A stretch of DNA of 64,000 nucleotides. It comes from Micromonospora sp. PLK6-60. Its GTDB lineage: Bacteria > Actinomycetota > Actinomycetes > Mycobacteriales > Micromonosporaceae. Positions within the stretch are counted from its first letter, which is position 1. Each line of letters begins with the position of its first letter. Shown piece by piece: positions 1-64,000 of this stretch. The translations under genes and the position numbers were made by a program. The stretch covers positions 124,001 through 188,000 of the forward strand of contig NZ_JAIOAA010000011.1 in the NCBI RefSeq assembly GCF_019890675.1, read 5' to 3'. The notes beneath the pieces are model-generated. The model was not told the DNA's origin. It searched no databases and worked only from the letters and a program-made list of their open reading frames with translations.

Positions 1-118
1 CCTGCCCGAGGTCGGGCTCGTAGGCGGCGTCGAGTGGCCCGGACAGCGACGCGACGACGACGAGATCACCGGGCCGCAGGGCGCGGGGCCGCAGCGGGTG
101 GGGCGGGGCGGCGGTCAC
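1..118 (-). CDS. LD-carboxypeptidase (S66 family), 5' end only
   Basis: Only the first 39 codons lie in the window; the gene runs off the left edge on the minus strand. After a GTG start the product reads with LRPGDLVVVASLSGPLD at about residues 13-29. This matches the N-terminal LxPGDxVxVxxxSGP signature of the S66 serine peptidase family (LdcA/MccF-like muramoyltetrapeptide carboxypeptidases or microcin immunity peptidases). A GGGGA stretch lies about 11 bases upstream of the GTG. The catalytic residues are outside the window, so the call rests on the N-terminal motif alone. Confidence 0.5.
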   Translation of the reverse strand, partial: MTAAPPHPLRPRALRPGDLVVVASLSGPLDAAYEPDLGQ

Positions 119-158
119 CGCCGTAGTGTCCCCACACCCGCCACACCGCGCCACCCGG

Positions 159-1022
159 TTACCGGGCCAGCACGGCGCCCTGGTCGGCCAGGAAGTCCCG
201 CATCGTCCGGGCCGGCCGCCCGGTCACCCGCTCGACGGTGTCGGTCACCGTCGCGAAGCTGCCGGCGTGCACCCGCTCGAACGTCAGCACGAAGAGTTCC
301 CGCTCGAAGCCCGTGGTCCCGGCCACGGCCTCGTCGACGGTGACCTCCCGGTGGGCCAGGGGGTGGCCGATCGCGGCGGAGAGCAGCTCGGCGGTGCGCG
401 GCAGCGAGAGGGCCTCCGGGCCGGTGATCTCGTACGCCTGGCCGGCGTGCCCCTCGTCGAGCAGCGCCCGTTCGGCCACGGCCGCGATGTCCCGGGCGTC
501 GATCCAGGCCAGCCGCTCCCCGCCGCCGGGGAATTCCAGCTTCCCGCCGCCGGCGATCTGGTCGCGATAGAAGCGCGGGTCGGTGAAGACCTGCATGAAC
601 CAGCTCGGCCGCAGGATCGTCCAGGCGCGCCCGCTGTCCCGGACCGCCCGCTCGGCGCGCGGCGCCCAACCGTCGGGCCCCATGTAGTCGGCATCCTGCT
701 CGGACAGCAGGACGACCCGGGTCCGCGGCGACGTCTCGGTGAGCAGCGCGCCGATCAGCTCCGGCGCGTCCGCGCGATCCGGCCGGACGACGTACACGGC
801 GTCCACGCCCTCGGTCGCGGCCGGCCAGCCGGACGGGTCGTCCCAGGAGAAGGCGGTCGGGCGGACCCCGTCGATGCGGACCGTGGCCGGGTCGCTGCTG
901 CCGCCGAGGACCTCGACGCCCCGGGCGACGAGCAGTCGCGCCAGCGGTGCGCCGGTCTTGCCGCGGACCCCGGTCACCAGCACGCGGGTGATGCCGTCTC
1001 CGGCCGAGTGCGGACGCGTCAC
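159..1022 (-). CDS. NmrA-like NAD(P)-binding protein
   Basis: The 287-residue product is a Rossmann-fold protein of the atypical short-chain dehydrogenase/NmrA group. It opens with a nucleotide-binding loop at about residues 15-22 (LVTGVRGKTG, a GxxGxxG variant) and has an AWTILRPSWFMQ segment typical of NmrA/azoreductase-like proteins. It lacks an evident YxxxK catalytic pair, as is common in the NmrA branch, so it may act as an NAD(P)H-sensing or quinone/azo-reducing protein. The GTG start is preceded by GGGAG about 9 bases away. It is divergent from a MarR-family gene, and a perfect palindrome at 1042-1056 lies 20 bases upstream of the start, so it is probably the MarR target. Substrate unknown. 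Confidence 0.75.
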   Translation of the reverse strand: MTRPHSAGDGITRVLVTGVRGKTGAPLARLLVARGVEVLGGSSDPATVRIDGVRPTAFSWDDPSGWPAATEGVDAVYVVRPDRADAPELIGALLTETSPRTRVVLLSEQDADYMGPDGWAPRAERAVRDSGRAWTILRPSWFMQVFTDPRFYRDQIAGGGKLEFPGGGERLAWIDARDIAAVAERALLDEGHAGQAYEITGPEALSLPRTAELLSAAIGHPLAHREVTVDEAVAGTTGFERELFVLTFERVHAGSFATVTDTVERVTGRPARTMRDFLADQGAVLAR

Positions 1023-1041
1023 GTCGTACCACTCCCTTTTC

Positions 1042-1056
1042 CTTTAGTGGCTAAAG
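1042..1056. promoter_or_regulatory. Palindromic operator for the adjacent MarR regulator
   Basis: CTTTAG TGG CTAAAG is a perfect inverted repeat of 6-base arms with a 3-base centre. It is unusually AT-rich for this genome. It lies between the divergent NmrA-like gene, whose start is 20 bases to the left, and the MarR gene. MarR dimers bind palindromes of this size. Another CTAAA half-site occurs at about 1069-1073. Binding by the neighbouring regulator is inferred. Confidence 0.6.
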
Positions 1057-1097
1057 TTTCTCGACCCACCTAAACACGGATGCCTGAGTGGGTCAAG

Positions 1098-1103
1098 TAA
1101 TCT
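1098..1103 (+). promoter_or_regulatory. -10 element of MarR gene, leaderless transcript
   Basis: TAATCT ends 6 bases before the ATG at 1110. A start site about 7 bases downstream of the element would fall on or next to the start codon. No Shine-Dalgarno sequence is visible between the two, so a leaderless mRNA is likely. No convincing -35 element was found. Confidence 0.4.
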
Positions 1104-1109
1104 CTCGGC

Positions 1110-1517
1110 ATGACCGAGGTGACGGAGGGCCTTGACCAGCAGGTGTCGGACCTCGTGTTCGCGTACGACGCCGCGTACGGGCGGGCCGCGCAGACGGTGT
1201 CGTTGAGCGCCGCCCAGGCCTGCCTGCTCGAACACCTGACCGCAGACGGCTGCTCGATGGGGGAGCTGGCCGGCGAGCTGCTGTGCGACGCCTCGAACGT
1301 CACCCAGCTCGTCTCCCGGCTGGAGGCCCGCGGCCTGGTGGCCCGCGTGCCCGACCCGGCCGACCGGCGGATCAAGCGGGTGTCGATCACCCCGGCGGGG
1401 CAGCGCGTGCGCGACGCCGTCCGGCGGGCCTTCGACTTCCCGTCCGACCGGCTCGGCCGGCTGACCCAACCGGAGCGACACCAGCTCGCCGCGCTGCTGG
1501 CGAAGGTGCTGGCGTAG
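1110..1517 (+). CDS. MarR family transcriptional regulator
   Basis: The 135-residue protein has the size and layout of MarR regulators: an N-terminal dimerisation helix, then a winged helix-turn-helix around residues 40-100. The recognition helix region reads CDASNVTQLVSRLEARGLV, and the wing contains PADRRIKRVSITPAG, the usual D-x-R-(x)2-K/R-(x)3-L/I-T motif. It sits divergently from the NmrA-like oxidoreductase with a perfect 15-bp palindrome between them. By analogy with other MarR/oxidoreductase pairs it probably represses that gene and releases it on binding a small phenolic, quinone or oxidant signal; the ligand is unknown. Confidence 0.85.
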   Translation: MTEVTEGLDQQVSDLVFAYDAAYGRAAQTVSLSAAQACLLEHLTADGCSMGELAGELLCDASNVTQLVSRLEARGLVARVPDPADRRIKRVSITPAGQRVRDAVRRAFDFPSDRLGRLTQPERHQLAALLAKVLA

Positions 1518-1601
1518 CCGCTGCCGGCTATTGCTGGTGACAGCCGCACCCCTGGTTGGCTACGGTGCCGGGGACGCCGGATCGAGTCGACGGGGTGGTC
1601 G

Positions 1602-1895
1602 GTGAGGCGACGTTCGCCGCAGGAGAAGAAGGCGCTCAGCTATGCCCGGGACCGCCGGAACAGCTACGGCGCGAACGACAAGAGTTCGCGCCGCGGCATT
1701 CGCCGTAACAAGCGGTTCCCGCACCGGGCGAACCGGCACCAGGAGCGGCTGGACCTCACCACGCTCACCGGGGCACCCGATCCGCTGACCGTCGAGGCCG
1801 TCGAGGACCGGCTGCGGGGCCGGCGTCCGAAGTCCTGGCGCAAGGTGCCTGACCAGCCGCTCGGTGTGGTGCTGGCGGCCCGCCGTACGCGATGA
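1602..1895 (+). CDS. Small basic protein of unknown function
   Basis: A 97-residue, strongly basic protein (many Arg and Lys, notably SSRRGIRRNKRFPHRANRH near residues 28-46). It has no signal peptide, membrane segment or recognised domain. The composition is compatible with nucleic-acid or ribosome binding, but nothing more specific can be said. The start is GTG with only a weak purine run upstream. It precedes the DUF3592-like gene on the same strand. It could be a chance frame, but its amino-acid composition and codon pattern look like a real gene. Confidence 0.5.
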   Translation: MRRRSPQEKKALSYARDRRNSYGANDKSSRRGIRRNKRFPHRANRHQERLDLTTLTGAPDPLTVEAVEDRLRGRRPKSWRKVPDQPLGVVLAARRTR

Positions 1896-1941
1896 TCGTT
1901 GCCGGTGGCCGGCCCTCTCTGCCCGGCGGGAGCGGTGGCTG

Positions 1942-2487
1942 ATGGCTGACGCGGCGGGACCGGCGGGCCCGGCCGGACCGTCCCGGTTCGAGCGGGTCGT
2001 GCTGGGCTGGGTACGGGGCGACGGCGAGACCGCGCTCACCGCCGGGCTGTGGCTGGCGTTCACCGCGCTGCTGACGTCGGCGTTCCTGTTCGTCCTCGGT
2101 TGGGAGGTGCGCGACGGCCTCGCCCTGGAGAACCGGGGCCGCCTCGCGGAGGCCCGGGTGGTGCGGGTCAACGAGGGGCGGGGGGTGACCGCCAACATCG
2201 TCTTCGTCAGCGGCCCGACCGGGACCGAGGCGCTGATGGAGGACCCCGCGGGCCCCCCGGAGCCCGGCGAGGTGATCCTGGTCCGGTACGACCCCCGGGA
2301 CCCGGGTGTGGTCCGGGACGCGGCGGCCCCGATCTGGCGATGGCCGTTGCTGCTCATCGGTGCGGTGATCTCGGCGTCGGGCTCGGTGGTCGTGGCGGCC
2401 GAGTGGCTGCGGTTCGCGCGGCGGCTGCGGGAGCGCCGGTGGCGGCGGGGACCGGGTGCGGGGCGGCACCCGGGCGGGTCACGGTAG
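1942..2487 (+). CDS. DUF3592-like two-TM membrane protein
   Basis: The product has 181 residues from the ATG at 1942, chosen because GGGAG lies about 9 bases upstream. Two hydrophobic helices (about residues 33-55 and 131-153) flank a roughly 75-residue extracytoplasmic domain. That domain carries the pattern seen in DUF3592 proteins: a repeated R-V-x-A-R-V-V/NIVFVSGPTG beta segment followed by G-E-V-I-L-V-R-Y-D-P-x-D-P. The function of this family is unknown. No obvious operon partner is present. Confidence 0.6.
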   Translation: MADAAGPAGPAGPSRFERVVLGWVRGDGETALTAGLWLAFTALLTSAFLFVLGWEVRDGLALENRGRLAEARVVRVNEGRGVTANIVFVSGPTGTEALMEDPAGPPEPGEVILVRYDPRDPGVVRDAAAPIWRWPLLLIGAVISASGSVVVAAEWLRFARRLRERRWRRGPGAGRHPGGSR

Positions 2488-2525
2488 CGGCTCGGGTGCG
2501 CCAAGTGCCGTTAGACTCGCCGGCC

Positions 2526-3083
2526 ATGGGACGCCTCACCTTCAGCCTCAACCTCACCCTGGACGGGTGCGTCGACCACCAGGAGGGGATCGCCGACGAC
2601 GAGACGCACGCCTTGTTCACCCGTCTCATGGACGAGAGCGGGGCGATGCTGTGGGGTCGCGTCACCTACGAGATGATGGAGAGCTACTGGCCGGCCGTCG
2701 CCCGCGGCGACGAGGAGGCGCCGCCGGCCATGCGCGAGTGGGCGGTCAAGCTGGAGGCCAAACCCAAGTACGTGGTGTCGTCGACGCGCACGGACTTCCC
2801 GTGGACCAACAGCCACCACATCGCCGGCGATCTGCGCGAGGGCGTGCAGAAGCTCAAGGACGCGACCCCGGCCGGGGTCCTCCTCGGGAGCGGCAGGCTG
2901 GCGAACGAGCTCGACCGGCTGGACCTGATCGACGAGTACCGGCTGCTCGTCCATCCCAGGATCGCCGGCCACGGCCCGACGCTGTACCAGGGCGGGCTGC
3001 CCGGCACGCGCCGGCTCGAGCTGCTCTCGGCGGCGCCGCTGCGCAACGGCGCGGTGGCCATGCACTACCGCCGCGCGCGCTGA
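2526..3083 (+). CDS. Dihydrofolate reductase family protein (RibD C-terminal-like)
   Basis: The 185-residue protein fits the RibD_C/dihydrofolate-reductase-like fold common in actinobacteria. It has an N-terminal SLNLTLDGCVDH strand (consensus S-x-S-L-D-G), then LWGRVTYEMMESYWP (G-R-x-T-Y-E-x-M) near residues 44-58, VVSSTR, and a C-terminal LLGSGRLANEL nucleotide-binding segment followed by DEYRLLVHP. These are the family's hallmark positions. Members reduce pteridine- or pyrimidine-like substrates with NADPH, but most have no assigned substrate. It is unlikely to be the essential folA product because that subfamily has a different active site. It stands alone. Confidence 0.8.
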   Translation: MGRLTFSLNLTLDGCVDHQEGIADDETHALFTRLMDESGAMLWGRVTYEMMESYWPAVARGDEEAPPAMREWAVKLEAKPKYVVSSTRTDFPWTNSHHIAGDLREGVQKLKDATPAGVLLGSGRLANELDRLDLIDEYRLLVHPRIAGHGPTLYQGGLPGTRRLELLSAAPLRNGAVAMHYRRAR

Positions 3084-3178
3084 GGCATCGGAACCCATCG
3101 CGTCATTGCTCGGTGGGCCTGGACCGAGGTGACCTCACCCGGCCCACGCCCATCCGAAACGCGCCCTAGGGTTGGCGC

Positions 3179-3736
3179 ATGCCGGTGGAGCCACCCGTGA
3201 TCGACCTCGACACCCAGGAGCCCGCCCGACCCGACAGCCGGCGGGCCGGCGGAGCCGGGGGCACCGTACGCGTCCTCGCCGCGCTGGTCGTCGGCCTGCT
3301 CGTCGGCGGCGTCGGGGTCAGCGTGCTGCGCGACCACCGCGACCAGCGGGCCCGCGACAGCGTCGTCGCGCTGGTGGCCACGCCCACTGGAGCGACCGAG
3401 ACCGGCGGGTCCGCCGGCGGCAATGCCTGGGTGGCGGGGCACCTGATGGTGGTCAACGCCGGGCCGGAGCCGGTCACCGTCCGCTCGGTGCGGGCGCAGC
3501 GGGACGGCCTCCTGCTCGCCGACGACAAGCACAGCGTGACCATCCGTTCCGCCGGCACCGGCTGGATCCGCGTCCGGATGGAGTTCGACTGCGCGACGCA
3601 ATTCGAACCGACCCCGTTGACGCTGCGCTTCTCGGTGCAGACGGCGGACCGCCGAGTGCGGGAGGTCGGCCATCCGGTCGCGCTGATCGGCAGTAGCTGG
3701 CTGGAAACGGGCATTCAGATCTGCCCGCGCGGCTGA
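3179..3736 (+). CDS. Membrane-anchored protein of unknown function
   Basis: A 185-residue protein with one transmembrane helix at about residues 31-50 (VLAALVVGLLVGGVGVSVL) after a short acidic/basic cytoplasmic tail. The C-terminal 130 residues form a probable extracytoplasmic beta-rich domain with two cysteines (about residues 142 and 182) that could form a disulfide. No family recognised. It is convergent with the downstream penicillin-binding protein, with a stem-loop between them. Confidence 0.6.
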   Translation: MPVEPPVIDLDTQEPARPDSRRAGGAGGTVRVLAALVVGLLVGGVGVSVLRDHRDQRARDSVVALVATPTGATETGGSAGGNAWVAGHLMVVNAGPEPVTVRSVRAQRDGLLLADDKHSVTIRSAGTGWIRVRMEFDCATQFEPTPLTLRFSVQTADRRVREVGHPVALIGSSWLETGIQICPRG

Positions 3737-3742
3737 CCGCCA

Positions 3743-3772
3743 GGCCGGCCCGCCTGCGGCGGCGGGCCGGCC
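3743..3772. terminator. Bidirectional stem-loop terminator
   Basis: GGCCGGCCCGCC and GGCGGGCCGGCC are perfectly complementary 12-base arms around a 6-base loop. The element sits in the 44-base gap between the convergent genes ending at 3736 and 3781. There is no U-tract, as is usual in high-GC actinobacteria. Confidence 0.6.
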
Positions 3773-3780
3773 GGGTCCGG

Positions 3781-6204
3781 TCAGCCCGGCAACGGCAGCC
3801 GGGTCGGCTCCACCGTCACCGACGGGCTCGGCGACGAGGTACGGCTCGGCCGCGGGTTCGGCCTGCCGGTGGGGGAGGGGCTGGTCGTCCGCGGCGACGG
3901 CGACACCCGGCTCGGGGTCGCCGACGGCGTGCTCGGCGTCGGCCTGGTCGGCTCCGGCGTGGTCGGCTCCGGCCGGGCGGTGCTCGGCCGCGGGGCCGGC
4001 GCGCTGGTCGCCGGGGCGTCGTCGGGGAACTTCGGCTCGGCGAACCGGTACTTGTCCGGGTTGAGCTTCATCGCCGCGGTGGCCGAGGTCAGGAACTGCC
4101 GCCAGATCGGCGCGGCCCCGGCGGAGCCGAACACGTTGTTGTTGCCGTCGGTGGTCCGCAGCGGCTTGCCGTCGGTGGTGCCCAGCCACACGGCGGCCGA
4201 CAGCGCGCCCGTCCAGCCGACCATCCAGGTGTGCGCGTTCTCGGTCAGGCTCTGCCCGGACTGCCAGGTGCCGGTCTTGCCGGCGGAGTCCCAGCCGTTG
4301 TCGAGCTTGGCCGCCCTGACCTGCCGCAGCGTCCAGTTGAGCTGGGCGGTCGCCTCGTCGTCCAGGCCGACGTCGGTCTGGGTCAGCTTCTCCTCGTAGA
4401 GGCGGTCGTCGCCCTTGGCGACCATCCGGACGAAGTGCGCCTCGGCGCGCTTGCCGCCGGCCGCGAAGGTGGCCATCCCGTTGGCGTGGTCCTGCACGGT
4501 GATGCCGTACTGGCCGAGGCCGACCTCGGTGGAGAACTTGCCGGCGACGTCGGCGCCGCTCTTGCCACGCAGGTCCACCCGCTGCGGCTTGCTCTCGCCC
4601 GCGGCGTTCTCCCACATCGACTCGACGCCCGCCCGGGTGGCCATGTCGATCACCTTGTCCACGCCGAGCAGCTCGGTCAGCTCGAAGTAGGTGACGTTGA
4701 GCGAGTGGACGGTGGCCTCCCACAGCGCGCAGTCGGGCTGGCAGTCGGCCTTCTCCGCGTTGCGGATCGGGCCAGCCGGGCTGCTCTTGGTCCGCCCCGA
4801 CGAGGGGAACTCCTTGGTGTCGGGCGCGTCGAAGTGCTTCTTGACCGAGATCTTGTCCCGTACGGCGGCGGCCAGGTCGTACACCTTGAACGACGACCCC
4901 GGCGGGTGCTGGCCGAAGCCGACCGGCTGGCCCTCCTCGTCGTAGTACCAGCCGGCGTAGTCGGCGCCCTCGCCGTCGTTGCCGCCGTAGTAGCCGAGCA
5001 CCCGGCCGGTGCCCGGCTCGACCGACACCAGCGCGGCCTGCCAGTTCTTCGGCTGCCCGCGTACCTGCTCGGGGGCGGTGTCGCGGCGGATGTCGGCGGC
5101 GTTCTCCGCCGCGTCCTGCACCCGCTTGTCGATGGTGGTGACGATCTTGAAGCCGCCGTTGCGGATGTAGTCGGACGTCTTGTCCTTGAACGGCTCGGTC
5201 TGCCGCAACTCGCTGAGCACGTGCTTGACCACCAGGCCGGTGGGCCGGTTGGTGTTGGACTGCCGCCCCTTGCGGTCGATCGGCTTCACCGAGTCCGGGT
5301 ACGCCAGGTCCGCCGCCTGCTGCGGGTCGAGGTAGCCCAGCTTCACCATGCCGTCGCGGATGTACGACCAGCGTTCCATCGAGTTCTGCTTGGCCTTCGG
5401 GCCGCGCGCCGGGTCGTAACCGGGCTGCCCCTCGGGGTCGTCCGGGTTCGCCTCGGGCTGCTTGACCATCGCGCACAGCATCATCGCCTCGGACACGGTG
5501 AGCTGCCGGGCGGCGGGCGCGTCCTTGCGCACGGTCTTGCCGAAGTACGCCTGGGCGGCGGCCTCGATGCCGTACGCGCCCCGCCCGAACGGCACGGTGT
5601 TCAGGTAGAAGCCGAGGATCTCCTCCTTGGAATACGTGTCGTCGAGCTTCCAGGCGACGACCGCCTCGCGCAGCTTCCGCGAGTAGGTGACGCCCTTGAG
5701 GTCGGCGGCCACCCGGGCGTACTGCTGGGTGATGGTCGACGCGCCCTGCCGCTGCCCGCCGGTGACGTTCGACCAGGCGGCGCGGAGCACACCGGCGAAG
5801 TCGATGCCCGGGTTCTTCCAGAAGCTGCGGTCCTCGGCGGCCACGATCGCCTGCTTGGCGGTGTCGTTCATCTCCGCGTACGGCACGATCGTCCGGTTCT
5901 CCGCACCGAGCGTCGCCATCGGCGTCTTGCCGTCGGCGTAGTAGACGGTGGTCGACTCGGGCAGTTTCAGGTCGGTGGGGGTGGGCACGCTGTCGACGTA
6001 GTAGGTGCCGCCGATCAGCCCGATGCCGGCGAGCAGGGCGAGGACCGCCAGGATGATCGGCCACCGCCGCCGGCGGCGCGCCTTCGGCGCCGGGGCGGCC
6101 GGCCGGCCGGCGTCGTGGCCACGGCGGGGCGCGGCGTAGCCGCCCGGACCAGCGGGTCCGTATCTGCCGCCGTCGTCGTAGTTACCGGTATCAGACACCC
6201 GCAC
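3781..6204 (-). CDS. Class A penicillin-binding protein (transglycosylase/transpeptidase)
   Basis: This 807-residue bifunctional peptidoglycan synthase polymerises lipid II glycan and cross-links peptides outside the membrane. A Gly/Pro/Arg-rich cytoplasmic tail precedes a transmembrane helix at about 49-69. The GT51 domain follows, with catalytic Glu at about 124 in AAEDRSFW and GASTITQQ at about 154-161. The transpeptidase domain has SxxK at about 437-440 (GSSFK), SxN at 501-503 (SLN) and KTG at 642-644. The last ~90 residues are a Pro/Thr/Ser-rich tail, a feature of actinobacterial PonA-type proteins that may contact the wall or accept modification. All catalytic motifs are intact. The GTG start has GGGG 6 bases upstream; a second GTG six bases downstream is possible. 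Confidence 0.95.
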   Translation of the reverse strand: MRVSDTGNYDDGGRYGPAGPGGYAAPRRGHDAGRPAAPAPKARRRRRWPIILAVLALLAGIGLIGGTYYVDSVPTPTDLKLPESTTVYYADGKTPMATLGAENRTIVPYAEMNDTAKQAIVAAEDRSFWKNPGIDFAGVLRAAWSNVTGGQRQGASTITQQYARVAADLKGVTYSRKLREAVVAWKLDDTYSKEEILGFYLNTVPFGRGAYGIEAAAQAYFGKTVRKDAPAARQLTVSEAMMLCAMVKQPEANPDDPEGQPGYDPARGPKAKQNSMERWSYIRDGMVKLGYLDPQQAADLAYPDSVKPIDRKGRQSNTNRPTGLVVKHVLSELRQTEPFKDKTSDYIRNGGFKIVTTIDKRVQDAAENAADIRRDTAPEQVRGQPKNWQAALVSVEPGTGRVLGYYGGNDGEGADYAGWYYDEEGQPVGFGQHPPGSSFKVYDLAAAVRDKISVKKHFDAPDTKEFPSSGRTKSSPAGPIRNAEKADCQPDCALWEATVHSLNVTYFELTELLGVDKVIDMATRAGVESMWENAAGESKPQRVDLRGKSGADVAGKFSTEVGLGQYGITVQDHANGMATFAAGGKRAEAHFVRMVAKGDDRLYEEKLTQTDVGLDDEATAQLNWTLRQVRAAKLDNGWDSAGKTGTWQSGQSLTENAHTWMVGWTGALSAAVWLGTTDGKPLRTTDGNNNVFGSAGAAPIWRQFLTSATAAMKLNPDKYRFAEPKFPDDAPATSAPAPRPSTARPEPTTPEPTRPTPSTPSATPSRVSPSPRTTSPSPTGRPNPRPSRTSSPSPSVTVEPTRLPLPG

Positions 6205-6354
6205 CCGGTACCCCTAGCTCGGCTCGCCGAATCGTGGACGGGTGCGGTGAGCCTGGTCGCGCCTGCCCACCCCGCCCGTTACCGGCCGGGCCGGGGTTGC
6301 CGACCTTACCGCTCCCACCTGCGCAAACGTAATCCGGTGCCGGCCGGGGCGCGG

Positions 6355-7134
6355 TCAGCGACCAGTGTTGATCTTCAGGTCGACGCCCTGCGCCGCGCAG
6401 GCGTCCTTGAGCCCCTTCAGGTGCTCGGTCAGCTGCGTGACGTACGTCATCGCCTGGTCGAGGCTGTCGCGCTGCGTCTTGTCCAGCTGGGAGATCCGCC
6501 AGGCCACGTCCACCGCGCCGGTGCCGTGCGTACGGATGTCGTCGTACCTCGAATCCGCGAACTTGGCCCGCATCTCGTCGTACGTTTCCTTGCTGAGCTG
6601 GTCCTCGCCGGCCGGGCTCGGTTCGCCCCGATCGGCCCGGTCGGCGTTCGCCGCCATCTCCTTGCAGGCGGCGACGCCGGAGTCCTCCTTGACGAAGCCG
6701 TCATAGACGGCCCAGCCGCCGACCCCGAGCACCAGCGCGGCCACCACGCCGGCGGCCGCGAGGAGCACCGGCTTGCGGCCCGCACCCGACGCGGGCGGCT
6801 GCCCGTCGTAGCCCCACGGGCCCGGCGCCGGCGGATACTGGCCGGCCTGCTCCGCAGCCCCCGGATACGGCGGCTGGCCCGGGTACGGCGGCTGGCCCGG
6901 ATACTGGGCCTGGCCCGGGTACGGCGGCTGGCCCGTGGCCGGCGCCGGGTAGCCCTGCTGGCCGGGCTGCTGCGGGTAACCCGGCTGCTGCTGGTGGGGG
7001 TACGGCGCCTGCCCCGGGTACGGCTGCCCCGGATATGCCGGCTGCTGCTCGGCGGCCGGCGGGAACGGCTGCTGCGGCGCCGTTGGTTCGCCCGGCTGGT
7101 ACGGCGGCTGCGGCCCCGGATACGGACTGCTCAT
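6355..7134 (-). CDS. Proline-rich membrane protein with PYPGQ repeats
   Basis: A 259-residue protein. The first ~115 residues are a low-complexity Pro/Gly/Tyr/Gln region with repeated PYPGQ-type pentapeptides, then one transmembrane helix at about 123-144 and an extracytoplasmic C-terminal domain of about 110 residues. That domain contains two cysteines (about residues 157 and 245) and the heptad-like DKTQRDSLDQAMTYVTQLTEHLKGL. Such Tyr/Pro-rich cytoplasmic tails occur on many actinobacterial membrane proteins and can drive clustering; a specific role is not known. It lies 150 bases upstream of the penicillin-binding protein on the same strand, which hints at a cell-envelope role. Confidence 0.65.
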   Translation of the reverse strand: MSSPYPGPQPPYQPGEPTAPQQPFPPAAEQQPAYPGQPYPGQAPYPHQQQPGYPQQPGQQGYPAPATGQPPYPGQAQYPGQPPYPGQPPYPGAAEQAGQYPPAPGPWGYDGQPPASGAGRKPVLLAAAGVVAALVLGVGGWAVYDGFVKEDSGVAACKEMAANADRADRGEPSPAGEDQLSKETYDEMRAKFADSRYDDIRTHGTGAVDVAWRISQLDKTQRDSLDQAMTYVTQLTEHLKGLKDACAAQGVDLKINTGR

Positions 7135-7403
7135 GAGGGTGCTCCCGAGGTGGGTCGGCGGTGCGGTCGAGGTGCGTCGACAGTCGGGCCCGGCAACCGA
7201 CGGGGGACAGGTCTGTCCGGGTACGCCTGCGCGATCGTACTGAAATCCCGGCCCGGCCGTTGACCCGCACGCGGCGCGGGCCGTCGGTCAGTATGTTCGA
7301 GCAGTTCCACCGGTAGCCGCCCCGCGGATGTCGAGAACGGGACGCCGGCTCCGTCCCAGGGGCACGAGCGGCCACCACGGGCCGTGCCGAGAGGGAGAAC
7401 GAC

Positions 7404-7811
7404 ATGAGGTACCTGCTGCTGAAGCACTACCGCGGCGGCCCGGCGCCGGTCGAGGGCTGGACGACGATGGACCGGTGGACCCCGGCGGAGGTCGACGCGC
7501 ACATGCGGTACATGCGTGACTTCGCCGACCGCCTCCAGGAGTCGGGCGAGTTCGTCGACGGCCAGGCACTCGCGCCCGAGGGCACGTTCGTGCGGTACGA
7601 CGGCGCGGGGCGACCGCCGGTGACCGATGGCCCGTTCGCCGAGACCAAGGACCTCATCGCCGGCTGGTTCGTCATCGACGTGGCGTCCTGGGACCGCGCG
7701 GTGCAACTGGCCGGGGAACTGTCCGCCGCTCCCGGTGCCGGCGGCAAACCGATCCAGGAGTGGCTCGAGGTGCGGCCGTTCCTCACCGAGGCGCCCACGG
7801 TGGCCGGGTGA
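7404..7811 (+). CDS. YCII/DGPF-domain protein
   Basis: A 135-residue protein of the YCII-related DGPF family. The diagnostic VTDGPFAETKDLIAGWFVI stretch lies at about residues 74-92, and the N-terminus begins MRYLLLKHY. The enzymatic activity of the family is unproven. Its stop codon overlaps the start of the downstream ECF sigma factor gene by 4 bases (GTGA). DGPF proteins are the standard genomic partners of ECF42 sigma factors, which supports both calls. A GAGAGGGAGAA ribosome binding site precedes the ATG. Confidence 0.88.
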   Translation: MRYLLLKHYRGGPAPVEGWTTMDRWTPAEVDAHMRYMRDFADRLQESGEFVDGQALAPEGTFVRYDGAGRPPVTDGPFAETKDLIAGWFVIDVASWDRAVQLAGELSAAPGAGGKPIQEWLEVRPFLTEAPTVAG

Positions 7812-8962
7812 ACGAGTCGCTGCTGCGGGAACTCGTGCCCGCGGTGATCGGGGTCCTCGTCCGACGCGGAGCTGACTTCGCGTCGGCCGAGGACGCCGTG
7901 CAGGAGGCCCTGATCCGGGCGCTGGAGACCTGGCCGGACGACCCGCCCCGCGAACCGAAGGGGTGGCTCGTCGCAGTCGCCTGGCGCAAATTCCTCGACG
8001 CCGCCCGGGCCGAGACGTCCCGACGCGGGCGGGAGGTCGCCGTCCAGGTCGAGCCGCCCGCCGGTCCGGCGCCCGCCACGGACGACACGCTGCGGCTCTA
8101 TTTCCTGTGCGCGCACCCGACCCTGCCGCCGGCCTCGGCCGTCGCCCTGACCCTGCGCGCGGTCGGTGGCCTGACCACCCGGCAGATCGCGGCGGCGTAC
8201 CTGGTCCCCGAGGCGACCATGGCGCAGCGGATCAGCCGCGCCAAGCGGCGGATCACCGGGCTGCCCCTCGACCAGGCCGGTGACCTCGGCACCGTGCTGC
8301 GGGTGCTCTACCTCGTCTTCAACGAGGGATACGGCGGGGACGTCGACCTGGCCGCCGAGGCGATCCGCCTCACCCGGCAACTCGTCGCCCTGACCGCCGA
8401 GCCCGAGGTCGCCGGGTTGCTCGCGCTGATGCTGCTGCACCACGCCCGCCGCGCGTCGCGTACCGGCCCGCAGGGTCGCCTGGTGCCGCTGCGCGACCAG
8501 GACCGGTCGCGGTGGGACACCGGCCTGATCGCCGAGGGCGTGGTCATCCTGCAGGCCGCGCTGGCCCGCGACCGGCTGGGGGAGTACCAGGCGCAGGCCG
8601 CGATCGCCGCCCTGCACGCCGACGCCCGCACCACCGCCGAGACGGACTGGGTGCAGATCGTGGAGTGGTACGACGAACTGCTCCAGCTCACCGGCAGTCC
8701 GGTGGTGCGGCTCAACCGCGCGGTGGCGGTCGGCGAGGCGGACGGGCCGCGGGCCGGCCTCGCGGCGCTGGCCGACGTGTCCCCCGACCTGCCCCGGTAC
8801 GCGGCGGTGACCGCGTACCTGCACGAACGCGCCGGTGACCTCGACCGCGCCGGCGAGCTGTACGTCGAGGCCGCCCGCGCGGCCACCAGCGTGCCGGAGC
8901 GCGACCACCTCACCCGGGAGGCCGCCCGGGTGCGGCAGGTGCAAGGCGGGGCCCCTTGTTAA
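7808..8962 (+). CDS. ECF42-type RNA polymerase sigma factor with C-terminal extension
   Basis: A 384-residue ECF sigma factor. Region 2 lies at about 10-75, with ASAEDAVQEALIRALETWP, and region 4 at about 115-160, with LTTRQIAAAYLVPEATMAQRISRAKRRI. These are followed by a long (about 200-residue) helical, TPR-like extension. This length and extension, with a translationally coupled DGPF gene and no anti-sigma gene, are typical of the ECF42 group, where the extension itself appears to be regulatory. The GTG start overlaps the DGPF stop. The last residues and the TAA stop are encoded by a short direct-repeat element (8943-8996), so the native C-terminus may have been replaced. Confidence 0.88.
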   Translation: MNESLLRELVPAVIGVLVRRGADFASAEDAVQEALIRALETWPDDPPREPKGWLVAVAWRKFLDAARAETSRRGREVAVQVEPPAGPAPATDDTLRLYFLCAHPTLPPASAVALTLRAVGGLTTRQIAAAYLVPEATMAQRISRAKRRITGLPLDQAGDLGTVLRVLYLVFNEGYGGDVDLAAEAIRLTRQLVALTAEPEVAGLLALMLLHHARRASRTGPQGRLVPLRDQDRSRWDTGLIAEGVVILQAALARDRLGEYQAQAAIAALHADARTTAETDWVQIVEWYDELLQLTGSPVVRLNRAVAVGEADGPRAGLAALADVSPDLPRYAAVTAYLHERAGDLDRAGELYVEAARAATSVPERDHLTREAARVRQVQGGAPC

Positions 8963-8996
8963 CGCATTCGGTATAGGAGGGGCCCCCTGTTAACGC
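8943..8996. repeat. Short direct repeat with GGGGCCCC cores
   Basis: Two near-identical units lie at about 8943-8965 and 8975-8996. Each has a GGGGCCCC palindromic core followed by C/TTGTTAACGC, and they are separated by an AT-rich ATTCGGTAT spacer. The TAA in the first unit is the stop codon of the sigma factor gene. The cores can pair with each other, giving a possible stem-loop in a convergent intergenic region. I believe similar GGGGCCC..TTAACG elements are dispersed in Micromonospora genomes, but that is from memory. Confidence 0.6.
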
Positions 8997-9004
8997 CCGC
9001 AGCG

Positions 9005-9076
9005 AGCTCAGGCGCCGCGGGTGAACAGCTCAGGCGCCGCGGGCGAACAGCGCGGGGTCAGGCGTCGCGGGCGAAC
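9005..9076. repeat. Tandem copies of the response-regulator 3' end
   Basis: Two 22-base units at 9005-9026 and 9027-9048 differ by one base. Both match the true 3' end of the response-regulator gene at 9058-9076 (TCAGGCGTCGCGGGCGAAC on the plus strand). Read on the minus strand, each copy again encodes LF(A/T)RGA followed by a stop. This looks like slippage or unequal exchange at the gene end. Confidence 0.7.
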
Positions 9077-9684
9077 AGCGCCAGGCGTACCCGGTTGGGG
9101 CTGCCGGTCTTGGCCATCAGGCTGGTGATGTGGGTCTTGACGGTGGTCACCCCGATGTGGAGCCGATCCGCGATCTCGGTGTTGGACAGTCCCTCGGCCA
9201 CCAGGTCCAGCACGTCCTGCTCCCGCGCGGTCAGCCCCTCGACCGGCCGGGGCGCCTCCGGGCGGGCGTGCACCGCGCGCTGCACCAGCCGGCGCAGCAC
9301 GTCCTGGCTGAACGGGCTGTCGCCCACCGCGGCCCGGCGGATGCCGTCGAGCAGGTCGGTGGGGGGCGCGTCCTTGAGCAGGAAGCCGCAGGCGCCGGCG
9401 GTCAGCGCCGGATAGAGGTGGTCGTCGTCGCCGAAGGTGGTCAGCACCAGCACCCGGGTGGCGGGCCGGTCGGCGAGGATGCGGGTGGTCGCGGTGATCC
9501 CGTCGACGCCGGGCATGCGCAGGTCCATCACGACGACGTCGGGGACCAGCCGCGTCGCGAGGGTGATCGCCTCGCGGCCGTTGTCGGCCTCGCCGACGAC
9601 CTCGATGTCGGGCTGGGCGTCGCAGAGCATGCGCAGGCCGGCGCGGATGAGGTGCTGGTCGTCGACCAGCAGGACCCGGATCAT
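9058..9684 (-). CDS. NarL/LuxR-type response regulator
   Basis: A 208-residue response regulator. The receiver domain (1-120) has acidic DD at 8-9, phospho-acceptor Asp54 (VVMDLRMP), Thr at about 82 (LTTFGDDDH) and Lys at about 104. The C-terminal LuxR helix-turn-helix (about 145-205) has LTAREQDVLDLVAEGLSNTEIA and VTTVKTHITSLM. It is the output partner of the histidine kinase just upstream; the two genes overlap by 4 bases (ATGA). It is the last gene of a four-gene overlapping operon. Two degenerate copies of its 3' end follow the stop codon. Confidence 0.93.
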   Translation of the reverse strand: MIRVLLVDDQHLIRAGLRMLCDAQPDIEVVGEADNGREAITLATRLVPDVVVMDLRMPGVDGITATTRILADRPATRVLVLTTFGDDDHLYPALTAGACGFLLKDAPPTDLLDGIRRAAVGDSPFSQDVLRRLVQRAVHARPEAPRPVEGLTAREQDVLDLVAEGLSNTEIADRLHIGVTTVKTHITSLMAKTGSPNRVRLALFARDA

Positions 9685-10970
9685 GCCGGCTCCGGCGCGT
9701 ACGGTCCGGCCGGCGGCCCGCCACCGCGCGGCGGTCCGGACGGGGTGCCCCGCGGCGGCCGGGGCGACGGCGGCGCGGCGGCGACCACCGGCCCGGTCTC
9801 GGTGACCGGCAGGACGGTACGCACCCGCCAGCCCGCCCCGACCGGCCCCGCCTCCAGCGCGCCGCCGAGCACCTCGACGCGCTCCCGCATGCCGGTGATG
9901 CCGTGCCCGCCGCCGGCCGGCACCGTCGCTGGCCGCCGGCCCCGCCCGTCGTCGCTGACCTCCCAGTGCACGGCGCCGTCGACCACGGACACCAGCAGCC
10001 GGGCCCGGGCGGACGTGCCGGCGTGCTTGGCCACGTTGGTCAGCGCCTCCTGGGTGAGCCGCAGCACCGCCATGCCGCGTACCGCGTCGAGCGCGCCGAC
10101 CGCCGGGTCGATCTCCGCCTCCACGGTGACCCCGGCCTGGCGGGCCCGGTCGACCGCCGCGCCGAGCGCGGCCGGCAGCGCGGACGGCTCGATCGCGGTC
10201 AACGCCGCGTCCCCGCGTACGCCGTCGGGGTCGCGTAGCACCGCGACCAGCCGGCGCAGGTCCGCCAGGGCGTCGGTCCCGGTCCGGTGCACGTCGTCGA
10301 AGACCTCGCTCACCCGTGGGTCGAGGTCGGGTAGGACGTGCCGGGCCACGCCGACGCGCAGCACCATGGACGCCACGTGGTGCGCGAGCACGTCGTGCAG
10401 TTCACGGGCGATGGCGCTGCGTTCGTCGGCGCGGGCGGCCCGGCTCTCCGACTCGCGCCGACGCTGCTCGGCCGCCGCCCGCTCCTGCGCCTGCCGGGTC
10501 AGCTCGCCGGTGGTGCGGATGACCAGGCCGAGCAGCAGCGGCACGCCCACCTCGACGAGCAGCCCGAACACCCCGGACAGCGCCCGGCGCAGCGGGTCGC
10601 CGATCGAGTCGGTCAGGTCCACCACGGCCAGCAGGCCGGCGGCCAGCCACACGGTGCGCAGCCGGCCCGCCCGCATGGTCAGCTCCAGCAACGCCCAGCT
10701 GGCGCCGACCTGGTTGATGGTGACGTCGTCGAGGGTGTGCAGCGCCACCGCCAGCAGCGCGGTCTGCACGACCAGGTTGACCCGTGCCCGGCGGTGCAGC
10801 GCCATCCCGGCCGCGAACGCGGGCACCGCCAGCAGCCACTGGGCCGTGGTCGGCGACCGGTCCGCCTGGCCCCCGACGAGCAGGTAGCAGAGCCCGCTGA
10901 GGTTCAGCAGCAGCATCCGGACGAACGTGTCCCGCGCGTCGAACAGTCGCGCCACCCAGCCCACCCGCAT
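9681..10970 (-). CDS. NarL-type sensor histidine kinase
   Basis: A 429-residue membrane kinase. Five or six hydrophobic helices fill residues 18-155 without a clear large extracytoplasmic sensor. A coiled region follows, then the HisKA_3 dimerisation domain with His192 in ARELHDVLAHHVASM. The HATPase domain has the N box (TQEALTNVAKHAG) and G box (VSDDGRG, GGGHGITGMRERV). The C-terminal ~45 residues are Pro/Gly-rich. The start was placed at the ATG at 10970 because it overlaps the upstream stop as TGATG. It should phosphorylate the downstream regulator. The intramembrane sensor layout suggests detection of an envelope or lipid-soluble cue, possibly via the two upstream membrane proteins. Confidence 0.92.
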   Translation of the reverse strand: MRVGWVARLFDARDTFVRMLLLNLSGLCYLLVGGQADRSPTTAQWLLAVPAFAAGMALHRRARVNLVVQTALLAVALHTLDDVTINQVGASWALLELTMRAGRLRTVWLAAGLLAVVDLTDSIGDPLRRALSGVFGLLVEVGVPLLLGLVIRTTGELTRQAQERAAAEQRRRESESRAARADERSAIARELHDVLAHHVASMVLRVGVARHVLPDLDPRVSEVFDDVHRTGTDALADLRRLVAVLRDPDGVRGDAALTAIEPSALPAALGAAVDRARQAGVTVEAEIDPAVGALDAVRGMAVLRLTQEALTNVAKHAGTSARARLLVSVVDGAVHWEVSDDGRGRRPATVPAGGGHGITGMRERVEVLGGALEAGPVGAGWRVRTVLPVTETGPVVAAAPPSPRPPRGTPSGPPRGGGPPAGPYAPEPA

Positions 10971-11425
10971 CAGGGTAGGCGCTGCGGCCCGGCCGCAGTA
11001 GGTACCGGCTGGCGGACCCACCGGGTGCGCAGCGCCAGGTAGCCGCCCAGACCGACCGGGCCGAGCAGGATCGTCAGCAGCAGCACCGGCGCCATCACCA
11101 GCGCCGGCACCCCCCGTTGGCGGCTGTCGAGCCATGCCCATCGGCCGGCGAACAGGTCGAACCCGACCAGGTGCGCCCAGGCCGCCGCCGCGCCGTCCGG
11201 GGTGCCGAGCAGGTCGCGCACCCCGTCCAGCGTCGGCGACGTCACCGCCGGCAGCACCGTGCCCAGCGCCGGCAGCACCAGTGCCGCGTAGATCACCAGG
11301 ACCGGCGCCACGATCAGCGGGGAGCCGATGATCCGGGCGGTCACCGGGCGGTTCGGCAGCAGGATCATCAGCGCCCAGAAGGGCGCGGCCACCGCGAACG
11401 TCAGCGTGAACAGAGCGCCGGTCAT
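10970..11425 (-). CDS. ABA4-like membrane protein
   Basis: A 151-residue protein with four predicted transmembrane helices. It has the ABA4-like (DUF4281) signature: an N-terminal FAVAAPFWALMILLP segment and a central WAHLVGFDLFAGRW followed by D-S-R. In plants ABA4 is needed for neoxanthin formation; the bacterial members have no established role. It overlaps the upstream membrane-protein gene by 4 bases and the downstream histidine kinase by 1 base (TGATG), so production is coupled to a two-component system. A role as an accessory sensor or carotenoid-linked enzyme is inference. Confidence 0.75.
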   Translation of the reverse strand: MTGALFTLTFAVAAPFWALMILLPNRPVTARIIGSPLIVAPVLVIYAALVLPALGTVLPAVTSPTLDGVRDLLGTPDGAAAAWAHLVGFDLFAGRWAWLDSRQRGVPALVMAPVLLLTILLGPVGLGGYLALRTRWVRQPVPTAAGPQRLP

Positions 11426-12354
11426 CCGGCCAGCGCCAGTCGCGGGGCGGGCCGGCGCAGGACGACGACCGCGGTGGCGGTGGCGGTCGCCGTCAGCAGC
11501 GCGGTGGCGGCGGCGACGGTGAGCGCGTCGGGGCGCAGCAGCGGCTGCCCGCGCAGCGCCTGCCAGGTGAGCAGGATGGTGAGCAGGCCGTACGCGGCGC
11601 CCGCGACGGTCAGCAGCCGTGTCCGGGTGCGCTCGTCGAGCCGGTGGGCGGCGAACCGGTGCAGCAGCATTGCCAGGATCGGCAGCGCCTGCAGGGCGTG
11701 CAGCCCGACGAAGTGCCCGATGCGCAGGTCACCGCCGGTGGTGCTCCACCCGAGCAGCGGCAGGCCGGGCCCGCCGTCCGCGACGCCCACGCTGTGCGCC
11801 CCGGCGACCCCCTCCACCGCCGGCGCCGGGTCGCCCGCCACCATCGGGAAGGCGACAAGCATGCCGAGCAGCGACAGCCCGAGCCCCCAGCCGACGGCAC
11901 GCGCGGCGGCCCGGTCGGGGATCCGCCGGCGCAGCACCACGACCGCGATCACCACGTGCGCGACGAACAACGCCATGATCAGCATGCCCATCATCTGCCA
12001 CAGCGCAGCGTTGAACGGGGTGCTCTCGTTGAAGTGGCTGGCGGTGCCGCGCAGCACCTGCCCCACGATGATCGCCATCTCGCCGACGCCCACCGCCACG
12101 ATGGCGGTGCCCGCCCACTCGGCCACCCGGCTGCGCCGCGGCAGCAGGGACAGCATCCAGGCGAGGGTGGCGGCGTACACCACGAACGACACGGCGAACT
12201 TGAACGGCTTGACCCAGATCGGCGCGCCGGTGAGCACGCGCGGGTCGGCGACGATGCCGACCGCGGCGACGACGGCCAGGACCGCCATCGCCGACACGAA
12301 GACCATCAGGGGGCGGTGCCAGTGGGCCGCCCGGCCCAGTGCGGTGGTTGTCAT
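11422..12354 (-). CDS. Multi-pass membrane protein, first gene of ABA4/two-component operon
   Basis: A 310-residue protein with about seven to eight hydrophobic helices and short loops. Recognisable stretches include WVKPFKFAVSFVVYAATLAWML near residue 50, HFNESTPFNAALWQMMG near 107, and GLHALQALPILAMLLHR near 218. Several conserved-looking His residues lie in the membrane portion (HFVGLHALQ). No family is recognised with confidence. It heads a four-gene operon with 4-, 1- and 4-base overlaps running into an ABA4-like protein, a histidine kinase and a response regulator. That arrangement suggests a membrane module sensed or controlled by the two-component pair. Confidence 0.65.
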   Translation of the reverse strand: MTTTALGRAAHWHRPLMVFVSAMAVLAVVAAVGIVADPRVLTGAPIWVKPFKFAVSFVVYAATLAWMLSLLPRRSRVAEWAGTAIVAVGVGEMAIIVGQVLRGTASHFNESTPFNAALWQMMGMLIMALFVAHVVIAVVVLRRRIPDRAAARAVGWGLGLSLLGMLVAFPMVAGDPAPAVEGVAGAHSVGVADGGPGLPLLGWSTTGGDLRIGHFVGLHALQALPILAMLLHRFAAHRLDERTRTRLLTVAGAAYGLLTILLTWQALRGQPLLRPDALTVAAATALLTATATATAVVVLRRPAPRLALAG

Positions 12355-12468
12355 GCCATCGATGCTGGTGCGCCGGCTGATCGACTTCGTCGGACCGGAA
12401 GCCCCGGTTGCGGCCGCCGGTCGGAGCGCGTCTCCACCCCTGGTAGGAGACGGCGGCGCCGGGCCGCT

Positions 12469-13182
12469 CTAGACCGTGCCCGACAGGTACGCCCGCCGCC
12501 GTTCCGGCTCGAACTTCTCGATCGCGTACCGCAGCATGACCCGCGGCATGGCCCGATGGTGCCGGCCCAGGAACGCCTCCGCCGCGGCCCGGTCCCGGTT
12601 GCCCACCTCGCGCAGCATCCAGCCCACCGCCTTGTGCACCAGGTCGTGCGGGTCGCGCAGCAGCCGCTCGGCGAGCCGGAAGGTCCAGTCGAAGTCGCCG
12701 GCCCGGACGAACGCGAAGGTCGCCATGACCGCGATCCGCCGCTCCCACACCAGCCGCGACCCGGCCAACCGGTCCAGCACGCTCCGGTCCTTGTCGAGCA
12801 ACCACGGGCCCACGATGTACGGCGCGGACGAGTCCACCAGGTCCCAGTTGTCGATCCGGTCGGTGTTGGCCAGCACGAGGTCGAAGATCTCGTCCCGTTC
12901 CGGCTCGCTGCCCCTGGCGAACTTGCGCACCAGGACGAGGAGCGCGGTGAGCCGCTCCTCGTGCACGTCGCTGCGCAGCAGCGCCGCCGTGTCGGTCAGC
13001 GAAAGGTCACGCCAGTACCGGCCGGCCACCCGGCGCTGGTCCGGCACGGTGACGCCGATGGCCCGGTCGCCCTCGCCGTAGCCGCCCGGCTGCATCTGCA
13101 GGAACCGGCTGACCTGCTCCGCCCGCCGCGGATCGGCGAGGCGGGCGAGGTCCCGGCGGACGTCGGCGGCGGTGGTGGCCAT
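12469..13182 (-). CDS. DNA alkylation repair protein, AlkD-like
   Basis: A 237-residue, all-helical HEAT-repeat-like protein of the AlkD DNA glycosylase family, which removes N3- and N7-alkylated purines without flipping the base. Family markers include GVTVPDQRRVAGRYW near 43, the NWDLVDSSAPYIVGPWL segment near 113-129, with the Trp and Asp that line the lesion site, and DLVHKAVGWMLREVGNRD near 178-195. Length is normal. It lies downstream of a MmyB-type regulator and an SDR on the same strand, but nothing suggests a shared pathway. Confidence 0.88.
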   Translation of the reverse strand: MATTAADVRRDLARLADPRRAEQVSRFLQMQPGGYGEGDRAIGVTVPDQRRVAGRYWRDLSLTDTAALLRSDVHEERLTALLVLVRKFARGSEPERDEIFDLVLANTDRIDNWDLVDSSAPYIVGPWLLDKDRSVLDRLAGSRLVWERRIAVMATFAFVRAGDFDWTFRLAERLLRDPHDLVHKAVGWMLREVGNRDRAAAEAFLGRHHRAMPRVMLRYAIEKFEPERRRAYLSGTV

Positions 13183-13209
13183 GACTGTGCAAGCTACCGC
13201 CGCCGCCCG

Positions 13210-14055
13210 TCACGGGACCGGCGACCCGTCGTACGCGCCGATGACCGACAGCAGCCGCAGCTTGTCGTAGCTGTCCGTGCCCGGGGTGGCCGTGTAGACC
13301 ACCAGTTGCTGCGACTGGTCGGGATCGATCAACCGCTGGCACTGCAACTCGAGCAGGCCGACCTGGGGATGTGCGATCCGCTGCGGTCCGCAGTACGGGC
13401 CGGCGACGGGATGCCGCCGCCACAGCGCGGTGAACTCGGGGCTCGCCGCGAGCAGCGCGTCGACGATCGCCGCCGCCCGCGAGCCCTTGCCGTCGCGGAC
13501 GAACGAGGCGTGCAGGTCGGCCACGACGGTGAGGCTCTGCGCCGCCCGCTCCGGCTCGGGGTGGATCAGCCGGGTGTCGGGATCGGTGAACCAGCGGTAG
13601 TGCAGGCTGCGTGCCAGGCCGGTGTGTCGCCGCTGGTCGCCCAGCAGGGCCACGGCGAGGGGCGTCTGGAGCATCGTCTCGCCGAGGTGGGAGACGACCT
13701 GCGCGGCCGCGTCGTGCAGGCCGTCGAAGATGCGCAGCATTCCCGGGTTGATGTGTTCGGCCTCCGCCGACCGGGGCGGTGTCGCGTAGCCCGCCAAGCG
13801 GAACAGGTGGTCGCGTTCCTCCAGCGACAGGCGTAGCGCGCGGGCGAGCGCCGCCAGCATCTGCTCGGAGGGGTACGGACCGCGCGGCTGTTCGAGGCGG
13901 GTGTAGTAGTCGACGGACATGTCGCCGAGCACCGCGACCTCCTCCCGGCGCAGCCCCGTGGTGCGGCGGCGCCGCCCGCGGGGCAACCCCACGTCCTCGG
14001 GCTGCAACGCCTCCCGCCGGGTACGCAGGTATTCGGCCAGTCGGGCGCGGTCCAC
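13210..14055 (-). CDS. XRE regulator with MmyB-like ligand-binding domain
   Basis: A 281-residue regulator from the GTG at 14055, chosen because GAGGAGG lies 7 bases upstream; an upstream ATG lacks such a site. An N-terminal XRE helix-turn-helix (about 5-75) contains TTGLRREEVAVLGDMSVDYYTRLEQ. The C-terminal MmyB-like PAS-type domain follows, with LHYRWFTDPDTRLIHPEPE and the ATPGTDSYDKLRLLSVIG ending. In the MmyB group this domain binds fatty-acid-like ligands. Proteins of this layout usually sit next to an SDR oxidoreductase and repress it; here the SDR gene is 36 bases upstream on the same strand, so the two may be co-transcribed. Confidence 0.88.
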   Translation of the reverse strand: MDRARLAEYLRTRREALQPEDVGLPRGRRRRTTGLRREEVAVLGDMSVDYYTRLEQPRGPYPSEQMLAALARALRLSLEERDHLFRLAGYATPPRSAEAEHINPGMLRIFDGLHDAAAQVVSHLGETMLQTPLAVALLGDQRRHTGLARSLHYRWFTDPDTRLIHPEPERAAQSLTVVADLHASFVRDGKGSRAAAIVDALLAASPEFTALWRRHPVAGPYCGPQRIAHPQVGLLELQCQRLIDPDQSQQLVVYTATPGTDSYDKLRLLSVIGAYDGSPVP

Positions 14056-14091
14056 GAAGGGCCCTCCTCGAGGCTCGAACGGCATCGGTGC

Positions 14092-15024
14092 TCAGCCGAG
14101 TAAGCCGACCCGGTCCAGCGAGTATTCCCACAGCCGGGCGGCCTCGGCCTCGTCCCGGGCGGACCGGTAGAGCGTCAGTTCGGCCGGGCCCCCGGTGAAC
14201 TGCCCGAACCCGTCCGGCCCGTAGAGGCGTCCGCCCTGAGCGCGAGGGCTCGCGGCAGCGTACAGCGGCGGAAGCGCGCCCCGGTCCACGCTCTGGACCA
14301 GTACCCCCATCCGGTGCAGACGGGTCATGATCGCCTCGTGCGGGGCCGGCCGCCGGCGGCCGAGGTTGGGTCCGGCGGTGTAGAGCCCGGTGAGCGTGGT
14401 GCCCGGGTGGGCGGCGTTGCTGACGATGCCCCAGCCGGCGTCCCGGCTGCGCCGGTCCAGTTCCAGGGCGAACAGCAGGTTCGCCAGCTTGGACCGCCCG
14501 TAGGCCCGGACCGGGGAGTAGCTCCGCTCACTCTGCGGGTCGGTCCAGTCGAACCGGGCCTGCCGGGCGGCGCTGCTGGTCACGGTGGTCACCCGGGCGT
14601 GCCCGGCCCGCAGCAGCGGCAGCAACCGGACAGTGAGCGCGACATGCCCCAGGTGGTTCGTGCCGAACTGCAGTTCGAAGCCGTCGGCGGTGGTGTGCCG
14701 GGTGGTGGGTGCCATCACCCCGGCGTTGTTGATCAGAATGTCGATCGGCCGGCCGTCGGCGATCAGCTCCTCCGCCAGGGTGGCCACCGAGGTCAGTGCC
14801 GCGAGGTCCAGCGTCCGCAGAGACGCGGCGGCGCCGGGCGCCTCCCGCCGGAGACGGCCGAGGGCCGCCGCGCCCTTGGCGGGGTCCCGGACGGCGAGGA
14901 GCACCTCGGCGCCCGCGGCGGCCAGCCGGGTGGCCAGGCCCAGGCCCAGCCCGCCGCTCGCCCCGGTCACCAGGGCGAGCCGGCCGGTGAGGTCGGGCAG
15001 CGGGGAGACGGTCAGTTTCTTCAT
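14092..15024 (-). CDS. Short-chain dehydrogenase/reductase
   Basis: A 310-residue classical-type SDR. It has the cofactor motif TGASGGLG (about 20-27), NNAGV (about 98-102), a catalytic Ser in TVTSSAARQ, and YGRSK (about 175-179) for the Tyr/Lys pair. The N-A-H-P-G-T segment after the active site places it among retinol-dehydrogenase/WWOX-like reductases that use NADP(H). The substrate is unknown. It is followed by a MmyB-type regulator that probably controls it. Confidence 0.88.
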
Positions 15025-15101
15025 GGCAACTCCAGGTCAGCGGGTTCGCCTCCACGCTGACGCGCCCGCCGGCCGGTAACCATGCTCTGCCGCTACATGC
15101 G

Positions 15102-15599
15102 TCACCGGGGCCGGTCAGCGTCGCCGCCCGTCCAGTGCCGCCGGATCCGGCCGGCGCCCCGGAACAGCAGCCAGAGGAACAGGGCGATGACGGCACCGGT
15201 CAGCAGGGTCCACGGGTCGCCCTGGACCAGCCGCACCAGTGCGTACGCCGCCAGGGCGAGCAGGGCGACGAGCAGCACCCCGCGAAGCCCGGCGAGGATG
15301 CGCAGCGTCGCGGCGACGCGGGACCGGGAGATGCTGCGACCGTCGCCGCCGGCCCGGGCCCAGAGCGTGGCCAGCACGATGACGACGACGGCGAGCTGGG
15401 CGAGCGCGCCGCCGACGGCGAACGGCAGGCCCGGCAGTTCCCCGGCGGCGAGCATCGCCGCACCGCCGGCGGTGAACCCGGTGAGCAGGACGACCAGGAC
15501 GAGGCCGGCGAGGACCGTCCGGCGGGCCCCTCGGCGGGCGGCGGCCGGATCGGGCAGCGGGACGCGGTCGTCCGGCGGGTCCACGGGCGCGGTCGCCAT
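15102..15599 (-). CDS. Membrane protein, last gene of type VII-like cassette
   Basis: A 165-residue protein with four hydrophobic helices (about residues 28-50, 55-75, 98-116 and 126-142) and Arg/Asp-rich cytoplasmic ends. No family recognised. Its ATG overlaps the stop of the WXG-like gene as TGATG, so it is translationally coupled. A role in inserting, tolerating or exporting the WXG-like protein is an inference from this coupling. Confidence 0.6.
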   Translation of the reverse strand: MATAPVDPPDDRVPLPDPAAARRGARRTVLAGLVLVVLLTGFTAGGAAMLAAGELPGLPFAVGGALAQLAVVVIVLATLWARAGGDGRSISRSRVAATLRILAGLRGVLLVALLALAAYALVRLVQGDPWTLLTGAVIALFLWLLFRGAGRIRRHWTGGDADRPR

Positions 15600-16396
15600 C
15601 AGGGCTTGATGTTCCAGTCGAGGGTCCGGCCGCCGTCGTGGACCCGGCCGTTCGAGATGTCGGAGACCAGGGTCGGCCAGTTGCCGCCCGGCAGGCCGTC
15701 GCTGTTGTGCAGCCGCTGGTCGAGGTCGCGCATCTGGGTCCACAACACCGTCAGGTAGGTGATGCCCGCGGTGACGACCGCCGTGGTCAGCGCGATCGCC
15801 TTGGCCGTCGAACCGGCGGCGGCCGCTGCCGCCGGCGGGGCGGTGATGATGCCGAGCGCCGCCGCGGCCTCGGCGATCAGCTCGACGATGAACGGCACGA
15901 CGACCGCGGCGATGCCGAGCCAGAATGCGATGATCGCGCCCGCGATCTTCCACAGCGCGTCGTCCAGCTCGTCCGTGGCGGCCTTGACGGCGGCCAGCGC
16001 CTTGCCCTGCAGGGGGAGGATCCCGGTGTAGGCGCTGGCCGCCGTGCCGCTCCAGTAGTCGTCGACGAGCAGTTGCCCGGCGTCGACCCGGGCGGCCAGC
16101 TCGTGCGCCGGGCCACCGACCTGTCGGGTCCAGGTCTCGCCGTGCGAGTAGAGCGTCCAGGGCACGCCCCAGCGGGTGAAGAACTTGCCGACCTCGGAGA
16201 AGAACTTCGCCAGCAGCTCACCGAACCTGCGGAGCAGGTCGAGCGCCTGCTGGGCGAGTGGTCCCAGCCACTGCAGGGCGCTGTTCACCCCGTCGATGAT
16301 CTCGTTCGCGAGCCGCTCGACCCGCTGGATCCCGTCCTCGATCGACCGGATCAGCTCGTCGAACTCGCCTTCGGACAGCGGGAGTGGGCGGGTCAC
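15599..16396 (-). CDS. WXG100-like protein with C-terminal membrane segments
   Basis: A 265-residue protein. The N-terminal ~130 residues are helical (SIEDGIQRVERLANEIIDG; QQALDLLRRFGELLAKFF). A WSG turn near residues 114-116 (DDYWSGTAASAY) matches the W-x-G turn of WXG100/ESX substrates. Two hydrophobic, Ala-rich stretches (about 150-180 and 187-218) can span the membrane, and a short polar tail ends the protein. ESX substrates carry WXG turns in helical hairpins, but a large WXG protein with membrane-spanning stretches is atypical and resembles pore-forming or membrane-anchored substrates. It is part of a four-gene operon with EspC-like and YbaB-like genes. Confidence 0.6.
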   Translation of the reverse strand: MTRPLPLSEGEFDELIRSIEDGIQRVERLANEIIDGVNSALQWLGPLAQQALDLLRRFGELLAKFFSEVGKFFTRWGVPWTLYSHGETWTRQVGGPAHELAARVDAGQLLVDDYWSGTAASAYTGILPLQGKALAAVKAATDELDDALWKIAGAIIAFWLGIAAVVVPFIVELIAEAAAALGIITAPPAAAAAAGSTAKAIALTTAVVTAGITYLTVLWTQMRDLDQRLHNSDGLPGGNWPTLVSDISNGRVHDGGRTLDWNIKP

Positions 16397-16405
16397 CGGG
16401 GCTCC

Positions 16406-16729
16406 TCAGTAGATGTTGTTCAGCCGGTGGACGGCGTCGGCCTCGTCACGCTCGTAGCCGTCCGCCGCGTTCCGCAGCGACACCGCCACCGTCTCGCAGG
16501 TCGCGCTGCCCTCGCCGAGCAGCCGGATCAGCCGGTCCTGGAGTTGCCGGTACAGGTCGACGAGGCCGACCTTGTCCCCGATGTAGGAGAAGTGCAGCGC
16601 CGCGAGGTCGAGGCGGGCGGCCACCTGGGCGGCGTCGCGCAGGATGTCGCCCGAGTCGTCCCAGACCGTGGCGTCGCGGCGCAGCGCCTCGATCGAAGCC
16701 TTCAGTTTCTCCGGGCCGGGTGGCGGCAT
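16406..16729 (-). CDS. EspC/WXG100-like small helical protein
   Basis: A 107-residue helical protein with no signal peptide. The layout (GPEKLKASIEALRRDATVWDDSG then LRDAAQVAARLDL, and a final ATCETVAVSLRNAADGYERDE) matches the EspC-like/type VII secretion target family, in which two helices fold as a hairpin and a Y-x-x-x-D/E motif near the C-terminus can act as a secretion signal. Here that motif is YERDE (about 93-97). It begins 1 base after the upstream gene and ends 9 bases before the large WXG-like gene. Likely partner of that protein. Confidence 0.65.
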   Translation of the reverse strand: MPPPGPEKLKASIEALRRDATVWDDSGDILRDAAQVAARLDLAALHFSYIGDKVGLVDLYRQLQDRLIRLLGEGSATCETVAVSLRNAADGYERDEADAVHRLNNIY

Positions 16730-16730
16730 C

Positions 16731-17480
16731 TCAGGCGCTCCCTGGGGGTCGTCGGGGTGCCAGGCCGAGGCTGGCGAGAAGCTGGGCGGGGTCGCCGGCC
16801 ATCCGGTCGAGCTCCCGGTAGGGCCACGAGCCGCGCAGCGGGGTCGCGTCCGCGCGTTGCGCGTACGCCTCGTGCACCGCCTGGGTCACCGCCGCGCCCA
16901 CCTGTTCGGCGTCGGCGGACCCCAGCCACTCGTCGTCGAAGGTGACCCCGGACAGCCGGTCGCCGGCGAGGGTCACCCGCACCCGGTCGTCCGGACCGCC
17001 GACGGATGAGGTGGCCAGGGCGGCCGCGCGGGCCTCGCGTTCGAGCTCGTCCAGCCCCGCGAAGGAGTCCCTGAGCACGTAGAACAGGCTCCGGGCGTAG
17101 TTCACGGCCGAGTCGTCGACGGGATCGGTCAGGCCGGCGACCGACGGGCTGGCGCCCGGCACCGGGTCGGCCGCGTCGTCGGTCGGCTGCTGCGTCACCC
17201 CGTGCACCCACGCCTGGGCCCTGCGCCGGGCCGCCTCGTCGGCCGCCGCCACGATGGCCGGGCCCAGGTCGTCCGCGCCGACCCGCCGGTCCCAGTCGGG
17301 AAACACCTCGACCGCGTCGATCCGGCCTTCGGCGGCCAGGGCCACCCGCACGACCTCGTGGGGATCCCGGGCCGACGCCTCGACCGCCTCCCGATCGCCC
17401 GCCGCCAGCCGTCGGGACAGCGCCTGCGCCTCTCGGCGCAGGTGCTCCAACTCGGCGATCTCGTCGAGCGGGTCGCTCAC
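16731..17480 (-). CDS. Tandem YbaB/EbfC-like protein, first gene of type VII-like cassette
   Basis: A 249-residue protein with two halves that each resemble the ~100-residue YbaB/EbfC fold: a helix, a beta hairpin (VRVALAAEGRIDAVEVF near 43-59; VRVTLAGDRLSGVTFDDEW near 169-187) and a C-terminal helix (GPAIVAAADEAARRRAQAW; GAAVTQAVHEAYAQRAD). Single YbaB-like proteins occur next to WXG100 genes in many actinobacteria and are thought to bind DNA or act as chaperone-like partners. A duplicated form is less usual. It heads the four-gene operon and is divergent from the MerR-controlled ABC exporter. Confidence 0.6.
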   Translation of the reverse strand: MSDPLDEIAELEHLRREAQALSRRLAAGDREAVEASARDPHEVVRVALAAEGRIDAVEVFPDWDRRVGADDLGPAIVAAADEAARRRAQAWVHGVTQQPTDDAADPVPGASPSVAGLTDPVDDSAVNYARSLFYVLRDSFAGLDELEREARAAALATSSVGGPDDRVRVTLAGDRLSGVTFDDEWLGSADAEQVGAAVTQAVHEAYAQRADATPLRGSWPYRELDRMAGDPAQLLASLGLAPRRPPGSA

Positions 17481-17561
17481 GATCGCTCCCCATCACGCAG
17501 GTCGGCACTGGCCCTCACAACCTAACGGGCGCGCGTCGTCGCCGCTGCCCCGGATGCCGGC

Positions 17562-17593
17562 TTGACCTTGACGCAGCGTCAACCCCGCATGCT
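17562..17593 (+). promoter_or_regulatory. MerR-type promoter and operator for the ABC exporter operon
   Basis: A -35 element TTGACC (17562-17567) is followed directly by the perfect palindrome TTGACGC A GCGTCAA (17568-17582), then a -10-like CATGCT at 17588-17593. The 20-base spacing is longer than the optimal 17, which is the signature of promoters that MerR proteins untwist. The start ATG at 17600 is 6 bases after the -10, so the transcript is probably leaderless. The operon's third gene encodes a MerR regulator that should bind here. Confidence 0.75.
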
Positions 17594-17599
17594 GACGCC

Positions 17600-18445
17600 A
17601 TGACCGTTGAATCCCCGATGACGAGCCAGCCGGCCTCCGGGCCCGCGATCCAGGTCCGGGGCCTGGAGAAGTCCTACCGGGAGCTGCACGTGCTGCGCGG
17701 CGTGGACCTCGACGTCGCGCGGGGCAGCATCTTCGCCCTGCTCGGCTCCAACGGCGCGGGAAAGACCACAGTCGTGCGGATCCTGGCCACGCTGCTCAAG
17801 CCGGACGCGGGGACGGCCGGCGTCAACGGCTTCGACGTCGTCCGGCAGGCGGCGAAGGTGCGCGAGTCGATCAGCCTGACGGGACAGTTCGCGGCCGTCG
17901 ACGAGATCCTGACCGGGCGGGAGAACCTGGTGCTGGTCGCCCGGCTGCGGCGGCTGCGGGATCCGGGCCGGATCGCGGACGACCTGCTGGGCCGCTTCTC
18001 GCTGGCGGACGCGGCCGGTCGGCGGGTGTCGACCTACTCGGGTGGCATGCGTCGCCGCCTCGACATCGCGATGAGTCTCATCGGGAACCCGCCGGTGATC
18101 TTCCTCGACGAGCCGACGACCGGCCTCGATCCGCAGGCCCGGCTGGAGGTGTGGCAGGCCGTCCGGGAACTGGCCGGGCAGGGCACCACCGTCCTGCTCA
18201 CCACGCAGTACCTCGACGAGGCCGAACAGCTCGCCGACCGGATCGCGGTCCTGCACCAGGGCCGCATCATCGCCGACGGCACCCTCGACGAACTCAAGCG
18301 GCTGCTGCCGCCCGCCACGGTCGAGTACGTCGAGAAGCAGCCGACCCTCGAGGACGTCTTCCTGGCCATCGTCGGTGACCAGGGCGTCGCCGGCACCGCC
18401 ACCGCCACCGCCGGCACTGCCACCACCGCCGCCCCGAAGAACTGA
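17600..18445 (+). CDS. ABC transporter ATP-binding protein, DrrA-like
   Basis: A 281-residue ATPase of the daunorubicin-resistance/ABC-2 exporter class. It has Walker A GSNGAGKTT (about 50-58), the signature YSGGMRRRLDIAMSL (about 147-161), Walker B VIFLDEPTTGLDP (about 168-180) and a switch His replaced by Gln in LLTTQYLDEAEQLADR, as is usual in DrrA-like proteins. The C-terminal ~60 residues carry the LEDVFLAIVGD motif of the family, then a Thr/Ala-rich tail. It is first in an operon with the ABC-2 permease and a MerR regulator and probably exports a hydrophobic drug or signal. Confidence 0.93.
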   Translation: MTVESPMTSQPASGPAIQVRGLEKSYRELHVLRGVDLDVARGSIFALLGSNGAGKTTVVRILATLLKPDAGTAGVNGFDVVRQAAKVRESISLTGQFAAVDEILTGRENLVLVARLRRLRDPGRIADDLLGRFSLADAAGRRVSTYSGGMRRRLDIAMSLIGNPPVIFLDEPTTGLDPQARLEVWQAVRELAGQGTTVLLTTQYLDEAEQLADRIAVLHQGRIIADGTLDELKRLLPPATVEYVEKQPTLEDVFLAIVGDQGVAGTATATAGTATTAAPKN

Positions 18446-18454
18446 GGAGCCACG

Positions 18455-19216
18455 ATGAGCACGCGTTTCGTCGGCGACACCGCCGCCCTGCTGGGCCGGT
18501 CCCTGCGCCACATCAGCCGCAGCCCGGACACCATCATCTCGACCGCGATCATGCCGGTCGCCTTCCTGCTGCTGTTCGTCTACGTGTTCGGCGGCGCGAT
18601 CCGCGCCGGGTCGGACCGGTACGTGAACTACCTGCTGCCCGGCATCCTGGTCATCACGGTGGCCTCGGGCGTCTCCTACACCGCGTACCGGCTCTTCCTG
18701 GACCTCAAGGGCGGCATCTTCGAGCGGTTCCAGTCCATGCCGATCGCCCGCTCGTCGGCGCTGTGGGCGCACGTGCTGACCTCGCTGGTCGCCAACCTGG
18801 TCTCGCTCGTGGTGGTGGTGCTGGTCGCCCTGGTCATGGGCTTCCGCACGGGTGCCGGCGTGCTCGACTGGCTCGCGGTGGCCGGCATCATGATGCTGTT
18901 CACCCTGGCCCTGACCTGGCTCGCCGTCATCCCGGGCCTGACCGCCAGGTCGGTGGACGGCGCGAGCGCGTTCTCCTATCCGCTCATCCTCCTGCCGTTC
19001 GTCAGCTCGGCCTTCGTACCCACGGAGAGCATGCCCGGCCCGGTGCGCGCCTTCGCCGAGAACCAGCCGGTGACGTCCATCGTCAACACCATCCGTGAGC
19101 TGTTCGCCGAGCAGCGGGTCGGTGCCGACAGCTGGATCGCCCTCGGCTGGTGCGCCGGCCTGCTCGTCGTCGCGTACGGCCTCGCCACGGCCGTGCACCA
19201 CCGCAGGATCAGGTGA
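18455..19216 (+). CDS. ABC-2 type permease, DrrB-like
   Basis: A 253-residue membrane subunit with six hydrophobic helices. ABC-2 features include IISTAIMPVAFLLLFVYVFGG near the N-terminus, the LDLKGGIFERFQSMPIARSS loop (about 83-102), which contacts the ATPase, and the LPFVSSAFVPTESMPGPVR segment near residues 182-200. It starts 9 bases after the ATPase gene with a GAGGAG site and forms the membrane half of the exporter. Confidence 0.92.
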   Translation: MSTRFVGDTAALLGRSLRHISRSPDTIISTAIMPVAFLLLFVYVFGGAIRAGSDRYVNYLLPGILVITVASGVSYTAYRLFLDLKGGIFERFQSMPIARSSALWAHVLTSLVANLVSLVVVVLVALVMGFRTGAGVLDWLAVAGIMMLFTLALTWLAVIPGLTARSVDGASAFSYPLILLPFVSSAFVPTESMPGPVRAFAENQPVTSIVNTIRELFAEQRVGADSWIALGWCAGLLVVAYGLATAVHHRRIR

Positions 19217-19244
19217 CGGCGGGACCGGGTGGCAGGCTGAGGTC

Positions 19245-20015
19245 ATGCTGACGATCGGACGGCTGGCGTCCTACGCCGGGGTGACCATCCGCGCGGTGCG
19301 GCACTACCACCAGGTCGGGCTGCTCCGGGAGCCGGAGCGCGACGCCTCCGGCTACCGGAGCTACGACGCCGCCGCCGTGGTGCGCCTCATCCGGATCCGG
19401 ACCCTGGCCGAGGCCGGGGTCCCGCTGGCCCGGGTCCGCGAGCTGCTCGACGCCGACCCCGAGACGTTCGCCGCCGCGACCACCGAGATCGACCGGCAGT
19501 TGCGGACGCAGATCCGCACGTTGCAGGAGCACCGGCGGCGGATCGCCCGGCTCGGCTCCGGCGACACCCTGGCCGTTCCGGCGGAGGTGGTCGACTACCT
19601 GGACCGGCTGCGTGCCCTCGGCGTGCCGGCGGCCGTCATCGACGGTGAGCGCGACGGGTGGATCCTCATGGCGGCACGCTGGCCGGAGGCGATCCCGGCG
19701 TTCATGGCCGACAAGGTGGCCCAGCTGGGGAACCCGATGGTCGTCCGGTTCTACGGCCTCATCGGTCGGATCGCGGAAGACCCGCACGACGAGGACTTGC
19801 TGCGCGAGACGGCCGACCTGATGAGCGAGATGTTCGCGCAGGCGGAGGCCGCCGGGGAGCTGGACCAGCAGAACGACGTCATGCCCGACGCGGCGTTCGT
19901 GCGGCTGATGGACGCGTTCGCCGATGCCGCCCACCCCGTCGTCGCCCGGCTGCGGGAGTTGGTCGCCGAGCGCGGGTGGACCGGGTGGACCATGGTCGAG
20001 AAGCGGGCGCCCTGA
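19245..20015 (+). CDS. MerR family regulator with large effector domain
   Basis: A 256-residue regulator. The N-terminal winged helix-turn-helix (1-70) reads LTIGRLASYAGVTIRAVRHYHQVGLL with the wing ASGYRSYDAAAVVRLIRI. A coiled dimerisation helix (about 85-110) follows, then a ~140-residue C-terminal helical effector domain similar to the TipAS-like region. This points to sensing a small hydrophobic or antibiotic-like ligand. The gene lies 28 bases after the ABC-2 permease gene and the operon promoter has a perfect MerR palindrome, so it probably activates its own exporter operon when the ligand binds. Confidence 0.9.
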   Translation: MLTIGRLASYAGVTIRAVRHYHQVGLLREPERDASGYRSYDAAAVVRLIRIRTLAEAGVPLARVRELLDADPETFAAATTEIDRQLRTQIRTLQEHRRRIARLGSGDTLAVPAEVVDYLDRLRALGVPAAVIDGERDGWILMAARWPEAIPAFMADKVAQLGNPMVVRFYGLIGRIAEDPHDEDLLRETADLMSEMFAQAEAAGELDQQNDVMPDAAFVRLMDAFADAAHPVVARLRELVAERGWTGWTMVEKRAP

Positions 20016-20028
20016 CGGCCGCACCGGG

Positions 20029-21003
20029 TCAGCCGCGTTCGCGGGAGGCCAGGGCCTGTTCCGCGTACGCCCAGAGGCGGTCGGCGGCGGCCGGGTCGAC
20101 GGCGTGCGCGGCGACCCCGCCGGTGGCGTCCGGGCCCCCGGCCACCACCTCGAGTTCCTGGTTGTCCTCGAAGTACCGGCCGGTGATCCCCTCGACCAGC
20201 GGCGACGCCGCCAGCAGCACGGTGGTCGCCGCGCCCTGGGCGGGCGTCTTGAAGTGCGGCGGGTCGATCCGGTTGCCCGCCTCGTCCAGCGCCCCGAACC
20301 CCCGCAGCGTGTCGTCGTCCAGATAGCGCTGGAGATTGGTGTTGATGTAGCCGGGGTTGAGGGCGTTGCCGGTGATGCCGTCGCCGGCCCAGTGCTGGGC
20401 GATGCCCACGGCGAGCAGGACGTCCGCGGTCTTCGACCGGCCGTACGCCGCCCACGGGTCGTACGGCTGCGCCGCGAAGTGCGGGTCGGCGAAGTCGAAC
20501 GGCTGGGACAGGTGCGCCCCGGAGCTGACGGCCACCACCCGGGCGGCGCCGGCGGCGCGCAGGTTGTCGTGCAGGCCGCGGGCGAGCGCGAAGTGGCCGA
20601 GGTGGTTGGTGCCGAGCTGAAGCTCCCACCCCTGTGCGGTGAGCCGGCGGGTCGGCACGGCCATGATCCCGGCGTTGGCGACCAGCGCGTGCAGCGGCCC
20701 GTCCCAGCCGGCGACGAAGGCGTCGACCGAGGCCAGGTCGGCCAGGTCGAGGGCGGCGGCCCGGACGGCGCCGGGGCCCGGTCCGGCGAACTCCGCCACC
20801 AGGGCGTCGGCGCTGCCCGGGTCGCGGGTGGCCACCGTGACCTCCGCCCCGGCTGCGGCCAGGGCCCGGGTGGCGGCCGCGCCGATCCCGGAGGCGCCGC
20901 CGGTGACGATCATCCGGCGGCCGGTCAGGTCGACGCCGTCGAGGATCTCGGCGGCGGTGGCGCGGGCGGTGAACGGGGTGCTGACCCGGGTGTGCGTTGT
21001 CAT
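20029..21003 (-). CDS. Short-chain dehydrogenase/reductase
   Basis: A 324-residue SDR. It has TGGASGIG (about 33-40) for cofactor binding, VANAGIM (about 106-112, an N-A-G variant), Ser in VVAVSSGAHLS, and YGRSK (about 184-188) as the Tyr/Lys pair. The N-P-G-Y-I-N-T motif after the active site and the length place it in the retinol-dehydrogenase/WWOX-like group. It is divergent from an AraC regulator 84 bases away, which probably controls it. Substrate unknown. Confidence 0.88.
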   Translation of the reverse strand: MTTHTRVSTPFTARATAAEILDGVDLTGRRMIVTGGASGIGAAATRALAAAGAEVTVATRDPGSADALVAEFAGPGPGAVRAAALDLADLASVDAFVAGWDGPLHALVANAGIMAVPTRRLTAQGWELQLGTNHLGHFALARGLHDNLRAAGAARVVAVSSGAHLSQPFDFADPHFAAQPYDPWAAYGRSKTADVLLAVGIAQHWAGDGITGNALNPGYINTNLQRYLDDDTLRGFGALDEAGNRIDPPHFKTPAQGAATTVLLAASPLVEGITGRYFEDNQELEVVAGGPDATGGVAAHAVDPAAADRLWAYAEQALASRERG

Positions 21004-21087
21004 GCCCTCGACGCTACGGACGGACGCCCTGGACTGTCCGTAGTCTGGAGTCCGCCATTCTTCAGCAGGCGTCCAGGGGAGGGTTTC

Positions 21088-21996
21088 GTGGATCCGTTGG
21101 AGGACGTGCTGGCGGTCGCCGGCACGACCAGCCGCCTGTCCACGGCCATGTCGGCCGGCGGTCGCTGGGCGCTCCGCTTCGACCCGCCGGCCGGCGTCAA
21201 GTTCAACGCGGTGCGGCGCGGCAGCTGCCTGCTGCGGGTCGACGGCGTGCCCGAGCCGGTCGCGCTGGTCGAGGGCGACTGTTTCCTGCTCACCCGGCCC
21301 CGGAACTTCATCCTGGCCAGCGATCCGGACACCCCGCCGGAGGCGGCCGGGCCGGTCTTCGCGGCGGCCGTCGACGGGGTGGCCCGGGCCGGCGTGGGTG
21401 ACGACGTGTTCCTCATCGGCGGCGCGTTCTCGTTCACCGAACGCGCCCGTGCCCTGCTGCTGGACGGCCTGCCGCCGGTGGTGCACGTGCCCGCCGCGCG
21501 GCCGGAGGCCGCGACCGTCCGGTGGGCGATCGGGGAGATCGCCGCCGAGCTGCGGGCGGCGCCGCTGGCCGGCCGGCTGGTCGCCGAGCACCTCGCCCTG
21601 GTCATGCTGATCCGGATCCTGCGCCTGCAGCTGGCCCAGGGCGGTGGCACCGGGTGGCTGGCCGGCCTGGCCGATCCGGTGCTCGCCGCCGCGCTGCGGG
21701 CCATCCACGCCCGCCCCGACCACCCCTGGACCGTGGCCGAGCTGGCCGGGGTCGCCGCGGTCTCCCGGTCCACGCTGGCCGCCCGGTTCAAGGAGGTCGT
21801 CGGCCAGGGCCCGGTGGAGTACCTCACCGGCTGGCGGATCGAGCTCGCCGCCGACCGGCTCCGACGCGGCGACGACACCCTCTCCGTGATCGCCCGGGCG
21901 GTCGGTTACGGCTCGGAGAGCGCCCTCAGCGTGGCCTTCAAGCGCGCCACCGGCCTGTCGCCGCGCGCCTACCGCAACCGGGCGGCGCACGGATAG
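21088..21996 (+). CDS. AraC family regulator with cupin domain
   Basis: A 302-residue regulator from the GTG at 21088, which has GGGGAGGG 4 bases upstream. The N-terminal cupin-like sensor (about 1-185; RRGSCLLRVDGVPEPVALVEGD) resembles the AraC_binding_2/cupin_6 type. The C-terminal double helix-turn-helix (about 200-298) has VAELAGVAAVSRSTLAARFKE and IARAVGYGSESALSVAFKRATG followed by PRAYR. Divergent from an SDR gene; this AraC/SDR arrangement is common and suggests activation of the reductase. Confidence 0.9.
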   Translation: MDPLEDVLAVAGTTSRLSTAMSAGGRWALRFDPPAGVKFNAVRRGSCLLRVDGVPEPVALVEGDCFLLTRPRNFILASDPDTPPEAAGPVFAAAVDGVARAGVGDDVFLIGGAFSFTERARALLLDGLPPVVHVPAARPEAATVRWAIGEIAAELRAAPLAGRLVAEHLALVMLIRILRLQLAQGGGTGWLAGLADPVLAAALRAIHARPDHPWTVAELAGVAAVSRSTLAARFKEVVGQGPVEYLTGWRIELAADRLRRGDDTLSVIARAVGYGSESALSVAFKRATGLSPRAYRNRAAHG

Positions 21997-22212
21997 CTGC
22001 CGGGGACGGCTCGCTCCCTTGAGGCGTCCGTGAGCCCTGTGCCATTCTTATCCCTCGATGGGACGCCGCGCGGGCGGAACCCGCCGTCCGACTGGGCAAC
22101 CGGGACCTCCTCCCGGGGGACGGCGACGAGCGAACACCAGCAGCGCCGCCGGCCGCAGCCACACCGCTGCCGGCCGGGCGCATCCCCGATCGTCGCCCAC
22201 GAAGGAACGAAC

Positions 22213-24324
22213 ATGGACAACCCTGGTCCCGCGCGGGTCCACCACCCTGCCCCGCCACCGTCCCGGTTCCACCACCGACGCTGGCCGGCCCTCGCCGCGA
22301 GCCTGCTGCTCGCCGCGGCCGGCCTGGCCGGTGCCGCTCCGGCCGGTGCCGCCGCCGCGGCCGACCCGGTGACCGTGACCGTCAACGCCCGGGCCGGGCT
22401 GGCCACCGTGCCGGACACCGCGCTGGGCGTCAACCACGCCATCTGGGACAGCAATCTCGGCACCGCCGAGACCTCCGACCTGCTGCGCGCGGCCGGCGTG
22501 CGGATGCTGCGCTACCCGGGCGGGTCCTACGCGGACATCTACCACTGGCGCACGCACACCGCGCCCGGCGGATACGTCGCCCCGAACACCGACTTCGACA
22601 CCTTCATGGCCGCGACCAGGCGGGTCGGCGCCCAGCCGATGATCATCGCGAACTACGGCACCGGCACCCCGGCCGAGGCCGCGGACTGGGTCCGGTACGC
22701 GAACGTGACCAAGAAGTACGGCGCGAAGTACTGGACGGTCGGCAACGAGAACTACGGCAACGGCCTCTACGGGTCCGCCTGGGAGGCCGACGACCACCCC
22801 GACAAGAGCGCCACCCAGTACGCCAACATGGTCGTCGAGTACGCCGACGCGATGAAGGCGGTCGACCCGACGATCAAGGTCGGCGCGGTGCTGACCATGC
22901 CGGGCAACTGGCCGGACGGGATCAAGGCCGACGCCGACCCCGGGCCGTGGAACCGCACCGTGCTGGAGATCGCCGGCCCGAAGATCGACTTCGTGGACGT
23001 GCACTGGTACCCGGGCGGCAACGCCGCCGAGTCGCTGTCCCGCACCGCGCACATCGACGACGCGATGTATCTGCTCCGCGAGGCGCTCACCCGGTACGCC
23101 GGGCCGGGCGCCGCAAGGATCGGCATCAGCTTCACCGAGCTGAACGTCGGGCAGGGGCAGAACACCCAGCCGGGCGCGCTGTTCCTGGCCGACGCGTACA
23201 GCGACCTGCTGGAGAACGGCGTCTTCACGGCGCAGTGGTGGAACGTGCACAACGGGATCGGCGAGGTGTCGACGGTGGCCGGGCAGACCGACTACGGCGA
23301 CTTCGGGATGCTGTCCAGCGGCGGGTGCACCGCGGACGGCTCGGTCTGCGAGCCGCCGCTGAACACGCCGTTCGCGCCGTACCACGGGCTGTCCATGATG
23401 AACCTGTTCGCCCGGCCGGGTGACCAGTTCATCCGCGCCGGCACCGACCAGCCGCTGGTCGCCGCGCACGCGGTACGGCGCGGCAACGGTGACCTCGCCG
23501 TGCTGCTGCTGAACAAGGACCCGGACAACGCGTACCCGGTGACGATCGACTACGCCGGCTACACCCCGGCCGCCGGCGCGCCGACGGTCTACACGTACGC
23601 GAACGGGGCGACCGCCATCGCGCAGGACCAGTCCGGCAGCGCGACCAGCCGGACCCTGCCGGCGTACTCGCTGACCACGCTGGTGCTGCGCCCGGCCAGC
23701 CCGCCGACCGGCCAGCCGGCCGCGCCGGGGCCGCCGGTCGCCAGTGCCGTGACGGACCGCACCGCCACCATCTCCTGGCCGGCGCCGCCGCCCTCGGGGC
23801 TCCCGGTCAAGGTGGAGATCCATCGGCAGTTCGGGACCGTCAGCGAGCAGCTGGGGGAGACCACCGGTTCGTCGTTCACCGTCCGCAACCTCACGCCGGG
23901 CACCCGGTACACCGTCAACCTGCTGGCCCGCGACGGCGCCGGCCGGGTCTCCTGGTCCTCCCCGCCGGTCACGTTCACCACGGGTAGCCCGGCCAGCAGC
24001 AGCTGCGCCGTGCGCTTCACCGACGTCAACGACTGGGGCAACGGCTACGTCGGCAGCGTCGACATCGTCAACAACGGGTCGCAGCCGATCAACGGCTGGG
24101 CGCTGACCTGGCGCTGGCCGACCTCCTGGCAGCAGGTGAGCAGCGGCTGGAACGCGACCTGGACGCAGACCGGCGCGACGGTGAAGGTCACCAACGCCGA
24201 CGGCAGCCCGCCGATCCCGGGCGGCGGCGGCAGCACCACCGTCGGCTTCGTCGGCGCGTACGGCGGACCGAACGTGCTACCCACGGTGTTCACCCTCAAC
24301 GGGGTGCTCTGCACCACGCTGTGA
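22213..24324 (+). CDS. Secreted glycoside hydrolase with FnIII and CBM2
   Basis: A 703-residue secreted enzyme. The start at 22213 has GAAGGAA 5 bases upstream. A signal peptide occupies about 1-48 (Ala-rich core ending AGAAAA). The catalytic TIM-barrel domain (about 50-420) shows LRYPGGSYADIYHW and likely acid/base Glu179 (VGNENYG) and nucleophile Glu309 (FTELNVG), plus a beta domain to about 495. This layout resembles clan GH-A enzymes of the GH51/GH39 type acting on arabinofuranosides or other hemicellulose, but the exact family is uncertain. A fibronectin type III domain (about 503-590) links to a CBM2 (about 596-703, bounded by two Cys) that binds cellulose or xylan. Probable plant-cell-wall degradation outside the cell. 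Confidence 0.82.
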   Translation: MDNPGPARVHHPAPPPSRFHHRRWPALAASLLLAAAGLAGAAPAGAAAAADPVTVTVNARAGLATVPDTALGVNHAIWDSNLGTAETSDLLRAAGVRMLRYPGGSYADIYHWRTHTAPGGYVAPNTDFDTFMAATRRVGAQPMIIANYGTGTPAEAADWVRYANVTKKYGAKYWTVGNENYGNGLYGSAWEADDHPDKSATQYANMVVEYADAMKAVDPTIKVGAVLTMPGNWPDGIKADADPGPWNRTVLEIAGPKIDFVDVHWYPGGNAAESLSRTAHIDDAMYLLREALTRYAGPGAARIGISFTELNVGQGQNTQPGALFLADAYSDLLENGVFTAQWWNVHNGIGEVSTVAGQTDYGDFGMLSSGGCTADGSVCEPPLNTPFAPYHGLSMMNLFARPGDQFIRAGTDQPLVAAHAVRRGNGDLAVLLLNKDPDNAYPVTIDYAGYTPAAGAPTVYTYANGATAIAQDQSGSATSRTLPAYSLTTLVLRPASPPTGQPAAPGPPVASAVTDRTATISWPAPPPSGLPVKVEIHRQFGTVSEQLGETTGSSFTVRNLTPGTRYTVNLLARDGAGRVSWSSPPVTFTTGSPASSSCAVRFTDVNDWGNGYVGSVDIVNNGSQPINGWALTWRWPTSWQQVSSGWNATWTQTGATVKVTNADGSPPIPGGGGSTTVGFVGAYGGPNVLPTVFTLNGVLCTTL

Positions 24325-24331
24325 GCCGAGC

Positions 24332-24368
24332 CGGCCCGCCGGACAGCCCCGGGCTGTCCGGCGGGCCG
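24332..24368. terminator. Stem-loop terminator after the glycoside hydrolase
   Basis: 18-base arms (starting CGGCCCGCCGG and ending CCGGCGGGCCG) are perfectly complementary around a single central base, giving a very stable hairpin. It lies 8 bases after the stop at 24324 and before the convergent lipoprotein gene (stop at 24394), so it may serve both. Confidence 0.75.
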
Positions 24369-24393
24369 AGGCGTGCCGGGGGCGCCGGACGAT

Positions 24394-25002
24394 CTAGCCG
24401 CCGAGGAGTTCCACCGGGCCGCCCTGCTCGATGATGATCGGAATGGCGGTGCCGTACCGCTTCGGCAGTTCCGCCCGCGCCCGGGCGACCGCCAGGGTGC
24501 TCACCACGACACCCGAGCCGTCGTGGCGCGGGCCGACCGCGTTCACGTCGACGCCGCGCGTGCGCCAGTAGTCCATGTCGTCGGTGATCCGATCCTGCAA
24601 CGCGCTCAGCTCGGCAGCGGAGTGGGCGGCGTCGCGCAGGAGCACGCACTGCCCGGCGGCGACGTCCCGCACGTACGCGTCGAACCGCGCCGACGGCAGG
24701 CGGTAGACGATGACGTAACCCTGCTCGGGCACCGTCTCCAGGCCGGCGAAGACGTCGCGGAAGGTGGACTCCCCGGCCTGCTGGATGCTCCCGAGCGCCT
24801 CGGACAGCTCGTCGGACTCCGGATACATGGTCGCCCCAGCGGTGACTACGGATTCCGGCGGACTCGGCGGCGTCGCGCACCCCTCGACGCCCGGCGTGCC
24901 GCCGGCTTCCGGTGCCGCGTCCGCAGCGCCACCCGCCTCCCGGGCGCACCCACCGACGGCGACGATCATCGCCGCCAGCCCCACCAACAGGATCTTCCGC
25001 AC
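24394..25002 (-). CDS. Lipoprotein of unknown function
   Basis: A 202-residue protein with a lipoprotein signal: MRKILLVGLAAMIVAVGGC, with lipobox VGGC and lipidation Cys at residue 19. A Gly/Ala/Pro-rich linker leads to a mature alpha/beta domain of about 145 residues, predicted outside the membrane. No family recognised. It is not clearly co-transcribed with neighbours (102 bases from the AraC stop). Confidence 0.7.
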   Translation of the reverse strand: MRKILLVGLAAMIVAVGGCAREAGGAADAAPEAGGTPGVEGCATPPSPPESVVTAGATMYPESDELSEALGSIQQAGESTFRDVFAGLETVPEQGYVIVYRLPSARFDAYVRDVAAGQCVLLRDAAHSAAELSALQDRITDDMDYWRTRGVDVNAVGPRHDGSGVVVSTLAVARARAELPKRYGTAIPIIIEQGGPVELLGG

Positions 25003-25104
25003 GACGCCTCCCGAACCCCGATCGTCGGCAGGATAGACGCACCGGCGCCGGCATGGGTTCCCGGACGTCGCCGACGAGATGCGGATCCGCGCGCGGGCGA
25101 CGCC

Positions 25105-26094
25105 TCAGTGGACGCGGGTCGTACCCATCGTCCGTGCGCGCCCCGGGCGGACGCCGTCGGGGCCGGCGCGGCGGTACCGGCCGGGAGCGGCTCCGAACCG
25201 GCGCTTGAACGCGTTGGCGAAGGCGAACTCCGAGGTGTATCCGACCTTGCCGGCGATGGCGCCCAGTGGCGCGTCGGACTCCTGCAGCAGCCGGGCGGCG
25301 GTCGTCATCCGCCACCAGGTCAGGTAGGTCAGCGGCGGCTGGCCGAGCAGGGCGGTGAAGCGGCGGGCGAACGGGGTCCGGGACAGCCCGGCCTCGGCGG
25401 CCAGCGTGGCGACCGTCCACGGCCGCGCGGGATCACGGTGGATGGCCTGCAAAGCGGCGGCGGTGGGCGGATCGTTGAGCGCCGCCGCCCAGCCCGTGGT
25501 GGTGCCGCGGGCCGGCTGCTGCTCCAGCCAGGCCCGCAGGATGTGCAGCAGCAGGGTGTCGAGCAACGCGGGAACGATGGCGTCGGTGCCGAGACGTGGG
25601 CGGGCCAGCTCGCCGGCGAGCAGCTCGACGGTGGCCCGCAGCTCTGGATGGCGCCCCAGGTGGGCCGGCAGGTGGACGAGTTCGGGCAGGTCCCGCAGCA
25701 ACGGATGGGCCCGGGCGGGATCGAGCTGGTATCCGCCGCAGAGGGTGACCGTGGTCGGGGGGCCGCCGGCGGACCCACCGACGGTGTCGTTGGCGAAGCG
25801 GTGGGGGAGCTGCAGGTCGGTCGGGTCGCAGGCGGGCGCGGCCGGTGCGGTCGACGGGTTGTCGGCCAGCGTGTGCCCCCGCCCGTGCGGCCGGAAGACC
25901 ACGTCCCCGGCGGAGAGCGGCACGGCCTCGCCCGCCGGGTGGATGAGCCAGCACGGTCCCTGCAGGATCACCTGGAAGCCGGCCGACCCCGGCACGGGCG
26001 CGAACTGTTGCGCCCACGGGGCGTGCCAGGCCACCCGCGCCGAGCGTGGTTGCCCGGTCCGCATCACCGCGATCACGTCGCTGAGCACGTCCAC
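25105..26094 (-). CDS. AraC family regulator with cupin domain
   Basis: A 329-residue regulator from the GTG at 26094 (VDVLSDVIAVMRTGQPRSAR is the typical start of this family). The N-terminal cupin_6 sensor (about 1-185) is followed by the double helix-turn-helix (about 225-318): VATLAAEAGLSRTPFARRFTALLGQPPLTYL and IAGKVGYTSEFAFANAFKRRFG. The family is widely linked to control of divergent reductases or small membrane proteins. Here the divergent neighbour is a DUF6069-like gene, a frequent partner. Confidence 0.9.
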   Translation of the reverse strand: MDVLSDVIAVMRTGQPRSARVAWHAPWAQQFAPVPGSAGFQVILQGPCWLIHPAGEAVPLSAGDVVFRPHGRGHTLADNPSTAPAAPACDPTDLQLPHRFANDTVGGSAGGPPTTVTLCGGYQLDPARAHPLLRDLPELVHLPAHLGRHPELRATVELLAGELARPRLGTDAIVPALLDTLLLHILRAWLEQQPARGTTTGWAAALNDPPTAAALQAIHRDPARPWTVATLAAEAGLSRTPFARRFTALLGQPPLTYLTWWRMTTAARLLQESDAPLGAIAGKVGYTSEFAFANAFKRRFGAAPGRYRRAGPDGVRPGRARTMGTTRVH

Positions 26095-26237
26095 CCGTCG
26101 AGCGTAACGTCGCGGGACGATCGCGCATGAATCAAGGCCTTGCAAGCATGGTTCGTCCTCAGTGGTCGCCATAGTTTCGACGGGTGAAGGCGATCAAGCG
26201 GGCGGCGAGATCATCCATTTCCCGAACGGAGCCATCG

Positions 26238-26666
26238 ATGACCACTGTCTCCACCTTTTCGAAGCCCACCCGGCTGGGCACCGGCCTGCTCGCGCTCGCC
26301 GGGGCGGTCGTCGCCGTGGCGCTGGTCTGGGCCGCCTCCCGGGTGCTGGGCATCGAGCTGCGCGTCGACCCCGGAAACGGCCAACCTCCCGGCGTCATCA
26401 GCCTGCCGTTCGCCGCCGTCCTCACGCTGCTGGTGTCGGCGCTCGGCTGGGGGGCGCGGGCGCTGCTGGGGCGGCTGACCGGCCGGGCGGCGACGATCTG
26501 GACGGCGCTCGCCGGCGGCGTCCTGCTGCTGTCGTTCCTGCCGCTGTTCGGGGTCGAGGCGACCGGCGCGGCCAAGACCGTGCTGGCGCTGATGCACCTC
26601 GCGGTCGCCGCCGTGCTGATCCCGGTCTTCGGTCGGCGTGGGGAGGCGGCCGGGCCCGGCCGGTGA
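26238..26666 (+). CDS. DUF6069-like four-TM membrane protein
   Basis: A 142-residue protein from the ATG at 26238, with CGGAG about 7 bases upstream; an in-frame GTG at 26184 is less likely. It has four predicted transmembrane helices with a loop containing RVDPGNGQPPGVISLPFAA, as in DUF6069 proteins. Function unknown. It is divergent from the AraC regulator, which may control it. Its TGA is immediately followed by the reverse-strand stop of the convergent erythromycin esterase gene (TGATCA), leaving no terminator between them. Confidence 0.65.
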   Translation: MTTVSTFSKPTRLGTGLLALAGAVVAVALVWAASRVLGIELRVDPGNGQPPGVISLPFAAVLTLLVSALGWGARALLGRLTGRAATIWTALAGGVLLLSFLPLFGVEATGAAKTVLALMHLAVAAVLIPVFGRRGEAAGPGR

Positions 26667-27890
26667 TCACGCCGTCGGCCACCACCGCTGCCCCTCGGGG
26701 ACGTCCCGGACGAACACCAGCCCGTCGATGCCGGCCAGCTGGGCCGGGTCCAGCGGCGCGTAGCCGAACCAGGGTGACACCCGGGCGGCGGGCACCGCGT
26801 CGCCGAGCGCCTCGGCCAACCGGCCCGGGTCGGCCAGGAGCCGGTCCTCGGACAGCGCGTGGAGCAGCCCCTCGATGGTGTCCGGGGGCGGGGTCCGCAC
26901 GCCGTGGTGGTGCAGCGTGCCGAGCGCCGTGGCCAGGAAGGCGTACTCCTCGCCCAACCGGGCGGCGGCGATCGCGCCGGCGCTCCACCACTGCACCGGT
27001 CCCTGCCACATCCGCATCGTGATCCGGTGTCGTTGCAGGTGCGCGTTGTTGGCGTGCACCAGCGCCGGGCCGCGTTCGGCGAGGGCGAGCAGGTTGTCGG
27101 CCATCATCGAATCCCGCAGCGCACCCAGCCGCGACATGCGGCTGGGTGCGGGGTCGGCCATCGCGGCGTGGTAGCGCAGCAGCCCGACCGCGGTACGCCC
27201 GAACAGGCGGGCCCGGTCCCACTCCTGCGGTGTGGACGCCGCGACCAGGTGGGGCGTCTGCGCGTCGAGCAGCGCGACCAGGTCGTCGGCGACCAGCCGC
27301 AGCTCGCGGGCCTCGGGCGTGTGACCGATCGACCGGGCGGGCTCCATCATCGCGGCGGGATCGGTCCATCGGTCGTCGGCCCCGAGCAGGCGGTCGAGCG
27401 TTTCCGCGGTGCAGGGCAGCGCGTCGGTGTCCACCCGGGCGGCGAGGTAGCCGTGCAGCGCGGTGAGCGCCTGCCGGGGGCTCGCCGCCTCGGTGAGCTC
27501 CAGCGGGCCGTCGAACCCGGCGAAGCGCACCTGCTCGGTTGCGGTCCGGCCCTCGTTGTACGCGCGCATCCAGCGCACCAGCTCGCGGTTGGCCGGGGAG
27601 GCGCCGAAGCCGTGGCTGAAGCCGCGCGTCATGACGTCGTCGAGGGTGCCGGTGCCCGAGGTGATGTGGTCGTCCACGACCAGGCCCCGCAGGCAGTCGC
27701 TCTCGATGGCGATCGTCCGGTAGCCCGCCTGCTCGACGAGTTGCCGGAAGAGTTCGTTGCGCACGTCGAGCAGCACGTCCTCGCCGTGGGTGGGCTCGCC
27801 GAGGGCGAGCAGCCGTGGCCGGGTCGCCAGCAGGCGCAGCACGGTGGTGGCGTCGACGGGGTGTACGGCGGCGGTGACAGCAGCGGTCAT
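26667..27890 (-). CDS. Erythromycin esterase family protein
   Basis: A 407-residue protein of the erythromycin esterase/succinoglycan synthase-like (EreA/EreB) family. Family landmarks are ALGEPTHGEDVLLDVRNELFRQLVE near 35-59 (E-x-x-H-G), YRTIAIESDC near 63-72 with the conserved E-S, a region with RELVRWMRAYNEG and VRFAGFDGP, and ALVHANNAHLQR near 285-296 (consensus H-N-x-H). The E and H positions used in ester hydrolysis are kept. Members hydrolyse macrolide lactones or other esters; the real substrate here is unknown. It is divergent from a TioE-type double-MerR regulator with a palindrome in the 47-base gap. Confidence 0.85.
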   Translation of the reverse strand: MTAAVTAAVHPVDATTVLRLLATRPRLLALGEPTHGEDVLLDVRNELFRQLVEQAGYRTIAIESDCLRGLVVDDHITSGTGTLDDVMTRGFSHGFGASPANRELVRWMRAYNEGRTATEQVRFAGFDGPLELTEAASPRQALTALHGYLAARVDTDALPCTAETLDRLLGADDRWTDPAAMMEPARSIGHTPEARELRLVADDLVALLDAQTPHLVAASTPQEWDRARLFGRTAVGLLRYHAAMADPAPSRMSRLGALRDSMMADNLLALAERGPALVHANNAHLQRHRITMRMWQGPVQWWSAGAIAAARLGEEYAFLATALGTLHHHGVRTPPPDTIEGLLHALSEDRLLADPGRLAEALGDAVPAARVSPWFGYAPLDPAQLAGIDGLVFVRDVPEGQRWWPTA

Positions 27891-27904
27891 GGCATAAACG
27901 GTAT

Positions 27905-27917
27905 CGTTGAACCAACG
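27905..27917. promoter_or_regulatory. Palindromic operator between esterase and TioE-type regulator
   Basis: CGTTG AAC CAACG is a perfect 5-base-arm palindrome in the 47-base gap between divergent genes. It lies in an AT-richer stretch that also contains CAACGGTTG just to the right. It is a candidate binding site for the regulator at 27938, which would place it in position to control both genes. Confidence 0.5.
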
Positions 27918-27937
27918 GTTGAGACTTCCACCGCGAT

Positions 27938-28666
27938 GTGAGCGTGAGGATGCGGCAAAACCTTCAAAGCGGGCGTCATCTGCGGCCGGTCGACCTGGCG
28001 CGCGGGCACGGGCTGTCCACGCAGGCGGTCCGCAACTACGAGGCGGCCGGGATCCTGCCGGCCGCTGAACGCACCCCGCACGGCTACCGCACGTACACGC
28101 CGCGGCACGCGCACGCGCTGCGCGCGTTCCTCGCTCTTGTGCCCGGCCACGGCCACCGGGCGGCAACGGCGATCATGCAGGCGATCCACCGGGGCGCGAC
28201 CGAGGAGGCGCTCCGGCTCGTCGACGAGAGTCACGCCCAGCTTCTCGACGACCGCCACACGCTCCGGGCCGTCGAAGCCGCGCTGCGCGACCTCGACCCC
28301 GCGCCGCCGGAGCGCGGCGACACCTTCGTCGGCCCGCTGGCCCGCCGGCTCGGCCTGCGCCCGGCCACCCTGCGCAAGTGGGAACGGGCCGGCCTGGTCC
28401 AACCGCGCCGCGACCCGCACACCGGCTACCGCGTCTACCGGGCGGCCGACGTCCGCGACGCTCTCCTGGTCCACCAGCTCAGACGAGGCGGCTACCGGCT
28501 GGAGCAGATCGCCCCGCTGATCGCCCAGGTCCGCGCCGCGGGTGGTGTCGCACCCCTGGAATCGATGCTGCGGGACTGGCACGCCCGCCTGTCGGCCCGC
28601 GGTCGCGCCATGCTCACCGGTGCCGCCGCGTTGGACGCCTACCTCGGCCACCGGCCGTCGGGCTGA
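27938..28666 (+). CDS. TioE-type transcriptional regulator with two MerR domains
   Basis: A 242-residue protein with two MerR-type helix-turn-helix units in one chain. The first (about 15-70) reads LRPVDLARGHGLSTQAVRNYEAAGIL; the second (about 128-180) reads VGPLARRLGLRPATLRKWERAGLV, ending in the wing TGYRVYRAADVRDALL. This two-headed arrangement is that of the TioE family, named from the thiocoraline cluster in Micromonospora. No effector domain is evident between them. The start may be the GTG at 27938 or an ATG at 27950. It is divergent from an erythromycin-esterase-like gene that it probably controls. Confidence 0.85.
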   Translation: MSVRMRQNLQSGRHLRPVDLARGHGLSTQAVRNYEAAGILPAAERTPHGYRTYTPRHAHALRAFLALVPGHGHRAATAIMQAIHRGATEEALRLVDESHAQLLDDRHTLRAVEAALRDLDPAPPERGDTFVGPLARRLGLRPATLRKWERAGLVQPRRDPHTGYRVYRAADVRDALLVHQLRRGGYRLEQIAPLIAQVRAAGGVAPLESMLRDWHARLSARGRAMLTGAAALDAYLGHRPSG

Positions 28667-28736
28667 GCGGGGGGCGATCCGGCCTCGGTCACCCCTGGTG
28701 TTCCGGCCGTACACGGCCGGCCACCATAATGGACGG

Positions 28737-28988
28737 ATGGTCGCTTGGGAGTACGCCCTGCTGGTCCGCCGCTACCAGGGGCAGGGCCGCAATTTTCACG
28801 TCTCGTTCGTCTGGTACGGCCCGGACGGGTCACGCACCGACATCACCGCGTACGGAGACACCGCCATCGCGCACCTCAACCGGGCCGGTCGGGAGGGCTG
28901 GGAGCTGGTCTCCGCCGCCGAGGACGTCAACAACGTCCAGGGCAGCACCGAGGTCCACCGCTACCACCTCAAGCGCCCGCTGGCCTGA
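28737..28988 (+). CDS. Small DUF4177-like protein
   Basis: An 83-residue protein that begins MVAWEYALLVRRY and ends near a GWELVSAAEDVNN motif and HRYHLKRP, which matches the W-E-Y ... L-N-x-x-G-x-x-G-W-E-L-V pattern of DUF4177 proteins. Function unknown. Short beta-rich fold expected, cytoplasmic. It is followed by a very long stem-loop shared with glyA. Confidence 0.7.
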   Translation: MVAWEYALLVRRYQGQGRNFHVSFVWYGPDGSRTDITAYGDTAIAHLNRAGREGWELVSAAEDVNNVQGSTEVHRYHLKRPLA

Positions 28989-29006
28989 TCCCCCCGTTCC
29001 ACCTCG

Positions 29007-29065
29007 TCGATCAAGGGGTTCACGTCGCCGCCGACGCTCCGGGGCGACGCGAACCCCTTGATCGA
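29007..29065. terminator. Long bidirectional stem-loop terminator
   Basis: 23-base arms (left 29007-29029, right 29043-29065) pair with a single A/C mismatch around a 13-base loop. The outer part is TCGATCAAGGGGTTC with its complement. It lies between the convergent stops at 28988 and 29074 and should end transcription from both sides. Confidence 0.85.
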
Positions 29066-29073
29066 CCAGGAGG

Positions 29074-30492
29074 TCAGGACAGGGTGACGGTGGGATAGAG
29101 GGGGAAGTTGCCGAGCAGGTCGGTGGCCTGCCGGCTCACCTTGTCGGCCAGGGCCGGGTCCAGCACGTACTTCGCCTTGGACTCGCCGGCGGTGGTCTGG
29201 CTGAGCACGGTGTGGATCAGCTCGGCGGTGGCGTCCATCTCGGCCGTGCCGAGACCCCGGGTGGTCAGCGCGGGCGTGCCGATCCGGATGCCGGAGGTGT
29301 ACCAGGCGCCGTTCGGGTCCTGCGGCACGGCGTTGCGGTTGGTCACGATGCCCGAGTCGAGCAGCGCCTGCTCCGCCTGCCGGCCGGTCAGGCCGTAGGA
29401 GGAGACGTCGATCAGCACCAGGTGGTTGTCGGTGCCGCCGGTGACCAGCGTGGCGCCCCGGCGGGTCAGCCCCTCGGCCAGCGCCTGCGCGTTGCTGACG
29501 ATCCGCTGGGCGTAGTCGGCGAAGTCGGGGCGGCGGGCCTCGGCCAGCGCGACCGCCTTGGCGGCCATCACGTGCGGCAGTGGGCCGCCGAGCACCATCG
29601 GGCAGCCCCGGTCGACCTGGTCGGCCAGCTCCGGCCCGCAGAGCACCAGGCCGCCGCGCGGACCGCGCAGCGACTTGTGGGTGGTGGTGGTGACGATGTG
29701 CGCGTGCGGCACCGGGTCGAAGTCGCCGGTGAAGACCTTGCCCGCGACCAGGCCGGCGAAGTGGGCCATGTCCACCATGAAGGTGGCGCCGACCTCGTCG
29801 GCGATCTCCCGCATGATCCGGAAGTTGACCTTGCGCGGGTACGCCGAGTAGCCGGCCACCAGGATCAGCGGCTTGAACTCCCGGGCCGCCTCGGCCACCA
29901 GGTCGTAGTCGATCAGGCCGGTGGCCGGGTCGGTGCCGTAGCTGCGCTGGTCGAACATCTTGCCGGAGATGTTCGGCCGGAACCCGTGGGTGAGGTGGCC
30001 GCCGGCGTCCAGCGACATGCCCAGCATCCGCTGGTTGCCCAGCTCGCGGCGCAGCGCGAACCAGTCCGCCTCGGTCAGCTCGTTGACCTGACGCACCTGG
30101 GCCTTCTTCAGCGCCGGGGACTCCACCCGGTCGGCGAGGACCGCCCAGAACGCCACCAGGTTGGCGTCGATGCCGGAGTGCGGCTGCGCGTACGCGTGCG
30201 ACGCGCCGAACAGCTCCCGCGCGTGCTCGGCGGCGAGCGCCTCCACGGTGTCGACGTTCTGGCAGCCGGCGTAGAAGCGGCGGCCGACGGTGCCCTCGGC
30301 GTACTTGTCGCTGAGCCAGTTGCCCATGGCCAGCAGGGTCGCCGGGGAGGCGTAGTTCTCGCTGGCGATGAGCTTGAGCGACTCGCGCTGGTCGGCCAGC
30401 TCCTGACCGATCGCGTCGGCCACCCGGGGCTCGACGGCCCGGATGACCTCCAACGCGCTGCGGAAGGCGGTGGACTCGGCGTTCGGCGACAT
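29074..30492 (-). CDS. glyA: Serine hydroxymethyltransferase
   Basis: A 472-residue PLP enzyme that interconverts serine and glycine with tetrahydrofolate, the main source of one-carbon units. Markers are [10 protein letters not shown] (about 41-50), the PLP lysine Lys273 in [25 protein letters not shown] (about 241-251) and the [14 protein letters not shown] tail near residues 410-423. The length exceeds the usual ~420 because of an insertion at about 121-155 containing [20 protein letters not shown], seen in a subset of actinobacterial enzymes. The ATG has CAGGAGG 6 bases upstream. A ZTP riboswitch occupies the leader. Confidence 0.96.
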
Positions 30493-30514
30493 GCGACCTC
30501 CTGGAGAATGTGCG

Positions 30515-30600
30515 AAGGCCCAGGCGCTCGGCGTGCGTCCGTATGACGAGACCGCTTCCCGATGGTGCTCCATCCCCACGCGCCAGTCACGGCCCGCAGC
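30515..30600 (-). ncRNA. ZTP (pfl) riboswitch controlling glyA
   Basis: Read on the minus strand, the glyA leader contains the conserved pfl-motif landmarks in order: GGGCCGTGACTGGCG (complement of 30581-30595), then ATCGGGAAGCGG, a version of the CCGGGGAGC element (around 30550-30566), a variable stem region, and GCGCCTGGGCC (30517-30527) with the terminal CGCCTGGGC signature. The ZTP riboswitch turns on one-carbon genes such as glyA, purH and folD when 10-formyl-THF is low and ZTP accumulates. The aptamer ends about 13 bases before the RBS, so control is probably of translation initiation. The order and spacing match well, but no covariance search was run. Confidence 0.82.
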
Positions 30601-30602
30601 CG

Positions 30603-30608
30603 ATCCTA
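30603..30608 (-). promoter_or_regulatory. -10 element of glyA
   Basis: TAGGAT on the minus strand, about 7 bases before the expected first base of the ZTP riboswitch. This fits a transcript that begins at the aptamer's first stem. No good -35 element is seen at 16-18 bases upstream. Confidence 0.5.
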
Positions 30609-30712
30609 GCGGGTTCGTCCGGCCTCGTCCCGGTGCACCCGCCGACGCGGGCGGCGACGGTGCGGGCCCGCCGCCGGACCGGTCGCCGGCGGCGGACCCG
30701 CGACTCCTCACC

Positions 30713-30718
30713 TAGGAT
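30713..30718 (+). promoter_or_regulatory. -10 element of metallophosphoesterase gene
   Basis: TAGGAT ends 8 bases before the ATG at 30727. The interval CGAAAGCC has only a weak purine run, so the transcript may start at or next to the ATG (leaderless). Confidence 0.4.
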
Positions 30719-30726
30719 CGAAAGCC

Positions 30727-31611
30727 ATGACGGTGACCGCGGACGACGGCACCCTCTTCGCGATCAGCGACCTGCACGTCGGTCACGCCGCCAACCGGGC
30801 CGTCGTGGAGTCGCTGCGTCCGCGCTCGCCGCGGGACTGGCTGCTGGTCGCCGGGGACGTCGGTGAGCTGGTGGCCGATGTGGAGTGGGCGCTGGGCCTG
30901 CTCGCCGGGCGCTTCGCCCGGGTGGTCTGGACGCCCGGCAACCACGAGCTGTGGACCCCGACGAGCGACCCGGTGACGTTGCGCGGGGTGCCGCGCTACC
31001 AGCACCTGGTGGCGATGTGCCGGCGGCTGGGCGTGCTCACCCCGGAGGACCCGTACCCGGTCTGGCGGGGCCCCGGCGGGCCCGCGCTGGTCGCGCCGCT
31101 GTTCCTGCTGTACGACCACAGCTGGCGCCCCGACGGGCTGGCCAGCCGGGAGGCGGCGCTGGCCGAGGCGTACCGCAGCGGCGTGGTCTGCACCGACGAG
31201 TTCCTGCTGCACCCCGACCCGTACCCGAGCCGGTGGGATTGGTGCGCCGCCCGGGTCGCGGAGACCGCCCGCCGGCTCGACGGCAGCGACCCGGCCCTGC
31301 CGACCGTGCTGGTCAACCACTTCCCGCTGGTCCGCGAGCCGACCCGGATCCTGCGGCATCCGATCTTCGCCCAGTGGTGCGGCACCGCCGCCACCGCCGA
31401 CTGGCACCGGCGCCACCACGCGGTCGCGGTGGTCTACGGGCACCTGCACATCCCGCGCACCACCTGGCACGACGGGGTGCGCTTCGAGGAGGTGTCGGTG
31501 GGCTACCCGCGGGAGTGGCGGCCCCGGCCCCACCCGCCCGGGCGGCTGCGCCAGATCCTGCCCGCACCCGACGAACCGGCCGCCGGGCCGGAGGGGATCT
31601 TCCGGTTCTGA
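30727..31611 (+). CDS. Metallophosphoesterase
   Basis: A 294-residue calcineurin-like phosphoesterase with the five metal-binding blocks: D-x-H in SDLHVGH (about 14-20), GD in VAGDVGE (about 41-47), GNHE in TPGNHELW (about 69-76), the N-H pair in VLVNHFPLV (about 203-211) and GHLH in VVYGHLHIP (about 238-246). It is probably a cytoplasmic phosphodiesterase or phosphatase; the substrate is unknown. It stands alone, divergent from glyA. Confidence 0.9.
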   Translation: MTVTADDGTLFAISDLHVGHAANRAVVESLRPRSPRDWLLVAGDVGELVADVEWALGLLAGRFARVVWTPGNHELWTPTSDPVTLRGVPRYQHLVAMCRRLGVLTPEDPYPVWRGPGGPALVAPLFLLYDHSWRPDGLASREAALAEAYRSGVVCTDEFLLHPDPYPSRWDWCAARVAETARRLDGSDPALPTVLVNHFPLVREPTRILRHPIFAQWCGTAATADWHRRHHAVAVVYGHLHIPRTTWHDGVRFEEVSVGYPREWRPRPHPPGRLRQILPAPDEPAAGPEGIFRF

Positions 31612-31617
31612 CCCCCG

Positions 31618-31647
31618 GCGGTGCGGACCCGGCCGGGTCCGCACCGC
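31618..31647. terminator. Palindromic bidirectional terminator
   Basis: A 30-base perfect palindrome (half-site GCGGTGCGGACCCGG) between the convergent stops at 31611 and 31658. It would form a stable hairpin for transcripts from either side. Confidence 0.7.
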
Positions 31648-31657
31648 GCAGCACGGG

Positions 31658-32158
31658 TCAGGCGTTGACCGCGTCGACGGCCTTCTTGATCGCCTTCGGG
31701 TCGGTGGGGGTCTTCGGCGCGTCCTTGCGCAGCGCGATCATCCGCTCGCCGATCTCCTGGAGCACGTTACGGCCGAGCGCCTGGCGCACCTTCGGGAACC
31801 ACTCCTGCTCCTCCTCCTCGACGTGGTGCAGCACGTTCTCGATCAGCACCGTGGTCTTGGCGTTGAAGTGCTCGTCGGTGGCGTCCATCGCGTACAGCTC
31901 GGCGCAGAGCAGGTCGGCGACGTGGTGCTCCTCGTACGACTCGAGGATGTCGTCCTCCAGGTCCGGCAGCAGCTTGCGGACCTCCGGGTACATCACCTCG
32001 TTCTCCAGATAGGTGTGCACCGTCAGCGCCTCGAGGATCTGCCCGACCAGCTTCTGCCGCCTGGCCGCCGGGGCGTCCTCGGCCTGCTGGAACTCCTTGA
32101 ACAGGCGGCGCATTTCCTTGTGGTCCTCTTTGAGCAGGACGATGGCATCGGTGGACAC
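31658..32158 (-). CDS. Hemerythrin HHE domain protein
   Basis: A 166-residue four-helix-bundle protein. His and Glu residues expected to bind a di-iron centre occur at LLKEDHKEMRRL (about 8-19), VHTYLENEVMYPE (about 47-59), SYEEHHVADLL (about 74-84) and LIENVLHHVEEEEQEWFP (about 105-122). The spacing matches hemerythrin HHE domains. Such proteins in actinobacteria respond to oxygen, nitric oxide or peroxide. GGAGG precedes the start. Stand-alone gene. Confidence 0.88.
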   Translation of the reverse strand: MSTDAIVLLKEDHKEMRRLFKEFQQAEDAPAARRQKLVGQILEALTVHTYLENEVMYPEVRKLLPDLEDDILESYEEHHVADLLCAELYAMDATDEHFNAKTTVLIENVLHHVEEEEQEWFPKVRQALGRNVLQEIGERMIALRKDAPKTPTDPKAIKKAVDAVNA

Positions 32159-32222
32159 CCGTACCTCCTAGTTTGTCGCTGGTCGTCCCCCCGGTACCCC
32201 GCCTCGGACCTGCGAAAACGGA

Positions 32223-32251
32223 CGGGCCCGGCGCGTGTCGCGCCGGGCCCG
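32223..32251. terminator. Stem-loop terminator of the subtilase gene
   Basis: CGGGCCCGGCGCG and its perfect complement around a TGT loop, 18 bases after the stop of the minus-strand protease gene at 32270 and before the downstream hemerythrin gene's upstream region. Confidence 0.7.
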
Positions 32252-32269
32252 CCACCGATGGTGCTACCG

Positions 32270-33748
<1,479 letters not shown>

Positions 33749-33895
33749 ACAGACTCCCAGGGGGGCTGATCCAGCCGGGCCGCCGCCTGGCGGGCGGCGC
33801 TCCGACGGAGAACGCGCAGGTCGCACGCTCTCGGGAGGTTCAGCGTAGGGACCGTCTGTGGTGTTACACACAGTCGAAAGGTTGACGAACGTCCG

Positions 33896-34765
33896 TCATA
33901 CGGTGGCGAGCGTGTGCGGGATCTCGTCCAGCAGCTCGCGGGCCAGGAAGCCGATCCGGCCGTACCGGGGGACCAGCCGCTGGCCGCTCACCGCGTGGGC
34001 GAACGCGGCCCAGCAGGCGGCCTGGGCCGGCGGCACGCCCCGGGACAGCAGCCCGGCCAGCAGCCCGGCCCGGACGTCGCCGCTGCCGGAGGTGCCCAGC
34101 CCGGCGTCGCCGCTCTCCTCCCGCCAGCCCTGCCCGTCCGGGGTGGCGATGTGGCCGTACAACGACACCACCGCGTCGTAGCGGCGGGCCAGCTCGGCGG
34201 CCTCCGCGTCCAGGTCGTCGCCGGGCTCCCGGTCGAGCAGGTGCCGGGCCTCGGTCAGGTTCGGGGTGAGCACCGCCGGCCGGCCGGAGCCGACCAGCAG
34301 GTCGGGCGTGTGGCTCAGCGCCCCCAGCGCGTACGCGTCGAGGACCAGCGCGGTCTCCGGGCCGGTCGCGTCGAGGATCAGCCGCAGCAGCCGCCGGGTC
34401 TCGTCGATGTCGTTGAGGCCCGGGCCGACCGCCACCACCGTCGCCTCCCCGGCCAGCTCGCCCAGCCGGTCACCGGCCTGCCCGGCGACCGCCCCGGTCG
34501 GGGTCTCCGGCAGGCCCACGACCAGCGCCTCCGGCACCTGGATGCTCAGCGCCGCGGCAGTCGACTCGGCGGCGGCCAACTGGAGCACACCCGCACCCGC
34601 CCGCAGCGCGGCCACCCCGGCCAGCAGCACCGCCCCCGGGGTGAACCGGGAACCGCCGACCACCAGCACCGTGCCCCGGGCGTCCTTGCCCCCGGAGGGT
34701 ACGGGCAGCGCCCAGTCGCGCAGCAGCGCCGGGGTGATCACCTGCGGTTCAGACCGGTTCGGCAT
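33896..34765 (-). CDS. nnrD: ADP-dependent NAD(P)H-hydrate dehydratase
   Basis: A 289-residue protein equal to the C-terminal (YjeF_C/NnrD) half of bifunctional NAD(P)HX repair enzymes. It repairs hydrated NAD(P)H using ADP. Signatures are GTVLVVGGSRFTPGAVLLAG (about 31-50), the PNLTEARHLL segment (about 177-186) and the GTSGSGDVRAGLLAGLLSRG P-loop-like region (about 228-247) with its catalytic Asp. The epimerase half is absent. The first 17 bases overlap the 3' end of the histidine phosphatase gene, so the two are coupled. Confidence 0.88.
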   Translation of the reverse strand: MPNRSEPQVITPALLRDWALPVPSGGKDARGTVLVVGGSRFTPGAVLLAGVAALRAGAGVLQLAAAESTAAALSIQVPEALVVGLPETPTGAVAGQAGDRLGELAGEATVVAVGPGLNDIDETRRLLRLILDATGPETALVLDAYALGALSHTPDLLVGSGRPAVLTPNLTEARHLLDREPGDDLDAEAAELARRYDAVVSLYGHIATPDGQGWREESGDAGLGTSGSGDVRAGLLAGLLSRGVPPAQAACWAAFAHAVSGQRLVPRYGRIGFLARELLDEIPHTLATV

Positions 34766-35480
34766 GGACCTCGTCCTCCCTGGTCGGCGTGGCGCCCTGC
34801 TGGTGCAGGTGGCCGACGTCGTTGAAGATCTCCGTGACCAGCCGGCCGTCGGGGGCCGCCGACCAGCCGGTCACCGAACAGTTGGCGATCACGTGCTCCC
34901 GGGTCAGCGCCATCAGCTCCGCCTCGGTCAGCCCCTCCACCAGATAGCGGAGCAGGAAGACCAGCGCGTCGTGGCCGAACAGCAGCACCCGCTGACCGGC
35001 GTGGTCGCGGCGCAGGTCGGCCAGGAGGGCGCGCAGCCGCAGGGCCACGTCCGTCCAGGACTCGCCGCCCGGCGGCCGGTAGTAGAACTTGCCCAGCCGG
35101 GCCCGGCGGGTCGCCTCGTCCGGGAAGCGCCGGCGCACCCCGTGCCCGGTGACGCCGTCGAGGATGCCCAGCTCCCGGTCGCGCAGCCGCTCGTCGAGGC
35201 TGGCCGGCACGCCGGTGCCCGCGAGCGCCAACTCGGCGGTGCGCACCGCCCGCAGGTACGGCGACACCACCGCCAGGTCCGGCCGGCGCGCCTCGGGCAG
35301 GCCGGCCAGCCAGCGGCCGGTGGCCCGGGCCTGCTCCTCACCGGTGGCCGACAGCGGCACGTCGGCGTCCCGGTGGGTCAGCTCGATCAGCTCGGCGCCG
35401 GACTGCTCGGCCGCGGTCGCCGCCACGTTCGCCGTGCTCTCGCCGTGCCGGACGATCCAGAGGGCTGCCAGTTCCGCCAT
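34749..35480 (-). CDS. Histidine phosphatase superfamily protein
   Basis: A 243-residue member of the phosphoglycerate-mutase-like phosphatase family. It has the RHG motif IVRHGESTANVAA (about 8-20, catalytic His), the second-base Arg in VSPYLRAVRT (about 73-82), ERLRDRELGILDG (about 97-109) and the final H motif LLFGHDALVFLL (about 166-177). Start ATG at 35480. It overlaps the downstream nnrD gene by 17 bases. Substrate unknown; members remove phosphate from sugars, nucleotides or proteins. Confidence 0.88.
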   Translation of the reverse strand: MAELAALWIVRHGESTANVAATAAEQSGAELIELTHRDADVPLSATGEEQARATGRWLAGLPEARRPDLAVVSPYLRAVRTAELALAGTGVPASLDERLRDRELGILDGVTGHGVRRRFPDEATRRARLGKFYYRPPGGESWTDVALRLRALLADLRRDHAGQRVLLFGHDALVFLLRYLVEGLTEAELMALTREHVIANCSVTGWSAAPDGRLVTEIFNDVGHLHQQGATPTREDEVHAEPV

Positions 35481-35602
35481 GCGGCCACCCGTACCCGGGC
35501 GGGCGGGCCGGTAACCGCCCGGTCCGGGCCACGGCCGGGCGTGAACGGGGCGCCGGCGGGTAAGCGCGGGGCGCCACGACAGCGACATGGGGGAGGTGTG
35601 CC

Positions 35603-35842
35603 GTGGCCACGATGGTCAGGGAGCCGGCCAGCCCGGTGAAGGACAAGAACTACGACCTGATCCACGCGGTGCAGATGTCACTTCAGCACATCTGGCAACT
35701 GGAGACGTACATCGCCGACGCGGACGCGCGGGGCGACTCGGAACTCGCCACCTGGTTCCGCAAGATCCAGGAGAACAACCGCAAGGCGGGCGAGCAGGGC
35801 AAGCAGTTGCTGAAGGACCGGATCATGCAGGAAAACGGCTGA
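35603..35842 (+). CDS. Small soluble protein of unknown function
   Basis: A 79-residue, highly charged helical protein (SLQHIWQLETYIADADARGDSELATWF and a basic C-terminal helix). It lacks membrane segments. A coiled-coil-like central helix could support self-association. The GTG start has a weak purine run (GGGGGAGG) about 11 bases upstream. No family recognised. It ends in a strong terminator. Confidence 0.55.
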   Translation: MATMVREPASPVKDKNYDLIHAVQMSLQHIWQLETYIADADARGDSELATWFRKIQENNRKAGEQGKQLLKDRIMQENG

Positions 35843-35848
35843 GCCGGA

Positions 35849-35890
35849 CGACGGTGACCGGGCGGGAAGATCCCCGTCCGGTCACCGTCG
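35849..35890 (+). terminator. Stem-loop terminator
   Basis: 13-base perfect arms CGACGGTGACCGG (35849-35861) and its complement (35878-35890) flank a 16-base loop with an inner GGG/CCC pair. It begins 7 bases after the stop at 35842. Confidence 0.7.
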
Positions 35891-35937
35891 TGTGCGCGGC
35901 TGCGGGGCAGCGGCGGCGGGCGCGCCGGGTGCACCAT

Positions 35938-35967
35938 GTCGGTACGGCCGGCGCCGGCCGTACCGAC
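35938..35967. promoter_or_regulatory. 30-bp perfect palindrome upstream of the membrane-protein gene
   Basis: GTCGGTACGGCCGGC followed directly by its exact complement, with no loop. It ends immediately before the GGGGAGG ribosome binding site of the gene at 35984. It could be a protein-binding operator or an RNA hairpin that sequesters nothing itself but sits next to the RBS; a terminator is also possible because a terminator-like hairpin already precedes it. Confidence 0.5.
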
Positions 35968-35983
35968 GGGGAGGTGACGGTCG

Positions 35984-36310
35984 ATGACCGTGCTGCGCGG
36001 GCTGCGGGAAGCCCTGGTGTTGATTGTCGTCACGGCGGCGCTCGCCGCGCTCTGCGTCGGGGTCTGGGTGGCCGTCTCCGGTGGCGGATTCGTCCACCGC
36101 TTCGGCATCGCGCTGGTGGTGGTCGCGCTGCTGCTGGCGATCACCGGTGACCTGACGCTGAGCCGGATCGGCATGCTGGACGCGCGGACCACCTTCGGCC
36201 TGGCGCCGGAGCGGGAGGACGCCGGCGGCGGGCGGGTGCTCACCGGCATCGGGATATTCCTGTTCGTCTCCGTCCCGCTGCTGGTGGTCGGCGTCCTGCT
36301 GGCCGGCTGA
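35984..36310 (+). CDS. Small membrane protein
   Basis: A 108-residue protein with three hydrophobic helices (about 10-30, 36-52 and 88-107) and no charged interior residues except Asp/Arg at loops (TGDLTLSRIGMLDARTTFG). GGGGAGG is 9 bases upstream of the ATG. No family recognised. The 30-bp palindrome lies directly in front. Confidence 0.55.
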   Translation: MTVLRGLREALVLIVVTAALAALCVGVWVAVSGGGFVHRFGIALVVVALLLAITGDLTLSRIGMLDARTTFGLAPEREDAGGGRVLTGIGIFLFVSVPLLVVGVLLAG

Positions 36311-36362
36311 CCGCGCCCGCGTCGGCCCACCGGTCGGCCCCGCGACCGCTACCGTGTGAGGC

Positions 36363-37334
36363 GTGGCGACACCGGCCGAGGAGATCCGGGTGGGGGAGCG
36401 GGTGGTGCGCGTCTCCAGCCCCGACAAGCCCTATTTTCCCGAGCGCGGCCTGACCAAGCTGGACGTGGTCCGCTACTTCCTGGCGGTCGGGGACGGCATC
36501 CTGCGCGCGCTGCGCGACCGGCCGACCATGCTGGAGCGCTGGCCGCGCGGCGTCTTCGAGGGCGCCACGATCGCCACCCGGCAGACCAACAAGGGTGACG
36601 CGTTCTACCAGAAGCGGCTGCCGGCCGGCGCGCCCGACTGGGTGCGCACCGCGCACATCACCTTTCCCAGCGGCCGGACCGCCGACGAGGTGGCCCCCAG
36701 CGAGCTGGCGGTGGTGATCTGGGCGGCCAACCTGGGCACGCTGCGGTTCCACCCGTGGCCGGTGTCCGCCGCCGACGTGGAGCGCCCCGACCAGCTGCGC
36801 ATCGACCTCGACCCGATGCCGGGGGTGGACTTCGCCCAGGTGGTGCCGGTGGCGCACGAGGTGCGCGCGTTCCTCGACGAGCTGGGGCTGACCGGCTACC
36901 CGAAGACCACCGGCGGCCGGGGCATCCACGTCTACCTCTCGATCGAGCCGCGGTGGAGCTTCGGCGAGTGCCGGCGGGCGATGCTGGCGCTGGGCCGCCA
37001 GATGCAGCGCCGGCTGCCGGAGCTGGTCACCACCACCTGGTGGCGGGAGCAGCGGGACCGGCCGGTCTTCGTCGACTACAACCAGATGGCCCGGGACCAC
37101 ACGATGACCTCGGCGTACTCGATCCGGCCGACGCCGGCGGCGCTGGTCTCGGCGCCGCTGGAGTGGGCGGAGCTGGACGACGCCCGGCCGGAGGACTTCG
37201 ACGTGCTGAGCATGCCGGCCCGGTTCGCCGAGCGGGGCGACCCGCACGCCGGGCTGGACGAGCGGCGGTTCTCGCTGGAGCCGCTGCTGGAGCTCGCCGA
37301 CCGGGAGGGGCTGGCCGCGCCGCCGGAACGCTGA
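36363..37334 (+). CDS. LigD-type primase-polymerase, stand-alone
   Basis: A 323-residue protein matching the archaeo-eukaryotic primase-like polymerase domain of LigD (non-homologous end joining). Motifs are SPDKPYFPERGLTKLDVVRYF (about 19-39), metal-binding RIDLDPMPG (about 144-152), GGRGIHVYLSI (about 180-190) and YNQMARDHTMTSAYSIRP (about 239-256). The ligase and nuclease domains are absent and there is no ku gene in view, so it is a free polymerase module. Such proteins extend or fill short ends, often inserting ribonucleotides. No operon partner. Confidence 0.85.
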   Translation: MATPAEEIRVGERVVRVSSPDKPYFPERGLTKLDVVRYFLAVGDGILRALRDRPTMLERWPRGVFEGATIATRQTNKGDAFYQKRLPAGAPDWVRTAHITFPSGRTADEVAPSELAVVIWAANLGTLRFHPWPVSAADVERPDQLRIDLDPMPGVDFAQVVPVAHEVRAFLDELGLTGYPKTTGGRGIHVYLSIEPRWSFGECRRAMLALGRQMQRRLPELVTTTWWREQRDRPVFVDYNQMARDHTMTSAYSIRPTPAALVSAPLEWAELDDARPEDFDVLSMPARFAERGDPHAGLDERRFSLEPLLELADREGLAAPPER

Positions 37335-37338
37335 GCGC

Positions 37339-37845
37339 CTATTCCCAGGGGCTCCGCGCGCCGCCGAACTCCTCGAACACCAGCCAGGTGCGCGTCGACA
37401 GCACCCCGGCGATGCTCTGCACCCGCTCCAGCACCACGTTGCGCAGGGTGGCGTTGTCCGGCGCCCGGACCAGCGCCAGCACGTCGTGCTCGCCGCTGAG
37501 CAGCGCCACGTGCTCGACGTAACGCACCCGGGCCAGCTCCTCGGACACCTCGCGCCAGGTGTTCTGCTCGATGGTCAGCGCGATGTACGCCGAGGTGCCC
37601 AGCCCGGCCGGCTCGGGCGCGACCTGGGCGCGGAATCCGGTGATGACGCCCTCGCGCAGCAGCCGCTCGACCCGGGCGTACGCGTTGGTGCGGGAGACGT
37701 GCACCCGCTCGGCGAGGGTACGGATCGACAGCCGGCCGTCCTGGACCAGCTCGGCGAGGATCCGCCGGTCCACCTCGTCCAGCGGTCCGGCCGAACGTCC
37801 CGCTCCGGCCGGCAGGCCCGCCTCCGGGCCGGTCTCCTGGCTCAT
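37339..37845 (-). CDS. Lrp/AsnC family regulator
   Basis: A 168-residue feast/famine regulator. The helix-turn-helix (about 20-70) reads LDEVDRRILAELVQDGRLSIRTLAERVHVSRTNAYARVERLL, followed by the RAM domain with its GEHDVLALVRA segment near 117-127, which binds amino acids. It is divergent from the E1alpha gene; Lrp-type BkdR regulators control branched-chain dehydrogenase operons in exactly this position. It has an N-terminal extension of ~20 residues. Confidence 0.9.
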   Translation of the reverse strand: MSQETGPEAGLPAGAGRSAGPLDEVDRRILAELVQDGRLSIRTLAERVHVSRTNAYARVERLLREGVITGFRAQVAPEPAGLGTSAYIALTIEQNTWREVSEELARVRYVEHVALLSGEHDVLALVRAPDNATLRNVVLERVQSIAGVLSTRTWLVFEEFGGARSPWE

Positions 37846-37858
37846 CCCGCCCCCTTCC

Positions 37859-37905
37859 GGATGCCATTCGTCCCACGTTCATCCTGGATCTTGAGTCAAT
37901 CATCC
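37859..37905. promoter_or_regulatory. Phased GGAT/ATCC half-sites for the Lrp regulator
   Basis: GGATG (37859-37863), CATCC (37880-37884), GGAT (37886-37889) and CATCC (37901-37905) lie in the gap between the Lrp gene and the E1alpha gene. The first two and the two CATCC elements are 21 bases apart, two helical turns, which suits binding by an Lrp multimer wrapping DNA. Whether the regulator binds here is inferred. Confidence 0.45.
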
Positions 37906-37951
37906 GACAGCAGGAGCATAAGGGTCACCACACGTCCAGGAGGTCCTTGTC

Positions 37952-39145
37952 GTGACGACCACACCCCAGGCGGTCCGCAGGGCATCCCCGCGCTCCCGCC
38001 GCCCGGCCGACGCGCCGGTGGCCACCGCCGCCGCGCCCGTCGCCGACCCGTCCGCCGGGCTGCTACCGGCCACCGAGCCGGTCCGCCTGCTCGACCCGAG
38101 CGGCACCCCGCTGCCGGCCCGGGACGACTACCCGGAGCCGCCCGTGGCGGAGCTGCGCGAGCTGTACCGCCGGATGGTGGTCGGTCGGCGCTTCGACATC
38201 CAGGCCACCGCCCTGACCAAGCAGGGCAAGCTCGCCGTCTACCCGTCCTCGCGCGGCCAGGAGGCCTGCCAGGTCGGCGCGGTCCTCGCCCTGCGCGAGG
38301 GCGACTGGGTCTTCCCGACCTACCGCGAGTCGATGGCGCTGACCGCCCGGGGCATCGACCCGGTCGAGGTGCTCACCCTGCTGCGCGGCGACTGGCACTG
38401 CGGCTACGACCCGGCCGCGATGCGCACCGCGCCGCAGTGCACCCCCCTCGCGACCCAGTGCGTGCACGCCGCCGGGCTGGCCTACGGCGAGGCGTACCAG
38501 GGGCGGGACACCGTCGCGCTGGCCTTCATCGGTGACGGCGCCACCAGCGAGGGCGACTTCCACGAGGGGCTCAACTTCGCGGCCGTGTTCAAGGCCCCGG
38601 TGGTTTTCTTCGTGCAGAACAACAAGTACGCGATCAGCGTCCCGCTGTCCCGGCAGACCGCCGCGCCGAGCCTGGCCTACAAGGGCGTCGGCTACGGCGT
38701 GCCCAGCGAGCAGGTCGACGGCAACGACCCGGTCGCCGTGCTGGCTGTGCTCACCCGCGCGGTGCAGCACGCCCGGTCCGGCCGGGGACCGTTCCTCATC
38801 GAGGCGCACACCTACCGGATGGAGGCGCACACCAACGCCGACGACGCCACCCGGTACCGCGACGGCGCCGAGGTGGACGCCTGGCGCGACCGGGACCCGG
38901 TCGCCCGGCTGGAGACGTACCTGCGCGAGCGCGGCGAGCTGGACGACGCCGCCGTGGCGGCGATCGCCGAGCAGGCCGAGGCGTACGCGGCCGACCTGCG
39001 GGAGCGGATGCACGACAAGCCGGCCGTCGACCCGATGAGCCTGTTCGACCACGTCTACGCCGAGCCCACCCCGCAGCTGGTCGAGCAGCGCGAGCAGGTC
39101 CGCGCGGAGCTGGCCGCCGACTCCGACCAGGAGGGTGCGCGCTGA
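37952..39145 (+). CDS. bkdA: 2-oxo acid dehydrogenase E1 component, alpha subunit
   Basis: A 397-residue thiamine-diphosphate subunit. It has the cofactor motif GDGATSEGDFHEGLNFAAVFKAPVVFFVQNN (about 194-224), plus YRRMVVGRRFDIQATALTKQGKL near 71-93. The GTG start follows CCAGGAGG at 37937-37944. With the beta and E2 subunits it forms the E1-E2 of a branched-chain 2-oxo acid or pyruvate dehydrogenase; the Lrp-type regulator and typical operon suggest the branched-chain enzyme, but sequence alone does not settle this. No E3 gene is present. Confidence 0.87.
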   Translation: MTTTPQAVRRASPRSRRPADAPVATAAAPVADPSAGLLPATEPVRLLDPSGTPLPARDDYPEPPVAELRELYRRMVVGRRFDIQATALTKQGKLAVYPSSRGQEACQVGAVLALREGDWVFPTYRESMALTARGIDPVEVLTLLRGDWHCGYDPAAMRTAPQCTPLATQCVHAAGLAYGEAYQGRDTVALAFIGDGATSEGDFHEGLNFAAVFKAPVVFFVQNNKYAISVPLSRQTAAPSLAYKGVGYGVPSEQVDGNDPVAVLAVLTRAVQHARSGRGPFLIEAHTYRMEAHTNADDATRYRDGAEVDAWRDRDPVARLETYLRERGELDDAAVAAIAEQAEAYAADLRERMHDKPAVDPMSLFDHVYAEPTPQLVEQREQVRAELAADSDQEGAR

Positions 39146-40149
39146 TGGCCACCACCACCATGGCGAAGGCGCTCAACGCGGCGCTGGCCGACGCGATGGC
39201 CGACGACGAGCGGGTGCTCGTCTTCGGTGAGGACGTCGGGCAGCTCGGTGGCGTCTTCCGGATCACCGACGGGCTCCAGGCCCGGTTCGGCGACAAGCGC
39301 TGCTTCGACACCCCGCTGGCCGAGTCCGGCATCGTCGGCTTCGCCGTCGGCCTGGCGATGACCGGGTTGCGGCCGGTGGTCGAGATGCAGTTCGACGCCT
39401 TCGGCTACCCCGCCTTCGAGCAGATCGCCTCGCACGTGGCGAAGCTGCGCAACCGCACCCGCGGCGCGCTCAGCGTGCCGATCGTGATCCGGGTGCCGTA
39501 CGCCGGCGGCATCGGTGGCGTCGAGCACCACTGCGACTCGTCCGAGGCGTACTACGCGCACACCCCGGGCCTGAAGGTGGTCACCCCGGCCACCGTCGAC
39601 GACGCGTACTCGCTGCTGCGCGAGGCGATCGAGGACCCGGACCCGGTCGTGTTCATGGAGCCGAAGAAGCTCTACTTCTCCAGCGCCGAGGCGGAGCTGC
39701 CGGCGCGTACCGCGCCGTTCGGCAAGGCCGTGGTGCGCCGGGCCGGCACCGACGCCACCCTGGTCGCGTACGGCCCGGCCGTGCCGGTCGCGTTGGAGGC
39801 CGCCGAGGCCGCCCGCGAGGAGGGCTGGGACCTGGAGGTCGTCGATGTCCGCAGCATCGTGCCGTTCGACGACGCCACCGTCACCGCCTCGGTCCGCCGG
39901 ACCGGCCGGTGCGTGGTGATCCAGGAGGCGCAGGGCTTCGCCGGGGTCGGCGCGGAGATCGCCGCCCGGGTGCAGGAGCGCTGCTTCCACGCCCTGCACG
40001 CCCCGGTGCTGCGGGTGTCCGGCCTGGACATCCCGTACCCGGCGCCGATGCTGGAGCACACCCACCTGCCCTCGGTCGACCGGGTGCTCGACACGGTGGC
40101 CCGACTCCAGTGGGACGACCAGCCCGACAGCCGGTGGGTGGCGGCATGA
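39145..40149 (+). CDS. bkdB: 2-oxo acid dehydrogenase E1 component, beta subunit
   Basis: A 334-residue transketolase-like beta subunit: MAKALNAALADAMADDERVLVFGEDVG at the start, then FDTPLAESGIVGFAVGLAMTGLRPVVEMQF (about 53-82) and DIPYPAPMLEHTHLPSVDRV at the C-terminus (about 293-312). It overlaps the alpha subunit's stop by one base (TGATG) and completes the E1 heterotetramer that decarboxylates the 2-oxo acid and reduces the E2 lipoyl group. Confidence 0.9.
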   Translation: MATTTMAKALNAALADAMADDERVLVFGEDVGQLGGVFRITDGLQARFGDKRCFDTPLAESGIVGFAVGLAMTGLRPVVEMQFDAFGYPAFEQIASHVAKLRNRTRGALSVPIVIRVPYAGGIGGVEHHCDSSEAYYAHTPGLKVVTPATVDDAYSLLREAIEDPDPVVFMEPKKLYFSSAEAELPARTAPFGKAVVRRAGTDATLVAYGPAVPVALEAAEAAREEGWDLEVVDVRSIVPFDDATVTASVRRTGRCVVIQEAQGFAGVGAEIAARVQERCFHALHAPVLRVSGLDIPYPAPMLEHTHLPSVDRVLDTVARLQWDDQPDSRWVAA

Positions 40150-40210
40150 GCGCACGCACCGAGCGCAGCGAGGGCCGTGCGGGCATGCCCGGTCAGCACG
40201 GCATGAGCGC
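40142..40210. repeat. 57-bp in-frame segment bounded by 12-bp direct repeats in the E2 leader
   Basis: CGGCATGAGCGC occurs at 40142-40153 and again at 40199-40210, 57 bases apart, an exact multiple of three. The region between encodes Arg/Glu-rich residues with a CACCGAGCGCAGCGAGGG core. Both copies contain an ATG that could start E2. It looks like a small inserted or duplicated element. Confidence 0.55.
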
Positions 40211-41609
40211 CAGCGCTGTCGGGAACCGCGACTTCCTCCTGCCGGACCTGGGCGAGGGGTTGAGCGAGGCGGAGATCGTCGAGTGGCGGGTCGCCGTGGG
40301 CGACGTGGTCACCGTGGACCAGACCGTGGTCGAGGTGGAGACCGCCAAGGCCGTCGTCGACGTGCCCTGCCCGTACGCCGGGCGGGTGGTGGCCCTGCAC
40401 GGCGCGGCCGGTGAGGTCCGCCCGGTCGGCCAGCCACTGATCACCATCGCGCCGCTGGACGCGGACGGCGACGACCCGCACGCCACCTACCGCGAGGAGG
40501 AACGGGCCGGTTCCGGCAACGTCCTCATCGGCTACGGCACCGGCCACGGCGGCGCGGGCCGGCGCCGCCGCCGGCCCCGGCTGGCTGTGGCGCCGGAACC
40601 CTCGGCGGGCGTCGGGGCCGACGGCGCGGCCGGTGCGGCGCCGGCCAAGCCGGACACCGACGGGTCCGCCCCGGTGGCCGGCGCACCGACGGCCACCGAC
40701 GCGGCGTCCGGGCCGGCCGGCGGCGCGCCGCTGGTCATCTCGCCGATCGTCCGGCGGCTGGCGAAGGAGCGCGGCGTCGACCTGGGGTCGCTGACCGGCA
40801 CCGGGCCCGGCGGCGTGATCCGCCGCGCCGACGTGGAGGCGGCGCTGAGCGCGCCCGCCCCGCGGCTCACCGCGGTGCCCGACGCCCCGGCGGCGCACGT
40901 CGGGCTCGCCCCGGCCGGCGACACCGTCATCCCGCTCACCGGCATCCGCAAGGTGATCGCGGACAAGCTGTCCCGCAGCCGCCGGGAGATCCCGGAGGTG
41001 ACCATCTGGGTGGACGTCGACGCGACCGGGCTGTTGGCGACCCGGGCCGCCATCAACGCGGCCACCCCCGACCAGCCGGTGAGCATCCTGGCCCTGCTGG
41101 CCCGGATCTGTCTCAGTGGGCTGCGGAGGTTCCCCCAGCTCAACGCGCAGGTGGACACCGAGGGTCAGCGGATCGTCCAGTCCGCCGGGGTGCACCTGGG
41201 CATCGCCGCGCAGACCGACCGGGGCCTGCTGGTGCCGGTGCTGCGCGACGCGCAGCGGCTCACCACCCGGGAACTCGCCGCCGCGCTCACCGACACCACG
41301 GCGGCGGCCCGCGCCGGCACCCTGCCGCCGGCCCGGCTCAACGGCGGCACCTTCACGCTGAACAACTACGGGGTGTTCGGTGTGGACGGTTCCACCCCGA
41401 TCATCAACCACCCGGAGGCGGCGCTGCTCGGGGTGGGCCGGATCGTGGACAAGCCGTGGGTGGTCGACGGGCAACTCGCGGTGCGCAAGGTGACCCAGCT
41501 CAGCCTCACCTTCGACCACCGGGTCTGCGACGGCGGCGTGGCCGGCGGTTTCCTGCGGCACGTCGCCGACTGCGTCGAGCAACCGGCACTGCTGGTGGCG
41601 AACGTCTGA
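40146..41609 (+). CDS. bkdC: 2-oxo acid dehydrogenase E2 component (lipoyl acyltransferase)
   Basis: A 487-residue E2. One lipoyl domain (about 27-105) carries the lipoylated Lys in VEVETAKAVVDVP. A Pro/Ala-rich linker leads to a peripheral-subunit-binding domain (about 200-235, SPIVRRLAKERGVDL) and the catalytic domain (about 260-487) ending in SLTFDHRVCDGG with the catalytic His. The gene starts with ATG at 40146, a 4-base overlap with E1beta. Its first 19 codons may be an inserted segment between two copies of CGGCATGAGCGC; the native start is probably the Met at 40203, which begins MSASAVGNRDFLLPDLGEG. Confidence 0.88.
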   Translation: MSARTERSEGRAGMPGQHGMSASAVGNRDFLLPDLGEGLSEAEIVEWRVAVGDVVTVDQTVVEVETAKAVVDVPCPYAGRVVALHGAAGEVRPVGQPLITIAPLDADGDDPHATYREEERAGSGNVLIGYGTGHGGAGRRRRRPRLAVAPEPSAGVGADGAAGAAPAKPDTDGSAPVAGAPTATDAASGPAGGAPLVISPIVRRLAKERGVDLGSLTGTGPGGVIRRADVEAALSAPAPRLTAVPDAPAAHVGLAPAGDTVIPLTGIRKVIADKLSRSRREIPEVTIWVDVDATGLLATRAAINAATPDQPVSILALLARICLSGLRRFPQLNAQVDTEGQRIVQSAGVHLGIAAQTDRGLLVPVLRDAQRLTTRELAAALTDTTAAARAGTLPPARLNGGTFTLNNYGVFGVDGSTPIINHPEAALLGVGRIVDKPWVVDGQLAVRKVTQLSLTFDHRVCDGGVAGGFLRHVADCVEQPALLVANV

Positions 41610-41623
41610 CCCGCCACGCCCCC

Positions 41624-41658
41624 GGCCCCGGCACCGCCCACCCTCCGGTGCCGGGGCC
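41624..41658 (+). terminator. Terminator of the dehydrogenase operon
   Basis: GGCCCCGGCACCG (41624-41636) and its perfect complement (41646-41658) around a 9-base loop, 15 bases after the E2 stop. Adjacent GCCACG and CGTGGC extend the potential stem. Confidence 0.75.
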
Positions 41659-41730
41659 GCGGTCGTGGCGCCGGGAGTTTCTTCCGGCCCCGAGCGGGAA
41701 CGCTGGCCCGGTCGCAGGGGGAGGAGGGCG

Positions 41731-43410
41731 ATGACGTTCCCGCACATCGCCGCCCCGGGCAGGGGAAGCACCCATCCGGTGGCCGGCGCGCCGCTGCTGT
41801 GCAACGCGCTCGAACACGGCCTCGCCGGGGACGGCACCACCAACGACCAGCCGGCGCTCGCCGCGCTGGTGGACCGTCTCGGCGACGCGTACGCGGCGGA
41901 CGGGCGGGCGCGGGTGATCTACTGCCCGCCCGGCGTCTACTCGATCCGGGACGCGGGCACGGTGTGGCGGGCCGGGGTGTCGCTGGTCGGCGCCGGTCCC
42001 GGCGCGACCCGGTTCCTGCTCAGCAACGCGGGCAACCGCGCCGACCCCACCCCGCTGGCGTTCTACACCGCCGCGCTGCACGACGCCGACCCGCAGCGCC
42101 ACCTGGAATACTGCACCTTCGCCGACTTCGAGATCGACGGCTCCGGGGTGGCGATGGCCGAGTACAACCCGCTCGCCAAGGGACTGGGCCTGCAGTACGT
42201 CGTGCGCGGCGTGTTCCGCAACCTCTACATTCACCACACCGCCGCCACCGGCCTGGGCTGCGACTTCCTCCAGGACTGCCTGATCGACGGGGTGCTGGTG
42301 GTCGGCTGCGGCCGGCTGGACAACGGCACCGAGATGGGCGGCGCGGGCATCGGCATCGGCGTGGGCGGGTGGGGCAGCGTCGAGCGGGCCAACGTGGTCA
42401 ACTGCTCGGCCGTCGGCAACGCCACCAACGGCATCTTCTTCGAGTTGCAGGTGGAGGGCGCGCTGCGCCCCCGGGGCCTGCGGGTGATCGGCTGCCACGC
42501 CGAGGGCAACCGGTTCGGCGTCTCCGACTGGGGGGCCAACGGGCTGATCGTGTCGGCCTGCACGATGACCGGGAACGTGGAGGCCGGCTTCCACGTCTCC
42601 GCCAAGGGCACCACCAGCACGGCCGGTCGGGGCGGCATCCTCAGCGACTGCGTCATCGACGGCAACCTGCGCGACGGGATCAGCATCGGCAACACACCCG
42701 GCCCGTACACCATCCGGGGCAACCGGATCAGCGGCAACGGCCGGTACGGCTACCACCAGCGCAGCCTGGGTGGTGAGCAGCAGGAGTGCGCCCGGGAGAT
42801 CGTCATCGACGGCAACGACTTCTACGGCAACAGCCTGGACGCCATCCGGCTCGACCGGCCCATCCGGGACGCGCTGATCACCAACAACCGGATCCGGGCC
42901 AACGGACGCCAGTGCGGCACCGGCAGCCGGGGTGGCGGGGATTCGGTCCGGTACAGCGAGAAGACCGCCGTCGACCGCCGCGCGACCTGGCAACACGACG
43001 AGCATCGCGGCAAGGTGCTCCGGGTGGGCGAGCGGGTGGCGGTGGTGGCGGCCAACGACTCGACCGACCTGCACCTGGCCCCCAACCGACCGGGTGCCTT
43101 CACCGCGTGGAGCGCGGACACCCCGGCGCCGGGCACCCCGTACGAGCTGCCCGCGGCGCCGGACGTCCGGGCCGGCATCACCGTCGACGCCGCCCTGGAC
43201 GCCGCCACCATCCGGGCCAACCGGATCTGGGACAGCCACGAGCCGCAGACCCAGACCCACGGGATCTGGGTCACCGAGCACGGCAGTTGCGTGTCCTGCC
43301 GGGTGGAGGAGAACGACCTCGCCGGCAACGCCGAGGCGCCGATCCGGCTGGACACCCCGCCGGTGGGCGGCCGGTGGGAACGCAACCACGGCGACGAGGC
43401 GCGGGACTGA
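41731..43410 (+). CDS. Right-handed parallel beta-helix protein
   Basis: A 559-residue protein with no signal peptide, starting at the ATG behind GGGGGAGGAGG. An N-terminal pectate-lyase-superfamily start (ALEHGLAGDGTTNDQPALAALVD, D-G-x-T-x-N-x-x-A) leads into PbH1-like repeats such as ISGNGRYG, IRANRIWDSHE and VEENDLAGNAEAP. Such proteins include pectate lyases, epimerases, depolymerases and tail spikes. Here there is no evident catalytic triad or export signal, so substrate and location are unknown. Composition is like the rest of the chromosome. Confidence 0.75.
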   Translation: MTFPHIAAPGRGSTHPVAGAPLLCNALEHGLAGDGTTNDQPALAALVDRLGDAYAADGRARVIYCPPGVYSIRDAGTVWRAGVSLVGAGPGATRFLLSNAGNRADPTPLAFYTAALHDADPQRHLEYCTFADFEIDGSGVAMAEYNPLAKGLGLQYVVRGVFRNLYIHHTAATGLGCDFLQDCLIDGVLVVGCGRLDNGTEMGGAGIGIGVGGWGSVERANVVNCSAVGNATNGIFFELQVEGALRPRGLRVIGCHAEGNRFGVSDWGANGLIVSACTMTGNVEAGFHVSAKGTTSTAGRGGILSDCVIDGNLRDGISIGNTPGPYTIRGNRISGNGRYGYHQRSLGGEQQECAREIVIDGNDFYGNSLDAIRLDRPIRDALITNNRIRANGRQCGTGSRGGGDSVRYSEKTAVDRRATWQHDEHRGKVLRVGERVAVVAANDSTDLHLAPNRPGAFTAWSADTPAPGTPYELPAAPDVRAGITVDAALDAATIRANRIWDSHEPQTQTHGIWVTEHGSCVSCRVEENDLAGNAEAPIRLDTPPVGGRWERNHGDEARD

Positions 43411-43722
43411 GGCCGGTGGTCGTCCGGGCTCGCCGGATCCGGTCGGAACGGGGCGGCCGGCACCGGAGCGGGCGAGGTGGACCCGGACCGGTCCCGAGCG
43501 GCTGATCGGGGTCGCCCCGGGGCGAGCGCGGCCGATCGGCCTCGGCCGGGGACGACGAGGGCCGGGACGGCAGCAGGCGGGCGCAAAGTGCATTCGGACC
43601 CCATTGTCGAGCAATTACTGAAATAGCGGCGGCCGACTTCGGGCAATTCTCGGAAGTGCGCATACGCAGTTCGGTGAGCTGCTCACAATGGGCGGGAATG
43701 CAGCCGGAACGGGGAGCGCGTG
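43411..43722. other. Intergenic region before the L,D-transpeptidase gene
   Basis: 312 bases without a gene. The first ~180 are GC-rich with short palindromes such as GGCCGATCGGCC. From about 43590 the sequence becomes AT-richer (CGAGCAATTACTGAAATAG), as expected of a promoter for the lipoprotein gene, and ends in a GGGGAG ribosome binding site at 43711-43716. I see no clear -35/-10 pair, repeat or small gene. Confidence 0.4.
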
Positions 43723-44982
43723 ATGAATTTGAGGCGAGGGGTGGGACTGCTCGCGGCGGTCGTCGTCATGGTGCCGACGGGATGCACCGCGCAACGAAAG
43801 GCGGCCGACCGGGCCGAGGCCCGGGACCAGGCGGTCGCGGTCACCGTCACGCCGGCCGACAAGACCCGCGACGTCCCGATCAGCGCCGAGGTGGGAACCT
43901 CGGTCCAGCACGGCCGGATCACCTCGGTGAAGCTCACCGACGACAAGGGCGGGCAGGTGGCCGGCGCGCCCCGCGAGGACGGGTCGAGCTGGGTGCCGAG
44001 CAAGCCGCTGCAGAACGGGCGTACGTACACCGCGGAGGTGACGGCCACCGGGGCGAAGGGGCGGACCGCCACCCGCGCCACCACGTTCACCACCGCCAAG
44101 AAATCCGACAAACAGGCGATCACCAGCGTCCTCTATTTCGCCGGAAATCAGACGTACGGAACGGCGATGCCGGTAACCGTCGCCTTCGAGCCGGCAATTC
44201 CCAAAGAGGCCAGGGCGGCGGTGCAACGACGTTTGTTCGTGAAGACCGACCCGCCGCAGCCGGGCACCTGGTCGTGGCTGGAGGACGGCACCCAGGTCTA
44301 CTACCGGGCCCCGGACTTCTGGCGCCCGGGCACGAAGATCAGTGTCCGGTCCGCCCTGGAAGGGCTGCCGATCGGCAAGGAGTACGTCGGCGACAGCGAC
44401 CGGAGCTCGACCTCGAAGATCGGCCGGCAGGTCAACCTGAAGATCGACAACGCCACCAAGCAGATGTCGGTCTACCAGGACGGCAAGCTGACCCGCAAGA
44501 TCCCGGTCAGCCTCGGCAAGCCGAGCACGCCCAGCTCCAGCGGCAAGATGGTGATCATGGAGAAGCACCAGCAGACCACCTTCGACACCCGCGGCGAACC
44601 CGACGGCGGCTACGTCGTCGACGTGGAGGACGCCCAGCGGTACACCTGGGGCGGCGAGTTCATCCACGCCGCGCCCTGGTCGGAGGGGGATCAGGGCTAC
44701 ACCAACGTGTCGCACGGCTGCGCCAACGTCTCCTCCGCGGCGGCGGACTGGCTGATGGGCGTCACGCAGGTCGGCGACCTCATCGAGGTCGAGGGCACCG
44801 AGGTGCCGCTGCGGCCGGGCAACGGCTGGACGGCCTGGAACGTCAGCTGGGACGAGTTCGCCAAGGGCAGCGCGCTGCCGGTGCCCGCCGGGCTGAAGCC
44901 CTCGCCCACCCCGACCACGCCGCACCCCGGTGCGGTGGCCGGCGGCTCGCCGGAACCGGCCCCGTCGGGCAGTGGCGGCTGA
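43723..44982 (+). CDS. L,D-transpeptidase lipoprotein
   Basis: A 419-residue cell-wall enzyme that forms 3-3 cross-links. The lipoprotein signal ends at lipobox PTGC (Cys about 21). Two Ig-like domains (about 38-120 and 130-215) precede the YkuD catalytic domain (about 230-355). The catalytic Cys333 lies in NVSHGCANVSSAAADW, and the conserved His and Ser-His-Gly-Cys block are intact. A Pro/Thr/Ser-rich tail ends the protein. The layout matches mycobacterial LdtMt2-like enzymes. The start could also be the GTG three bases upstream; the ATG has GGGGAG 6 bases in front. Confidence 0.93.
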   Translation: MNLRRGVGLLAAVVVMVPTGCTAQRKAADRAEARDQAVAVTVTPADKTRDVPISAEVGTSVQHGRITSVKLTDDKGGQVAGAPREDGSSWVPSKPLQNGRTYTAEVTATGAKGRTATRATTFTTAKKSDKQAITSVLYFAGNQTYGTAMPVTVAFEPAIPKEARAAVQRRLFVKTDPPQPGTWSWLEDGTQVYYRAPDFWRPGTKISVRSALEGLPIGKEYVGDSDRSSTSKIGRQVNLKIDNATKQMSVYQDGKLTRKIPVSLGKPSTPSSSGKMVIMEKHQQTTFDTRGEPDGGYVVDVEDAQRYTWGGEFIHAAPWSEGDQGYTNVSHGCANVSSAAADWLMGVTQVGDLIEVEGTEVPLRPGNGWTAWNVSWDEFAKGSALPVPAGLKPSPTPTTPHPGAVAGGSPEPAPSGSGG

Positions 44983-44993
44983 CGGCACAGGGA

Positions 44994-45053
44994 GGAACGG
45001 CCGCGAACCGGCCGGCTCGGCGCCCACCGGCACCGGGCCGGCCGCGCCGTTCC
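44994..45053. terminator. Probable bidirectional stem-loop
   Basis: GGAACGGC and GCCGTTCC enclose partly complementary GGCCGGC and GCCGGCC stretches between the convergent stops at 44982 and 45169. Imperfect but large; a second small hairpin (TGACCCG/CGGGTCG) follows at about 45115-45134. Confidence 0.4.
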
Positions 45054-45168
45054 CGCCCCGCCTCGCTCTCCGCGGACCCGTCCCGGGATGGGCCGGGATG
45101 CCGCAACTCGGCCTGACCCGCCCCCGGGTCGGGCTGGTGGCCGCTGGCGTCGGGCTGGGTGGCGCGGG

Positions 45169-46203
45169 TCAGCCCAGTGGGACCCGGGCGATCCCCGACC
45201 CGGTGAGGCTGCCCAGCCAGAGCTGGTCGCGATGCTGCCGTACCCCGGTGATCATCGGGTACCGCCCGGCCGGGCCGTGCAGGGTGCGCAGCACCCGACC
45301 GTCGCCGTCGACCAGCGCGACCAGGCCGTACCGGGCTGGGCGGGGCTGCGCGGCGGTCGGCAGCAGCGCCACCAGCTGGCGGACCCGCGGGTGCGGCAGG
45401 AGCCGCTCCACGATCGCCCGGCGTGGGCTGGGCAGGGCGATCCAGTACGTCCCGTCGCCCACCGCCGCGAGATTGTCCGGGTACGCAGGCAGATCCGCCA
45501 GCACGGTCACCGCGCCGTCGGGCAGGCCGACCCGCAGCAGCCGGTGGGTGGCGGTCTCGGCGACCAGCAGCGCGGCGCCGTCCGGGGTGAGGGCGATGCC
45601 GTTGGGGAAGTACAGCCCGGCCACCACCACCTCGGTGCGCCCGGAGTCCGGCTGGTAGGCGAGCACCTTGCCGTTGGGGCGGTGCTCCAGCAGGTCCCGC
45701 CGCCAGTGCTCGACGGGGAACCGGTCGCTGCTGTCGGTGAAGTAGATCGTCCCGTCCGGCGCGACCGTGGCGTTGTCGGCCAGGTGCACCGGCGACCCGG
45801 CCCCGCTGAGCCGGCGTACCGCCCCGTCGGGCGTGACCCGCAGCAGGCCCTGGTACGCGTCGCAGATGACCAGGGTGCCGTCGGTCGGGTCCAACTCGAT
45901 GCCGAGCGGCCGGCCGTCGGTCTCGGCCAGCAGCCGGGGCCGGGTGCCCGGTTCGGCGTCGGCCGGCCACCACCACAGCCGGCCGTCCTCGTCGCCGCTG
46001 ATCACCCGGCCGTCCGGGTGCACCAGCACGTCCTCCGGCCCGTGCGCGCCGTCCGGCAGCGGGAACGTGTCGGCCGCGTCGAGCCGGCGGTCGTCCGGCG
46101 CCCACGGCCCGTCCAGCGGCGGAGGCACGGTGGCCGGCTCGCGGACCGGCCGGATCAGCCGGGGAGCGCGGGGGCGGGGCGTACGGGGGCGGGGCACGGC
46201 CAT
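45169..46203 (-). CDS. SMP-30/strictosidine-synthase-like beta-propeller protein
   Basis: A 344-residue six-bladed propeller protein without a signal peptide. Landmarks are GPEDVLVHPDGRVISGDEDGRLWWW (about 55-79), ADNATVAPDGTIYFTDSSDRFP (about 142-163) and FPNGIALTPDGAALLVAET (about 196-214), with blade strands ending D-G-x. This pattern is that of the SMP-30/gluconolactonase and strictosidine synthase-like superfamily. Substrates include lactones; the specific one is unknown. Divergent from the STAS protein gene. Confidence 0.8.
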   Translation of the reverse strand: MAVPRPRTPRPRAPRLIRPVREPATVPPPLDGPWAPDDRRLDAADTFPLPDGAHGPEDVLVHPDGRVISGDEDGRLWWWPADAEPGTRPRLLAETDGRPLGIELDPTDGTLVICDAYQGLLRVTPDGAVRRLSGAGSPVHLADNATVAPDGTIYFTDSSDRFPVEHWRRDLLEHRPNGKVLAYQPDSGRTEVVVAGLYFPNGIALTPDGAALLVAETATHRLLRVGLPDGAVTVLADLPAYPDNLAAVGDGTYWIALPSPRRAIVERLLPHPRVRQLVALLPTAAQPRPARYGLVALVDGDGRVLRTLHGPAGRYPMITGVRQHRDQLWLGSLTGSGIARVPLG

Positions 46204-46388
46204 CCGCTCATTCTGGCCCGGCGACCCGGCCGGTGCGGACCGGCGACGGGTCCCGGGCCGGGCGTGTCGCGTTCCCGAGGCGCGCGGCCGGGCCGGTGTC
46301 GGGGTGCGCCCCGAGGCGTCTGGGGGGCGACCCTGGACCTTCCCGGAGACGGGCGTCTCAGCCGGCCGGAATTGTCGGTGGCAGGGGA

Positions 46389-46394
46389 TAGATT
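46389..46394 (+). promoter_or_regulatory. -10 element of the STAS gene, leaderless transcript
   Basis: TAGATT ends 6 bases before the ATG at 46401 and no ribosome binding site lies between, so the start codon is near the expected start site. Confidence 0.4.
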
Positions 46395-46400
46395 CGGGGC

Positions 46401-46751
46401 ATGGAGCAGCACAGCGACCGCTTCGAGGTCACCGTCAGCGTGGGGGACGGGGCCGTCGACGTGTGGGCCGTCGGCGAGGTCGACATCGCCACCGTCGGGG
46501 CGCTGCGCGCCGCGCTCTGGGCGGCTCCGGCCCGGCCGGTGCTCCGGCTGCACCTGGCCCGGGTCCCGCTGCTCTCCGCCGCCGGGATCCGCGCGGTGGT
46601 CGCCGCCCACCTGCGGGTGCGGGCGCGCGGCGGCGAGCTGGTGCTGGTCGACCCGACGCCCACCGTGCAGCGGGTGCTGCGCACCACCGGCCTGCACCGG
46701 GTGCTGGAGATCCGCACCTGCGGGCCGGGCGAGGTGGCGCTCGCGGCGTGA
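46401..46751 (+). CDS. STAS-domain anti-sigma factor antagonist-like protein
   Basis: A 116-residue STAS-fold protein. Antagonists of this family bind anti-sigma kinases and are switched off when the conserved Ser in the D-S-S-G motif is phosphorylated. Here the aligned segment reads VPLLSAAGIRAVV (about 55-67), so the phospho-acceptor position appears to be Ala and the adjacent Asp position is Ser. It may act constitutively or bind another ligand. No kinase or phosphatase gene is adjacent. Confidence 0.8.
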   Translation: MEQHSDRFEVTVSVGDGAVDVWAVGEVDIATVGALRAALWAAPARPVLRLHLARVPLLSAAGIRAVVAAHLRVRARGGELVLVDPTPTVQRVLRTTGLHRVLEIRTCGPGEVALAA

Positions 46752-46794
46752 CGCCGGGCCGACCGGCGTGCGATCGGTGGCTGCCGTCGGCGGG

Positions 46795-47178
46795 TCAGCC
46801 GACGTCGAGCAGGTCGACGACGAAGACCAGGGTCTCGTTCGGCTTGATCACGCCACCCGCGCCCCGGGCCCCGTAGCCCAGGTGCGGCGGGATGGTCAGC
46901 TTCCGCCGGCCGCCGACCCGCATGCCGACCACGCCCTGGTCCCAGCCGGCGATGACCTGGCCGCCGCCGAGCGGGAAGGCGAACGGCTCGCCCCGGTTCC
47001 ACGAGGAGTCGAACTCGCCGCCGGTGGAGTGGGAGACCCCGACGTAGTGCACCGTGGCCAGCTGGCCCGGCTGGGCCTCGGGGCCGTCGCCGACGGTGAG
47101 GTCCTCGACGACCAGTTCGGCCGGCGGGGCGCCCTCGATCGGGCCGACCTCCGGCTTACCTGCCTGTGGCATGTTCAT
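46795..47178 (-). CDS. FKBP-type peptidyl-prolyl isomerase
   Basis: A 127-residue FKBP. It has the core VTVGDGPEAQPGQLATVHYVG-like N-terminal strand (DLTVGDGPEAQPGQLATVHY), then FDSSWNRGEPFAFPLGGGQVIAGWDQGVVGM (about 56-86) and GRRKLTIPPHLGYGARGAGG (about 89-108), all typical of rapamycin-binding isomerases. It catalyses cis-trans prolyl isomerisation in the cytoplasm. It lies 138 bases downstream of the PadR operon on the same strand. Confidence 0.95.
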   Translation of the reverse strand: MNMPQAGKPEVGPIEGAPPAELVVEDLTVGDGPEAQPGQLATVHYVGVSHSTGGEFDSSWNRGEPFAFPLGGGQVIAGWDQGVVGMRVGGRRKLTIPPHLGYGARGAGGVIKPNETLVFVVDLLDVG

Positions 47179-47316
47179 GCGCGCTCTCCCACCTCGGTGA
47201 TGTCTGCGGTCCGCAGTCGATCCTGCCGGATAGCGCGGCGCCGATACCCGCCGGTCCCGGTGGACACGCGCGGGTGGACGTGCCGGGCCTGCGAGGGGGC
47301 AGGCGGCACAGCGCGA

Positions 47317-47721
47317 TCAGCTACCGGCCACGACGAGTGCCAGCCCGGCGAGGACGAGGGCGTAGGGGCCCCAGAAGTACCGTTCCCACGGGCTGCGGGA
47401 GGCGACGTTCATCAGCGCCCCGAGCACCAGCAGTCCGAACAGGACCCAGGTGGCCCATGTGGTCCAGGCGGCCGGCGGCATCGGTCCGAGACCGACCCGG
47501 GCCAGCACCACCAACGCGGCGAACGACCAGACGAGCATGGCGAGGACGCTTGCCGCGCGGAACCTGGCCGGCAGCCGCCCGGAGATCGTGCCGCCCCAGG
47601 CCGCCCGGCCGAGCGGGGCGCCCACGGCGAGCACGAGCTGGAACAGTGCGATGCCGGCGCAGGCGGCGGCAGCGGCGAGGGCGGCGCGCTCGGGCGGCAG
47701 GATGTGCATGATCGCCCTCAT
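47317..47721 (-). CDS. Small four-TM membrane protein under PadR control
   Basis: A 134-residue protein with four hydrophobic helices (about 12-33, 52-75, 83-106 and 114-132). Its ATG overlaps the PadR gene's stop by 4 bases (ATGA), so it is translated with the regulator. Small membrane proteins paired with PadR regulators are frequent and are presumed part of a stress or drug response. No family recognised. Confidence 0.6.
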   Translation of the reverse strand: MRAIMHILPPERAALAAAAACAGIALFQLVLAVGAPLGRAAWGGTISGRLPARFRAASVLAMLVWSFAALVVLARVGLGPMPPAAWTTWATWVLFGLLVLGALMNVASRSPWERYFWGPYALVLAGLALVVAGS

Positions 47722-48293
47722 CCGGTCTCGTTCCGGTCTGCGGGGGCGGGCGGCGCGGCGTCCAGCACGGCCAGGCTCTCGTCCGCCCAGGCGAGGGTGG
47801 CCCGCGCGCTGTGCCGGCCGGCGGAGACGGTGAGCAGCCAGAACAGCATGTCGTCCGAGTGTTGCGTTTCGCCGGCCACCTGCGCGGCGATCGCGTCGAA
47901 CTCGTCCAGCCGGCGTTGGGCATCGACTCTGGCCTGCGCGATGAGCGCGCGGCACGCCTCGACCCCGAGGCTGCGGCCGAAGAACAGGCGCAGGAGCAGG
48001 CCGTTTCGCGGCGGAGTGGCCTGGACGGGCTGCCGGAGCAGGTCCCGTAGCCGTTCGGTGCCGGACGTTGTGATGGCGAACAGCGACGAGCCGGCCCGGG
48101 TGGAACCACCTCGGGTCACGTGGCCGTGGCGTTCCAGCGTGGCCAACGTCGGATAGATCTGGCCGAAGCTCTCGCTCCAGAAGTGCCCCAGCACGTCGCG
48201 GATCGCTTCCCGCAGCGCGTAGCCGGTCATCGGCTCGATGCTCAGCGCACCCAGCACGGCCATCTCGGTCTGGCTCCCCCGCGCGCCCGCCAT
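47718..48293 (-). CDS. PadR family transcriptional regulator
   Basis: A 191-residue regulator from the ATG at 48293, with CGGAGGG about 10 bases upstream. The winged helix-turn-helix (about 8-85) has AVLGALSIEPMTGYALREAIRDVLGHFW, then SFGQIYPTLATLERHGHV and the wing GSTRAGSSLFAITTSGTERL. A C-terminal coiled helix (about 115-150) dimerises. A near-perfect palindrome lies 24 bases upstream (48317-48336) and probably is its operator. It is coupled to a small membrane protein. Confidence 0.9.
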   Translation of the reverse strand: MAGARGSQTEMAVLGALSIEPMTGYALREAIRDVLGHFWSESFGQIYPTLATLERHGHVTRGGSTRAGSSLFAITTSGTERLRDLLRQPVQATPPRNGLLLRLFFGRSLGVEACRALIAQARVDAQRRLDEFDAIAAQVAGETQHSDDMLFWLLTVSAGRHSARATLAWADESLAVLDAAPPAPADRNETG

Positions 48294-48316
48294 GGCAACC
48301 CACCCTCCGCCCATAT

Positions 48317-48336
48317 CTGGCAGATATATCTACCAG
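48317..48336. promoter_or_regulatory. PadR operator
   Basis: CTGG C AGATATATCT A CCAG is a 20-base inverted repeat, perfect except at one pair, with an AT-rich centre. ATATCT/AGATAT repeats are typical PadR sites. It overlaps the likely promoter of the padR gene. Confidence 0.65.
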
Positions 48337-48378
48337 AGAGAGCCCGCACGGGGCAACCCGTCCGGGAGCCGGCACGTG

Positions 48379-48414
48379 CGAGGCGGGCGCCACCTGTCGG
48401 TGACGCCCGCCTCG
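48379..48414 (-). terminator. Stem-loop terminator of the DoxX gene
   Basis: CGAGGCGGGCG and CACC with complements GGTG and CGCCCGCCTCG, one C/A mismatch and a TGTC loop. It begins 10 bases after the stop of the minus-strand gene at 48425. Confidence 0.65.
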
Positions 48415-48424
48415 GGGGAGGTGT

Positions 48425-48973
48425 TCAGCGGAGCCAGGGGAGCCGCGTGACGATCGGGAGCTTCGCCCACGCCCGGCCCAGGCCGAGGGTGTTCCCGGCG
48501 CCGACCAGGGCCAGCGCGGCCAGCAGACCCGCGTAGATCAGGTGGTCGTCCATGAACGGGTTGTTCTCGGGGGGCAGCACGGCCGTCCACATCATGACCA
48601 GCAGGAGACCGCCGGTGACCGCGGCGATCCGCATCCCGATGCCGAGGATCAGGGCCACGCCGATGCCCAGCAGGCCCAGCATGAACAGCCAGTCCGCCCA
48701 GGCCGCACCGGCGATGCCGTGGTAGAAGCCCTCGAACGGGCCGGCGGTGCCGAAGGCGAGGAAGCCCTTGGTCGGGCTGCCCCCGTTGAGCCAGGCGTTC
48801 TTCGCCGGGGTGGCGTGCCCCAGGCCGAACAGCTTGTCGACGAACGCCCAGAGGAAGATCCAGCCCAGCGCGATCCGGAGCCCGGCGAAGACGTACCGGG
48901 TGGCCTTCTCACGGGTGGTCTCGGCCGCCGGAGCGATGTTGTCGGCGGTGGTCCGCTCGATTGTCGCGGTCAT
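48425..48973 (-). CDS. DoxX family membrane protein
   Basis: A 182-residue protein with four transmembrane helices. The pattern RIALGWIFLWAFVDKLFGLGH (about 33-53), a long loop, FMLGLLGIGVALILGIGMRIAAVTGGLLLVMMWTAV and ENNPFMDDHLIYAGLLAALALVGAGN matches DoxX/DoxD-like proteins linked to quinone-coupled sulfur or redox metabolism. It is divergent from a CBS-BON protein; a DevR-type box between them suggests control under low oxygen. Confidence 0.8.
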   Translation of the reverse strand: MTATIERTTADNIAPAAETTREKATRYVFAGLRIALGWIFLWAFVDKLFGLGHATPAKNAWLNGGSPTKGFLAFGTAGPFEGFYHGIAGAAWADWLFMLGLLGIGVALILGIGMRIAAVTGGLLLVMMWTAVLPPENNPFMDDHLIYAGLLAALALVGAGNTLGLGRAWAKLPIVTRLPWLR

Positions 48974-49078
48974 GGTCTCCACGTCCTTTCCTGTGCCTCG
49001 CACCGCGCTTCCCGGTGGCAACTCCATTGCACGCCCGCCGGTGCCGGGCGGGCAGGGCCGACCGGGCCCTGCCGGCCC

Positions 49079-49092
49079 GGGACCTTCGACCC
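49079..49092. promoter_or_regulatory. DevR/OsdR-like dormancy box
   Basis: GGGACCTTCGACCC fits the GGGNC-N4-GNCCC consensus recalled for the DosR/DevR-type regulator OsdR of streptomycetes. It lies at 106 and 107 bases from the starts of the divergent DoxX and CBS-BON genes. A neighbouring inverted repeat (AGGGCC GACC GGGCCCT) is similar with a 5-base spacer. The binding regulator is not in the window. Confidence 0.55.
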
Positions 49093-49198
49093 CGATCCGA
49101 CCGGTCCGGTCGGCCGGGCGACGGCGGTCCGCCGCCTCTGACCGGGGCACCCGGTGCGTCCGTAGCGTCGTCGGTGGGAACTCGGCGAGGAGGCCGTG

Positions 49199-49897
49199 AT
49201 GAGGACGTGGCAGGTGGGCGACGTGATGACCAGGGACGTCGCGACGGTGGGCGAGGAGACGCCGTACCGGGAGATCGTCGACGTGCTGATCCGCCGGGGC
49301 GTCAGCGGGGTGCCGGTGGTGGACGGGTTCCGGCGGGTGCTGGGCGTGGTGTCCGAGGTGGACCTGCTGCACAAGGTCGAGCGCGCCGGACGGCCGGAGG
49401 AGCGGCGGGTCTTCGAGGGGCGCCGGCGGCGTACCGCGCGGGAGAAGGCCGCCGGGCTGGTGGCCCGGGACCTGATGACCGCGCCGGCGGTCACCACGGT
49501 GCCCGGGGCGTCGCTGCCGGCCGCGGCCCGGCAGTTGGACCGGGAGGCGGTCAAGCGGCTGCCGGTGGTGGACGACCTCGGCCGGCTGGCCGGCATCGTC
49601 ACCCGCGGCGACCTGCTCCGGGTGCACCTGCGCACCGACGCGGAGATCCGCGAGGACGTGGTGCAGGAGGTGCTGCGCCAGGTGCTGGCGGTGCGGGACG
49701 GGTTGGTCACCGTGCAGGTGCGCGACGGGCTGGTCACCCTGGACGGCCGGCTGGACCGGCGTACCGCGGCGGAGCTGGCCGGCCGGCTGGCGGCGCAGGT
49801 CGGCGGGGTGGTCCAGGTGGTCAACCGGATCGGGTACGACGTGGACGACACCGCCCTGGTCGAGCTGCCGCCCGGCCCGGCCACCCCGGTCGCCTGA
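49199..49897 (+). CDS. CBS-pair and BON domain protein
   Basis: A 232-residue protein. Two CBS motifs (about 6-58, VGDVMTRDVATVGEETPYREIVDVLIRRG; and about 90-145, RDLMTAPAVTTVPGASLPAAARQLD) form an adenine-nucleotide-binding pair. A BON domain (about 150-215, VVQEVLRQVLAVRDGLVTVQVRDGLVTLDG) follows. CBS-BON proteins sense energy charge and are common in hypoxia or dormancy regulons. The ATG at 49199 has GAGGAGG 5 bases upstream. It is divergent from the DoxX gene. Confidence 0.88.
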   Translation: MRTWQVGDVMTRDVATVGEETPYREIVDVLIRRGVSGVPVVDGFRRVLGVVSEVDLLHKVERAGRPEERRVFEGRRRRTAREKAAGLVARDLMTAPAVTTVPGASLPAAARQLDREAVKRLPVVDDLGRLAGIVTRGDLLRVHLRTDAEIREDVVQEVLRQVLAVRDGLVTVQVRDGLVTLDGRLDRRTAAELAGRLAAQVGGVVQVVNRIGYDVDDTALVELPPGPATPVA

Positions 49898-49922
49898 GCC
49901 CGCCCGGCGGTCCCGGACCGGC

Positions 49923-50639
49923 TCAGCGGGCCCGGGCCAGCGCGGCGCCCAGCACGGCGGGCGCCTCGGCGAGGCTCGGCCCGTACCAGGTGAGGTGCCG
50001 GCCGGAGACCAGCGCGCACGGGACGCCGGGAAACGCCTCCGGCCCGTCGTCGGCGGTGAACCGGTACGGCTCGTCCGGCAGCACGACCAGCTCGGGCCGC
50101 CGTCGGCGCAGTTCGTCCAGGCTCGGTCGGGGGTAGCGCTCGGCGTGGTCGGCGTAGCTGTTGGCCACCCCGAGACGGCCCAGCACGTCCCCGGCGAAGG
50201 TGTCCGCGCCCAGCACCACCCACGGCCGGCGCCAGACCGGCACCACCGCCGTGCGTGCCCCGGGCAGGGCGGGCGGCGCGGCCCAGGCCCGGCGGGCGGC
50301 GGCCAGCCACGCCGGCTCGCCAGACGCGCCGAGGTCGGCGAGCAGGCCGGCGAGTTCGTCCAGGGCCGCCGGCACCGTACGCGGGTAGGTGACCCGCACG
50401 GGCACGCCGGCGGCGGCGAGGGCGTCCGCGTCCTCCCGGCGGTTCTCCTCCACGTTCAGCAGCACCAGGTCGGGCCGCAGCGCCCGGACCCGGTCCAGGT
50501 CCGGGTACTTGCTGCCGCCGACCCGGGCCACGTCCAGCCCGGCCGGGTGGGTGCACCAGTCGGTGGCGCCGACCAGCACGCCGGGCAGGGTCACCGCCAC
50601 CGCCTCGGTGAGCGACGGCACCAACGACACGACCCGCAC
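49923..50639 (-). CDS. BtuF-like cobalamin/metal-binding protein without signal peptide
   Basis: A 238-residue protein from the GTG at 50639, chosen because GGAGAGGAGG lies 5 bases upstream. The fold is that of helical-backbone metal receptors: VVSLVPSLTEAVAV at the start, GGSKYPDLDRVRALRPDLVLLNVEENRREDADAL (about 55-88), DVLGRLGVANSYADHAERYP and LRRRRPELVVLPDEPY. Known members bind cobalamin or ferric siderophores. It lacks a signal peptide or lipobox and a transporter gene, so it may be a cytoplasmic binder rather than a true import protein. Confidence 0.75.
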   Translation of the reverse strand: MRVVSLVPSLTEAVAVTLPGVLVGATDWCTHPAGLDVARVGGSKYPDLDRVRALRPDLVLLNVEENRREDADALAAAGVPVRVTYPRTVPAALDELAGLLADLGASGEPAWLAAARRAWAAPPALPGARTAVVPVWRRPWVVLGADTFAGDVLGRLGVANSYADHAERYPRPSLDELRRRRPELVVLPDEPYRFTADDGPEAFPGVPCALVSGRHLTWYGPSLAEAPAVLGAALARAR

Positions 50640-50665
50640 CCGTACCTCCTCTCCGGCCCGCCGGG

Positions 50666-51778
50666 TCAGGCCCGGCCGGCCGCGGCGGTCTGCCCGGCCA
50701 GGGTGGCCACCGGCACCCCTTCGCGGGCCGCCCACTCGACGGCGTGCCGCACCTCGGCCAGCGGCAACGGCCGCCGATCGGTGACCGTCACCGCCGCGTG
50801 CACCGCGTACGCCACGAACGGGTACGACCGGGCCAGACCGGCGAGCGACTCGTGCACCCGGCCGGCCACCGCCACCGCCTGCTCCTCGGTCAACGCCGGC
50901 AGGATCAGCAGGTAGTCCTGTTCGGAGAGGCGCACCGCCCGGTCCACCGGCCGCAGCACCGAGGTCAGCGACGCGATCACCGCCTGGGTCTCCCGGGCCA
51001 CGCTGCGCCGGCCGAAACGCTCCGGGGTGCCCGCCGGCTCCGCCACCCGCACGCCGATCAGGGCGACGGACAGGGTGCCCGAGGCGGTGACCCCGTCGGC
51101 GACCGTCCAGCGGCGCATCGCGGGCTCGTCCAACAGCGCCGGCCGGTCCTCGGCCGACGACTCCGCCCCCGGCGCCGCCGGCCGGCGGCGGGCGCGTTCG
51201 GCCCGGCCGGCCATCAGCCGCAGCGCCGCCTCGGCCCGGCTCTCCCCGGGCGTGGCGGGCAGCTCCCGTACCCGGTGCAGCACCGCGTCCCAGCCGGCGA
51301 GCGCCGCGGCGGGCAGCCGGTCGGCCAGCCGGTCACGCAGCCGCAGCGCCTCGTGCAGCGCCTCGTCCCGGCGGAAGCTCCAACCGCCGTCGAAGAGCCG
51401 GCCGGCCTCCAGGGTCGGCGCCGGTTCCACCTCGCCCCGGTCGTACGCCACCAGGGCCGCCCCGAAGCGCGGCGTCAGCGCCACCACGCTCCACTCCCGG
51501 GCCAGGTCGTCCGTCCCGTCCAGCGCGACGCCGGTGACGCCGGGTGGCAGGTCGGCCGGGAGCTGCCCGACCATGCCGACGACGGTCACCGCGGCGGTGC
51601 CCGCCATCCGGGCGTATCGCGGGCGCGCCCGTTCGAAGTAGGGCGGCTGCTGGAACAGCGCGACGACGAGCAGCGGGCCGTCCTCGGTGGTGGCCAGCGC
51701 CGCCTCCTCGATGGCGTGCGAGACGGCGACGAGGCTGCTCTTGGTCGACTGACGTGGGTCCCGTCCACTGTGCGGCAC
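50666..51778 (-). CDS. DICT sensor with degenerate GGDEF domain
   Basis: A 370-residue protein. The N-terminal region (about 10-150) resembles the DICT sensory domain (STKSSLVAVSHAIEEAAL at the start; VVALFQQPPYFERARPRYARMA). The C-terminal region (about 215-345) matches a GGDEF fold, but the active-site segment reads RLSEQDYLLILP where a catalytic enzyme has G-G-D-E-F. It is therefore probably not a diguanylate cyclase and may bind nucleotide or act as a regulator. No effector gene is adjacent. Confidence 0.7.
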   Translation of the reverse strand: MPHSGRDPRQSTKSSLVAVSHAIEEAALATTEDGPLLVVALFQQPPYFERARPRYARMAGTAAVTVVGMVGQLPADLPPGVTGVALDGTDDLAREWSVVALTPRFGAALVAYDRGEVEPAPTLEAGRLFDGGWSFRRDEALHEALRLRDRLADRLPAAALAGWDAVLHRVRELPATPGESRAEAALRLMAGRAERARRRPAAPGAESSAEDRPALLDEPAMRRWTVADGVTASGTLSVALIGVRVAEPAGTPERFGRRSVARETQAVIASLTSVLRPVDRAVRLSEQDYLLILPALTEEQAVAVAGRVHESLAGLARSYPFVAYAVHAAVTVTDRRPLPLAEVRHAVEWAAREGVPVATLAGQTAAAGRA

Positions 51779-51901
51779 CCGGTGAGCCTAGATAACCGCC
51801 GCGGGCGGCGCACCTCCGCCGGTCCCGGGGCGCGGTCCGCACCGGCGCACCGACCAGCATGATCGACGACCTAGACTCGGGCCCGGCCGACCGACCCACG
51901 G

Positions 51902-52783
51902 ATGGATCCCGCGATGACGACGAGCACCGGCAGCGACGCCTGGCTGCGTCCCCTCACCGCCGGCCCGGCCCCGACCCGGGCCGGTCAGGTGGTGCACGCC
52001 GGGCGCCGGCTGGGCGACCTGGTGACCGGGCGCCCGCCGGGGATCACCGGGCACCAGTGGAGTTCCGCGATCCGGGAGGACTTCGCCCAGGTGGTCTGCG
52101 ACGCCGGTACCGGGCTGCCGGCGTTCGCGGTGGCCGTCGTGCCGCCGGCGCCGGCCGGGTCGCCGCGGCAGCGGGCCGAGCGCGCGACGAACGCGGTCTG
52201 CGCGGCGGTGGGTCTGCCGTTGCTGCGGATCGAGTCGCCGACGCTGCGCCCCGCCGAGCACGGCCGCCGCATCGCCGACTACGTGATCGACGCCCGCCGG
52301 TACGCCGCGGTCGTCGACGGCGACGTCGCGGACGCGGACACCGCGCCGGTGGGCTACCGCGACATCGTCGGCCGGCTGCCCGACGGTCGCGAGGGGCACG
52401 TCAACGACCTGGGCGCGCTGGCCCGGGTTGCGGCCGTCCAGGCGTACGTCGGCCGGGAGCTGACCGACCCGATCGTGCGGGGCCTGCACGTGCGCTGGCG
52501 CGGCGGGCCGGCGGAGGGCTGGAGCTGGGTCGAGGTGCGCCCGGGCCGATGCCTGGTGGAGCGGGTACGCGTCACCGAGCAGCGGTTCTCCTGCGGGGTG
52601 GACGCCGCCCGGCTGGCCGAGGACCTGGCGGCCGCCGCCGTGGGCGAGCGGCTGCGCGACCTGACCGGGGTGGACCCCGACCTGACCGGCCGCGACGAGC
52701 TGCGTGCCGCGATCGTCGCGCTGCGGGACCGCGGCGACGAACTGGTGAACGGCTTCGCCTTCGCGCACCTCTGCGCCGACTGA
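51902..52783 (+). CDS. DUF2726-like protein
   Basis: A 293-residue soluble protein. The first half matches DUF2726-like regions, with DFAQVVCDAGTGLPAFAVAVV, then ERATNAVCAAVGLPLLRIESPTLRPAEHG (about 95-124) and RIADYVIDARR. This fold is related to PD-(D/E)XK nucleases, but no active-site motif is clear. The second half is unknown. A -10-like TAGACT at about 51871-51876 precedes the gene. The start could be the ATG at 51902 or the next in-frame ATG at 51914. Confidence 0.6.
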   Translation: MDPAMTTSTGSDAWLRPLTAGPAPTRAGQVVHAGRRLGDLVTGRPPGITGHQWSSAIREDFAQVVCDAGTGLPAFAVAVVPPAPAGSPRQRAERATNAVCAAVGLPLLRIESPTLRPAEHGRRIADYVIDARRYAAVVDGDVADADTAPVGYRDIVGRLPDGREGHVNDLGALARVAAVQAYVGRELTDPIVRGLHVRWRGGPAEGWSWVEVRPGRCLVERVRVTEQRFSCGVDAARLAEDLAAAAVGERLRDLTGVDPDLTGRDELRAAIVALRDRGDELVNGFAFAHLCAD

Positions 52784-53051
52784 CCGGGCCCGCTCCGGCG
52801 CCGGAAATCCGCTCGCAAATTCCGCGAACTCCGGTTGAACCCTCGCCCGCCGCCCTCCGTACTCCTGCCCGAATGGACGCAGATCTTTCCAGTCGCGCCG
52901 ACAGGCGCGGCGGCGGTGCGGAAAGGGCATCGTCGGTTATCGACGTGCGGCCGGAACGGCCGTGCACCTCGCCGGGGTGTGCCACACCCCGAATTCGCCT
53001 CCTCCGGCGGGGTCACGAGTCAACTACCGGATCGAGAAGGAGAGCAATTCG

Positions 53052-54356
53052 ATGCGCAGGTCCACACGGGCACGCCGGCCATCCGGTAACGCGCGGAACA
53101 AGCGGCGACTGCTGGCCGCCGCCGGCACGCTCGCGGTCTTCGGCGGGATCGTCGCTGTCACCCAGATCTCGTCGGCCCATGACCAGCCCGCGAGCACTCG
53201 CGCGAAGCCGGTCTCGTGCGTGGCGGCCAGCCCCGGTGCGACCGCGCCGAGCGGTCGGGGCAGCACCACCCGGACCTGGCAGGACGGGCGCTGGGTGCGC
53301 AACCACTGGGGCGACGGCCAGATGTCGGCGACCGAGTGCCAGGACACCAAGGCCGGCGGGGGCACCGCCGGCGGTACGCCCACCGTCGCCTGCCCGGACG
53401 TCGCCGGGGCGCTGCCGGAGGTGCCGGCCCGGGCCCGCCGGGAGGTCGACCGCAACCTGGCCCTGCTGCGCCAGCAGATCGCGGAGGCGAACCGGCGGCT
53501 GGCCGCCGACGGCGGCAACGGTCAGGACTTCATCGTCAACGCCGTCCTGCGGCCGCTGGCGGACAAGCGGCGGGCGACGGTGAACCGCATCGCCACCGCC
53601 ATCGGCCGGGTCGCCCAGCGCCCGCAGGGCCTGGACCAGCTCGCCGAGTGCGCGCTCGCCGACAGCGGTAACACCGGCGGCAACAACGGCGGCGGTGACA
53701 CCGGTGGCGGTGACACCGGCGGTGGCAACACCGGTGGTGGTGACACCGGCGGTGGGAACACCGGTGGTGGCAACAACGGCGGTGGCAACACCGGAGGCGG
53801 CAACGGCAACGGGCTGGAGGTGCTGGCCAAGGACTGCACCAACAGCCAGCTGCAGCCGCACGACGGCTTCCAGAACGGCAACCGGTGCGTGGGCACCGCC
53901 TTCGGTGAGGTCGGCGCCGCGGCGAACAACCCGTCGCTGCTCATCACCGAATTCCCCCAGCAGGTGGGGCAGGGCCAGGCCTTCACCCTGCGGGTGACCA
54001 CCCGCAACCTGGTCCGGGACCGGTTCCTCGCCGCCGGCCAGGGCGGCTACTACCAGGAGACCTCGCTGCTCAACGACCAGGGGCTGGTGCGGGGCCACTT
54101 CCACACCGCCTGTCGGATGCTGCAGAGCGACCGGGAGCCGCCGGCGCCGCAGGACGTGCCGGCGTTCTTCGTGGCGACCGAGGACGGGCGGGGTGGTGCC
54201 GAGGCGGACGACGTCGTCATCCAGATCCCCGGTCTGCCCCAGTCCGGCACCGCGCAGTGCGCGGTGTGGGCCGGTGACGGCTCGCACCGCATCCCGATGA
54301 TGGAGCGGGCGAACCAGACCCCGGCCTTCGACGTAGTGCGCATCGAGGTGAACTGA
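53052..54356 (+). CDS. Secreted protein with Gly-rich repeat linker
   Basis: A 434-residue exported protein. The signal or anchor region (about 10-47: ARRPSGNARNKRRLLAAAG then VFGGIVAVTQISSAHD) has a basic start and a hydrophobic core. Two extracytoplasmic domains are joined by a low-complexity Gly/Asn/Asp/Thr repeat linker (GGGNT/GGGDT, about 205-254). The C-terminal domain (about 265-434) has Cys pairs and an HFHTACRML motif. No family recognised. The linker is coded by 15-base repeats. A strong terminator follows. The start at 53052 has GAGAAGGAGAG 7 bases upstream. Confidence 0.75.
   Translation: MRRSTRARRPSGNARNKRRLLAAAGTLAVFGGIVAVTQISSAHDQPASTRAKPVSCVAASPGATAPSGRGSTTRTWQDGRWVRNHWGDGQMSATECQDTKAGGGTAGGTPTVACPDVAGALPEVPARARREVDRNLALLRQQIAEANRRLAADGGNGQDFIVNAVLRPLADKRRATVNRIATAIGRVAQRPQGLDQLAECALADSGNTGGNNGGGDTGGGDTGGGNTGGGDTGGGNTGGGNNGGGNTGGGNGNGLEVLAKDCTNSQLQPHDGFQNGNRCVGTAFGEVGAAANNPSLLITEFPQQVGQGQAFTLRVTTRNLVRDRFLAAGQGGYYQETSLLNDQGLVRGHFHTACRMLQSDREPPAPQDVPAFFVATEDGRGGAEADDVVIQIPGLPQSGTAQCAVWAGDGSHRIPMMERANQTPAFDVVRIEVN
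53665..53812. repeat. In-gene 15-base tandem repeats coding GGG(N/D)T
   Basis: About nine near-identical units such as GGTGGTGGTGACACC encode the flexible Gly-rich linker of the secreted protein. The units differ by single bases, mainly at third positions, suggesting purifying selection on amino-acid sequence. Confidence 0.8.
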
Positions 54357-54367
54357 GCCGACGTACG

Positions 54368-54409
54368 CGGCCGGGCGCCCGGGGGAAATCTTCCCCGGGC
54401 GCCCGGCCG
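54368..54409. terminator. Bidirectional stem-loop terminator
   Basis: 17-base perfect arms CGGCCGGGCGCCCGGGG and its complement around an 8-base AT-rich loop (GAAATCTT). It lies 11 bases after the stop at 54356 and ~100 bases before the convergent lsr2 stop. Confidence 0.85.
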
Positions 54410-54510
54410 TATCGTCGTGCCGGGACAATTGCGCCCGGCAAAAGGCACACCGCGGTCACCGCTTTCCCAGCGTGACCCCGGCGTGCCCGAAGGTGACCTT
54501 GGTGGGAACC

Positions 54511-54858
54511 TCAGCGGTTCTTGTAGGCCTCGACGACCGAGACCGGGATCCGACCCCGCTCGGAAATCTCGTAGCCGTTCTTCGTGGCCCATTCCCGGAT
54601 GGCCCGGTTCTGCTCCCGGTCCATTCCGGCGCCGGTGGAGCGGCCGGGGCGGCGGGCTGTCCGGCCAGCGTCGGCCGGGCCGCGGCCGATGCGCCTGCCG
54701 GCGGAGATGTACGGGTCCAGGGCCTTGCGCAGAACCCCCGCGTTCTCGTCGGAGACGTCGATGGTGTACGCCACGCCGTCCAGGCTGAACTCGACGGTCC
54801 GATCGGCCTTTCCGCCGTCCAGATCGTCGGTCAGAACCGTGATTACCTTCCTTGCCAT
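54511..54858 (-). CDS. lsr2: Lsr2 nucleoid-associated protein
   Basis: A 115-residue DNA-bridging protein that silences AT-rich and horizontally acquired DNA. The N-terminal dimerisation region reads [29 protein letters not shown] with [14 protein letters not shown] (about 38-51). The C-terminal DNA-binding domain carries the helix [20 protein letters not shown], with the RGR hook. The start was set at the Met matching known Lsr2 proteins; a TTG two codons upstream lies closer to the AGGAG. A single copy, divergent from lon. Confidence 0.95.
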
Positions 54859-55098
54859 CGCCAATTACTCCTCGTGTCGGGCGGGGTCTGCCCAAGAGTT
54901 TGACGTATGCGCCGGGATAATCGCAACATTACGCGCCAATTCCCATTCGCCCGGTGCCGCCGGTCGAGGGAAAACCGCCGTGGCCAATCGGCGCGACCGG
55001 GGCCGCCCATTTGCCGGCGGGGGAGCCCGACGCCGCCCCCCGCCGCCGGAGAGGCGTGTCCTGGATCACATGTCGGAACAACGGGGCACGGTTTGTGA

Positions 55099-55119
55099 CT
55101 TGAGCCAGACACGCTCAAC
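55099..55119. promoter_or_regulatory. HAIR-like (HspR) operator upstream of lon
   Basis: CTTGAGC-N7-GCTCAAC matches the HspR inverted repeat CTTGAGT-N7-ACTCAAG at 11 of 14 positions; the T-to-C and A-to-G changes are compensatory, so the palindrome is kept except at the last base. It starts 43 bases before the lon ATG, at the position expected of a promoter element. HspR is known to control lon in streptomycetes. Confidence 0.65.
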
Positions 55120-55141
55120 TCAACGTGATGGCAGGTGTTCG

Positions 55142-57478
55142 ATGGCAACTCTTCCGGTACTTCCGCTGACCGACGCCGTCCTGCTGCCCGGGATGGTCAT
55201 CCCGGTGACCCTCGACCCGACCACCCAGGCCGCCGTCGACGCGGCCCGGGCCACCGGCGACAAGAAGCTCCTCGCCGTGCCCCGCCTCGACGGCGAGTAC
55301 GGACCCGTCGGCGTGATCGCCACCATCGAGCAGGTCGGCCGGCTGCCCAGCGGCGAACCCGCCGCGGTGGTCCGCGGCCTGTCCCGCGCCCGGATCGGCT
55401 CCGGCGTGCCCGGACCCGGCGCGGCGCTCTGGGTGGAGGCCACCCGACTCGACGAACCCGCCCCGGCCGGGAAGGCCCGGGAACTCGCCCGCGAGTACCG
55501 CGCGCTGATGACCTCGGTCCTCCAGCAGCGCGGCGCGTGGCAGGTCATCGACGCCATGGAGCGGATGACCGACCTCTCCGAGCTGGCCGACTCGGCCGGC
55601 TACGCGCCCTGGCTCAGCCTGGCGCAGAAGACCGAGCTGCTCGCCGCCCCGGACGTCACCGCCCGCCTCGAACTGCTGGTCGGCTGGGTGAAGGAGCACC
55701 TCGCCGAGCAGGAGGTCACCGAGCAGATCAACACCGACGTCCGCGAGGGACTGGAGAAGTCGCAGCGGGAGTTCCTGCTCCGCCAGCAGCTCGCCGCCAT
55801 CCGCAAGGAACTCGGCGAGGACGAGCCGGACGGCTCCGCCGACTACCGGTCCCGGGTGGAGTCCGCCGACCTGCCGGAGAAGGTCCGCGAGGCGGCGCTG
55901 CGCGAGGTCGGCAAGCTGGAGCGGGCCAGCGACGCCTCACCCGAGGCGGGCTGGATCCGTACCTGGCTGGACACCGTCCTCGAGATGCCGTGGAACACCC
56001 GTACCGAGGACAACACCGATCTTGCCGCGGCGCGCGCGGTGCTCGACGCCGACCACGCCGGCCTGGCCGACGTGAAGGACCGCATCCTGGAATACCTGGC
56101 GGTGCGCAACCGGCGCGCGGAGCGCAACCTCGGCGTGGTCGGCGGTCGCGGCTCCGGCGCGGTGCTCGCCCTCGCCGGCCCGCCCGGGGTCGGCAAGACC
56201 AGCCTCGGCGAGTCGGTCGCCCGGGCGCTCGGCCGCAACTTCGTCCGGGTCTCCCTGGGCGGCGTGCGGGACGAGGCGGAGATCCGCGGCCACCGGCGCA
56301 CCTACGTCGGCGCGCTGCCCGGCCGGATCGTCCGCGCCCTGCGCGAGGCCGGCTCGATGAACCCGGTCGTGCTCCTCGACGAGGTCGACAAGCTGGCCGT
56401 CGGCTACTCCGGTGACCCGGCGGCGGCCCTGCTGGAGGTGCTCGACCCGGCGCAGAACCACACCTTCCGGGACCACTACCTGGAGGTCGACCTCGACCTG
56501 TCCGACGTGCTCTTCCTGGCCACCGCCAACGTGGTGGAGACCGTCCCCGGCCCGCTGCTGGACCGGATGGAGCTGGTCACCCTGGACGGCTACACCGAGG
56601 ACGAGAAGGTGGCCATCGCCCGGGACCACCTGCTGCCCCGGCAGCGGGAGCGGGCCGGGCTGACCGCCGACGAGGTGACCGTCGCCGACGAGGCGCTGGC
56701 GCTGATCGCCGGGGAGTACACCCGGGAGGCCGGCGTCCGGCAGCTCGAACGGGCGCTGGCGAAGATCCTGCGCAAGGTCGCCGTGGCGCTGGCCACCGAC
56801 CCGGCCCCGGTCCGCGTCGACGCCGACAACCTGGCCCGCTACCTGGGCCGGCCGAAGCACACCCCGGAGTCGGCGGAGCGGACGGCGGTGCCCGGCGTGG
56901 CCACCGGCCTGGCGGTCACCGGCGCCGGTGGTGACGTGCTCTTCATCGAGGCCACCAGCATGGAGGGCGAGCCGGGGCTGACCCTGACCGGCCAACTCGG
57001 CGACGTGATGAAGGAGTCCGCGCACATCGCGCTGTCGTACCTGCGCTCCAACGGGCGGCGGCTCGGGCTCGACCCGAACGCCCTCGCCGGACGGCGGATC
57101 CACCTGCACGTACCGGCGGGCGCGGTGCCCAAGGACGGCCCGAGCGCCGGCATCACCATGGTCACCGCCCTGGCGTCGCTGGCCGGCGGCCGGCCGGTAC
57201 GCCCCGAGTTCGGGATGACCGGCGAGGTGACCCTCTCCGGCCGGGTACTGCCCATCGGCGGGGTGAAGCAGAAGCTGCTCGCCGCGCACCGGGCCGGTCT
57301 GACCGAGGTGATCATCCCGAAGCGCAACGAGCCGGACCTCGACGACCTGCCCGCCGAGGTACGCGAGGCGCTGACCGTGCACGCGCTCACCGACGTGGCC
57401 GACGTGCTCGCCCTGGCGCTGCGCCCGGCCGACGTCGACGCGGAGTCGCTGGGCGGCACGCCGCTGGCTGCCGCCTGA
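55142..57478 (+). CDS. lon: ATP-dependent Lon protease
   Basis: A 778-residue LonA-type protease. The N-terminal substrate domain (about 1-190) begins LPVLPLTDAVLLPGMVIPV. The AAA+ module has Walker A GPPGVGKT at about 346-353 and Walker B VLLDEVDK. The C-terminal protease domain has catalytic Ser668 (PKDGPSAG) and Lys709 (GGVKQKL). Lon degrades misfolded and regulatory proteins, and in actinobacteria is induced by heat through HspR. A HspR-like palindrome precedes it and a strong hairpin follows. All motifs are intact and the length is normal. Confidence 0.97.
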   Translation: MATLPVLPLTDAVLLPGMVIPVTLDPTTQAAVDAARATGDKKLLAVPRLDGEYGPVGVIATIEQVGRLPSGEPAAVVRGLSRARIGSGVPGPGAALWVEATRLDEPAPAGKARELAREYRALMTSVLQQRGAWQVIDAMERMTDLSELADSAGYAPWLSLAQKTELLAAPDVTARLELLVGWVKEHLAEQEVTEQINTDVREGLEKSQREFLLRQQLAAIRKELGEDEPDGSADYRSRVESADLPEKVREAALREVGKLERASDASPEAGWIRTWLDTVLEMPWNTRTEDNTDLAAARAVLDADHAGLADVKDRILEYLAVRNRRAERNLGVVGGRGSGAVLALAGPPGVGKTSLGESVARALGRNFVRVSLGGVRDEAEIRGHRRTYVGALPGRIVRALREAGSMNPVVLLDEVDKLAVGYSGDPAAALLEVLDPAQNHTFRDHYLEVDLDLSDVLFLATANVVETVPGPLLDRMELVTLDGYTEDEKVAIARDHLLPRQRERAGLTADEVTVADEALALIAGEYTREAGVRQLERALAKILRKVAVALATDPAPVRVDADNLARYLGRPKHTPESAERTAVPGVATGLAVTGAGGDVLFIEATSMEGEPGLTLTGQLGDVMKESAHIALSYLRSNGRRLGLDPNALAGRRIHLHVPAGAVPKDGPSAGITMVTALASLAGGRPVRPEFGMTGEVTLSGRVLPIGGVKQKLLAAHRAGLTEVIIPKRNEPDLDDLPAEVREALTVHALTDVADVLALALRPADVDAESLGGTPLAAA

Positions 57479-57486
57479 GACACCCG

Positions 57487-57526
57487 GACGTTGCCGGGTC
57501 GGCCGTTCGGCCGGCCCGGCAACGTC
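57487..57526 (+). terminator. Terminator of lon
   Basis: 18-base arms (57487-57504 and 57509-57526) pair with one G-U position around a GTTC tetraloop, 9 bases after the lon stop. It is a strong intrinsic-type hairpin. Confidence 0.85.
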
Positions 57527-57672
57527 GCTCGACATGATCCGGAGAAGTTTTCGAACACGTGATCCGCGCTTTTGACAAACGATTCACATCTGCCTGGTCC
57601 GCCGGAAAGCTGAGCAATTTTTCGCCTCCGCGGACCCATTCGGCGGAAGTCGCGAGAATGATTGCGGTCCAC

Positions 57673-57702
57673 CTGACCGCCGCCATCCCCGCGTTTTAGG
57701 CT
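57673..57702 (+). promoter_or_regulatory. Candidate promoter of the first secreted paralogue
   Basis: CTGACC (57673-57678) as a -35 and TAGGCT (57697-57702) as a -10 with 18-base spacing. Transcription would start near 57709, giving a ~64-base leader. A consensus TTGACA is also present at about 57573-57578, but no -10 follows it at a normal distance. Confidence 0.35.
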
Positions 57703-57772
57703 GCTCCCGGCCGACACCCGCGTATCAGTTCGCGGCCCGGCGCAGCGTGAATGGTTTGTGAAAGGAGATCAC

Positions 57773-58324
57773 ATGTTTGTCGATTCGTCACCCGGGGTCG
57801 AGCGGCGATCGGGGCCCGGCAGGGCGACCCGGGCGCTCGCCCTGACCGGTGGGGTGGTGCTGGCCGGCCTCCTCGCCGTGGCCGCCCCGGCGCACGCCAA
57901 GGCTGCCGCGCCCACCGCCAGCAGTCCCGCCGCCGCTCCGGTCGCCGCCGCTCCGGTCGCCGCCGCTCCGGTCGCGGTCAAGGCGACGACGGCCGTGGCG
58001 GCCGCCGCGATCGCGCCGACCATCTCGCCGGCGGCCCGGCGGGTGCGACACGTGTCGAACCCCGCCACCACCTCGTGTCCGTCGGGGAACCTCTGCGCCT
58101 TCGTGTGGGACCCCACGAGGGGCAACTGGAAGGTCTTCGACCTGTACTACTGCCACCGCTACTCCCTCTCGTACTGGCAGGGCACCGGTAGTTACAACAA
58201 CCACCAGTACGGCGGCGTGCGGGTGACCTTCTACGGCCAGAGCGGCAACGTCCTCAAGACCTTCACCAAGACCGGCAAGGGCACCCAGAACTGGAACCCG
58301 GTCTGGTCGATCCGCAACTGCTGA
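57773..58324 (+). CDS. Secreted Cys-rich protein, first of a paralogous pair
   Basis: A 183-residue exported protein. The signal peptide (about 1-42, ALALTGGVVLAGLLAVAAPAHA) is followed by an Ala/Pro linker with three AAAPV repeats, then a ~95-residue Cys-rich domain containing CPSGNLCAFVWDP, WKVFDLYYCHRYSLSYWQGTGSYNN and WSIRNC at the C-terminus. The C-x5-C ... C pattern with aromatic residues resembles peptidase inhibitor family I36-like domains, but this is uncertain. AAAGGAG precedes the ATG. It has a tandem paralogue at 58752. Confidence 0.75.
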   Translation: MFVDSSPGVERRSGPGRATRALALTGGVVLAGLLAVAAPAHAKAAAPTASSPAAAPVAAAPVAAAPVAVKATTAVAAAAIAPTISPAARRVRHVSNPATTSCPSGNLCAFVWDPTRGNWKVFDLYYCHRYSLSYWQGTGSYNNHQYGGVRVTFYGQSGNVLKTFTKTGKGTQNWNPVWSIRNC

Positions 58325-58751
58325 CCCGATACCGGCCCCGACGCCATCGGCGTCGACCGGCCGTCGGGCGGGACCGCCCGGGATGGCCTGGCACCGCCGG
58401 CCCGTGCCCGGCACCCGGGCCGGTCCCGCCCCGCACCCCATCCTCACCCCGCCGATCATGGAGTCGTGGCCGGGAAAATGCGCCCGCCATCGGGGCGTAC
58501 CGGGCGCCACAATCCCATGGTCGACGGAGCTGGCGGGGGCGGGGTGGAGGTGAAATGTGAAGCCATGGGCCCGCGTATTTGAAGCGAGATGAATTCGGGC
58601 TTCGGACGTGCTGTGGCGGCAATCGATAATTGTCGCAAACGCGTCTGGTTGTGGTCGTTGCAACGTCATACGCTGCGCTTATCTGGCTTCGCCGATGGAT
58701 TCGGCCCGTTGGTGCCGGCAGCGGCGACCGCTTTCCTGAAAGGGGCAGCAC
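58325..58751. other. Intergenic region between the secreted paralogues
   Basis: 427 bases without a gene. A small hairpin ends the first paralogue. The next ~220 bases are GC-rich and featureless. From about 58595 to 58700 the sequence is clearly AT-richer (for example AATCGATAATTGTCGC), with a possible -35 TTGCAA at 58658-58663 and TATCTG at 58680-58685 (16-base spacing). The last ~50 bases resemble the leader of the first paralogue, ending in a GAAAGGGG ribosome binding site. AT-rich stretches such as this are typical Lsr2 targets. Confidence 0.4.
58334..58363 (+). terminator. Probable stem-loop terminator
   Basis: CGACGCC-ATC-GGCGTCG, with outer GGCC pairs, 10-40 bases after the stop at 58324. 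Modest length. Confidence 0.5.
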
Positions 58752-59294
58752 GTGTTCATCAATCCATCCCGGGAAAACGCGAATCGAGCAGTCCCCGCCC
58801 GCCTGGTCCGCAGCCTCGCCCTGGTCGGCGTGCTCGTGGCGGGCATGCTCACCGTGATCACCCCGGCCTCGGCCGGGGCGAGCGCGCCCGTCGCCAGCAC
58901 CCCGGTCGCCGCGGCGCCGGTGGCCGCCGCGCCGGTCAGCGCCAAGGCGGCGACCGTCCTGGCCGCCGCGGTCTCGCCGGGCATCTCGCCGGCGGCCAAC
59001 AACGTGCGGTACGTGTCGAATCCCGCCGCCACCTCGTGCGGCTACGGGGTGTTCTGCGCCTTCGTCCTGGACCCGACCGTGAAGACCGCCAACAAGTGGA
59101 AGGTGTTCGACCTCTACTACTGCAAGCGCTACTACCTGTCGTACTGGCAGGGCAACGGCAGCTACAACAACCAGCAGTACGGCGGGGTCTGGGTGACCTT
59201 CTACAGCCAGAGCGGCAAGGTCCTCAAGTCCTTCAACGACAAGGGCCCGGGCACCTACAACTGGGACCCGGTCTGGTCGATCCGCAACTGCTGA
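58752..59294 (+). CDS. Secreted Cys-rich protein, second of a paralogous pair
   Basis: A 180-residue protein that matches the upstream paralogue along its full length: signal peptide (about 1-41), Ala/Pro linker with APVAAAPV, and a Cys-rich domain with CGYGVFCAFVLDP, WKVFDLYYCKRYYLSYWQGNGSYNN and WSIRNC. Aromatic and Cys positions are kept, while the linker and signal peptide differ. The GTG start has GAAAGGGG 8 bases upstream. It is followed by a perfect 20-base-arm terminator. The pair probably arose by tandem duplication. Confidence 0.75.
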   Translation: MFINPSRENANRAVPARLVRSLALVGVLVAGMLTVITPASAGASAPVASTPVAAAPVAAAPVSAKAATVLAAAVSPGISPAANNVRYVSNPAATSCGYGVFCAFVLDPTVKTANKWKVFDLYYCKRYYLSYWQGNGSYNNQQYGGVWVTFYSQSGKVLKSFNDKGPGTYNWDPVWSIRNC

Positions 59295-59332
59295 CCTCGC
59301 CACGCCCGGCAGCGGTGGCTGCTGAGCGCGCC

Positions 59333-59374
59333 CGCGGTGCGGCCCCGGTCGATGTCGACCGGGGCCGCACCGCG
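59333..59374. terminator. Perfect bidirectional hairpin terminator
   Basis: 20-base perfect arms (first half CGCGGTGCGGCCCCGGTCGA) around a 2-base loop, between the convergent stops at 59294 and 59392. The strongest hairpin in the window. Confidence 0.9.
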
Positions 59375-59391
59375 TCCGGCGTCGAGATGGA

Positions 59392-61146
59392 TCAGCGGCG
59401 GTCGCGCCGCTCCCGGGAGTCGAAGCGTCCCCCGTCGCCGTCGCCGTCGCGGTCCCGGCGTACGGTGGCCTTGCGGCCCTTGATGGTGCTGCCGCGCAGC
59501 CCCTGGATCACCTCGTCGGCCACGCCCACCGGCACCTCCACCAGCGAGAACCGGTCGGCGATCTCGATCGAGCCGATGTCCCGGCCGCGCACCCCGGTCT
59601 CGCCGGTGATCGCCCCCACCAGGTCCTGCGGGCGTACGCCGGCCCGGCGGCCGAGGCCGACGAAGACCTGGACGGTGCCGGTCGCGCGCGGGCGGGCCGG
59701 GCCGCGCCGTTCGCCGCGGCCCTCATGGCCGGGCCGGCCCTCCCGGGCCGGCCGGACGGCGACCTGCGGGATCTCCTCCGCCTCGTCGTCCGAACCGGGG
59801 AGGGTCGCCTCGTGGGCCAGCTTCACCGCCGCGAGCGCCACCTCCATCAGGTCGAACTCGTCGGTGAGCGACTCCGCGATCACCCGGAACGGCTCCAGGT
59901 CGTCCTCCAGCAGCGACTCCCGCAGCGCCGCCTGGGTCAGCGCCAGCCGCCGGGTGCGCAGGTCGGCCACCGTGGGGATCTTGTCGATGAGGATCCGCTG
60001 CCCGGTCACCCGCTCGATCGTCTTGAGCATCCGGTGCTCGCGCGGCTCGGCGAGGGTGATCGCCACCCCCTCCCGGCCGGCCCGGCCGACCCGACCGATC
60101 CGGTGCACGTACGACTCCGGCGCCGACGGCACGTCGTAGTTGACCACGTGGCTCAGCTGCTCCACGTCCAGCCCGCGGGCCGCCACGTCGGTGGCCACCA
60201 GCAGGTCCGCGGTGCCGGAGCGCAGCCGGCCCATCACCCGGTCGCGCTGCTCCTGGCTCATTCCGCCGTGCAGCGCCTCGGCCCGGTAACCCCGGCCGTT
60301 CATCGTCTCGGTGAGCCGGTCCACCTCCTCGCGGCTGCGGCAGAAGACGATCGCCGAGGTGGGCGACTCCACGTCCAGCACCCGGCCCAGCGCCGCCGGC
60401 TTGTGCGCCCGCGCCACGATGTACGCGCTCTGCCGCACCCGGGGCGCCTCGCCGGCGACCGGCCGCTCCCGTTCGATCTGGATGCGGACCGGGTCGGTCA
60501 GGTGCTGGCGGGCCAGCCCGTCGATCCGGGCCGGCATGGTCGCCGAGAAGAGCACCGTCTGCCGCTGCGCCGGCGCGTGCTCCAGGATCGCCTCGATGTC
60601 CTCGGCGAAGCCCATGTCCAGCATCTCGTCGGCCTCGTCCAGCACCACCGTGCCCAGGTTGCCCAGCCGCAGCGTGCCCCGGGCGATGTGGTCCAGGGCC
60701 CGGCCCGGGGTGGCCACCACCACGTCCACCCCGGCGTCCAGGGAGCGCAACTGCCGGCCGATCGGCTGCCCGCCGTAGATCGGCAGCACCCGGGCGCCGA
60801 GGTCCTTGCCGTACCGGTGGAACGCCTCGGACACCTGCACCGCCAGCTCCCGGGTGGGCACCAGCACCAGCGCCAGCGGATCACCGCCCGAGCGGTCCTC
60901 CGGCATCCGCTGGAGCAACGGCAGCGCGAACGCGGCGGTCTTGCCCGTACCGGTCGCCGCCTGACCCAGCAGGTCCCGGCCCTCGCGCAGCGGCGGGATC
61001 GCCTCCCGCTGGATCGGCGTCGGCTCCTCGTAACCGAGGGCGCTCAGCGCGGCCAGCAGTTCGGCGCGCAGCCCGAGGTCCGCGAAGGCGCTCGCCTCGT
61101 CGGGGTCGGAGGGGGTGGGATCGGTCGGCACAGGTGCGGAACTCAT
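59392..61146 (-). CDS. DEAD-box RNA helicase with DbpA-type RNA-binding domain
   Basis: A 584-residue ATP-dependent RNA helicase. It has the Q motif (FADLGLRAELLAALSALGYEEPTPIQ), motif I ATGTGKT (about 64-70), motif II DEAD (LDEADEMLDMG), motif III SAT (FSATMP), motif V ARGLDVE and motif VI HRIGRVGR. A C-terminal DbpA-type RNA-binding domain (about 480-555) with an Arg/Gly-rich linker indicates action on structured rRNA or mRNA, as in CsdA/DeaD proteins needed in the cold. The start could be the ATG at 61146. Confidence 0.94.
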   Translation of the reverse strand: MSSAPVPTDPTPSDPDEASAFADLGLRAELLAALSALGYEEPTPIQREAIPPLREGRDLLGQAATGTGKTAAFALPLLQRMPEDRSGGDPLALVLVPTRELAVQVSEAFHRYGKDLGARVLPIYGGQPIGRQLRSLDAGVDVVVATPGRALDHIARGTLRLGNLGTVVLDEADEMLDMGFAEDIEAILEHAPAQRQTVLFSATMPARIDGLARQHLTDPVRIQIERERPVAGEAPRVRQSAYIVARAHKPAALGRVLDVESPTSAIVFCRSREEVDRLTETMNGRGYRAEALHGGMSQEQRDRVMGRLRSGTADLLVATDVAARGLDVEQLSHVVNYDVPSAPESYVHRIGRVGRAGREGVAITLAEPREHRMLKTIERVTGQRILIDKIPTVADLRTRRLALTQAALRESLLEDDLEPFRVIAESLTDEFDLMEVALAAVKLAHEATLPGSDDEAEEIPQVAVRPAREGRPGHEGRGERRGPARPRATGTVQVFVGLGRRAGVRPQDLVGAITGETGVRGRDIGSIEIADRFSLVEVPVGVADEVIQGLRGSTIKGRKATVRRDRDGDGDGGRFDSRERRDRR

Positions 61147-61224
61147 GGGGAGAGCTTTTCATCATGCCCACCGGCGTGCTCCGCCGACCGGCACAACCGT
61201 CGCCCCCGACACGTCCGGCTCACC

Positions 61225-61740
61225 TCAGCCGCGTCGCCGGCGTGCCACCAGCGCGGCGACCACCGGGTACCGCCGGGACGGGCCCGGGTGGTCGTGCCGG
61301 TGCCGCACCGCGACCAGGACCATCGCCGGCATCATCAGCAGGTGCCCGCCCAGCAGCACCGTTTCCCCGCCGAGCAGGCCGGCGGCGAACGGGACGAGCA
61401 GCACCAGGAACGGCAGGTACATGGCGGCCACCATCTCTGCGGTGGCCCGCCGGCCATGGCCCCGGTGCCACATCCACGCCGCCATGGCCACCGCCATGTC
61501 GGTGGCCATGCCGAGCGCGGCCACCTCGGGTCGGGCGAGCGGTCCGGCCAGCCCGAGCGCTCCGCCGAGCGCGTGCCGGACGGGGCCGAGCAGCACCATC
61601 CCGGCGACCATCGCCAGGGTCATCTCGATCAGGTGCCGCAGCAGCCGGTGCCGGGCGGGCCGCGGGGCGGGAGGGCGGGTGTCAGGGTGCGTCGGCACGT
61701 CGGAGGGGTGGGTGCCGGGGTACGTCGTCGCGTCGGTCAT
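61225..61740 (-). CDS. Multi-pass membrane protein
   Basis: A 171-residue protein with four hydrophobic helices (about 33-58, 68-92, 105-125 and 128-144). Met and His residues in helices and loops (MATDMAVAMAAWMWHRGHGRR; LLMMPAMVLVAVRHRHDH) could bind metal. Similar actinobacterial proteins have been annotated as FliP-like, but no flagellar link is seen. Function unknown. Confidence 0.6.
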   Translation of the reverse strand: MTDATTYPGTHPSDVPTHPDTRPPAPRPARHRLLRHLIEMTLAMVAGMVLLGPVRHALGGALGLAGPLARPEVAALGMATDMAVAMAAWMWHRGHGRRATAEMVAAMYLPFLVLLVPFAAGLLGGETVLLGGHLLMMPAMVLVAVRHRHDHPGPSRRYPVVAALVARRRRG

Positions 61741-61836
61741 GTGTCGATCCTGGGCCGGCCAAGCGCCGGACCCCAGATGCCGATGTCACCGGACGACCGG
61801 GCGGGGCGCACGGTTTCCCGATGACATTCCGCACGG

Positions 61837-61864
61837 GTGACCAGGGCCGGCGCTGCCCTAGGAT
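61837..61864 (+). promoter_or_regulatory. Promoter of second two-component pair, leaderless
   Basis: GTGACC (61837-61842) as -35 and TAGGAT (61859-61864) as -10 with 16-base spacing. The ATG at 61873 is 8 bases after the -10, so the transcript is likely leaderless. An in-frame GTG at 61837 is therefore part of the promoter rather than the start. Confidence 0.55.
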
Positions 61865-61872
61865 CGGCGGGC

Positions 61873-63027
61873 ATGACGGTCGACGGGGTGTGGACGGGAG
61901 CCGACCGGCGGCTGCGCCGCGCCCGGCAGGTCACCCTCGTCTTCCTGGTCACCAGCGTCTGGGCCAGCCTGCTGCTGCCCGGTGCCGGGCTGACCCGCGA
62001 ACCGGACCCGACGCGGGTCACGCTGGGCGCGGTGGCCGTGCTCGGCTTCACCGTGGCCCAGACCTCCGTGCTCTACGCGGCGGTCACCCCCGGGTTGTCC
62101 CACCGGTGGCGGCGCCGCTTCACGGTGGGGCTGGCCGTGACGGCGGTGCTCAGCGTCCCGCTGGCCGGGCCGGTCGCCGCCGGCACCTGGCCGACCTGGG
62201 CCTGGCTGGGCGCCTCGCTGGTCGGCATGGCGCCACTGGTGCTGGCCACCCCCGGCGCGCTGGTCGCCTCGGCGGCCGTGGTCGCGGTCTCCGCCGGGGT
62301 GGCCCGGTGGACCGGGGGCTCGCTCACCGACCACCTGATCATTACGGGGCTGGTCGGGGCGGGGGTCGCCACGGTCAACCGGGCGCAGGTCTGGTTCTGG
62401 GACCTGCTGGTCGAGGCCCGGCAGGGCGAGCAGGCGCGGGCCCGGCTGGCCGCCGCCGAGGAACGGCTCCGGTTCGCCCGCGACGTGCACGACCTGCTCG
62501 GGCATGATCTGACCGTGATCGCGCTCAAGGCGGAGCTGGCCGCCCGGCTCGCGCCGGTCGACGCCGCCCGGGCCGGCCGGGAGGCCGACGAGGTACGCCG
62601 GCTCGCCGGCACCGCGCTGCACCGGGTCCGCGAGGCGGTGCACGACTACCGGGCGGTCGACCTGACCGAACAGCTCACCGCGGTGGGGGAGGTGCTGCGC
62701 TCCTGCGGGGTGCGCTGCACGGTGCGGTCGCCGGACGGCGAGCTGCCCGCCCGGGCCGCCGCCGACCTGGCCGCGGTGCTGCGCGAGGCCGGGACCAACG
62801 TGCTGCGGCACAGCCGGGCCGGGTGGTGTCGGATCGACGTCGAGCGGGAGGACGACATGATCACCATGACGGTACGCAACGACGGGGCGGCGGCCGGCGC
62901 ACCGGATGAGCACAGCCACGGGCTGCGCGGGCTGGCCGAACGGCTCGCCGCGGGCGGCGGCGGCCTGGCCGCCGGGCGGGACGGCGACGAGTTCGTCCTG
63001 CGGGCGCGGGTGCCGGTGACCCCGTGA
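61873..63027 (+). CDS. NarL-type sensor histidine kinase
   Basis: A 384-residue kinase with about six membrane helices in the first 165 residues and no sensor domain, like DesK-type thermosensors or envelope sensors. The HisKA_3 domain has His206 (FARDVHDLLGHDLTVIALK). The HATPase domain has the N box (LREAGTNVLRHSRAG) and G boxes (HGLRGLAERLAAGGG). The start is the ATG at 61873. The response regulator gene overlaps it by 4 bases (GTGA). Confidence 0.9.
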   Translation: MTVDGVWTGADRRLRRARQVTLVFLVTSVWASLLLPGAGLTREPDPTRVTLGAVAVLGFTVAQTSVLYAAVTPGLSHRWRRRFTVGLAVTAVLSVPLAGPVAAGTWPTWAWLGASLVGMAPLVLATPGALVASAAVVAVSAGVARWTGGSLTDHLIITGLVGAGVATVNRAQVWFWDLLVEARQGEQARARLAAAEERLRFARDVHDLLGHDLTVIALKAELAARLAPVDAARAGREADEVRRLAGTALHRVREAVHDYRAVDLTEQLTAVGEVLRSCGVRCTVRSPDGELPARAAADLAAVLREAGTNVLRHSRAGWCRIDVEREDDMITMTVRNDGAAAGAPDEHSHGLRGLAERLAAGGGGLAAGRDGDEFVLRARVPVTP

Positions 63028-63629
63028 TCCGGGTGCTGCTCGCCGACGACGAGGAACTGATCCGTACCGCCCTCGCGGCCCTGCTCGGTCTCGAGCCGGA
63101 CCTGACGGTGGTGGCCCAGGCGGCGACCGGGCGGGAGGCGGTGGACGCGGCGCTGGCCCACCGCCCGGACGTCGCGGTCGTCGACCTGGAGATGCCGCCG
63201 CCCGGCGGGATCGCACTCGCCGCCGAGCTGGCCCGGGCCCTGCCGGACTGCGCGGTGGTGATCCTCACCGGCCACGGCCGCCCCGGTCACCTGCGCCGGG
63301 CGCTCACCGCCGGGGCCCGCGGCTTCCTGCGCAAGGGCGCACCCGGTGGGGCCCTCGCCGACGTGATCCGCCGGGTGCACGGCGGCGGCCGCTACGTCGA
63401 CCCGGCGCTCGCCGCCGACGCGCTCACCCTGCCCGAGTGCCCACTGACCCCACGGGAGCTGGAGACGCTGCGGCTGGCCGAGTACGGCACGCCGGTCGCG
63501 GTGATCGCCCGGCGCACCCGGTTGTCGGCCGGGACCGTCCGCAACTACCTGACCGCCAGCGTCCAGAAGCTCGGCGCGACCGACCGGGCCGAGGCGGTCC
63601 GCATCGCCCGCGACGCCGGCTGGTTCTGA
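63024..63629 (+). CDS. NarL/DesR-type response regulator
   Basis: A 201-residue regulator with acidic DDEE at 8-11, Asp54 (VVDLEMPPP), Thr at about 82 (LTGHGRPGHLRRAL) and Lys at about 104 (FLRKGAPG), then a LuxR helix-turn-helix (about 136-198) with LTPRELETLRLAEYGTPVAVIARRTRLSAGTVRNYLTASVQKL. The recognition region is close to DesR-type regulators. Coupled by a 4-base overlap to its kinase. Confidence 0.92.
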   Translation: MIRVLLADDEELIRTALAALLGLEPDLTVVAQAATGREAVDAALAHRPDVAVVDLEMPPPGGIALAAELARALPDCAVVILTGHGRPGHLRRALTAGARGFLRKGAPGGALADVIRRVHGGGRYVDPALAADALTLPECPLTPRELETLRLAEYGTPVAVIARRTRLSAGTVRNYLTASVQKLGATDRAEAVRIARDAGWF

Positions 63630-63653
63630 CCCCCGCGGCGAGCGCGCGACCTT

Positions 63654-63659
63654 TAACCT
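63654..63659 (+). promoter_or_regulatory. -10 element of RNA-ligase-like gene, leaderless
   Basis: TAACCT ends 7 bases before the GTG at 63667 with no ribosome binding site between them. An AT-rich TTTAACCT in this context is notable. Confidence 0.4.
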
Positions 63660-63666
63660 GACGGGC

Positions 63667-64000
63667 GTGCGTACGGTCGAGCTGCTCTGTTCGCCAGGGC
63701 TGGAGGAGGCGGTACGGGCGGCGTGGGCCCGGCTGGCCGCCGCCGGGCTGCCCAGCCTGGCCCGCAACGCCCACCCGACCAACCGGCCGCACCTGACCCT
63801 GGCGGCGGTGGACGCGTTCCCACCCGGCGCCGAGGAGCGGATCGCCGACCTGTGCGCCGCCGTGCTGCCGCTGCCGGCCCGGCTGGACCGGATCGAGGTG
63901 CTCGACGGCAGCGCGCCGCTGGCCTGGCTGGTCCGACCCGGGCCCGAGCTGGTGGCGCTGCACGCGGCCGTCTGGGACGTGCTCGGCGGCCCCGAGCGGG
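63667..64000 (+). CDS. 2'-5' RNA ligase family protein, 3' end missing
   Basis: The first 111 codons lie in the window and the gene runs off the right edge. The product begins VRTVELLCSPGLEEAVRAAW, then PTNRPHLTLAAVDAF, the first HxT motif (His, Thr) of 2H phosphoesterases. The second HxT lies beyond the window. Members cleave or ligate 2'-5' bonds or cyclic phosphates in RNA. The GTG start follows a leaderless -10. Confidence 0.7.
   Translation, partial: MRTVELLCSPGLEEAVRAAWARLAAAGLPSLARNAHPTNRPHLTLAAVDAFPPGAEERIADLCAAVLPLPARLDRIEVLDGSAPLAWLVRPGPELVALHAAVWDVLGGPER

Follow-up and report, generated by a model that had tools for sequence, protein, structure and literature searches.

The four overlapping genes P0001 to P0004 of Micromonospora sp. 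PLK6-60, found in a window of 64,000 nucleotides (the whole stretch of DNA analysed), probably form a self-regulated membrane-enzyme module, in which a complex of P0001 and the ABA4-like protein P0002 would carry out redox chemistry on a lipophilic substrate under the local control of its own kinase and regulator. The sequence-level basis of this reading is the anatomy of the operon, a lasting partnership of P0001 and ABA4 that includes a natural fusion, the exchange of regulators, and an operator-like dyad that tracks the type of kinase. The features are as follows:

11422-12354, minus strand: P0001, a multi-pass membrane protein of 310 amino acids with eight helices, from an unnamed family
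10970-11425, minus strand: P0002, an ABA4-like protein (PF14108) of 151 amino acids with an all-helical model
9681-10970, minus strand: P0003, a HisKA_3-type histidine kinase of 429 amino acids with a hydrophobic N-terminal region
9058-9684, minus strand: P0004, a NarL-type response regulator (Response_reg and GerE) of 208 amino acids
12432-12449, no strand assigned: proposed operator of P0004, CTCCTACC-N2-GGTAGGAG, with 2 mismatches

In the list of open reading frames, the operon runs from 12354 to 9058 on the minus strand. P0001 and P0002 overlap by 4 bases (ATGA), P0002 and P0003 by 1 base (TGATG), and P0003 and P0004 by 4 bases, exactly as the first-pass annotation had described. Its gene set was also correct, but the span that it assigned, 9681-12354, omitted most of the response regulator and stopped short of the true end at 9058. 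The overlaps are beyond chance, because the same lengths recur in relatives: an overlap of exactly 4 bases joins P0001 to ABA4 in 73 of the 87 cases and the kinase to the regulator at 52 of 54 loci. An Rfam scan of 9000-13300 gave no match, and neither did a scan for sigma-70 promoters and terminators; a search against an anti-phage library returned P0004 only, through weak matches to its generic domains.

The four-gene order is kept in Micromonospora and Actinoplanes, but other actinobacteria have the pair without the kinase. As judged from gene neighborhoods, the steady partner of ABA4 is P0001 and not the kinase, and the constant unit is P0001, usually accompanied by ABA4. ABA4 adjoins P0001 at 35 of 40 ABA4 loci in the family of the source organism and at 3 of 10 outside it. 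The haloarchaeon Halorientalis marina encodes a single protein of 429 amino acids that combines P0001 (37% identity) with ABA4 (48%; PF14108, 126.8 bits), and such a fusion makes a physical partnership of the two proteins probable. In the alphaproteobacterium Microvirga ossetica, the order is reversed, with ABA4 preceding P0001 at a 4-base overlap and a divergent TetR gene alongside. ABA4 is not essential to the module, because 18 of the 56 two-component loci and 15 of the 56 MerR loci lack it. The earlier view that ABA4 is locked into a two-component operon had to be abandoned: P0001 also occurs without a kinase, beside MerR, PadR, TetR, AraC or HTH_10 regulators, the pair itself is found without a kinase, and some kinase operons contain P0001 but no ABA4. 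All these loci were retrieved through P0001 or ABA4, with genes taken from a simple gene caller and BLAST labels rather than curated annotation, and the counts exclude L107, L137 and L162, the 3 of 80 named loci that lack a gene call for P0001. A literature search at the level of listings found no paper on partners of bacterial ABA4 and no function for DUF2834.

Regulators of several classes stand beside P0001, with or without ABA4. The 147 P0001 loci comprise 56 with a two-component system, 56 with MerR, 3 with PadR, 29 with none and 3 that are cut. On a FastTree phylogeny of 147 de-duplicated P0001 rows, in which the long rows L243, L241, L083 and L233 are flagged as unsure, the two-component state requires 7 changes, at least 5 of which are forced by starred branches. 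On this sequence evidence, the regulators of the P0001/ABA4 module are exchanged repeatedly, and the operators change along with the regulator class.

The dyad CTCCTACC-N2-GGTAGGAG goes with the kinase type; in the window, it is placed 78-95 bases ahead of the start codon of P0001. At up to 3 mismatches, it occurs in 56 of 60 two-component promoters and in 0 of 59 MerR-type promoters, where the totals of 60 and 59 include near copies and correspond to 56 and 56 unique promoters; among 36 other promoters it occurs in 3, two of which belong to loci that a contig end truncates behind P0001. The two-component loci L204, L205 and L233, which hold divergent copies of P0001, lack the dyad. The consensus was derived from most of the loci that were later counted, and the independent sample consists of the fresh loci, where the dyad is present at 4 of 4 with a two-component system, at 0 of 2 without a kinase and not at the single one whose kinase match is weak. 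At up to 2 mismatches, 15 of 16 two-component genomes have it at the promoter of P0001. The P0001 promoter is the only match at up to 2 mismatches in the source genome, but this uniqueness carries little weight alone, because a reversed-pattern control at 2 mismatches gave 1-10 chance sites per genome, a frequency similar to that of the real site. MerR-type promoters carry a different operator, which is present at the P0001 promoter in 12 of the 12 genomes listed in which the pair stands without a two-component system and in 0 of 3 two-component genomes. We propose 12432-12449 as the operator of P0004. Since a kinase-linked dyad lies in the promoter of the operon itself, kinase and regulator most likely switch their own operon locally, with the membrane pair as output rather than sensor. 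The first-pass annotation had left both roles open, and the travelling of the dyad with the kinase favors the former.

For the kinase P0003, Pfam recognizes HisKA_3 and HATPase_c and no further domain over the cut-off, which agrees with the earlier description of a membrane-anchored kinase without a sensor domain. That it consists otherwise only of membrane helices is plausible for its hydrophobic N-terminal region of about 155 residues, but a simple hydropathy scan is clear for two segments only, 15-34 and 129-155. As in DesK/LiaS-like pairs, the HisKA_3 and HATPase_c kinase adjoins a Response_reg and GerE regulator, P0004 being assigned to the NarL type by Pfam. The gene plan is that of des-desK-desR of Bacillus subtilis, in which the gene(s) for a membrane enzyme precede those for a HisKA_3-type kinase embedded in the membrane and for the NarL-type regulator governing them; P0001 and P0002 differ in that they are not recognized as fatty-acid desaturases and have their own proposed operator. 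In the three-component system LiaF-LiaS-LiaR, where LiaF restrains LiaS, the gene of a membrane protein likewise accompanies those of a membrane-embedded kinase and of a NarL-type regulator, but P0001/ABA4 is found also without any adjoining kinase.

In profile searches with P0001, no Pfam or NCBIfam family scored above its cut-off, and DUF7937 was a weak Pfam match below it. Its structure model (pLDDT 91.5) contains 8 long helices. In an alignment of 147 rows, H107, H214, H219 and K49 are invariant (147/147 for the histidines) and H187 is kept in 144; the three histidines are also retained in all 10 rows of a set that covers Actinobacteria, Alphaproteobacteria, Deinococcus and haloarchaea. 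The histidine/lysine site would lie at the extracytoplasmic ends of the helices. The predicted fold superposes on heme-copper oxidase subunit I (PF00115) over 264 of 310 residues (VIA Z 16.1, rmsd 3.9), and all 50 VIA matches listed belong to the heme-copper oxidase superfamily, including NO reductases; according to the tool's own note, helical bundles without true kinship can reach a Z of about 14. Foldseek gave probabilities of up to 0.99, but a best E of 0.27. Sequence homology was rejected: PF00115 does not match P0001 at E up to 1, and profile comparison by hhalign returned a probability of 0.4%. Subunit I of heme-copper oxidases has 12 helices, and six conserved histidines serve there as ligands of two haems and CuB, whereas P0001 has 8 long helices and three invariant histidines, and the six-histidine set is absent from the 147-row alignment. 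Redox genes occur nearby in some relatives, with an F420_oxidored gene overlapping ABA4 at L167 and genes for NAD(P)-binding proteins following P0001 in Polymorphobacter. It is a speculative and rather unlikely proposal that P0001 founds a family of compact membrane oxidoreductases of 7-8 helices, with a subunit I fold and a reduced histidine site, and with ABA4 as a second subunit that is separate in bacteria and fused in the haloarchaeon.

P0002 matches PF14108 at 141.1 bits (cut-off 27) over profile positions 2-125 of 127, and the earlier ABA4-like assignment is thereby secure. Searches by sequence found no solved relative for P0002 or for either profile, and its fold has no meaningful Foldseek match; a likeness to the membrane domains of ligand-gated channels was dismissed, as the best VIA Z of about 8 falls inside the tool's chance range. 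By profile score, P0002 is a member of the plant ABA4 family, but it is paired with P0001, or fused to it in one archaeon. Plant ABA4 is needed for neoxanthin formation, although we know of no settled account of its chemistry there. A carotenoid role of the bacterial pair is possible. That the pair modifies a carotenoid while the kinase reports photo-oxidative stress is unlikely, although it would fit the family membership, the presence of crtI over cut-off in 102 of 121 genomes of the source organism's family, and several Streptomyces in which genes for an ECF sigma factor (an assignment that rests on L142) and an RskA anti-sigma factor, in some cases also for a DNA photolyase, come after the pair. 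Co-occurrence does not bear out the link: crtI over cut-off shows no association with ABA4, as it is present in 37 of 43 genomes with ABA4 and 65 of 78 without it, two genomes (G017 and G019) have the pair and no crtI over cut-off, and no carotenoid genes were recognized adjoining the pair in the part of the flanking genes scanned.

The tight overlaps and the probable co-transcription with a kinase lacking a recognized sensor domain would also suit P0001 and ABA4 as accessory sensors that bind a cue or restrain the kinase in a LiaF-like manner. So would the finding that, among loci retrieved via P0001 or ABA4, P0001 in kinase operons either adjoins the kinase or is separated from it by one gene. 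We consider this distinctly unlikely, because the pair keeps the same invariant residues beside one-component regulators with no adjoining kinase, and because the kinase-linked dyad is located in the promoter of the pair itself. An output role and feedback sensing are not mutually exclusive. Export or flipping of a hydrophobic compound would account for the ligand-type regulators, since one-component regulators of the MerR, TetR and PadR classes often control export genes, and the all-helical models of P0001 and P0002 are compatible with it. This is very unlikely: Pfam gives no transporter family over cut-off, the structure matches listed include no convincing transporter, and a site composed of invariant histidines and charged residues speaks more for catalysis or for the binding of a cofactor.

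In the preferred reading of an enzyme module, P0001, bearing the conserved site of three invariant histidines and a lysine, and the ABA4-like protein would form a two-subunit membrane complex, which most likely acts on a lipophilic substrate by redox or oxygen chemistry. The kinase would respond, in or at the membrane, to whatever condition calls for the complex, and would phosphorylate the NarL-type regulator, which may then bind the dyad at 12432-12449 and turn the operon on in the manner of des-desK-desR. That P0004 binds the operator and activates the operon, that P0001 and P0002 form a complex, and the assignments of cofactor, substrate, topology and signal are inferences.

The bacterial ABA4 family thereby gains a probable physical partner, which is also the candidate for the subunit with the active site, together with two predicted operators, and provides a case of one membrane module that has repeatedly come under different classes of regulators. 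If P0001/ABA4 is a redox complex, it would offer a tractable bacterial system for the chemistry of ABA4. If P0001 does represent an oxidoreductase family with ABA4 as its second subunit, plant ABA4 would be derived from, or still be, a subunit of a membrane redox enzyme.

The four overlapping genes described by the first-pass annotation are real by their coordinates and lie in the following order:

12354-11422, minus strand: P0001, a membrane protein of eight helices, without Pfam or NCBIfam match over the cut-off
11425-10970, minus strand: P0002, ABA4-like protein (PF14108, 141 bits; cut-off 27)
10970-9681, minus strand: P0003, kinase (HisKA_3/HATPase_c)
9684-9058, minus strand: P0004, NarL-type response regulator

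The ABA4-like gene is present in only one copy in the window's genome (6.46 Mb). The same genome contains one more P0001 relative, a divergent one (96 bits), at G000:C48:79513-80214 (L224), with no neighbour labelled kinase, MerR or ABA4. Another gene pair in the window, at 61873-63629, overlaps by 4 bases and encodes proteins of 384 and 201 amino acids, the latter with a beginning that resembles a response regulator receiver domain, as judged by eye only.

Of the 121 Micromonosporaceae genomes, 43 encode a PF14108 protein, including 7 of the 8 Micromonospora; across the Actinomycetota, the figure is 12 of 396. The P0001 family is wider (66/121 and 30/396, respectively). The ABA4 neighbourhoods examined comprised 52 loci, and P0001 adjoins ABA4 at 35 of the 40 family loci, at 3 of the 10 outside the family and at neither of the 2 with a weak ABA4 match. 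At four Actinomycetospora loci (L144, L145, L150 and L169), the ABA4 slot is occupied by a DUF2834 protein with a 4-base overlap with P0001, an assignment based on a Pfam scan of one of the four. Further evidence comes from other phyla. In the haloarchaeon Halorientalis marina, a plasmid-borne gene encodes a single 429-amino acid protein that unites a P0001 part (37% identity, 237 aligned positions) with an ABA4 part (48% identity over 130 residues; PF14108, 126.8 bits), and in the alphaproteobacterium Microvirga ossetica ABA4 comes first and P0001 second, with a 4-base overlap and a divergent TetR gene alongside. A fusion combined with swapped gene order typically points to a physical or functional complex, and because both occur here, P0001 and ABA4 are taken as one complex, which is fairly well supported. 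P0001 relatives on plasmids account for 37 records, and the annotated ones among the matches listed are called 'hypothetical protein', except for the fusion. A search of literature listings found no publications on a partner of bacterial ABA4.

The P0001-alignment scan of named genomes detected at least 590 relatives. P0001 was called in 77 of the best 80 of these, and at these 77 loci it is followed by kinase and regulator in 35 (24 with ABA4 between, 11 without), accompanied by a divergent MerR gene in 36 (29 with ABA4) and by neither in 4, while 2 are cut. Within this sample, the kinase group consists for the most part of Micromonospora and Actinoplanes, and the MerR group mostly of Streptomyces, Lentzea, Saccharothrix, Actinomycetospora and Dactylosporangium. 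A census of 147 distinct P0001 loci contained 56 two-component loci (38 with ABA4), 56 MerR-type loci (41), 3 PadR loci (1) and 29 without regulator (8); 3 were cut. Among the plasmid relatives, Halorientalis and Halomicrobium have HTH_10 regulators, Deinococcus and Microvirga TetR, and Polymorphobacter AraC. A FastTree phylogeny of the 147 loci requires 7 changes of the two-component label, at least 5 of them forced by starred branches. Moreover, G055 and G075 each carry two P0001 copies under different regulator types, the MerR copies with ABA4 (L053, L060) and the kinase and regulator copies without it (L340, L341). These tree changes and mixed copies indicate, at the level of sequence comparison, that the kinase is one of several regulators that can replace each other. 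The first-pass annotation had considered ABA4 'locked' into a two-component operon, with the membrane proteins as sensor or output. That interpretation is supported in part. The regulatory architecture is well supported by sequence. The lock does not hold: kinase and regulator lie downstream at only 15 of the 52 ABA4 loci and seem exchangeable with MerR and PadR.

Sequence inspection upstream of P0001 at the two-component loci revealed a dyad, CTCCTACC-N2-GGTAGGAG. When up to 3 mismatches are allowed, 56 of 60 two-component promoters contain it, a count made largely on the loci from which the consensus was derived. None of the 59 MerR-type promoters does (the closest has 5 mismatches), and 3 of 36 others do, two of the three on contigs cut after P0001; letter-shuffled controls averaged 6.4 mismatches. 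Seven P0001 loci fetched later served as a fresh test: the dyad occurs in all four two-component loci (2, 2, 2 and 3 mismatches; regulator gene uncalled in one), in neither of the two without kinase and not in the one with only a weak kinase match. Genome-wide, at up to 2 mismatches, 15 of 16 two-component genomes have the site at the P0001 promoter, and the sole match in the window's genome is 12432-12449. The reversed pattern gave 1-10 matches per genome, and thus the argument rests on position, not on rarity.

MerR-type promoters carry a separate conserved element of their own. Of the genomes given, all 12 that contain the pair but not the two-component system match its pattern at the P0001 promoter, against none of 3 two-component genomes. 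G080, which belongs to these 12, lacks a MerR gene directly upstream (L076) and retains the putative operator, which suggests that this promoter may be controlled from another place in the genome. At L074, L076 and L078, the place of the divergent MerR gene is taken by a glyoxalase-like gene. A second match to the MerR-type operator in G017 (G017:C44:32299-32321, L313; 2 mismatches), away from the pair, is possibly a further target.

In P0001, K49 is invariant among the 145 rows that have a residue at that position, and H107, H214 and H219 are invariant among all 147; all four are also kept in a ten-sequence alignment of Actinobacteria, Alphaproteobacteria, Deinococcus and haloarchaea. Judged from loop charges, these residues would face the outer side of the cell. 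The AlphaFold2 model (36 sequences; mean pLDDT 91.5, pTM 0.87) consists of eight long helices. In Foldseek, heme-copper oxidase subunit I structures make up nearly all of its top PDB rows (probability up to 0.99, best E 0.27), and all 50 VIA-align rows shown belong to the heme-copper oxidase superfamily (Z 16.1, 264 residues, rmsd 3.9), although, by the tool's own warning, Z values up to 14 occur for helical models that have no clear match. In contrast, comparison with heme-copper oxidase sequence profiles gave no homology support (hhalign probability 0.4%), and P0001 lacks the six conserved histidines of these enzymes. The modelled protein thus looks like the subunit I fold, and because of these two differences it is not placed in that family.

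The chemistry of P0001-ABA4 can be proposed only tentatively. A carotenoid role is possible, but crtI over the cut-off is as common in genomes with ABA4 (37/43) as without (65/78), and G017 and G019 contain the pair and lack crtI over the cut-off. Supporting context for a redox function comes from an F420_oxidored gene overlapping ABA4 at L167, Monooxy_af470-like genes at L145 and L238, and NAD(P)-binding proteins in the Polymorphobacter context. Several Streptomyces provide supporting context with an ECF sigma factor and RskA anti-sigma factor, sometimes with photolyase. At Streptomyces L146, L155 and L161, the pair is followed in the same direction by ECF sigma factor, RskA and DNA photolyase, as assigned by Pfam scans of related genes from elsewhere; this is possibly a light or photo-oxidative stress context. 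At L082 (G498), P0001 and ABA4 lie among more small proteins: a DoxX_2 member, Anthrone_oxy (PF08592) and one without Pfam match. The likeliest reading is that P0001 and ABA4 are the two subunits of a membrane redox complex whose substrate is lipophilic. The membrane-embedded kinase would induce this complex by controlling its own operon, as the membrane-embedded kinase of des-desK-desR does.

Follow-up and report, generated by a model that had tools for sequence, protein, structure and literature searches.

Among the known targets of the pfl/ZTP RNAs are glyA and folD, and terminators that overlap the 3' region of the aptamer imply that these RNAs are ON switches (PMC2864571). Their ligands are ZMP and ZTP, which signal a shortage of 10-formyl-tetrahydrofolate (PMC7266159). 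In the C. beijerinckii switch, the terminator strand invades helix P3 of the unbound aptamer (PMC10907184). We observed an aptamer of this kind in the 5' leader of the one-carbon gene glyA, encoding serine hydroxymethyltransferase (SHMT), in a Micromonospora genome of which a stretch of 64,000 nucleotides (the window) was analysed. It has the same P1, P2, P3 and J1/2-L3 pseudoknot, with the same core letters, as the RNAs of C. beijerinckii (pfl), Thermosinus carboxydivorans and Fusobacterium ulcerans, and it is a further member of the known ZTP riboswitch class. The known class and the glyA leader are also alike in having a one-carbon target gene and, as we propose for the leader, competition for the 3' strand of P3. 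They differ at the output. In the best-studied ZTP switch an intrinsic terminator invades P3 (PMC10907184), whereas in the glyA leader, which has no terminator, the competitor would be the Shine-Dalgarno sequence. This output stage is modestly interesting in an otherwise ordinary member of the class.

A cmscan search matched the leader to RF01750 (ZMP-ZTP) over the full length of the model (positions 1-86), with an E value of 7.4e-05 when all families were run over the 64 kb. No other RNA family exceeded its threshold in the window, and the match is the only one to RF01750 in the 6.46 Mb genome, which holds no second ZTP copy. The sequence-only reading had recognised the landmarks of a ZTP aptamer on the minus strand and had proposed a covariance-model search as the check; both hold up. 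The landmarks run in order from GGGCCGTGACTGGCG (30595-30581) through TCGGGAAGC, which replaces CCGGGGAGC, to GCGCCTGGGCC, and the aptamer is made up as follows.

30511..30600, minus strand: ZMP/ZTP riboswitch aptamer (RF01750 at 30600-30511, 48.5 bits; gathering score 39)
30549..30595, minus strand: P1, GGGCCG (30595-30590) with CGGUCU (30554-30549), 100% paired in 52 distinct leaders
30561..30574, minus strand: P2, GAUGG (30574-30570) with CCAUC (30565-30561), 100% paired in the same leaders
30523..30584, minus strand: pseudoknot (J1/2-L3), GGCG (30584-30581) with CGCC (30526-30523), invariant in the 52 leaders
30518..30532, minus strand: P3, GCC (30532-30530) with GGC (30520-30518), likewise invariant in the 52

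Conservation was assessed in leaders collected as RF01750 matches from congeners and the order, to which those of 80 named relatives of GlyA were added; alignment A1 is made up of 52 distinct glyA leaders from Micromonosporaceae. All 18 pairs of the aptamer (P1, P2, P3 and pseudoknot) are kept in it, with 936 of 936 cells showing standard pairing, while sliding the partners by 1-3 columns left only 30-49% paired. P1 has exchanged G-C for G-U and A-U. The compensatory change from G-C to A-U accounts for six cells altered on both sides, at two pairs, and no shuffle gave that many. Covariation says nothing either way about P3 and the pseudoknot, because neither ever varies. Judged by covariance score and conservation, the leader almost certainly carries a genuine member of the ZTP riboswitch family, and we infer that it binds ZMP/ZTP. 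Decay of the aptamer into a recognisable relic that no longer regulates is very improbable. The three outermost model pairs of the match are non-standard and the genome is without the second (folD) ZTP copy that most congeners have, as such a relic might show; against this stand the invariance of every binding-core position in the 52 leaders, the covariation in P1, and the retention of this gene in 40 of 41 Micromonospora genomes. The one congener without it (G009) shows no aptamer either.

The folD-linked ZTP aptamers of the genus (e.g. L061, L066, L069) are of the same class; they differ in their target, are shorter (~80 nt) and are absent from this genome. A second ZTP copy here was considered and rejected; the only FolD match of the genome is a separate folD, ~50% identical to the riboswitch-linked one. 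In some folD-linked leaders of the genus, the Shine-Dalgarno sequence is covered by a hairpin of 9 perfect base pairs, GCUCCUCAC/GUGAGGAGC.

The sequence-only reading had also placed a promoter directly against the aptamer, and the comparison with relatives bears this out.

30603..30608, minus strand: -10 element TAGGAT of the glyA transcript (conserved spacing of TANNNT; rarity of TAGGAT)
30595..30597, minus strand: predicted transcription start, G30597 or G30595 (position of the -10 element and published S. lividans spacing)

TAGGAT lies 7 nt ahead of G30595, the first base of P1. The window is 74% GC, TANNNT occurs in it at a frequency of 4.4e-4 per position, and TAGGAT occurs three times in 128,000 positions (64 kb, both strands), each time just ahead of a likely transcription unit; given this rarity, its placement before the aptamer is not a matter of chance. 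A TANNNT hexamer stands 13-15 nt before the aptamer core (ACTGGCG) in 113 of 113 glyA leaders, comprising 36 of the Micromonospora set (this one included), 20 from named Micromonosporaceae and 57 from Streptomyces and allies, with some genomes counted in two subsets. Of 28 class-wide ZTP leaders, 25 likewise have a TANNNT upstream of the core, at a distance of 10-18 nt. Upstream of the -10 element, conservation in the Micromonospora leaders drops to background, except for a CCGG adjoining it. No sigma-70 hexamer pair was found for glyA, and the Micromonospora leaders have no conserved block 17-19 bp upstream; a -35 element was therefore rejected. Promoters of S. lividans have a conserved TAnnnT with a weak -35, and a distance from -10 to start of 4-9 nt (mean 6.3) (PMC8079986). 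By this spacing the start would fall at G30597 or G30595, so that the glyA RNA should begin at P1 or within ~2 nt of it. On the strength of its position and conservation, the abutting promoter is close to certain to be real. The main texts of Streptomyces transcriptome papers with mapped starts mention neither ZTP nor glyA, and the cis-regulatory elements tabulated for S. lividans do not include RF01750 (PMC8079986).

The two other TAGGAT hexamers of the window are on the plus strand. The second, within 30713-30727, is 8 nt before the ATG of a divergent metallophosphoesterase gene (PF00149), whose mRNA is predicted to be leaderless; ~105 bp separate its -10 element from that of glyA. The third and last (within 61859-61873) stands 8 nt ahead of an ATG at 61873 that is in frame with ORF 61837-63027, which resembles a two-component sensor kinase by sequence. 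This is probably another leaderless gene.

The gene below the aptamer was identified as the earlier reading had it, and it is preceded by the two strands of the pairing that we propose as the switch.

29074..30492, minus strand: glyA, serine hydroxymethyltransferase of the PRK13580 type, 472 aa (NF010094, PF00464)
30514..30520, minus strand: putative anti-Shine-Dalgarno strand GGCCUUC, overlapping the P3 3' strand (7-bp pairing kept; present in the minimum-energy fold)
30495..30501, minus strand: Shine-Dalgarno GGAGG plus UC (GGAGGUC), proposed to be sequestered without ligand (GGAGG invariant in A1)

The glyA product scores 840.9 bits against NCBIfam NF010094 (glycine hydroxymethyltransferase; cut-off 735) and contains the Pfam SHMT domain. 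Its nearest relatives are those of Micromonospora sp. KC723 (93% identity) and other Micromonospora, followed by Salinispora. A second, canonical SHMT is present in most of the 41 Micromonospora genomes, this one included, where the genome-wide RF01750 search gave it no ZTP aptamer. Just 3' of glyA, at 28999-29073, is a 36-nt inverted repeat that is 86% complementary, with 3 nt between its arms. Several sites of the genome hold related arm pairs (~45 nt spacing), and this repeat may thus be a dispersed palindrome doubling as a terminator.

The Shine-Dalgarno sequence AGGAGG is at 30502-30497, its GGAGG starting 16 nt past P3, and the ATG of glyA (30492-30490) is 25 nt past P3. A 7-bp helix that shares the GGC of P3 can form between GGCCUUC (30520-30514) and GGAGGUC (30501-30495). 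This pairing is present in 99.2% of cells over the 52 leaders, against 44-83% in the slid control, and the changes seen (U-G to C-G, C-G to U-G and G-C to G-U) keep it. Double-sided changes are absent from the 52 leaders, because the Shine-Dalgarno sequence is invariant. Exactly this helix also forms when the full leader is folded to minimum energy. In the other glyA-linked ZTP aptamers of Micromonospora, Actinoplanes and Streptomyces (L032-L187), the gene, the aptamer and the -10 spacing are the same as in the window; the linker length and the anti-Shine-Dalgarno helix differ. The helix reaches 9-10 bp in most leaders of Actinoplanes, Jidongwangia and Catellatospora, and in these genera opening the Shine-Dalgarno sequence costs ~2-8 kcal/mol more without P3 than with it, a difference that exceeds most shuffles. 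In the Streptomyces tested the helix has only 4-5 bp and is not above chance.

Folding energies, from models that leave out the pseudoknot and the ligand, were less distinctive for the window. Opening its Shine-Dalgarno sequence without P3 constraints takes 3.76 kcal/mol and is thus easier than in shuffled linkers, whose mean is 6.77; its ON-OFF difference of 0.57 is no better than that of shuffles, and its helix score is equalled by 8-15% of random linkers. The helix of the window thus stands out from chance to a moderate degree. The comparison of opening costs with shuffled linkers was positive for most Actinoplanes and allies, and not for Micromonospora as a group or for the window. The folding energies of leader segments do not fall below those of dinucleotide shuffles. 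A shorter segment (30540-30477) folds otherwise, pairing CCUGGG with bases at the Shine-Dalgarno sequence. This fold, and a linker in the window unlike that of most congeners, speak for translational control through some other pairing, for instance between CCUGG in the pseudoknot region and CCAGG at the Shine-Dalgarno sequence, or through a fold of the whole RNA from P1 to the coding sequence. We regard such a pairing as unlikely. The bases just before the Shine-Dalgarno sequence vary among congeners (CCAGG, CCTGG, GTAGG, GTTGG), whereas GGCCUUC/GGAGGUC is kept, and for this reason CCUGG/CCAGG was rejected as a conserved switch helix.

As the sequence-only reading had it, no terminator separates the aptamer from the ribosome-binding site: there is no terminator-like site within 30400-30800. 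The leader lacks the GC-rich hairpin followed by a U-tract and overlapping P3 that marks the intrinsic-terminator subtype, and a T-tract was found in 0 of 28 class-wide ZTP leaders. An intrinsic terminator as the output was rejected on these results, and the switch therefore probably acts on translation. When translation is blocked, the RNA of a GC-rich leader can thereby become accessible to Rho, and the GGCCUUC/GGAGGUC hairpin lacks nothing but a U-tract to be a terminator. For many pfl/ZTP RNAs, moreover, the described output is a terminator (PMC2864571). A switch on transcription, in which the ligand prevents termination by Rho, or at a hairpin free of a U-tract, within the leader or the early part of glyA, is nevertheless rather unlikely. 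In addition to the missing terminator-like site and T-tracts, the hairpin ends in the Shine-Dalgarno sequence itself, a few bases before the ATG, and the helix overlaps the Shine-Dalgarno sequence in nearly all Micromonosporaceae relatives. Translational control, which the earlier reading had suggested, is a likely output to judge by the conserved Shine-Dalgarno helix and its place in the minimum-energy fold. The same reading had contrasted such control with the habit of Firmicutes. The window has 74% GC and its GlyA is closest to Micromonospora sp. KC723, so a Firmicute origin was rejected; the host belongs to the Actinomycetota and the remark does not apply. With a T-tract terminator in none of the 28 class-wide leaders, translational output would not be unusual for the lineage.

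Taken as a whole, a ZTP riboswitch that forms the 5' end of the glyA mRNA and acts as a translational ON switch through GGCCUUC/GGAGGUC is the account we favour, with reasonable though not high confidence. Transcription would begin at a -10-only promoter (TAGGAT), at P1 or up to ~2 nt from it. In the ligand-free leader, GGCCUUC, made up of the P3 3' strand and its tail, would pair with GGAGGUC and keep ribosomes off the Shine-Dalgarno sequence. When 10-formyl-tetrahydrofolate runs short, ZMP/ZTP would rise and bind the leader. Binding would lock the pseudoknot and P3, making the GGC of P3 unavailable and freeing the Shine-Dalgarno sequence; SHMT would then be made and one-carbon units restored. 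The choice of GGCCUUC/GGAGGUC as the switching helix is a reasoned proposal that draws on the folding models and the alignment, and we likewise infer the ON direction and the action of the helix on translation. By analogy, the leader fits the P3-invasion logic of C. beijerinckii, with the Shine-Dalgarno sequence as the invading strand.

With such a switch, the folate/purine alarmone ZTP would govern a one-carbon gene in a genus of antibiotic producers, and the proposed pairing spells out, base by base, how a ZTP switch could act on the ribosome and not on transcription. The mechanistic work cited here concerns terminator-type switches, and a compact ~105-nt leader with an abutting promoter would lend itself to comparing both outputs. 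More tentatively, and with somewhat more doubt than belief on our part, the ZTP switches found across the actinobacterial class of Micromonospora may form a distinct translational sub-kind, in which the mRNA starts with P1 behind a -10-only promoter, intrinsic terminators are missing and the 3' strand of P3 serves as the anti-Shine-Dalgarno. In the class-wide sample, the Shine-Dalgarno helix went beyond P 0.05 in just 3 of 22 leaders tested. If the sub-kind is real, it would use invasion of P3, as seen in terminator-type ZTP switches, to gate the ribosome instead.

Several leaders collected from relatives depart from the usual arrangement. In L121 (Dactylosporangium) and L127 (Virgisporangium) the aptamer core was not found, and a GTG start codon follows within a few bases of TAGGCT or TATGGT, an arrangement that would fit loss of the aptamer and a change of glyA to a leaderless gene. 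Downstream of the ZTP aptamer of L053 (G003 C43) there is a long hairpin without mismatches (CGTTCCGGGAGGG...CCCTCCCGGGAACG), and no gene is obvious. The aptamers L086 and L087 (G040) precede genes resembling formiminotransferase-cyclodeaminase and dihydropteroate synthase. Finally, L056 (G010 C44) lies ahead of a metallophosphoesterase-like gene (MTVRHRILQLSDTHL...), which is not a usual ZTP target and whose product may have ZTP or a similar nucleotide as its substrate.
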